This document shows, piece by piece, positions 1-22,642 of a DNA stretch of 22,642 bases. Below the pieces are notes generated by a model. It was not told the origin of the DNA. It searched no databases and worked only from the letters and a program-made list of their open reading frames with translations. Made by a program: the position numbers and the translations under genes. The stretch spans positions 1 to 22,642 of the IMG/VR virus record IMGVR_UViG_3300030104_005473; one strand, 5' to 3'. Every line of letters starts with the position of its first letter. The first letter of the stretch is position 1. Source of the DNA: a virus.

Positions 1-63
1 TTACAAGAAGAAATTGAAAAACTAAAACAACAAGTTATTGACTTGAGGATTGCAGTACAATGA
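1..63 (+). CDS. 3' end of a coiled-coil protein gene (partial)
   Basis: The window opens inside an open frame that ends with TGA at 61-63. The 20 visible residues are rich in Glu, Lys and Gln with Leu/Ile at heptad-like spacing, so the protein probably ends in a coiled coil. The stop overlaps the ATG of the next gene (ATGA at 60-63), which implies translational coupling and one transcript. Nothing can be said about the function because the body of the gene lies outside the window. Confidence 0.6.
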   Translation, partial: LQEEIEKLKQQVIDLRIAVQ

Positions 64-440
64 GGTGGCTACTATTACTAACATTGGCTTTTAGTCAACA
101 AAAGGTAACAGACTCTAATTTTTACGGAGCTATTTACAAAGGGATGCACTTAGTAAGATTTACTGCTGAGTGGTCAAACGATAACAAACAAAACTTTTAT
201 CAAGGTAAGTTTATCGTAACTGGTGATAGTGCTTACTTAGGAACGCAGATGATGATCTTGCCTGCAAAAAACGTAAGTGAGACTGTTAGAAAACTAAGAT
301 TAAGAAATTTTCCAAGTGTAGTTTTATTTAAGAATGGCAAAAAAGTAAAAGCTTGGAAAGCAGATTTTGATGGTAAACTTGAATTAACCACAGACGATGT
401 TAAAAAATCTATTGATTGGCATTCAAGAGGAAATGATTAA
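60..440 (+). CDS. Secreted thioredoxin-fold protein lacking the CXXC active site
   Basis: The 126-residue product starts with a short hydrophobic stretch (about residues 3-12), which looks like a signal peptide or membrane anchor. The remainder reads as a minimal thioredoxin fold: a core strand HLVRFTAEWS (30-39), the cis-proline region NFPSVVLF (83-90), then a KNGKKV hairpin and a final helix. In thioredoxins the W is followed by CGPC; here it is followed by SNDN (39-42), so both redox cysteines are missing. A disulfide reductase role is therefore unlikely and a structural or binding role is more plausible (inference). It is coupled to the gene upstream and overlaps the next one by 8 bases. 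Family assignment is by motif only. Confidence 0.7.
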   Translation: MRWLLLLTLAFSQQKVTDSNFYGAIYKGMHLVRFTAEWSNDNKQNFYQGKFIVTGDSAYLGTQMMILPAKNVSETVRKLRLRNFPSVVLFKNGKKVKAWKADFDGKLELTTDDVKKSIDWHSRGND

Positions 441-657
441 AAAAGATAAAGTAGAAAACTTTTTAAACACATTACTTAACCTTACTGGCATCGTTGGTAT
501 TGTTTATGTGTTTATGATCGTGTCGTCTTGCGATGACAATACTTATATAGCTGGATATAATAAAGATTTTGAAGAGATTAATCAGCAAATATTTGAAGTT
601 GACTCACTATTAATGAGAATAGAAATGGAATTGGATTCGTTGTATGAAAGCAATTAG
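433..657 (+). CDS. Small membrane protein with C-terminal coiled coil
   Basis: The 74-residue product has a charged N-terminus (MIKKDKVENF), one transmembrane helix at about residues 15-32 ending in VSSCDD, and an acidic heptad-rich tail of about 30 residues. I chose the ATG at 433 over the in-frame ATG at 397 because it has AAGAGGAA just upstream and overlaps the previous gene by only 8 bases. The Cys right after the helix could be a lipidation site, but the context is not a clean lipobox. Its place in a run of one-helix proteins before the endolysin suggests a lysis-accessory or spanin-like role, which is inference only. Confidence 0.6.
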   Translation: MIKKDKVENFLNTLLNLTGIVGIVYVFMIVSSCDDNTYIAGYNKDFEEINQQIFEVDSLLMRIEMELDSLYESN

Positions 658-913
658 CGAAGATGCTCAAGTACATATCTCCGTTGCTTTCTTAATTAAA
701 GCCATGTTAGCGGTAGGTGTAGTTACAGGATCTTGGTATCAAGCTCAAATGAAGTTTCAAGAAATATCTATAAGGCTTAATGATATTGAAGATAGAGTTA
801 CAGTATTAGCTACTGATGTTCAAGGAATGAAACAAGAACATCTTAATGAATTAGAAGAAGAAGTTAAAGAGCAACGAAGCTTATTACAAAAAATGGGATT
901 GAAGAAACCATAA
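644..913 (+). CDS. Membrane-anchored coiled-coil protein
   Basis: The product has 89 residues. A hydrophobic segment at about residues 12-30 (HISVAFLIKAMLAVGVVTG) is followed by a long amphipathic coiled coil with the heptad-like pattern IRLNDIEDRVTVL and a basic end. The start overlaps the stop of the preceding gene by 14 bases, and the stop forms TAATG with the next start. One helix followed by a coiled coil is common among small phage lysis and membrane proteins. I do not recognise a specific family. Confidence 0.65.
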   Translation: MKAISEDAQVHISVAFLIKAMLAVGVVTGSWYQAQMKFQEISIRLNDIEDRVTVLATDVQGMKQEHLNELEEEVKEQRSLLQKMGLKKP

Positions 914-1185
914 TGGCAATCACTTATAGAGGACAAAAATTTAGAGGCTATAATAAGCCAAAGAGAACACCAGGACACAAAACAAAGAGTCATGCGGTAC
1001 TAGCTAAAGTAGGGAAAAAGGTAAAATTAATAAGATTTGGTCAACAAGGCGTTAAAGGCGCTGGTAGTAATCCAAAGACAGCTAGAGGAAAGGCCAGAAG
1101 AAGGTCTTTCTTGGCAAGACACAGGGCGAATATCAGAAGAGGAAAATTCTCTGCTGCATATTGGTCAGCAAAAGTAAAATGGTAA
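913..1185 (+). CDS. Small highly basic conserved phage protein
   Basis: The 90-residue protein is strongly basic, with many Lys/Arg and few acidic residues. It has N-terminal ITYRGQKFRGYNKPKRTPG and a C-terminal block ARRRSFLARHRANI followed by KFSAAYWSAKVKW. I have seen this end pattern in small hypothetical proteins of marine tailed phages, but the function is not established. The charge suggests nucleic-acid or capsid binding (inference). The start overlaps the previous stop (TAATG). Length and pattern look complete. Confidence 0.75.
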   Translation: MAITYRGQKFRGYNKPKRTPGHKTKSHAVLAKVGKKVKLIRFGQQGVKGAGSNPKTARGKARRRSFLARHRANIRRGKFSAAYWSAKVKW

Positions 1186-1197
1186 AAAGGAGTTCAA

Positions 1198-1422
1198 ATG
1201 TCAAAAAAAGAAAAACAAAACGAACCGACTCTTGTTCTTGATGATAAAGAATACAAGATCAACGACCTAGGTGATGACGAAAAGCTAATTGTAGCACACA
1301 TCAATGATCTAAATCGTAAGGTAGATAGCGCACGCTTTAACCTTCAGCAGATCGAGGTAGGTCGTCAGGCTTTTGTTAATAGCTTAAAGGCTAAACTGGA
1401 AGAACCAGCAGTCGAGGCATAA
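1198..1422 (+). CDS. Small acidic helical protein (DUF6447-like)
   Basis: The 74-residue protein begins with a low-complexity start, then a TLVLDDKEYKINDLGDDEK module that reads like two short strands and a turn, followed by a long amphipathic helix with R and Q at regular spacing. This layout resembles a small phage family I associate with DUF6447; the match is from memory and unverified. A good ribosome binding site (AAAAGGAG) lies just upstream at about 1186-1193. Function unknown. Confidence 0.7.
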   Translation: MSKKEKQNEPTLVLDDKEYKINDLGDDEKLIVAHINDLNRKVDSARFNLQQIEVGRQAFVNSLKAKLEEPAVEA

Positions 1423-1439
1423 ATCGTTTTAGGGGGAAT

Positions 1440-1688
1440 ATGGAAAAACTACTGATACAAGAGTGGGGTATTGTTGGTTGTCTTTTGGCCTTATTTTTTG
1501 GTCAAATCATGTTCCTCCAAAAAACGCTAATGAAAAAATTAAATGAGACAGATGAAAAGGTCATAGCGCTCATTAATAGATGGAATCGCTCGGATGAATC
1601 TCGTGACAGAAGGCACGAGGATATTATAAAAGAGATCAATGATATTTCAGATGATCTTAATTTTTTAAAAGGTAAAAGCGAAAAATGA
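1440..1688 (+). CDS. Membrane protein with cytoplasmic coiled coil
   Basis: The 82-residue product has one transmembrane helix at about residues 8-28 (GIVGCLLALFFGQIMFLQ), then charged helices with a coiled-coil pattern ending in LNFLKGKSEK. AGGGGG at 1431-1436 is a strong ribosome binding site. The stop overlaps the next ATG (ATGA). It belongs to the row of small membrane proteins before the endolysin, so a holin or holin-regulator role is possible but unproven. Confidence 0.65.
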   Translation: MEKLLIQEWGIVGCLLALFFGQIMFLQKTLMKKLNETDEKVIALINRWNRSDESRDRRHEDIIKEINDISDDLNFLKGKSEK

Positions 1689-1918
1689 AAAGAGCTGAAG
1701 TAGATAGTTATCGTGATGAAGTATTAGAGCGTATGACACGCCTAGAAGAGAAGCATCAAGCACACTTCGAGGTGACAAAAGAGATCAGAGTTGATGTAAA
1801 GGCTCAGAATGGTCGAGTACGTTCTTTAGAGAACAAACAACAATGGTTTACTGGCATACTGGCAGCAATCACTTTTGTTTTTAGTAGTCTAATCGCATGG
1901 ATTAAAGGAGCTAGTTAA
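1685..1918 (+). CDS. XhlA-like coiled-coil membrane protein (lysis-associated)
   Basis: The 77-residue product has a long N-terminal coiled coil (heptads around RMTRLEEKH and VRSLENKQQ) and a C-terminal transmembrane helix WFTGILAAITFVFSSLIAW (about residues 54-72). That topology matches the haemolysin XhlA/holin-accessory type, where the helix anchors the protein in the inner membrane and the coiled coil is cytoplasmic. It overlaps the preceding gene by 4 bases and lies about 300 bases before the endolysin candidate. The assignment is by architecture, not by a diagnostic motif. Confidence 0.65.
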   Translation: MKRAEVDSYRDEVLERMTRLEEKHQAHFEVTKEIRVDVKAQNGRVRSLENKQQWFTGILAAITFVFSSLIAWIKGAS

Positions 1919-1919
1919 T

Positions 1920-2075
1920 ATGGAAGAATTTGTAAAAGTTTTAGTAGAAAATTGGGAATATGCAATAATTGCTATTCTTGCAATCGATAAAGCAGTTGCC
2001 CTATCACCCTCTACTTGGGATGATCTTTTATGGACAAGTGTTAAAAAAAGTATTTATAAAATAGCAGGAAAATGA
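1920..2075 (+). CDS. Very small membrane protein (holin-like candidate)
   Basis: This 51-residue frame starts with ATG right after the previous stop (TTAATATGG), with AAAGGAG at 1904-1910 as ribosome binding site. It has a hydrophobic helix YAIIAILAIDKAVAL (about residues 14-28) followed by a Trp-containing amphipathic segment STWDDLLWTSVKKSIYKI. Its size, position before the endolysin and single helix fit a small holin or phage membrane protein. No family recognised. Confidence 0.6.
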   Translation: MEEFVKVLVENWEYAIIAILAIDKAVALSPSTWDDLLWTSVKKSIYKIAGK

Positions 2076-2076
2076 T

Positions 2077-2232
2077 ATGTTAAAAAAGTTAGTAAGAAGT
2101 CTTGTACGCAAACATGGTATGAAAGGTCTTTTAATAAAGATCGGTGACTGGGCGGTATCAGCTAGTAAGAATGAAAAAGATGATGAAGCCTGGGAATTAG
2201 TCGTAAAGCCTTTTATTGAAGAAAACTTCTAA
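2077..2232 (+). CDS. Small basic/amphipathic protein, unknown
   Basis: This 51-residue frame begins one base after the preceding stop and its own stop abuts the endolysin ATG (TAA then ATG at 2233), so it sits exactly between two genes of one operon. The N-terminal half is basic (MLKKLVRSLVRKHGMKG) and amphipathic. The C-terminal half is acidic, ending in VVKPFIEENF. The tight tiling of starts and stops supports coding. Function unknown. Confidence 0.65.
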   Translation: MLKKLVRSLVRKHGMKGLLIKIGDWAVSASKNEKDDEAWELVVKPFIEENF

Positions 2233-2718
2233 ATGGTAAGCATTAAGCAAATGCGCTCACTTATTGAACGTACTTGCAACGTAATGGGTGAAAAATATGC
2301 CTCTAAAAGTGCGGTAGATATGGTACTGGCCACAGGCATTATTGAATCACGCTACGAGTATATTACGCAAATGAATGATGGCCCAGCGAAATCTTTCTTT
2401 CAAGTAGAACCAGCAACCGCAGTAGATAATCTTGCCCACTATCTAAAGCATCGACCAGAATTAATGCAGAAGTGTGCTGAAGCAAGTGTAGTAGATCTAA
2501 AGTATTGGCAAACTTATGATGAAAAGCTATGGGCGGATATACTTGAAAAGAATATTGCTGCTGGCATAGTGCATTGTCGTATTAAATACTGGAGAATACC
2601 TAAACGTATGCCAACAAGTGTAGAGGGAATGTCGCATTATTGGAAAGATTATTATAATGCTGGTGGAAAAGGAAATTCAGAAGAATTTGTTGAGCAAGTA
2701 ACTAAATGGCTACGATAA
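2233..2718 (+). CDS. Endolysin candidate: lysozyme/transglycosylase-like
   Basis: The 161-residue protein carries a lysozyme-superfamily signature: a helix ending in GIIESRYEY, with Glu38 as the likely catalytic acid, followed by GPAKSFFQVEP (50-60), which matches the GxxxGxFQ(M/V)EP-type segment of phage transglycosylases. The family cleaves the glycan strands of peptidoglycan. The C-terminal half is helical with YWKDYYNAGGKG, typical of phage lysozymes (the YNGG-like turn). There is no signal peptide, so release would need a holin, and the small membrane proteins directly upstream could supply it. It could instead be a virion-associated lysozyme. Confidence 0.75.
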   Translation: MVSIKQMRSLIERTCNVMGEKYASKSAVDMVLATGIIESRYEYITQMNDGPAKSFFQVEPATAVDNLAHYLKHRPELMQKCAEASVVDLKYWQTYDEKLWADILEKNIAAGIVHCRIKYWRIPKRMPTSVEGMSHYWKDYYNAGGKGNSEEFVEQVTKWLR

Positions 2719-2740
2719 GTAGTCGAAAAGGGTTTAAGTA

Positions 2741-2971
2741 ATGACATTATCCGAACAGATGCAGGCTATGATGGATGAGATGAGAGCAATAAAATTATTA
2801 ACAAAAAGTATTGCTAGAGATATGGATAATGATATATCCATCAATGGTGTAAAGAAGATTGCAAACCTAATGACGATGATCGAGGGTTTACATATTCCAG
2901 ATATAGTCTGTTCATTTGAAGAGGTTAATAGCATGGAATATTTTGATGACACACAAAGTGGAATGGCATAA
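2741..2971 (+). CDS. Small acidic helical protein, unknown
   Basis: The 76-residue product is mainly helical and rich in Met (EQMQAMMDEMRAIK), with an acidic C-terminus ending DDTQSGMA. AAAAGGG lies about 9 bases before the start. The stop overlaps the ATG of the connector gene (TAATG). Its position suggests a head-tail module accessory protein, but no family was recognised. The overlapping minus-strand frame at 2734-2952 was judged a shadow because all neighbours read plus and tile this frame. Confidence 0.6.
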   Translation: MTLSEQMQAMMDEMRAIKLLTKSIARDMDNDISINGVKKIANLMTMIEGLHIPDIVCSFEEVNSMEYFDDTQSGMA

Positions 2972-3948
2972 TGGCAACATATTTAGAAGCATTTTGTAAT
3001 ATTACAACTGACCTAATGGGCGTAGAGCCTAATATCGACAACTATGATCGCAAGCGTTTAATTCAGAACTTTCAAAGTCACGCATCGAATGTTTATGTGG
3101 CTTTTAACAGCGGTTATGTATCGCAAAGTTATATTGATGGTAAAGAGATGAATATGCAAACTTCATTGGGAGCTGTAGATTCTTCAGATGATGCGTATTT
3201 TGATTCTGCTGCTGATGCTTTATATGTTTATAGTTCTGTAGACCCAGATAATTTAGTCTATGAAGCAGCAGAGGACTGGGCCACCATTAAACAGCGAGTG
3301 GTCAATGAGCAAGCAGACCGCATTCGCTCTTATATCAATCGACCAATATTTAAACGTACAAAGGCAGAAGATCAAGGTGCATCTAGTCGTGACTATGATT
3401 TTGTACTGATCAATGCCAATGCAGGGTTAGCCTGTGCAGATTTAATGCGAGCAGTAGACCCAGAACGGTCTAAAGACATCGAAGAGCGCTATATCTCACC
3501 TGATGGTGATGGAATGTTAGACTTATTAAAAAGAGGCGATTATGCGCTTTGGCACGAAGCAACCTATGAGAAGAATGAAGGAATGCTTAGACCGATAAGT
3601 TTGAACGCCAATACTACAGGCGGTATCCTGGATACTAAAATGACAGCTTTACCTTCTGTAGATTACGATGATGTGCGTGTAAAAATTACTGCTGGGGGTA
3701 CATTTACTTCTGGTACAGCGAATACATCCGTAAAATATTCAGTATTTGTTAAGAATGATACTGGACTTGCCATAGATGAGGTTGTGCAATCTGAAGAGAT
3801 CAATGGCGATTATCAAGGGTTGGCTTACGGAATGTATATAAGATTTGGAGAGGGTGTCTATACTACTAATGACCAATGGGGTATTATTGTAGTAGGACAA
3901 CCAGAGGAGTATGGGTCAGTTAAATCAGAGCAAGTAAGTAGGAGATAG
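2971..3948 (+). CDS. Head-tail connector/adaptor-like structural protein
   Basis: The 325-residue protein lies directly before the tail-terminator genes, where siphophages keep their head-tail joining proteins. The N-terminal 160 residues are helical with acidic loops and an IRSYINRPIF segment, as in gp6/Gp36-like connectors, where an R-x-x-x-Y region packs helices against the portal ring. The C-terminal third is beta-rich (VRVKITAGGTFTSG, TSVKYSVFV, QWGIIVVGQP) and looks like an added Ig-like or carbohydrate-binding domain. The connector assignment rests on gene order and general fold. The C-terminal domain makes it longer than usual connectors. Confidence 0.5.
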   Translation: MATYLEAFCNITTDLMGVEPNIDNYDRKRLIQNFQSHASNVYVAFNSGYVSQSYIDGKEMNMQTSLGAVDSSDDAYFDSAADALYVYSSVDPDNLVYEAAEDWATIKQRVVNEQADRIRSYINRPIFKRTKAEDQGASSRDYDFVLINANAGLACADLMRAVDPERSKDIEERYISPDGDGMLDLLKRGDYALWHEATYEKNEGMLRPISLNANTTGGILDTKMTALPSVDYDDVRVKITAGGTFTSGTANTSVKYSVFVKNDTGLAIDEVVQSEEINGDYQGLAYGMYIRFGEGVYTTNDQWGIIVVGQPEEYGSVKSEQVSRR

Positions 3949-3950
3949 GA

Positions 3951-4034
3951 ATGCCAAAAGGTAAAGGTTACGGTTACGCAACCACAAAGAAAAAGAAGAA
4001 AAAGAAGAAAGTTCGTGTTATAAAACGTAAGTAA
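3951..4034 (+). CDS. Tiny lysine-rich protein (27 residues)
   Basis: A short frame starts at ATG 3951 with GGAGATAGGA immediately upstream. It encodes MPKGKGYGYA, then a run of eight lysines after TT, and ends VRVIKRK. The start KGKGYG followed by polylysine resembles tiny basic peptides found next to structural genes in other marine phages. It fills the gap between two structural genes almost exactly. A DNA-compaction or capsid-binding role is inference. Confidence 0.6.
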   Translation: MPKGKGYGYATTKKKKKKKKVRVIKRK

Positions 4035-4040
4035 TGTTTT

Positions 4041-4484
4041 ATGGCAACACAGTACACTTCAGTCCTTCGAGCCAATGTTATTGAACCACTAGAGTCCTTA
4101 ATTAAGGGCGAGTTCAATAAACTTCCAGTATATTACGATAAAGATTTTCAAAACAGAGGAAACTTCTTCCTAAGATTTATCCCTGTGCAAGATCAATTAG
4201 ACCAACCCACCACCGAAGATCAAATTAGAGTCTATGGTATATTACTGCGATTGTATCGAAGGACACCTGGTGTATTTAGCAGACGTAATAATCTTGAGCA
4301 ATTAATGAACTATGCAGATAGAGTAAAGCGTTTGATCGGTAATAATTCAAACTACAGTCCTTCATCAAGCTATAAATGGAATGATGCAGTAATAAGTTTT
4401 GTGAATTATGAGCCAGAATTAGAAGATGAAGAGATGGATTATCAAGTAGCAGACATCATGTTTAATTGTAATGTGCTAGTATGA
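4041..4484 (+). CDS. Tail terminator/completion-like protein, copy 1
   Basis: The 147-residue protein has the short alpha/beta layout of tail terminator proteins: an N-terminal helix, VYYDKDFQNRGNFFLRF hairpin, a second strand RVYGILLRLYRR, a helix (LMNYADRVKRLIG) and a C-terminal strand YQVADIMFNCNVLV. It sits just upstream of the tail tube gene, the standard position. It is clearly paralogous to the next gene over both halves (YDK..., ILL, RLKxLL, SYxW, VNYE). Terminators cap the tail tube and bind the head connector. Assignment by order and fold. Confidence 0.55.
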   Translation: MATQYTSVLRANVIEPLESLIKGEFNKLPVYYDKDFQNRGNFFLRFIPVQDQLDQPTTEDQIRVYGILLRLYRRTPGVFSRRNNLEQLMNYADRVKRLIGNNSNYSPSSSYKWNDAVISFVNYEPELEDEEMDYQVADIMFNCNVLV

Positions 4485-5068
4485 TCACTTATAATAAAAC
4501 TTATAATGAAAATGTATTAGATAACTTGAGGTTATTGGTAGCTCAAGAATTTAGAAATGTACCTATTCGTTATGATAAGGTCTATCGTGGTAACTCATTT
4601 TTCCAACTTACACCTCAAAGAGATGAAATTGTAGAATTGCGCTCAGATGGAGCGATTAGAGAATACTCGATACTTTTAACCTATAATGAAAAAGAACGTG
4701 GTAGGTACACCAAAAAACGCAGTTTAGATACACGCATTGACACTATAGAGCGACTGAAAGAAGTATTGAGAACAAATGTGGCAAGTATTGATGAGTTTTC
4801 TAATTTTATCACTTCTGCTGGTAGGAATTTCATTACGAGTGATGGTGATGAATTAAGATTGATCAGAAGACCAATATTAATTACAAGCTTAGATCGGTTT
4901 GTTATTGATGCAAATGGACTAGCGTTTACAGTGTTTCCAGCAGCCAATTCTTACAGTTGGCACAACGCAAGATTGGATTCTGTAAACTATGATTTAGAAA
5001 GTGAACACCCTTCTTATTTAACTGCGACTTTAGAGTTTAAATGTTTAGTGGAAGAGGTCTATGCGTAA
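4481..5068 (+). CDS. Tail terminator-like protein, copy 2 with inserted segment
   Basis: The 195-residue protein aligns with the preceding 147-residue product: IRYDKVYRGNSFFQL to VYYDKDFQNRGNFFLRF, REYSILLTY to RVYGILLRL, IERLKEVLRTN to ADRVKRLIGNN, and SYSWHNARLDSVNYD to SYKWNDAVISFVNYE. Between the last two blocks it carries about 45-50 extra residues. The ATG overlaps the upstream stop (ATGA). A tandem duplication followed by insertion is the simplest reading. One copy may be the terminator and the other a tail-completion or neck protein. Confidence 0.55.
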   Translation: MITYNKTYNENVLDNLRLLVAQEFRNVPIRYDKVYRGNSFFQLTPQRDEIVELRSDGAIREYSILLTYNEKERGRYTKKRSLDTRIDTIERLKEVLRTNVASIDEFSNFITSAGRNFITSDGDELRLIRRPILITSLDRFVIDANGLAFTVFPAANSYSWHNARLDSVNYDLESEHPSYLTATLEFKCLVEEVYA

Positions 5069-5086
5069 ACGATTAAGGTATTAATG

Positions 5087-5260
5087 ATGGCAAAATATAA
5101 AGCAATAAAACCAATAGATCAGTTTGGAAGCTATAAAGGTTTAAAAACCGAGGATTGGAACGCACTTAATAATGGTAAATCTGTAGAACTTGATGAAGTC
5201 CCAGAAGCAGCCAAAGATTTTTTAGAAAAAGCAACATATAGTAAGAAGGAGTCTAAGTAA
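5087..5260 (+). CDS. Small conserved-looking protein before the tail tube gene
   Basis: This 57-residue frame (58 if the preceding in-frame ATG at 5084 is used) starts after AAGG at 5075-5078 and ends with TAA overlapping the tail tube ATG (TAATG). The product MAKYKAIKPIDQFGSYKG begins like a small beta-barrel module, and ends with an acidic helix (VPEAAKDFLEKA). Similar short proteins precede tail genes in several phages. No firm family. Confidence 0.65.
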   Translation: MAKYKAIKPIDQFGSYKGLKTEDWNALNNGKSVELDEVPEAAKDFLEKATYSKKESK

Positions 5261-6291
5261 TGGCTTTAGACGGACAAGCATTTAGCCCAAAACAATTTCA
5301 ATTAGCAATACAGGGTGAGGCTGTAATAGGTACAGCAGATATAGATGGCCCAATGAATCTAGTTAATATAGATAGTATTGAAATGCCTAATCTTAACCTA
5401 ACGCAAGTGTTTGATGTGCGGAGTGGATCAAGTGGTAGGGTTGCAGATGCGGACGATGTGCTTATAGATGAAAAAGGTGTTGTAAAGGAAATTACTTTTT
5501 CTGGAGTATTTGATCAAACAGTTGCTCCAATATTACTTGGTAACGTATTAGGTGGTGCGACTGTAGCTAGCGATTTAATAACTGTACCTTATAATTACAC
5601 ACCAGATGAATTGCAAACTGGCGCAAGTGGAGACGCTACTAAAACATTAACATTCGCTGTAGTAAACCCAAAAACAAATGATGGGTCAAGCGATGAAAAT
5701 AGATCTATGATTTTTCCAGGCTGTACGATTACTAGCCTCTCCATTACTGGTGATATGTCAAATGAGTCTGGCAGATTAAAATTTACAGCAACAGCTAGGA
5801 CTGGATATATATCTAATTTTGATGAAGCAGATCCAAGTGTAGCTAATGCTTTTACAGCTTACGGATCAAGCTACTATTCACTTGCTACAATGAGCGCAGG
5901 CGTAAAAAGAACTATAGCTGGCGCTGAAAATTCTGTTATACAAAGTTTTAGTTTGAATATAGAAAATCCAGCAGAATTTGTAGGACAAAGCACAAATGGT
6001 AACCCAGATGCTATTGTCAGAGCTGTTCCAGAACTTTCAGTAACCTTAGATGCAACCGTTAAATATGATAGCAATACAGCAGATTATTTTGAAGCACATA
6101 AGGCTAATTCTCATTTAGTATCAAATGTAGCAGATAACGCTACGATAGCTAATGCTAGTAGTTTTGGCTTTATTGGAAGTTATGGAAGAATAACAAGTGT
6201 TGCTTATAACGAAGCAAACGCTATGATGCTTGATGTATCGACTAAGTTCTTTGCATCATCAACTAATCCTCTTATTGCTATTACAACTTAA
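5260..6291 (+). CDS. Major tail (tube) protein
   Basis: The 343-residue protein begins ALDGQAFSPKQFQLAIQGE, then alternates short beta strands through the chain (for example KEITFSGVFDQTV, TLTFAVVNP, GRLKFTATARTGY, LSVTLDATVKY). It has the Ser/Thr/Asn/Gly-rich composition of tail tube proteins. It sits between the terminator-like genes and the tail chaperone/tape measure genes, exactly where the tube protein belongs. It is longer than the usual 150-250 residues, so an extra surface domain is likely in the middle or at the C-terminus. AAGGAG lies about 8 bases before the start. Confidence 0.65.
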   Translation: MALDGQAFSPKQFQLAIQGEAVIGTADIDGPMNLVNIDSIEMPNLNLTQVFDVRSGSSGRVADADDVLIDEKGVVKEITFSGVFDQTVAPILLGNVLGGATVASDLITVPYNYTPDELQTGASGDATKTLTFAVVNPKTNDGSSDENRSMIFPGCTITSLSITGDMSNESGRLKFTATARTGYISNFDEADPSVANAFTAYGSSYYSLATMSAGVKRTIAGAENSVIQSFSLNIENPAEFVGQSTNGNPDAIVRAVPELSVTLDATVKYDSNTADYFEAHKANSHLVSNVADNATIANASSFGFIGSYGRITSVAYNEANAMMLDVSTKFFASSTNPLIAITT

Positions 6292-6300
6292 TAAAGAATT

Positions 6301-6576
6301 ATGATAAAAACCCCACATGGTGAATTTGAAATTCGCCCTATCACCTTTGGTGAACGTAGAGAATTACATCGATTGGAAATGAAAGTGTTTTGGGATGATG
6401 AAATAGAACGAGATGCTTACTTTGATCTTCTAAACTGGTGTATGACTAAAGCCTTCCAAGATCCAGAAGAAACCCTAAAAGACCTAGACGATGCACAGAT
6501 AGATGAAGTGCTTAATGAAGTCTATTTAGAATATAAAGGTCTTACTAAAAAAAAGACCAAATCAAAGTCAGGGTAG
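6301..6576 (+). CDS. Tail assembly chaperone, short form (gpG-like)
   Basis: The 91-residue product of the zero frame starts MIKTPHGEFEIRPITFGER, has a helical core and ends KGLTKKKTKSKSG. Between the tail tube and tape measure genes, siphophages encode a chaperone (lambda gpG type) that coats the tape measure protein during tail assembly. The gene ends 30 bases after a run of eight A at 6547-6554 that contains the slippery heptamer. The start residues are typical of phage chaperones with the ...EFEIRPIT strand. Assignment rests on position plus the frameshift signal. Confidence 0.7.
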   Translation: MIKTPHGEFEIRPITFGERRELHRLEMKVFWDDEIERDAYFDLLNWCMTKAFQDPEETLKDLDDAQIDEVLNEVYLEYKGLTKKKTKSKSG

Positions 6577-6974
6577 CTACCTGGTGTAACTTCTTCGGCT
6601 GGGGAAACAGTCTTTACCCAGTCAAATTCGAGTCTTACGAAGCACAAAGTCCAACTTTATCTAAAGTAATTACCTTTACTGAAGATGAGATATGGGATGA
6701 GTGTCAGCGTATTATTGAAGAAGATAAACACAATAAATTCTCTTTAGGTCAAAACTTATATTATAATCTCAATTTCTTTTGTAACCCTAAGTTCTTTATG
6801 GATAGGGAGATAGAAGGATATATAGACGATTACTTTGTATCCACTAAATTTAATTTACCTCTCGCAAAAACCTTACATGAAGCCGATGCTAAGACCATTG
6901 ACATCTTTCGTCTTATTAGTGAGGAGATTAGTGCTTGCGAGAAACGATCAAGGGAAATGAATAATGGCAAATAA
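6301..6974 (+). CDS. Tail assembly chaperone, frameshifted long form (gpGT-like)
   Basis: If ribosomes slip at A_AAA_AAG, 85 residues of the short form are joined at base 6555 to 139 residues of the -1 frame, giving about 224 residues. The -1 frame runs without a stop from 6555 to TAA at 6972-6974 and overlaps the tape measure start by 11 bases. Its product, with VATWCNFFGWGNSLYPV near the junction and acidic helices after it, looks like real protein. It has no ATG/GTG/TTG near the junction, so it needs the frameshift. This is the known G/GT arrangement of long-tailed phages. A sequencing error in the A run is the alternative. Confidence 0.75.
6549..6555 (+). other. Programmed -1 frameshift site A_AAA_AAG
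   Basis: The zero-frame codons are AAA AAA AAG, giving the heptamer A AAA AAG used by E. coli dnaX. AAAGG at 6535-6539 lies 9 bases before the heptamer, close to the dnaX spacing of its internal Shine-Dalgarno stimulator. A weak hairpin (CAG-GGT, loop AGCT, ACCTG; about 6569-6583) spans the zero-frame stop. Slipping back by one enters a frame that stays open to 6974 and has no plausible start of its own near its 5' end. Confidence 0.8.
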
Positions 6975-8826
6975 ATTTGTAATTGAAGTCAGAGCTAAAG
7001 GGTTTACGAACCTAGAGACTCAACTTAAAAAAGCTGATGCAGCGACTAAAGGGTATACAAAATCCACTAAACAATTAAGAGGTGCAACTTCTGGATTAAG
7101 AAGAAATATTGGGGCATTAAGGAATAATATACTTCTATTTACATTTGCTCTAGGCGCAGCAGCTAAGATGACTAGTACTTTTGTTCGTAATGCTTCAAAA
7201 TTTGAACAAGTTAGAACACGATTAGTAGGTTTAACTGGATCGGTAGTAAAAGCAAATCAAGCTTTTGACACTTTTAATGCAGTAGCAGCAACTACACCTT
7301 TTAGCTTAGAAGATGTAGTAAATGCTGGTGCGCAGTTAAAAGCATTTGGATCAGATGCGGAAGCATTAATTAAGCCAGTTACAGACCTTGCAGCATTTAT
7401 GGGTACAACTGCTACAGAAGCTGCTAATTCTTTTGGCCGAGCTTTTGCTGGTGGCGCTGGCGCTGCTGATATTTTGCGAGAGCGTGGTATATTAAATATA
7501 ATAAAATCTTCTCAAGGTTTAACTGACTTATCTACTACTACTTTACCAGAATTTAGAAAGGCTTTAATAAGTTCATTACAAGATCCAGCAGTCGGAATTG
7601 CTGGTAGTACCGATCGGATGTCAAGAACATTTGAAGGTGCGATGTCTAATATGAAAGACAGCTTAACTAGACTATCTGCTGAAGTAGGCGCTGTAATGCT
7701 ACCAGCTTTAAAAGGATTTTCACGCCAACTTAAAGAATTATCAGACGATGCAATTACTTTTTTCCAGCAATTTACTGGAACTGAAGCTCAAAAAATGCTT
7801 GCGCATTTAAAGCAAATTGGAGTTGACTCAAAAGCTCTATCAGCTTTAGAGGCTATAGTTTTTACAGAAAAAACAGAAGAAAATATTGATAACATAAATC
7901 AAGCTATGGTAAGGTTATTACAAGGGAATAAGGGTTTAACTAAACAATTTAAAGATTTTGGTGGAGAGGTTAAGACAATTCAAGAATTCCTTTTTGGAAA
8001 GCCTATTGGAGAGCCAAGAATTGATGATGTTAGTATAAGCGTTGAAAATGCAGCATTGTTATTAGATGTGCTAAAGCAAGAAATGAATGCAGTTCAAGCT
8101 GGAGCTTTAGGTATGGCAAACTCTATAGGCACTAACAATCAAGCAACTTCAGAAGCATCTAAAGAAGCCGCAGAACACTTCCTTGCTTTAGCTTCTCTAG
8201 TTGCCATGCTTACTGAGCAAGATAATTTATATAAAAGACTTACCGAGACTATAGCTGAATTAAGCGCCACCGCACCACTTGTGCAAATAGACCCACCTGA
8301 CCCAGCAAGGATTCTAGCTTCAGCAAGAGCTTTTAAACAATTTAGTGATAATATCGCTAAAGCTACTTTAGAAGGTCAGAATTTTGGAGATGCTGTAGTG
8401 AATGCGTTAGAATCTATTGGAATTGAATTAGCAGCTCAAGCAATTTCATTTTCGTTATTAAGTATTTTTGCTAAAGGCCCACTGTCAGCCTCTAAAGCTG
8501 GATTTGGATTGCTAGATACAGTATTTACTAGCATATTTGGCAAAGCTCACACTGGTGGAGCAATTACAAATAAAGGCGTACAAGCTTTTGCTGGGGGTGG
8601 TATGGTTCAAGGTAGAGATAATGTACCTATACTAGCTCAAGCAGGCGAGTTTGTTATGCGCAGAGAGGCGGTGCAAAGTATTGGCTTAGACCAACTACAT
8701 CAAATGAATCAATCAGGTCAGAGTAATAATATGACTGTTAATATTTCTGCACCAATGGTAGATGAAACAGTTGTAGATCATATTATTCCAGCCATTGAAA
8801 AAGCAGCAAGGTTTAATTTAGCATGA
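6964..8826 (+). CDS. Tape measure protein
   Basis: The 620-residue protein starts as a helical, Lys/Ala-rich coiled coil and has a hydrophobic stretch (NNILLFTFALGAAAKM, about 45-60). It then has the conserved tape-measure N-terminal region with FEQVRTRLVGLTGS, TPFSLEDVVNAGAQLKAFG and FMGTTATEAANSFGRAFAGG. The C-terminus has a Gly-rich GGAITNKGVQAFAGGGM followed by VPILAQAGEFVMRREAV, typical of tape measure ends. The protein sets tail length and threads the tube. At roughly 0.15 nm per residue (established rule), 620 residues suggest a tail near 90 nm. It overlaps the chaperone frame and the next gene (ATGA). Confidence 0.85.
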   Translation: MANKFVIEVRAKGFTNLETQLKKADAATKGYTKSTKQLRGATSGLRRNIGALRNNILLFTFALGAAAKMTSTFVRNASKFEQVRTRLVGLTGSVVKANQAFDTFNAVAATTPFSLEDVVNAGAQLKAFGSDAEALIKPVTDLAAFMGTTATEAANSFGRAFAGGAGAADILRERGILNIIKSSQGLTDLSTTTLPEFRKALISSLQDPAVGIAGSTDRMSRTFEGAMSNMKDSLTRLSAEVGAVMLPALKGFSRQLKELSDDAITFFQQFTGTEAQKMLAHLKQIGVDSKALSALEAIVFTEKTEENIDNINQAMVRLLQGNKGLTKQFKDFGGEVKTIQEFLFGKPIGEPRIDDVSISVENAALLLDVLKQEMNAVQAGALGMANSIGTNNQATSEASKEAAEHFLALASLVAMLTEQDNLYKRLTETIAELSATAPLVQIDPPDPARILASARAFKQFSDNIAKATLEGQNFGDAVVNALESIGIELAAQAISFSLLSIFAKGPLSASKAGFGLLDTVFTSIFGKAHTGGAITNKGVQAFAGGGMVQGRDNVPILAQAGEFVMRREAVQSIGLDQLHQMNQSGQSNNMTVNISAPMVDETVVDHIIPAIEKAARFNLA

Positions 8827-10907
8827 GCCTAAGTTTTAACGGTTCTCAAAATGCACATGGGATTGAAGAGAATTGGCTTTTCAATATTACACACTCTGGC
8901 GGTAATTTATATTTAGCACTAGCCGATGTGACTTATAGCTCTAATTTTTATTATGGTGCTATAACCAATAATCCAAGTATTCGTGAAAGCCTTGATATTG
9001 TCAGATCAAAAGCCAACACATCAAATATCACACTAACAATAGCTGATTTTGAATACAATGGTAGTCCTATCTCTGAAGAGTTCTTTGGTGGGTCTAATCA
9101 CTACATTAATAGAAGTGTATCTACCTCTATAAAAATTGGTGCTGATAATCCAGTAGTGGTTGGTACGTTTCGTATCTTAGATCTAAGTTATGACGGTGAT
9201 GCCATTACAATGCAAATGGCTGCTAAAAGACCCTGGGATGGTATAGAATTACCAGTAGACAAAAGTACCACTGGTGTCTATGTGCCAGTAGTTTATGGTG
9301 ACTATACAGGAACTATAGCAACTTCAGTTACCGCAAATAATAATGTATTTATGACTGATAAGGCAGTCTTTCCATCACCTAGAACAAGTAACTCTGGCAA
9401 CAATCTTTACTTCTTAGCTCCTAAAAGCTACGGAAGTGGATCTGTCGTTAATTATTATGATTCAAGAGCAGATGTCTACACACACCTTGAAGAAAATAAT
9501 GCAGCAACGGTTACAAGAGATGGTAAAGATGCTTTTGAGATAAAAGGAAAATTAAAAAGAACTTATAAGTTTAGACCAAAGGCTGTTTCTTCTTCAACAA
9601 ACTTTTCTAATACTGGAAATTCAATAAACACCAACCAGTCTGATGGAGCTACCTCATCTACTTTTACTGCTAATGGTGGTGCGCAAACTGCTGATCTAAA
9701 CTATGAGTTACCTTCAATCAGTGGTCATTTTACATCTGCTAGTTTAAGAGTAGCAGCAACAATTACAGTGGCTAATCACGCTGCTGGTGTCGAGTCGGTT
9801 TTATATCATCGCTCTTTTGGTTCTGACACAACTATTTTATCGCAAGGGTCTAATGGCACAGGAACTTTAACTGTAAGCACTAACACTAATATTTTATCAG
9901 CTATACAGTCCAATAATGATAGACTGCCTGACGACCTTAATCTTAGGTTTCAATTTAGCAGTCTTTCGTCTGGCTCTACGCAAGCAACTTGTGTGATTAA
10001 TGATGTGTATCTTTACTTTACAATAGAAGAAGATTTTGGCTCTGAACCTATGGCTGCTGGTTTAGCTGAATTAAGTTTAGATACAATATACTCTGGTAAT
10101 GATGGCTTAACTAATTCTTGGGATGATTCAGCTATAACTTACATTCACGATATACATCGAGATATGTTAATAAGATATGCTGGCGTTACTACTTCTACAC
10201 CAGATAATTATTCTGATTTAAATACAGCTCGATCACAATCTAATAAAGAATGGTATGCACGATTTTGGCAATTAGAACCAAAGTTACTTAAAGATACCTT
10301 AGAGAAGATTCAGTTTGAAGGTGGCTTTGCTTTTCGCTTTAAAGCAGATGATAGTCCACAATATATTTATGTAAAAGATTCATATAGTAGCGCTGATTAT
10401 ACATTAGCAAAAGATGACCTGGCTAATATTAAAGTCAGTAATACTTCTATTGGTGATCTGGTGAGCAAGTTTGAAGTAAATTATGAAAGAAACCCAGGTA
10501 AAGGTACTTATATAAATTCTCAGACTTGTACGAATGGCACTACTAGGACTAATTATAATATTGCAGCAAAAGAAAATATTGAACAAGTCAGCTTAGACTA
10601 TATTGTGCAAAATGATGCTGGTACAGTAGGCGCTACCGATCTTACTGGTGGCAGTCCGAATGATGGATTCGCTAATTATTACGGATATTTAGTATCTAAT
10701 GTAAAGCTGATGATAGAAGCAGAGGTAATTAACCCAGCGCATATAGGTATTGAGGTAGGGGATATAGTCACATTTGATAATAGTGATATGTATCCAGAGA
10801 AAGCTTTTGGATCTGCCTGGACTAATAAAGCTTTTATGGTTATTTATTTATCACGCACTCCAGGTAAACTAAAAATTAAGGTAAGGGAAGTAGGCGCTAT
10901 TTCTTAA
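8823..10907 (+). CDS. Large tail-tip/hub-like protein
   Basis: The 694-residue protein follows the tape measure gene, where the distal tail/baseplate hub genes lie. It starts SLSFNGSQNAHGIEENWLFNI, and is Ser/Asn/Thr-rich beta structure. There is a strand-rich section at about 260-410 (TNQSDGATSSTFTANGG onward) that looks like an inserted Ig-like or jelly-roll domain. The C-terminal part (EVGDIVTFDNSDMYPEK, then LSRTPGKLKIKVREVG) resembles the OB-like end of hub proteins. It probably nucleates the tail tip and may contact the host surface. Specific orthology is not established. Confidence 0.55.
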   Translation: MSLSFNGSQNAHGIEENWLFNITHSGGNLYLALADVTYSSNFYYGAITNNPSIRESLDIVRSKANTSNITLTIADFEYNGSPISEEFFGGSNHYINRSVSTSIKIGADNPVVVGTFRILDLSYDGDAITMQMAAKRPWDGIELPVDKSTTGVYVPVVYGDYTGTIATSVTANNNVFMTDKAVFPSPRTSNSGNNLYFLAPKSYGSGSVVNYYDSRADVYTHLEENNAATVTRDGKDAFEIKGKLKRTYKFRPKAVSSSTNFSNTGNSINTNQSDGATSSTFTANGGAQTADLNYELPSISGHFTSASLRVAATITVANHAAGVESVLYHRSFGSDTTILSQGSNGTGTLTVSTNTNILSAIQSNNDRLPDDLNLRFQFSSLSSGSTQATCVINDVYLYFTIEEDFGSEPMAAGLAELSLDTIYSGNDGLTNSWDDSAITYIHDIHRDMLIRYAGVTTSTPDNYSDLNTARSQSNKEWYARFWQLEPKLLKDTLEKIQFEGGFAFRFKADDSPQYIYVKDSYSSADYTLAKDDLANIKVSNTSIGDLVSKFEVNYERNPGKGTYINSQTCTNGTTRTNYNIAAKENIEQVSLDYIVQNDAGTVGATDLTGGSPNDGFANYYGYLVSNVKLMIEAEVINPAHIGIEVGDIVTFDNSDMYPEKAFGSAWTNKAFMVIYLSRTPGKLKIKVREVGAIS

Positions 10908-10919
10908 AGAGGTATAATT

Positions 10920-11693
10920 ATGGCAAAGTATTTTATTTATCCAACCGAAGGTCGTGAGACATCTGCATCTGTAGACAGTGGTTCTATTCCTGACGGTGGT
11001 GGGTCTTACACTTCTAACTCAGGTAAAGTAACCAATGATGAGCGATTGGTTGATGGGAACTTAGGTGCAGCAGCGAATTTTACTGCGCAACATGCTACAA
11101 TTAGAGTAGATAAAGGAAGTGGATCAATCGATAAAATCGATAGTATCGCTTATTACTCTACCGCAGCCGATGATGGTGGATTTAGAATATATACAAATAG
11201 CGCATCTAATAATTCTTCTACTACAGAAAGAGCGACCTTTAACGCTACTACCGCTGGATGGAATGTTGATGTCGATATGACATTAGGAAATGCTGAACGA
11301 TATTGGTATATGTCAGCGCACGAAGAGGCGGTAGCTACAGTAACGCAAGTAATACTTGGTACAAAACTAAATTTAACCAATGTAGAATTATCTGGAACAG
11401 AGGGTAAGATACATGGGAATAAGATACTTACCAGTCAAGGTGGTGTAGAGTATTCAAATAAAAGACATGATGGTAAGAAGTTTTGGAATTTTAATTTAAA
11501 GTTTGTTAGTTCTAGTTATAAAACAAGCTTGGAAACAATGAGAACTGCTTTATATGGCCCACATGATAAATTCTTATATTATGATGATTCTGCCTATTAC
11601 TATGTGCGAATGTCTGATGATTCGCTACAGTTTAAAGAGGTAGCGTTTGGAGTCTACGACACTAATATAAAACTGATAGAGCAATTAAGTTAA
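10920..11693 (+). CDS. Tail-tip protein with galactose-binding-like domain
   Basis: The 257-residue protein has two apparent parts. Residues about 35-150 read as a discoidin/F5-8-type sandwich: NDERLVDGNLG (the ligand-loop DG region), then IDSIAYYS, GGFRIYTNS, and a closing RYWYMSA...VTQVILGTKL. Residues about 160-257 are a second beta domain (HDGKKFWNFNLKF, DSAYYYVRMS, FKEVAFGVYDTNIKLIEQL) like a Dit or DUF2460-type tail domain. The order suggests a distal-tail protein carrying a sugar-binding face. Ribosome binding site AAAGAGG lies just upstream. Its 3' end overlaps the integrase gene by 9 bases. Confidence 0.55.
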   Translation: MAKYFIYPTEGRETSASVDSGSIPDGGGSYTSNSGKVTNDERLVDGNLGAAANFTAQHATIRVDKGSGSIDKIDSIAYYSTAADDGGFRIYTNSASNNSSTTERATFNATTAGWNVDVDMTLGNAERYWYMSAHEEAVATVTQVILGTKLNLTNVELSGTEGKIHGNKILTSQGGVEYSNKRHDGKKFWNFNLKFVSSSYKTSLETMRTALYGPHDKFLYYDDSAYYYVRMSDDSLQFKEVAFGVYDTNIKLIEQLS

Positions 11694-12788
11694 TCGATTC
11701 AATCCTTTAACTATAGAGTTTGATGATTTTCTCTTATCATCCATAATCCAATCAGCATAAGCATCTTCCGTATCTTTTACATTTGCATGACCTAAATGCT
11801 CTTTTACTGCATAGATATTTCCAGATTCTCTTAATAGAATTGTAGCAGAAGTATCTCTAAAGTCATGCGGTGTGAACTTAAAACCGACAGTATCACTTGC
11901 AACTACGATTCTATCGTAAACATTCTTTGAACTTATAGGAATCGGATAGATATGTGCTTCATCGTGTATAGTTTTAAAGTGATCATTAATGATTTTAATC
12001 AATCGCTGATGATGGTCTTTTAAAAAAGGAATCTCTAGGGGAGTATCAAATTCTTTCTTATGCCCTTTGTTCTTAATATAAGCGACTTCGCCTTCCATAT
12101 CGATTTGATTCCAAGTAAAGTCTGGTCTACACAATTCACTAATACGACACCCAGTTAAGATATAAAGTTCGATGATAGCTTTTGTAATAGGACATATATC
12201 TTTATGCTCAAATATCATATCTAACTGATAAGGCTTTAAAGCGTTCTTTTTGCTCTTGGTAGCCTTTGGTAGCTTTATTGGTTTTGCGTTGATTGTACCC
12301 CTAATATTGCCCTCAGAAATCTGTTCCCTAGTCCAATTACCGATATGGTTTAAGCATCGCAAGTCTGATAGACCAGAGTTTTTCTTATTAGGGTTTCCGT
12401 AGCGCTTAAAATAGAAAGGATAATTAATTTTACAGAATGGAAAATCCATTCCTAAGTCATTTTCTAATTTACTCATTAATGCTTCGTAGCGCTTAATGGT
12501 TTTAACCGCATATTGCTTATAAGGTATTGCATTTACCCTAAATGCTTTAAATATAACACCGATAGTTAGCTCTGGAATTATAATATTTGTTGAGTTGATC
12601 TTACCACTTAATTTCAAGCTAATACGGTCACGCTCTTCAATTAAACTTGCATCATTATATATAGTATATGCTTTTTCCCTACCATTAATTGTTATAGATC
12701 GGTAAGGATTTTTATATAATTGTCTATATCCCTCTGGAATATACTTTATAAGATATTTATCATCATTTATTTGTGTAATTTTAGCCAT
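11685..12788 (-). CDS. int: Tyrosine recombinase (phage integrase)
   Basis: The product is 367 residues from the ATG at 12788. A GTG two codons earlier is possible, but GAGGA lies 9 bases before the ATG. The N-terminal region resembles a DNA-arm binding domain, then a SAM-like core-binding helix bundle (about 75-160). The catalytic domain has Arg215 in TGCRISELC, the beta-hairpin Lys in IKNKGHKK (about 239-244), His308 and Arg311 in TPHDFRD, His334 in KEHLGHANV and the Tyr344 nucleophile in DAYADW. All catalytic residues are present, so it should integrate and excise the phage. It faces the tail gene and diverges from the regulator gene. Confidence 0.92.
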   Translation of the reverse strand: MAKITQINDDKYLIKYIPEGYRQLYKNPYRSITINGREKAYTIYNDASLIEERDRISLKLSGKINSTNIIIPELTIGVIFKAFRVNAIPYKQYAVKTIKRYEALMSKLENDLGMDFPFCKINYPFYFKRYGNPNKKNSGLSDLRCLNHIGNWTREQISEGNIRGTINAKPIKLPKATKSKKNALKPYQLDMIFEHKDICPITKAIIELYILTGCRISELCRPDFTWNQIDMEGEVAYIKNKGHKKEFDTPLEIPFLKDHHQRLIKIINDHFKTIHDEAHIYPIPISSKNVYDRIVVASDTVGFKFTPHDFRDTSATILLRESGNIYAVKEHLGHANVKDTEDAYADWIMDDKRKSSNSIVKGLNRLT

Positions 12789-12792
12789 CTTC

Positions 12793-12808
12793 ACTAATCC
12801 TCATTAGT
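12793..12808 (-). promoter_or_regulatory. Hairpin presenting the integrase ribosome binding site
   Basis: ACTAAT and ATTAGT are perfect 6-bp inverted arms (12793-12798 and 12803-12808) around a 4-base loop. On the integrase strand the loop is GAGG, the likely Shine-Dalgarno sequence, 9 bases before the ATG at 12788. The site could be a mRNA hairpin controlling integrase translation, or an operator. Seen in sequence; function inferred. Confidence 0.45.
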
Positions 12809-12839
12809 TATACGACTAAAAGTTATAACAGATATTACA

Positions 12840-12867
12840 TTTATACAACTATTATGTTAATTGTAAA
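12840..12867 (-). promoter_or_regulatory. Candidate integrase promoter
   Basis: On the minus strand TTTACA (12867-12862) and TATAAA (12845-12840) form a near-consensus sigma-70 pair with a 16-base spacer. Transcription would start near 12833, about 45 bases before the integrase ATG. The region is AT-rich, so chance matches are possible. Confidence 0.4.
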
Positions 12868-12873
12868 TATTCT

Positions 12874-12902
12874 TTGCACATAAATTATATTTGTTTTAAT
12901 AT
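12874..12902 (+). promoter_or_regulatory. Candidate promoter for the regulator gene
   Basis: TTGCAC (12874-12879) and TAATAT (12897-12902) are separated by 17 bases and would start transcription near 12909, about 20 bases before the regulator's ATG. Its -35 lies only 6 bases from that of the opposing candidate integrase promoter, an arrangement typical of lysogeny switches. Confidence 0.35.
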
Positions 12903-12929
12903 TTGTTACCAAATAAGGAAACATTTTAC

Positions 12930-13169
12930 ATGGGTAGACCAAAAATTGATACGCCAATAGCACCTCAAAGAAAAATAAAAGAGGTTTTAGATCGGCCGAA
13001 TGTCCAAAGAAACCTATTCTGGTTAGCGAAGCAATCAAAAATAAATCATACGCTGCTTCACCAGATCGTTAATGGCAAAAGAAGGCTACAGGATTATCAG
13101 GCAAACAAAATTTTACATACATTACGAACTTTTAACATAGATGTTACTTATGATGAGGTCTTTATTTGA
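12930..13169 (+). CDS. Small helix-turn-helix regulator (Cro/CI-like)
   Basis: The 79-residue protein begins MGRPKIDTPIAPQRKIKEVL and has an HTH-like stretch LFWLAKQSKINHTLLHQIVNGKR (the WLAKQSKIN helix, turn, recognition helix TLLHQIVNG), followed by KILHTLRTFNIDVTYDEVF. I chose the ATG at 12930 over the TTG at 12903 because AAGGAA is 9 bases upstream. It is the only regulator near the integrase and is divergently placed, so it probably controls the lysogeny decision or early transcription. It is too short to carry a CI-type cleavage domain. Confidence 0.7.
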   Translation: MGRPKIDTPIAPQRKIKEVLDRPNVQRNLFWLAKQSKINHTLLHQIVNGKRRLQDYQANKILHTLRTFNIDVTYDEVFI

Positions 13170-13210
13170 AAAACCTCTATTTAAGTAGACTTTAACATGA
13201 TCCACATACC

Positions 13211-13435
13211 ATGAGCCAAGTCAGAATACTATCAAGCGATAAATTAATCAAACGAGATTTCCTTTCCTACATAGGGTCGTTAGGCGCTTCCTTTCGTGCG
13301 ACAACACCTAGCGACCCTTCTTTTAATCTAGCCTTCGATATTACAAGTCAATCTGAATTACATCGACAGCACCTTATTGTTGAGGTATGCCGAAAGCTGG
13401 ACACATTAAACATAGAATATGAGGTGATTAGATGA
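13211..13435 (+). CDS. Unknown small alpha/beta protein
   Basis: The 74-residue product has LIKRDFLSYIGSLGASF, a middle strand FNLAFDITS and a C-terminal helix/strand ending DTLNIEYEVIR. It has the look of a compact alpha/beta protein. No clear ribosome binding site precedes the ATG. The stop overlaps the next gene's ATG (ATGA at 13432-13435), supporting coding. It is the first gene of the early module after the regulator. No family recognised. Confidence 0.55.
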   Translation: MSQVRILSSDKLIKRDFLSYIGSLGASFRATTPSDPSFNLAFDITSQSELHRQHLIVEVCRKLDTLNIEYEVIR

Positions 13436-13536
13436 GTGATTTATGGTGGTATATAAAGCATTATTTTATCGAGATAGTTCTTGTCTTGATGTTAGTAGCG
13501 GTTTTAATAAACAATAGGAGTCTATTATGGCAGTAA
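13432..13536 (+). CDS. Tiny membrane protein (34 residues)
   Basis: The frame starts with ATG overlapping the previous TGA and ends after overlapping the SSB gene start by 10 bases. The product is MSDLWWYIKHYFIEI followed by a hydrophobic helix VLVLMLVAVLI and NNRSLLWQ. One predicted transmembrane segment. The coupling on both sides argues that it is expressed. Function unknown. Confidence 0.5.
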   Translation: MSDLWWYIKHYFIEIVLVLMLVAVLINNRSLLWQ

Positions 13537-14048
13537 ATAAAAGCACAGGCAACATGAAAAGTCCTGTGAGGATGGATAAAATCATTGTAAAGAATCTTAC
13601 AGTAAAATGGTCACATTTACTTAAACCAGATCTAGAATATAACTCTGGTCATAGTGTTACCGTAGAAGTCAATAAAGAGTTGGCTAAACTACAAAAAGAG
13701 TTAATTGCACAAACTGGTGTTAAAAAGATCAATGGCTTAAAAGAAGATGAAGGTGTCAAGCTTGCCAGTTTTAAAAACAAGATACATAGCACAGAAGGTA
13801 TTGAGCGTTTTCCAAAGATATATGATGGCGATGGTCAAGTGACTAGCGATTGCCCTTTTGGTGGTGACAAGATAAATGTAGTGATCAAACCAAAGGTGTG
13901 GGATATGAATGGTAAGCAATCTATCAGTTGCTACCTGGAACAAGTTCAATGGGTAGAGAAGAATAGCGGTGAGTCTGTTACCTTTGAAAGAGTGGTAGAT
14001 AAAGCAGATGATGTCAGCTTTGAAAATGACGACAAGCTACCCTTTTAA
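13527..14048 (+). CDS. ssDNA-binding protein, gp2.5-like (DUF2815)
   Basis: The 173-residue protein has an OB-type layout, with strands IIVKNLTVKWSHL, HSVTVEVNKEL, DKINVVIKPKVW and QSISCYLEQVQWV. It ends in an acidic tail with an aromatic last residue, ENDDKLPF, as in phage SSBs where this tip recruits replication proteins. FPKIYDGDGQ and SDCPFGGDK match the DUF2815-type phage SSB signature. It coats single-stranded DNA during replication and recombination, and is coupled to the nuclease gene (stop and ATG overlap by one base, TAATG). Confidence 0.8.
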   Translation: MAVNKSTGNMKSPVRMDKIIVKNLTVKWSHLLKPDLEYNSGHSVTVEVNKELAKLQKELIAQTGVKKINGLKEDEGVKLASFKNKIHSTEGIERFPKIYDGDGQVTSDCPFGGDKINVVIKPKVWDMNGKQSISCYLEQVQWVEKNSGESVTFERVVDKADDVSFENDDKLPF

Positions 14049-14344
14049 TGAACAGTAAAGCAAAAGGCACAGGCTACGAGAATGAGCTAGTAAAAAAGCT
14101 TGAAGAATCTGGCTTTGAAAAGGTCAAAAGAGCGTGGGGGTCGGATGGTAGGTCGATGGGAGAAGCGCCAGATGTTGACATTCTAGCAGATGGAATCAAG
14201 ATACAAGCCAAGCGTAGAAGGTCTATACCTAAATGGTTAAATCTCGGTAATTGTGATGTGGTGATGTATAGAGAAGATAGAGGTATTACATTTGTTTCTA
14301 TGACGTTTGACGATTGGGTAAGGTGTTTGAAAAGTGTCCTCTGA
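14048..14344 (+). CDS. Holliday-junction-resolvase-like PD-(D/E)XK nuclease
   Basis: The 98-residue protein has KGTGYENELVKKLEESGF (Glu11 as first acidic residue), then EAPDVDILADGIKIQAKRR, where Asp44 and the Q53-A-K55 strand form the (D)...Q/ExK metal site of archaeal-type Holliday junction resolvases and related phage nucleases. The SSB gene directly before it fits a recombination or replication-fork resolution role. The length is right for a minimal resolvase. VRR-type nuclease is a possible alternative. Confidence 0.75.
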   Translation: MNSKAKGTGYENELVKKLEESGFEKVKRAWGSDGRSMGEAPDVDILADGIKIQAKRRRSIPKWLNLGNCDVVMYREDRGITFVSMTFDDWVRCLKSVL

Positions 14345-14484
14345 TAGAGGGCAGACAATGTGCTTTTGCTGGTTATGATAAACAGGAAAAACTTAGATGT
14401 GGATTTGCAAAACATCCAAATTTTGTTTCATTGATTACGGTATGTCCTTTGAAACAAAAAAAGGCGAGACGGAAAAGACGATAA
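14323..14484 (+). CDS. Possible small Cys-rich protein (GTG start)
   Basis: A 53-residue frame opens with GTG 14323 inside the end of the nuclease gene and stops at 14482-14484. It encodes FEKCPLIEGRQCAFAGYDK, then KLRCGFAKHPNFVSLITVC, and a basic tail KKARRKRR. Four cysteines arranged C-x7-C...C...C suggest a metal or Fe-S site. It overlaps the next ORF by 43 bases in another frame, which weakens it, but the Cys pattern and basic tail look non-random. There is only a weak ribosome binding site. Confidence 0.4.
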   Translation: MFEKCPLIEGRQCAFAGYDKQEKLRCGFAKHPNFVSLITVCPLKQKKARRKRR

Positions 14485-14732
14485 TACTTGGTTGGCGCTG
14501 GGTAGTTGATCTACTCGCCTATATTTACGATGCGCTGTGTGATGGTTTACTTTCTCTATTAAACCGCCACTCATCCTCAGAACCGTTACATAGCGCAGAG
14601 GTTTGTGAGCATAATATATCTGATATAGTCCAGGGTGAAACTTATTATGGGGCAGAGGAGCATCAATATAATACCTACTGGTACTGCGAGGAATGTGGTG
14701 AAGAAATGATTAGTGAACCATACGAGGAGTAA
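14442..14732 (+). CDS. Zinc-ribbon-like small protein
   Basis: Starting at ATG 14442 the product is 96 residues: MSFETKKGETEKTIILGWRW, a hydrophobic helix VVDLLAYIYDALCDGLLSLL, then an acidic part with CEH...YWYCEECGEEM. The CEH and CEEC pairs form a plausible zinc ribbon with about 30 residues between. An earlier in-frame ATG at 14397 would overlap more with the nuclease-side frame and lacks a better ribosome binding site. Role unknown; small zinc proteins recur in this region. Confidence 0.55.
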   Translation: MSFETKKGETEKTIILGWRWVVDLLAYIYDALCDGLLSLLNRHSSSEPLHSAEVCEHNISDIVQGETYYGAEEHQYNTYWYCEECGEEMISEPYEE

Positions 14733-14735
14733 CTT

Positions 14736-14975
14736 ATGCAAAGATGCCAATTCTGCACACAAATGGCAAGCAATACATTACATGGTATTCATATCTGTAA
14801 TAAACATTATACAAACCCAGTGATCGAAGGTCTTATCTGTGATTTTTATAAGAAAGAACATCAGATCATGGGAAGGAATTACAATATAATGAAGCGAAAG
14901 TCTAATATGGCTTATACAAGACCCTGGAAGAATTTAATAGAATACTATCGTGCGAAGTGGGGATGGTTTAAATGA
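14736..14975 (+). CDS. Small zinc-finger-like protein
   Basis: The 79-residue product starts MQRCQFCTQMASNTLHGIHICNKHY. The CxxC (4 and 7) followed 13 residues later by CxxH makes a treble-clef- or HNH-like zinc site. The rest is basic and aromatic (KKEHQIMG, RPWKNLIEYYRAKWGWFK), so nucleic-acid binding is possible. AGGAG is placed at 14725-14729 before the ATG. The stop overlaps the next start (ATGA). Confidence 0.65.
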   Translation: MQRCQFCTQMASNTLHGIHICNKHYTNPVIEGLICDFYKKEHQIMGRNYNIMKRKSNMAYTRPWKNLIEYYRAKWGWFK

Positions 14976-15112
14976 AATGGTATTTTATATACCTGTATCG
15001 ATACTTCAAGGATGACAGAAGTGAAAAAGAAGCAGAAAATGTTGATTGGCTATTGAGAGTTAGTGATAATAAACGATTATTAAGATTATGGAGATGGTTA
15101 CATGGCAGATGA
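14972..15112 (+). CDS. Small basic Trp/Tyr-rich protein (46 residues)
   Basis: The frame starts with ATG overlapping the previous TGA and overlaps the next gene by 11 bases. The product begins MKWYFIYLYRYFKDDRSEKE and ends RLLRLWRWLHGR. The N-terminus is hydrophobic and aromatic, the C-terminus basic; it may be peripheral membrane or nucleic-acid binding. No family recognised. The tiling with its neighbours supports coding. Confidence 0.5.
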   Translation: MKWYFIYLYRYFKDDRSEKEAENVDWLLRVSDNKRLLRLWRWLHGR

Positions 15113-15443
15113 TATTATAAAAAAGATTGAAAAAGAATATCCTTTAATGACTAAAAGATTTAAAGAGATACAACGAGAGCAGTACGAGTTATTCTGTCAT
15201 AAGCAGCATGATTATGGTTCACAGAATATATCGGTTGGTACAAGATTAGAAACGGAAGAGGAAGTACAGCTATCTCTTTATGGTCTATGGTTTAGAATGC
15301 ACGATAAGATACAAAGAGCAAAGAATTTAATTATGCGTAAAGCAAGTGCGGTAGATGGTGAGCCACTAGAGGATTCATTTCTTGATCTATCTAATTATGG
15401 AATAATGAGCGTGTTGGTGAGCTTGAAGATCTGGGGTAAATAA
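15102..15443 (+). CDS. DUF1599 (nucleotide modification associated domain 1)-like protein
   Basis: The 113-residue helical protein has the order seen in DUF1599/Nmad1: LFCHKQHDYGSQNIS, LYGLWFRMHDKIQRAKNL, then EDSFLDLSNYGIMSVLVSL. The DYG, DK.QR and D.xNY positions match a family associated with phage nucleotide metabolism and DNA base modification. The molecular activity of the family is not well established. No partner modification enzymes are visible nearby. It is coupled to the next gene by TAATG. Confidence 0.7.
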   Translation: MADDIIKKIEKEYPLMTKRFKEIQREQYELFCHKQHDYGSQNISVGTRLETEEEVQLSLYGLWFRMHDKIQRAKNLIMRKASAVDGEPLEDSFLDLSNYGIMSVLVSLKIWGK

Positions 15444-15847
15444 TGTGGAAACCCTTTAGAGTCTCTTTACACAAGCCATTTGTAGGACTATATGCTTTAT
15501 ACGATGAAAAAGGTCTTATATATATAGGGCATTCTACGGATGTACCCAGAAGAGTTTGTCGCCATGATAAAAAACACAAGACTGCTAAGTATCGTAAGAT
15601 GAATAGTTTAACGGAAGCAAGAAACTTAGAAGAAAGATTAATCAGAAGATTAAAGCCATCGCTAAACAAAGATTTTACAAGAGCGGAAATAGAGACTAAG
15701 ACATTTTCATGTGCCTTAGAGTTGGATGTGTGGAAAGCAATAAAGATCAAACATGCGGTAAAAGATGTGCCTGTGTCTGATATAGTTAATGAAGCATTAC
15801 GAGAACAACTTGAAAGGTGGGTCGAAATTGGTAACGAAGCAGGGTAG
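15443..15847 (+). CDS. GIY-YIG endonuclease with C-terminal ribbon-helix-helix-like domain
   Basis: The 134-residue protein has a GIY-YIG module: VGLYALYDEKGLIYIGHST (the GLY and YIG motifs), VPRRVCRH with the catalytic Arg, and ARNLEERLIRRLKPSLN with the metal-binding Glu and closing Asn. Residues about 88-130, with FSCALELDVWKAIKIKHA then VSDIVNEALREQLERW, read as a ribbon-helix-helix-type DNA-binding unit. This pairing would give sequence-directed nicking or cutting, like a homing or recombination nuclease. It overlaps the downstream small gene. Confidence 0.75.
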   Translation: MWKPFRVSLHKPFVGLYALYDEKGLIYIGHSTDVPRRVCRHDKKHKTAKYRKMNSLTEARNLEERLIRRLKPSLNKDFTRAEIETKTFSCALELDVWKAIKIKHAVKDVPVSDIVNEALREQLERWVEIGNEAG

Positions 15848-15986
15848 TTATTACCAGGTGGTAGAGGTTTATAAGAATTTAATTAGAAAAAGAACACAAG
15901 AAGGAAAGGATAGCACAGCGTTGAAGAAACGACTGCTTGCTATAATGGTGAAAAATGGCAAAGACGAAAGCGCATACAGCTTATAA
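15828..15986 (+). CDS. Small basic protein overlapping two genes
   Basis: This 52-residue frame is read from TTG 15828, with AGGTGG about 8 bases upstream. An ATG at 15789 would give 65 residues but lies deep in the nuclease gene without a ribosome binding site. The product (LVTKQGSYYQVVEVYKNLIR followed by KRTQEGKDSTALKKRLLA and ending DESAYSL) is helical and basic. It overlaps the RecB-like gene by 32 bases. The 107 bases between the nuclease and RecB-like genes are otherwise unfilled, which supports it. Confidence 0.5.
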   Translation: MVTKQGSYYQVVEVYKNLIRKRTQEGKDSTALKKRLLAIMVKNGKDESAYSL

Positions 15987-16602
15987 GCTAAAAGACGGAA
16001 CAAGGGTTAAAGGTGTTACAACCATTCTTAATAACCTGGGTTGGAATAAGAACATATTGGTCGCCTGGGCCAGAAGGACTGCATTGGCTGGTGATGACCC
16101 AGATGCGGTATTGAAGGAAGCTGGTGCGATCGGTACATTGGCTCACTATCTATGTGAGTGTGATATAAAAGGCGAGAAAGCTGATATGACTGATTATTCA
16201 GCAGAGCAGATAGAGAAAGCCGAGAATGCTTTTTTAGGATACCTAGAGTGGAAGAAGATGACTAAGCCTAAGTACGAAGCGATTGAATTAAAGATGGTAT
16301 CAGAAAAATATAAGGTAGGTGGTACTGCTGATTTTATTGCAAGGATCAATGGGTCTTTGGTGCTGGGTGATTTTAAAACGAGCAAGGGTATTTACCCAGA
16401 AATGACCTGTCAATTGGCAGCTTATCGAAAAATGTATTTAGAGATTCAGCCAAAGGCGAAGATAGAATCAGCGATGATTTTAAAGCTAGATAAGAATAGC
16501 GGAAATTTCTCGCATCATTTTGTGGGGAAGTCTCAGTTGGACTGGGGATGGAATGTGTTTAAAGCTTGCATGGAATTAGAGAAGTTGCACAAGGAGATAT
16601 GA
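15955..16602 (+). CDS. RecB/Cas4-like PD-(D/E)XK exonuclease
   Basis: The 215-residue protein shows the RecB-family nuclease order: GTLAHYLCE (His64), an acidic strand EAIELKMVSEKYKVGGTAD with Asp126, the catalytic GDFKTSK (Asp139, Lys141) and the QLAAYRKMY motif (Gln153, Tyr157). The family degrades or resects DNA ends for recombination and replication, commonly beside phage SSB and primase genes. All key residues are present. The stop codon overlaps the ATG of the next small gene. Confidence 0.85.
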   Translation: MAKTKAHTAYKLKDGTRVKGVTTILNNLGWNKNILVAWARRTALAGDDPDAVLKEAGAIGTLAHYLCECDIKGEKADMTDYSAEQIEKAENAFLGYLEWKKMTKPKYEAIELKMVSEKYKVGGTADFIARINGSLVLGDFKTSKGIYPEMTCQLAAYRKMYLEIQPKAKIESAMILKLDKNSGNFSHHFVGKSQLDWGWNVFKACMELEKLHKEI

Positions 16603-16763
16603 TGAATTGCTGGTTTTGTCAGGGTGAAATGATCTGGGGCGCAGACTTTAGTTACGAGGATTATTGTCTTGAAGGTGATGGTATCGTTGCAACGTTTACA
16701 TGCAGTGAGTGCGAAGCTTTCGCAGAATTTTATACAAAACCAGAGGAAGAAGATGAAAACTGA
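16602..16763 (+). CDS. Small zinc-ribbon protein (CWFC...CSEC)
   Basis: The ATG at 16602 has AAGGAG 5 bases upstream; an in-frame ATG at 16599 would be too close. The 53-residue product begins MNCWFCQGEMIWGADFSYED and has CSEC later (about residues 34-37), giving a CxxC...CxxC zinc ribbon, then an acidic C-terminus. Short CWFCQGE-type proteins of this layout occur in phage replication regions in my memory. Function unknown; it could modulate a larger DNA or RNA enzyme. Confidence 0.65.
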   Translation: MNCWFCQGEMIWGADFSYEDYCLEGDGIVATFTCSECEAFAEFYTKPEEEDEN

Positions 16764-17541
16764 TAATGGCTATGTGTATTTTATAGCTGAAGCACTTCCG
16801 TATCATGGAAGAATGGATGTACCTGGTCAATATCGTACAAAAAATGGTCAGTTTCGTGTAGAATATATTAAGATTGGATGGACAACAAAAGAACCTAAAG
16901 AAAGGTTGTCTGGACTTCAGACAGCAAATCCAAGAGAGCTTTTTGTTCTGGGAAGTATTTTTACTAGTAGTGAGGCTGAGAAAATGATACATAGCACACT
17001 TGCTAATGGTAGGGTAAGGGGTGAATGGTTTGATTTCAAAACTATTGGTGGATGCCTTGCGATGTGGATGCCAATTTTTGATTATTATGACTTTGATCGT
17101 AATGTGTTAAATTTGTCAAGATATCAACTTAAAGTTAGGGCGAAACAAGAAAAAACATATTTTGAAATACCTGACTCATTTAATGAAATTATACAGTATT
17201 TCCCAAACTATATACACAATGAATCTTTTACTAGCGGTCTTTTAAAACCAACGACTGCAAACAAAATGCACTTTGATATAATTAACAATATAATTAACGA
17301 GGGCGATTTGTATTATAAGATTCAAGATGGCGCTGGCTGGGATCAAGTAACAAAGATTTCTGAATCTACACTTTCAATGTTTTTTAAGCTAATAGAAAAA
17401 TTTAACCTTAAAGAGGTTATGAAGATTTTATCAGATAGAAATAAGAGTTATTTGTCTATTGGGTCACAAAAAGATTCGTCTTTATATGAACAGTTTGGAC
17501 ACATATTTAAGGATGGTCAGTTTTCTAAGGAGATACAATGA
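16753..17541 (+). CDS. GIY-YIG (T5orf172/MUG113-like) nuclease with unknown C-terminal domain
   Basis: From ATG 16753 (GAGGAAGAAG directly upstream) the product is 262 residues. The first 100 are a T5orf172/MUG113-type GIY-YIG domain: NGYVYFIAEA, VEYIKIGWTTKEPKERLSGL (the YIG-like YIKIG and catalytic Arg), SSEAEKMIHSTL (Glu) and GEWFDF. The remaining residues (after about 110), with LNLSRYQLKVRA and several Phe/Asn-rich helices, match nothing I recognise. It might recognise DNA or a protein partner. An in-frame upstream ATG would extend it into the zinc-ribbon gene. Confidence 0.75.
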   Translation: MKTDNGYVYFIAEALPYHGRMDVPGQYRTKNGQFRVEYIKIGWTTKEPKERLSGLQTANPRELFVLGSIFTSSEAEKMIHSTLANGRVRGEWFDFKTIGGCLAMWMPIFDYYDFDRNVLNLSRYQLKVRAKQEKTYFEIPDSFNEIIQYFPNYIHNESFTSGLLKPTTANKMHFDIINNIINEGDLYYKIQDGAGWDQVTKISESTLSMFFKLIEKFNLKEVMKILSDRNKSYLSIGSQKDSSLYEQFGHIFKDGQFSKEIQ

Positions 17542-17672
17542 TTGATATAATAGTAAAAGTAGCTGGTTCGGTTTTTTGTTTAGGTGTGGGTGTAGCATTA
17601 TTGGCTTTTGGTCTAATAATGTTAAGCGCATTCTTTGTAGAGATATATGGTAGAGTATTTCGTGCCAAATAA
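17538..17672 (+). CDS. Tiny membrane protein (44 residues)
   Basis: ATG at 17538 overlaps the previous stop and has AAGGAG at 17528-17533. The product MIDIIVKVAGSVFCLG continues as one long hydrophobic segment (GVALLAFGLIMLSAFFV) and ends in EIYGRVFRAK. A single- or double-pass small membrane protein. Role unknown. Confidence 0.6.
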   Translation: MIDIIVKVAGSVFCLGVGVALLAFGLIMLSAFFVEIYGRVFRAK

Positions 17673-17778
17673 AGCTGCAAAAGTTCGTAAGAGACAGAAG
17701 ATGTTAAAGCGAAAAGCGATCGCTGAATATAAAGCTAAGAAACGTAGGGAAAGAAAAGATGCCAGAAAAGAAAGTTAA
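17662..17778 (+). CDS. Tiny highly basic protein (38 residues, GTG start)
   Basis: A frame starting GTG at 17662 encodes MPNKAAKVRKRQKMLKRKAI and ends with KKRRERKDARKES. It overlaps the membrane gene by 11 bases and the next gene by 20, continuing the tiling. The extreme Lys/Arg content and lack of stop codons in the frame suggest a real DNA- or RNA-binding peptide, but a GTG start with no clear ribosome binding site lowers confidence. Confidence 0.45.
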   Translation: MPNKAAKVRKRQKMLKRKAIAEYKAKKRRERKDARKES

Positions 17779-17941
17779 AGATTACTGGGATGAGGATTGG
17801 CGAGACTGGAAGAATGGCTGGCCTTATACTGGTGATATAAATAATAAGAAGTATTTAGCTGATAGAGATAAGCTGTTTAAAGAAGGCGGTAATGGCTGGT
17901 GGTATTTTGCTGGGTATCAAATACGAGCCAAGAAGAAATGA
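17759..17941 (+). CDS. Small aromatic protein before the primase gene
   Basis: The 60-residue product starts MPEKKVKDYWDEDWRDWKNG and contains eight Trp residues, with GGNGWWYFAGYQIRAKKK at the end. It is coupled to the primase gene by TGA/ATG overlap at 17938-17941, and the neighbouring frames agree with coding. Unusual Trp content; no family recognised. Confidence 0.6.
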   Translation: MPEKKVKDYWDEDWRDWKNGWPYTGDINNKKYLADRDKLFKEGGNGWWYFAGYQIRAKKK

Positions 17942-18672
17942 CCGATCTTTTCTTAAAGCATGTAGAAAGAATTAAGGAAACCAGCTCTGGTCAGTTCTTA
18001 GGATTGTGTCCATTCCACGATGATCGGAAGCCAAGCTTTAGTTTTAACGAAGAAGGTGCTTTTTACTGTCATGCGTGTGAAATTAAGGGAAATGCAGTAA
18101 AATTTGCAGAGTTGGTCGGAGAAAGTACCTCTAATTTGCCTAAGACGGTCGTTTCTAAGAAGAAGGTTAAGTCATGGTCGATGCCAGATGTTCTCGATGA
18201 GAGCAAACAGGAGATGGTCTTTAGTGCAAATGATGCTTTATTAAAGAATTTTGAGCGATTTACAGAAGGATTACCCTGGAATCGTGAGATTGTTAAGAAA
18301 TTGTTTGTTGGTTGGGATAATGGATTCGTTTTTCCTTACTTGAATGGCGATGGCCAGCTTGTGAATATAAAATGGCATAAGAAGAAGCAAGTTAAGGGTC
18401 ACGCAGCTACGTTTGTTTTTCCATTTTGGCACATGATGGTAAAATATGACCCAAGTAGGACATTATATGTGGTGGAAGGTGAAAAAGATTGTATTTCAAT
18501 GATCAGCAGTGGTAAACAAGCGATCACATTTAATAATGGTGCGAATACAAACGTGCCAAAAGAGTTGGTGGCTATTATAAAAGGTAAATTTAATGATATT
18601 GCAGTGATATTTGACCAAGATGAAGCTGGTCGTAAGGCTACAGAGAAAATAATGAGGATTTTTAATGCGTAA
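17938..18672 (+). CDS. DNA primase with CHC2 zinc finger and Toprim domain
   Basis: From ATG 17938 the product has 244 residues. The zinc finger is CPFHDD (Cys24, His27) and YCHAC (Cys44, Cys47), and lies in GLCPFHDDRKPSFSF, the CHC2 signature. The Toprim part begins at about 175 with LYVVEGEKD (Glu180) and IAVIFDQDEAG (Asp226, Asp228). The protein makes RNA primers at the fork. It stops abruptly in the last Toprim strand-turn, and the missing segment appears in another frame at the start of the next ORF (see findings). It lacks any helicase of its own. Confidence 0.85.
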   Translation: MTDLFLKHVERIKETSSGQFLGLCPFHDDRKPSFSFNEEGAFYCHACEIKGNAVKFAELVGESTSNLPKTVVSKKKVKSWSMPDVLDESKQEMVFSANDALLKNFERFTEGLPWNREIVKKLFVGWDNGFVFPYLNGDGQLVNIKWHKKKQVKGHAATFVFPFWHMMVKYDPSRTLYVVEGEKDCISMISSGKQAITFNNGANTNVPKELVAIIKGKFNDIAVIFDQDEAGRKATEKIMRIFNA

Positions 18673-19771
18673 AGCGGATATAAAGCTAGAAGAAGGTATG
18701 GATGTAACGGATTTCTTAGCTAATGGTAAAATGGTAAAGGATGAGAAGAAGGTAGAAGTAAATGTGATCAGTGGCTTGGATATTTGGGATACAGATTACC
18801 ATCCGATCGAATGGGCCATAGCAGATATGATTCCGATGCGTAAGAAAACGGTAGCGGTCGGTGATTTTGAGGCTGGGAAAAGCTATTTATACTTAGGTGC
18901 TGCTTTATCGTTAGCCTCTGGTAAATCTGACTACTTAGGTTTTGAGATTCCAAGACAACGTAAGGTTTTATATGTTGATCTGGAGAATGGGCAAGATGAA
19001 ACGCTTAAACGAATACAAGATCTAACAGTTGGTCACAATATAGATAAAGAGAATTGTAAGGATACGCTTCGGTTGGTGACCAAACCAGGTGATTTTTCTG
19101 ATGTATTTACAATGATCGTTGGTCAAACGGAATCGTTTAAGCCAGATGTAATTATTATAGATAATCTTTATCAGCTTTCTGGTGCGAGTAATATAGCCGA
19201 TGCAGATAAGATAAAGCCATTGTTGGCTAAAGTGGAGAATCTTCGGTCAAATAGTGAAGCTGCAATCGTATTGATCCATCATTTTAATAAGAATACCCAG
19301 GAGCAAGGGATCACGGAAGAGCGCATGGCTGGTTCGAGTACAATTAATTGGTGGTACGAGTATTGTGTAATGCTATGCAAAACCAATCAACCCTTTAGTA
19401 TGTATGCGGTGGGTAAGAGTCGCATGGGTGCGAAGAATCCTGGTATTTACGGTATAGAGATTAATGATAAGGTTGGTGGGGGCGTAGCGGTGGAGCGTGG
19501 TGGCTTGATCTCTAGTGAGCATGTGAAGGGATTGGTGATTCCAGAGCGCAGAAAGACCAAGTGGGAAACTAACCTTGATCGGATGGCTGATAATTTTACT
19601 GCGAATGAGTGGTTGAATGTCTGCGGTGATCAAGATGGGGAGTCTGTTACAGATATGACAGCTTACCGATGGCTGAAGGAAATAATTTCTATAGGGATGG
19701 TAAAGAAGCTAAGTCATGGTAAATATGTCAAAACAGAGCTTGAATTTTACAAAAATGATAGTTGGGAGTGA
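18665..19771 (+). CDS. RecA-fold replicative helicase (RepA/AAA_25-like) with winged-helix end
   Basis: The 368-residue protein has Walker A GDFEAGKSYL (66-75), the Walker B strand DVIIIDN (161-167), and the sensor LIHHFNKN around His206. The order is that of AAA_25/RepA-type hexameric helicases. The first 25 residues, ADIKLEEGMDVTDFLANG, look like the end of a Toprim domain rather than a helicase start. Residues after about 300 (FTANEWLNVCGD, VTDMTAYRWLKEIISIGMV, KLSHGKYVK) fit a winged helix. It would unwind DNA with the primase. The ATG overlaps the primase stop by 8 bases. Confidence 0.85.
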   Translation: MRKADIKLEEGMDVTDFLANGKMVKDEKKVEVNVISGLDIWDTDYHPIEWAIADMIPMRKKTVAVGDFEAGKSYLYLGAALSLASGKSDYLGFEIPRQRKVLYVDLENGQDETLKRIQDLTVGHNIDKENCKDTLRLVTKPGDFSDVFTMIVGQTESFKPDVIIIDNLYQLSGASNIADADKIKPLLAKVENLRSNSEAAIVLIHHFNKNTQEQGITEERMAGSSTINWWYEYCVMLCKTNQPFSMYAVGKSRMGAKNPGIYGIEINDKVGGGVAVERGGLISSEHVKGLVIPERRKTKWETNLDRMADNFTANEWLNVCGDQDGESVTDMTAYRWLKEIISIGMVKKLSHGKYVKTELEFYKNDSWE

Positions 19772-19984
19772 GAGGGTTAGTTATGTTAGTTTTGTTAGTT
19801 TGAAGGGTAATACTAACAATACTAACAATAATAACATGGGTACACTCCTAGAATTATACCCTTTTGTAATAAATATAATAACATTTACTCTATAATATAA
19901 AAATAAATCTAACATTACTAACATCACCCTTACCCTGTAATATAAATATAAAAATAACCATTTGTAAAATAATATAAGCAGCCT
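19772..19984. other. AT-rich gap with 9-bp repeats, candidate replication origin
   Basis: This gene-free gap directly follows the helicase gene. It holds 9-bp-spaced copies of GTTAGT and ACTAAC, then a long A/T stretch with repeated TAATATAAAAA-type words and two CTAAC copies at 9-bp spacing. Iterons next to an AT-rich unwinding element beside a replication gene suggest an origin (inference). No coding frame of quality was found. Confidence 0.4.
19776..19838. repeat. Inverted array of 9-bp units (GTTAGT / ACTAAC)
   Basis: GTTAGT begins at 19776, 19785 and 19794, exactly 9 bases apart. ACTAAC begins at 19812 and 19821, with AATAAC at 19830, also 9 apart. The two halves form an imperfect inverted repeat (about 20 of 24 positions match) around a 12-base loop. 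Two more CTAAC copies lie at 19909 and 19918, again 9 apart. It lacks a T tract, so a terminator is less likely. Confidence 0.6.
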
Positions 19985-20341
19985 ATGGACAGAGATATAA
20001 AAGATTATAATGACCTTTTCAGTCAAATTATAAAAGAAACAGATCTTAAAGACAAAGACCCTTTAGGGCATAATATACAAGAGACTTTAACCGATGGCTT
20101 TAATCATAATCAATGTCCCCATGGTAGGCCTGAGTTGGACCACTATTGCATTTTAGCATATAAAGATGAGCATGAGGATTTACTTTGTATGGCTATGTAC
20201 GATTGGTCAAAGCATATCCAGGTCGAAGGTTTACGCTCTTGTTTCTTAACAATGAAGTATGATATGAAATTAGCCGAGGCTAATCGTAGGCGCAAAGGGA
20301 ACTTTAAAGGCGCTAAGTATGATAAGGTTAATAGGGATTAA
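19985..20341 (+). CDS. Hypothetical protein, last plus-strand gene
   Basis: The 118-residue product starts MDRDIKDYNDLFSQIIKETD and has helical, polar composition with CPHGRPELDHYC (a possible metal-binding Cys/His set, around residue 44) and a basic C-terminus (ANRRRKGNFKGAKYDKVN). It follows the candidate origin and converges with the minus-strand array; the two stop codons overlap by 4 bases. The CPHGR motif resembles small phage proteins near the replication genes. No family named. Confidence 0.6.
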   Translation: MDRDIKDYNDLFSQIIKETDLKDKDPLGHNIQETLTDGFNHNQCPHGRPELDHYCILAYKDEHEDLLCMAMYDWSKHIQVEGLRSCFLTMKYDMKLAEANRRRKGNFKGAKYDKVNRD

Positions 20342-20781
20342 TTATTAATTATATCAATTACCTCATGGTAATTATCTACTATTTCCATATCAATCTTTTG
20401 AGCGTATTTTCTCCAATTCTTTTTTAAATCTCTAGTTAAGCAACCCTTTTTTTGTTTAACATAGTTTGGATTTGCACACCACTCCCAACCTTCAAAGTAA
20501 AATATTTGCAACCAAGCATCATGTTCTTTATGAAAATACTCAACATCATCTAAGGTTTTAACCCAAAAACTGCATGTTTTCCAGGTAGGGTCACCACTCC
20601 ATTCGTGTTTTATAGTTTTGTTTTTTAAATCATAATCTAATTTTTTCATATACTTACTTTGACTTTCCAAAGAATTGGAAAGATCTTCAAGGCTGCTAAA
20701 GTCAAACGCAAAGTGCCATTTGCTTATGATTTCAATTTCAAGATTATAATCTCCGTTTTCATGTAGTTCAAAATCATTCAT
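20338..20781 (-). CDS. Hypothetical protein, last gene of the minus-strand array
   Basis: The 147-residue product starts MNDFELHENGDYNLEIEIIS and is acidic and Trp-rich (EWSGDPTWK, FYFEGWEWC, KKNWRKYAQK). The layout suggests a compact alpha/beta protein. AAAGGG stands 7 bases before the ATG, in a leader resembling those of two other array genes. It does not carry the KESEVE tail. Function unknown. Confidence 0.65.
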   Translation of the reverse strand: MNDFELHENGDYNLEIEIISKWHFAFDFSSLEDLSNSLESQSKYMKKLDYDLKNKTIKHEWSGDPTWKTCSFWVKTLDDVEYFHKEHDAWLQIFYFEGWEWCANPNYVKQKKGCLTRDLKKNWRKYAQKIDMEIVDNYHEVIDIINN

Positions 20782-20836
20782 TCTATTACCCTTTCTAGTT
20801 AATTATAAAAATACCCTTAGTGAAATAATATAAAAA
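20782..20836 (-). promoter_or_regulatory. Leader with GAAAGGGTA motif
   Basis: On the minus strand this spacer reads TTTTTATATTATTTCAC, then AAGGGTATTTTTATAATTA, then TAGAAAGGGTAATAG before the ATG. It repeats the AT-rich plus GAAAGGGTA pattern found before the genes starting at 22520 and 22267. It may be an internal promoter with a short leader. The TATAAT word is a fair -10 candidate. Confidence 0.4.
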
Positions 20837-20995
20837 TCACTTTACCTCTTTTTCTATTTTTTCATTCCACCATTTTGGTATACAATCATCACAATAAATC
20901 TTATTATCCCAATCTTGACCATATAGAAAAGGTGAATCATCATCATTAAACGAACCATCTTTTTTACACTCATCACATTTTAATCTATCTTCCAT
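20837..20995 (-). CDS. Small zinc-ribbon protein (52 residues)
   Basis: The ATG at 20995 overlaps the upstream TGA (TGATG) and is preceded by GAGGTGG, part of the repeated junction. The product has C7-x2-C10 and C35-x2-C38 (KCDECKK, YCDDC), a CxxC-x24-CxxC zinc ribbon, with acidic loops and a C-terminal KIEKEVK. The ending is only loosely like KESEVE. It was too short for routine calling but is fixed by its junction and Cys pattern. Function unknown. Confidence 0.7.
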   Translation of the reverse strand: MEDRLKCDECKKDGSFNDDDSPFLYGQDWDNKIYCDDCIPKWWNEKIEKEVK

Positions 20996-21015
20996 CACGC
21001 CACCTCACTTTCTTT
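20992..21015 (-). repeat. Junction repeat copy (KESEVA / TGATG)
   Basis: On the minus strand it reads AAAGAAAGTGAGGTGG followed by CGTGATGG. It ends the upstream protein with KESEVA, supplies GAGGTGG as ribosome binding site and starts the next gene at the shared A of TGATG. Confidence 0.75.
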
Positions 21016-21192
21016 AATATCATTAATAATTGCTTTAAACTCCTCAAGATCTCCTACCATTACAGTTGAATCGGTGCTAGTTAACCTTCTATGTTTTAAA
21101 ACCTTATAGAAATTTTCCAATCTTTCTATTGGTGTGTCATTTTCAAAATCATCTTTATCCATATATAAAGATTCGTAAAAATGATATTCCAT
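20995..21192 (-). CDS. Small acidic protein with KESEVA tail
   Basis: From the ATG at 21192 (the adjacent ATG at 21195 would overlap the previous stop further) the product has 65 residues: MEYHFYESLYMDKDDFENDT at the start, then a helical middle (ERLENFYKVLKHRRLTST), and an end in IINDIKESEVA. I recognise no family. Expression is implied by coupling on both sides. The tail is shared with neighbours of unrelated sequence. Confidence 0.65.
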   Translation of the reverse strand: MEYHFYESLYMDKDDFENDTPIERLENFYKVLKHRRLTSTDSTVMVGDLEEFKAIINDIKESEVA

Positions 21193-21209
21193 CATTCCAC
21201 CTCACTTTT
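21189..21209 (-). repeat. Junction repeat copy (DKSEVE / TGATG)
   Basis: The minus strand reads AAAAGTGAGGTGG then AATGATGG. The first few bases differ, so the upstream protein ends DKSEVE. The GAGGTGG and stop/start parts are intact. Confidence 0.7.
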
Positions 21210-21356
21210 ATCTAAATCCATTACTTCATCAACATAATGGTCAATAGCATCATATAGATTTCTTACCTCACCTTTTGATTCATCATAGTTTTTATGATAG
21301 TACCATAGTAAGAAATTGTCTATTTCAGTAGTAACTTCTTTAACTTTATCTTCCAT
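21192..21356 (-). CDS. Small acidic protein with DKSEVE tail
   Basis: A 54-residue frame, below common length cut-offs, runs from ATG 21356 to TGA 21192-21194. The product starts MEDKVKEVTTEIDNFLLWYY, is helical, and ends VMDLDKSEVE. Both ends lie in junction repeats, so it is clearly a member of the array. Function unknown. Confidence 0.65.
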   Translation of the reverse strand: MEDKVKEVTTEIDNFLLWYYHKNYDESKGEVRNLYDAIDHYVDEVMDLDKSEVE

Positions 21357-21376
21357 CATTCCACCTCGCTTTCTTT
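21353..21376 (-). repeat. Junction repeat copy (KESEVE / TGATG)
   Basis: The minus strand reads AAAGAAAGCGAGGTGG then AATGATGG. The single T-to-C change is synonymous in the Ser codon (AGT to AGC), and the encoded tail stays KESEVE. Confidence 0.75.
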
Positions 21377-21538
21377 TAATTCTATCAGTTGATCAACTAA
21401 TGAGTAATATGCCACCTTCAAATCATCATCAGCTTCAACCATGTTGAAATACTCAAGGATTATTAATTCCTTTATCCTACCTAAGAAACCTCTGACGTTA
21501 GAAAGCTTCTCTGTTTTTATTGCTTTTTGTTTATCCAT
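21356..21538 (-). CDS. Small helical protein with KESEVE tail
   Basis: The 60-residue product from ATG 21538 starts MDKQKAIKTEKLSNVRGFLG and continues as amphipathic helices (ELIILEYFNMVEADDDLK, YYSLVDQLIELKESEVE). It could form a helical hairpin. No family recognised. The preceding GTG in frame is less likely because the junction arrangement places the ATG on the TGA. Confidence 0.65.
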   Translation of the reverse strand: MDKQKAIKTEKLSNVRGFLGRIKELIILEYFNMVEADDDLKVAYYSLVDQLIELKESEVE

Positions 21539-21558
21539 CACTCCACCTCACTTTCTTT
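21535..21558 (-). repeat. Junction repeat copy (KESEVE / TGATG)
   Basis: The minus strand reads AAAGAAAGTGAGGTGG then AGTGATGG. The final Glu codon is GAG instead of GAA, another synonymous change that keeps KESEVE. Confidence 0.75.
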
Positions 21559-21753
21559 TATTAACTCAACTTGCTCGTTATCATATAAAGTCCAATCCAC
21601 CTGGTCTTTGTGTTCACTACCTTCATCCCAGGCGCTTATACCTTTCATCGCAGCCGAGTTCTCGATATAATAGCACCTACCCTTTATAGTGATATATAAA
21701 GAACAATCACTCCGAATATCTACTTTAATACCCTTATGTTTTATTAATTTCAA
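21538..21753 (-). CDS. Small beta-rich protein with KESEVE tail (TTG start)
   Basis: I place the start at TTG 21753, which overlaps the previous stop (TTGA) and has GAGGAG 5 bases upstream. The ATG at 21777 lies inside the previous gene and lacks this site. The 71-residue product reads LKLIKHKGIKVDIRSDCSLY, ITIKGRCYYIENSAAM and ends VELIKESEVE: beta-rich in the first half, acidic later. Function unknown. Confidence 0.6.
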   Translation of the reverse strand: MKLIKHKGIKVDIRSDCSLYITIKGRCYYIENSAAMKGISAWDEGSEHKDQVDWTLYDNEQVELIKESEVE

Positions 21754-21968
21754 AACAACTCCTCTTTCTCGAACCATTTTTTAGATTCTTTGTCATTCTC
21801 AAAATATAGAAAACCATCTAGAAGATTTTCAAAGTTCGAGACCCATCCTAATTCAAAGGCATTATCTACTAACCACTCATCTGATGTGTCTTTAAACTCT
21901 TCTTTAGGTAAAAAATCATCCTCTCTTAACTTCTCAACTAAGTCATCTTCAGTTCTAAAGAATAACAT
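21750..21968 (-). CDS. Small acidic protein without KESEVE tail
   Basis: From ATG 21968 (or the adjoining ATG at 21971) the product has 72 residues: MLFFRTEDDLVEKLREDDFL, EWLVDNAFELGWVSNFENLL, then DKESKKWFEKEELF. It ends with a different junction, where GAGGAG serves as ribosome binding site for a TTG start. It is the only inner gene of the array without the KESEVE tail. Unknown function. Confidence 0.65.
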   Translation of the reverse strand: MLFFRTEDDLVEKLREDDFLPKEEFKDTSDEWLVDNAFELGWVSNFENLLDGFLYFENDKESKKWFEKEELF

Positions 21969-21988
21969 CATTCCACCTCACTTTCTTT
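21966..21988 (-). repeat. Junction repeat copy (KESEVE / TGATG)
   Basis: The minus strand reads AAAGAAAGTGAGGTGG then AATGATG, joining the 99-residue gene to the next one. It is identical to the consensus. Confidence 0.75.
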
Positions 21989-22267
21989 ATTTAACTGTTT
22001 TAAATCAGCGCCTTTTAATAATTCACATAAGTAATTATTATTACCATCGTCACTATACGCCCCCTCCATGTTTATCTGTATTGAAGCGCCATTTAAACAT
22101 GCTGGAACTTCCTCATCTAATCTTCCATCAATAATAAGACCTTTCCCATCTTTTATTGGAACAGTTCCGACAAATATGTCAATCCTATCTCTAAAAATCC
22201 AAATTAATTGCTCAAGATTTTCTAAAGTTAGTTTATTTGCTAAATCAGCAGTTTCTATGCTTGTCAT
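21968..22267 (-). CDS. Small acidic protein with KESEVE tail (99 residues)
   Basis: The product starts MTSIETADLANKLTLENLEQ, has a beta segment (IFRDRIDIFVGTVPIKDG and GLIIDGRLDEEV), CLNGASIQINMEG, and ends DLKQLNKESEVE. The ATG is preceded by GAAAGGGTAGGAA and overlaps the small repeat-bearing frame upstream (ATGA). It looks like a compact alpha/beta domain. No family recognised. Confidence 0.65.
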   Translation of the reverse strand: MTSIETADLANKLTLENLEQLIWIFRDRIDIFVGTVPIKDGKGLIIDGRLDEEVPACLNGASIQINMEGAYSDDGNNNYLCELLKGADLKQLNKESEVE

Positions 22268-22335
22268 TTCCTACCCTTTCGTTTATTAAAAAAATCTTTT
22301 GACCCTGGCCATTTAGATATAAAAGACCCTGGCAT
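22264..22335 (-). CDS. Possible 23-residue peptide carrying the WPGS repeat motif
   Basis: A frame starts at ATG 22335, which overlaps the TAA of the upstream gene (TAATG) and has GAAAGTGAG as possible ribosome binding site. It ends TGA 22264-22266, overlapping the next ATG. It encodes MPGSFISKWPGSKDFF and a basic end KRKGRK. The WPGS words match the peptide read from the tandem repeats at the right end. It may instead be untranslated regulatory sequence. Confidence 0.35.
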   Translation of the reverse strand: MPGSFISKWPGSKDFFNKRKGRK

Positions 22336-22349
22336 TACTCACTTTCTTT
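22333..22349 (-). repeat. Partial junction repeat (KESE / TAATG)
   Basis: The minus strand reads AAAGAAAGTGAGTAATG. The first part equals the junction consensus, but a TAA follows directly, so the tail is cut to KESE and the overlap is TAATG. Confidence 0.6.
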
Positions 22350-22520
22350 CGCTGATTCAAAATGTCTTTCCCTAGTCCATTGTACTATATAATGCTTACC
22401 TGTTTCCTTATCATACCAACCTTCTTCTCCGCAGTCACCCCAATCTTCATAGTGACCGCTGTATTCAAGCTTGGGTTCTTTATCAGTTAAATCCACGCAT
22501 TGTTTATTTACTTTACTCAT
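22335..22520 (-). CDS. Small acidic protein with KESE tail
   Basis: The 61-residue product starts MSKVNKQCVDLTDKEPKLEY and contains GHYEDWGDCGEEGWYDKETG and HYIVQWTRERHF before AKESE. It is beta-rich and acidic. GAAAGGGTAGGAA precedes the ATG. It is the outermost complete gene of the array in this window. No family recognised. Confidence 0.65.
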   Translation of the reverse strand: MSKVNKQCVDLTDKEPKLEYSGHYEDWGDCGEEGWYDKETGKHYIVQWTRERHFESAKESE

Positions 22521-22642
22521 TTTCCTACCCTTTCGTTATTAATATAAAAATCTTTTGACCCTGTCAGTAAAAATATAAAAGACCCTGGCCACTTAAATAT
22601 AAAAGACCCTGGCCACTTAAATATAAAAGACCCTGGCCACTT
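22517..22642 (-). CDS. Open frame across the tandem repeats (partial, possible coding)
   Basis: Reading in from the right edge, the frame stays open and ends TGA 22517-22519, overlapping the next ATG (ATGA). It encodes three exact copies of KWPGSFIF, a fourth degenerate copy LLTGSKDF, then YINNERVGK. The 24-base unit is divisible by three, so an open frame would persist by chance once started. Whether it is translated is uncertain; other frames of the unit are open too. Confidence 0.35.
   Translation of the reverse strand, partial: KWPGSFIFKWPGSFIFKWPGSFIFLLTGSKDFYINNERVGK
22556..22642 (-). repeat. Tandem 24-bp repeat array running off the right edge
   Basis: On the minus strand the core GGCCAGGGTCTTTTATA recurs exactly every 24 bases; three units are identical and the inner one is diverged. 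It contains the palindrome TGGCCA and an AT-rich TTTATATTT box. Two more diverged units lie at about 22300-22333. It could be a promoter/operator array, an iteron array or repeat-coding DNA. There are no spacers. Confidence 0.75.

Follow-up and report, generated by a model that had tools for sequence, protein, structure and literature searches.

What joins a run of unrelated small phage genes at nearly identical junctions, and why the same few residues recur at the ends of their proteins, is the question raised by the DNA analysed here, a complete IMG/VR record of 22,642 bp (the window). The record is probably a fragment of a temperate siphovirus, with an integrase, a tape measure, an exonuclease and a Gp2.5-like annealing protein. 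Its minus strand carries two short operons with eight small genes in all (52-99 aa), adjoined by replication genes on the opposite strand, and between positions 20992 and 21988 five near-identical 24-nt junctions on the minus strand, with the consensus AAAGAAAGTGAGGTGG-NR-TGATGG, join small genes that are unrelated to one another. The initial annotation had proposed that these junctions allow small genes to be swapped by recombination, or that the acidic tail they encode is a functional tag. Our analyses show a repeated element, hereafter the cassette, which is conserved at the nucleotide rather than the peptide level, coincides exactly with breakpoints of similarity and marks swaps between otherwise unrelated phages. 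We consider it likely that this 24-nt element is both a stop-restart ribosome-binding module and a short homology 'port' for the exchange of small early genes.

The small-gene operons and their junctions

The relevant features of the window are these:

13527-14048, plus strand: Gp2.5-like single-strand binding/annealing protein, phrog_112
15955-16602, plus strand: phage exonuclease, phrog_298, a possible recombination partner
20837-20998, minus strand: small gene F5, CxxC...CxxC (zinc-ribbon-like); five different preceding genes in different phages
20995-21195, minus strand: small gene F10, a family by protein clustering
21192-21359, minus strand: small gene F7, a family by protein clustering
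21356-21541, minus strand: small gene F49, a family by protein clustering
21538-21753, minus strand: small gene F0, 71 aa, TTG start; six different next genes in six non-redundant contigs
21750-21971, minus strand: small gene F19, which overlaps F0 by TTGA in place of a cassette and makes up one common block with it
21968-22267, minus strand: small gene F18, 99 aa, a family by protein clustering
21965-21988, minus strand: cassette 1, AAAGAAAGTGAGGTGGAATGATGT; encodes the KESEVE end of the 21968-22267 protein and holds a GAGGTG site and a TGATG restart
21535-21558, minus strand: cassette 2, AAAGAAAGTGAGGTGGAGTGATGG, a pattern match
21353-21376, minus strand: cassette 3, AAAGAAAGCGAGGTGGAATGATGG, a pattern match
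21189-21212, minus strand: cassette 4, GATAAAAGTGAGGTGGAATGATGG, tail DKSEVE
20992-21015, minus strand: cassette 5, AAAGAAAGTGAGGTGGCGTGATGG, tail KESEVA
22335-22349, minus strand: relic AAAGAAAGTGAG-TAA at the end of the first small gene (KESE), with neither ribosome-binding site nor restart
20837-20857, minus strand: operon-final relic, ATAGAAAAAGAGGTAAAGTGA then TTTTT, tail IEKEVK, with no downstream start

The repetition of these junctions is real, since the minus strand of the window has five matches to AAAGAAAGTGAGGTGGAATGATGG with up to three mismatches and 100 shuffles have none. Every one of the five combines the end of the upstream ORF with GAGGTG and a TGATG restart, stop and start overlapping within TGATG and GAGGTG lying at a normal spacing from the start. 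A KESEVE tail had been described at six junctions; it is found in three genes (21356, 21538 and 21968), but the tail is KESEVA at 20995 and DKSEVE at 21192, and at 22335, described as a partial copy, AAAGAAAGTGAG is kept before TAA but the ribosome-binding site and the restart are both absent. The operon closes on a degraded copy at 20837: behind IEKEVK comes TGATTTTT, with TGA, then T-rich sequence, and no start codon. At 21750 the inner junction differs in sequence from the others, as first described: it is GAGGAGTTGTTTTGA, a non-cassette junction giving the TTG start at 21753.

The proteins between the junctions are otherwise unrelated, as had been claimed: full-length homology extending beyond the tail was found among none of the window proteins, which belong to separate families by protein clustering and are similar in the tail alone. 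There is hence next to no chance that the genes are diverged tandem duplicates with retained ends, an explanation that the repetition within one operon might invite but which conflicts with intervening proteins that are unrelated and have each their own relatives in other phages. Searches of the small proteins against Pfam and PHROGs returned no significant family, and among 50,697 records of isolated phages F0, F5 and a 694-aa protein of the window had no match and the tape measure weak partial matches only. Rfam, tRNA and terminator scans of the cassette region found nothing, and promoter-like sites there are about as numerous as in shuffles.

Other repeats accompany these operons. The contig ends (22571-22642) in three perfect 24-bp tandem copies of AAATATAAAAGACCCTGGCCACTT, and related copies of CCAGGGTC precede the next operon at 22283-22333; both occur also in relatives, and might form a leader or bind a regulator. 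Operon heads in the window (22521-22550, 22268-22295 and 20782-20812) and in L044, L125, L129 and other loci carry a second repeated leader, approximately ATTAATAACGAAAGGGTA-NNAAAATG, which may be a companion start module. Behind the last small gene lies TGATTTTTATATTATTTCACTAAGGG (20787-20842), which recurs behind the operon-final genes of L002, L024, L039 and L011 and appears to be a common operon-end element.

Distribution and conservation of the cassette

Beyond the window, 28 viral contigs contain the strict cassette pattern and 71 a looser one, and the core pattern has 82 matches in 46 contigs, on a single strand within each contig, the reversed control pattern having none in the same 46. 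Three unrelated single hits to the strict pattern in 257 Gb of bacterial genomes were rejected as true cassettes and taken as chance. We oriented 54 loci, called their genes and clustered the 447 proteins into 232 families, and count 96 cassette junctions in 40 non-redundant IMG/VR contigs, most of which were fetched via the cassette pattern and are fragments. The cassette thus joins small accessory genes of an early-type operon across a large environmental phage pool. In a separate phage group (L033, L043, L076, L056 and L081), with one match to an Acinetobacter phage, ...REIREESEVA / TGATGGTTGA is likewise followed by different genes. In L024 (gene 897-1214 of the reversed locus) a cassette variant, AAAGAAAGTGAGGAAAGCAATG, makes the genes overlap by 20 nt and changes the tail to KESEESNDINKA.

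The recurrence of the tail on many unrelated small proteins, with the reading frame kept in 75 of 79 cassettes, might suggest that acidic KESEVE is a functional C-terminal signal for localisation, stability or partner binding, and synonymous variation had been read as a hint of selection on the peptide. That reading fails on 77 non-redundant cassettes, where comparison with AAA GAA AGT gives 10 synonymous and 61 non-synonymous codon differences against a ratio of possible single changes of 3:22, so that non-synonymous change is as free as chance allows. All 61 glutamate codons of the cassettes are GAA, although 35% of those in the contigs overall are GAG, and serine is always AGY. Tails erode in operon-final copies (EQSKAK, KESKA, KESEA, IEKEVK), and in these operons many genes encode no such tail. 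A peptide tag is therefore very improbable. The substitution ratio and codon bias indicate instead that the cassette is conserved as nucleic acid or through recent copying; a conserved site always encodes the same tail because TGATG sets the frame relative to the ribosome-binding site, and the tail would seem to be a by-product of the nucleotide sequence.

Translational coupling is an established principle, and the anatomy of the junction fits a role for the cassette as a ribosome-binding site with coupling. The module would consist of the ORF 3' end, a strong Shine-Dalgarno core (GAGGTG), the TGATG stop-restart and the A-rich upstream AAAGAAAGT; a ribosome ending one gene would meet GAGGTG and restart at the overlapping ATG. 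Of 99 coupled copies 86 retain GAGGTG, compared with 4 of 10 operon-final ones (p=0.002), the two classes being our own classification of the copy lists.

Gene exchange at the cassettes

Relatives of the window genes keep the junction while the neighbouring genes change. At cassette junctions one gene family has different next or preceding genes in different phages; of the further family members, 29 of 30 have a new next gene there, against 17 of 31 where a tight junction is not a cassette (p=2e-4). The contrast is weaker by family, any conserved next gene being present in 1 of 12 families at cassettes and 9 of 20 at other tight junctions (p=0.05), or 13 of 37 with loose junctions included (p=0.14). 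Among homologous pairs, which are not independent, the same next gene was kept in 1 of 64 with cassette ends and in 34 of 115 at other junctions. Gene swapping also occurs at some non-cassette junctions.

DNA similarity breaks inside the cassette, identity falling there to about 30% in 63 pairs with a common upstream gene and 48 with a common downstream gene. In the former it is about 50-57% before the cassette, 78-90% inside and 30% after, and in the latter the mirror image. Identity between the window and L024 drops from 95% to 37% across the F0 junction, and that between the window and L002 rises from 30% to 93% across the F5 junction. The left part of the cassette tracks the upstream gene while its right part goes with the downstream one, which fits a crossover inside the cassette. 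The least biased view comes from whole-record searches, in which 19 of 23 ends of homologous segments in the window operon lie in cassettes, where 17% would be expected from the share of the interval that near a cassette. G047, a phage of 46 kb, has in common with the window 20836-21012 only (177 bp, 90% identity), which is one gene and its upstream cassette; the fragment G033 has 20836-21015 only, also one gene, and G049 has 20990-21358, two genes. The segments common to G013 include 21534-21989, which is the F19-F0 pair without a cassette at its inner junction, and G020 and G023 have only the 23-24 nt of a cassette in common with the window. In G030, which is 92-97% identical over most of its core, F10 is last in the operon, and in the window F10 is followed by F5, the difference to be expected if a single gene had been gained or lost between two cassettes. 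These comparisons strongly support the earlier suggestion that the junctions allow small genes to be swapped by recombination.

Paired, zinc-ribbon-like CxxC motifs occur in several of the exchanged small proteins (window 20837-20998; families F2, F14 and F32), for which early host-takeover or counter-defence roles are possible.

Identical junctions would give operons that are otherwise unrelated 16-24 bp of homology. Any pair of copies could then host a crossover by which a gene or gene block is gained, swapped or lost, and what results would always be in frame, ribosome-bound and coupled. The breakpoints suggest that such crossovers may be homologous, driven by phage annealing and exonuclease functions or by host enzymes, and not illegitimate events followed by selection. 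The exonuclease and Gp2.5-like annealing protein encoded by the window phage count for homologous exchange, and the shortness of the homology, 16-24 bp per cassette, counts against it. Cassettes are no more alike within a genome than between genomes (no excess within, p=0.55), so there is no sign of gene conversion.

The same pattern might arise if the cassette were simply an optimal initiation and coupling site under selection, with illegitimate recombination striking anywhere and only in-frame, coupled products surviving. The extended Shine-Dalgarno core and TGATG, the better retention of that core in coupled copies and the A-rich upstream part, which could serve as a translational enhancer, are all in keeping with this. 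On the other hand, AAAGAAAGT contributes little 16S rRNA pairing, and among 211 larger genes of the contigs GAAAGTGAGG is found at 10, AAGG or GGAG being used at most of them; AAAGAAAGT is thus not general to the ribosome-binding sites of these contigs, which argues against a pure translation element. Moreover, the breakpoints fall inside the repeat, and intact cassettes without a following start lie at the operon ends of L002, L011 and L024. Together with one copy in L004 that lies entirely beyond a stop codon, these fit junctions inherited by exchange. We regard selection on translation alone as unlikely, though not negligible. A dedicated site-specific recombination site, with an enzyme recognising the cassette as in integrons, would account for discrete genes between repeated sites that often move one at a time; it is scarcely credible for an element that has no inverted-repeat architecture, is itself coding and has a variable left end.

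Relation to known elements and significance

The element that we favour, a ribosome-binding junction doubling as an exchange port, works like several known phage elements, yet has its own sequence and anatomy. Short boundary sequences were proposed as crossover sites in P22 and lambdoid phages (Susskind and Botstein 1978; Clark et al. 2001, as cited in PMC3029335), and those of the lambdoid phages, for example in the nin region, are described in that source as likewise short common sequences at gene borders and proposed sites of homologous exchange. In lambda nin we find four junctions that share a G-rich stretch and end much like GCNGCATGA; start and stop overlap there, and the C-termini are Ala-Ala or Gly-Ala. 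The cassette too is one short sequence at the borders of different modules, where genome similarity starts or stops, but it differs in sequence, hosts, greater length and its seat on a TGATG restart, and the gene families it joins number in the dozens and lie in phages whose DNA is otherwise dissimilar. Genes 67/68 of Island3 compared with Brujita (cluster I mycobacteriophages) encode unrelated proteins with a common 18-residue C-terminus, where, as at the cassette, a common 3' DNA sequence acted as recombination site (PMC3029335); that single event spans about 50-60 bp, whereas the 16-24 bp of the cassette are reused at 96 junctions in 40 contigs.

The start-associated sequences (SAS) of cluster K mycobacteriophages, repeats of unknown role, stand like the cassette at the ribosome-binding position of many non-structural genes, are longer than rRNA pairing explains and sometimes include the upstream stop (PMC3203893). 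SAS are however 13 bp, GGGATAGGAGCCC, a consensus other than that of the cassette, lie 3-7 bp before the start and have inverted repeats in about half of cases, and swapping is not their reported feature (PMC3203893); the cassette encodes the upstream C-terminus and marks breakpoints. PeSLs, the promoter/stem-loop cassettes of T4-like phages (Arbiol 2010; Comeau 2014; as cited in PMC4503421), are functional analogues built of different parts; as that source presents them, they are mobile regulatory sequences lying among small early genes, whose shuffling they mediate. They carry an early promoter and stem-loop motifs, and the cassette is a coding ribosome-binding junction with neither, in a region with no terminator-like site.

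It is a speculative notion, and one we would not expect to hold, that the cassette is a common-currency port, kept because through it unrelated phages, perhaps sharing one host, can trade single small genes in frame and ready for translation, with selection for exchangeability itself and phage annealing enzymes working on 16-24 bp. The junctions nonetheless offer a natural set of dozens of breakpoints within one short coding element, including swaps between phages without other common DNA. They also advise caution, in that identical C-termini of unrelated phage proteins can be a by-product of RNA or DNA, and a search for them can lead to small accessory genes whose function is unknown.
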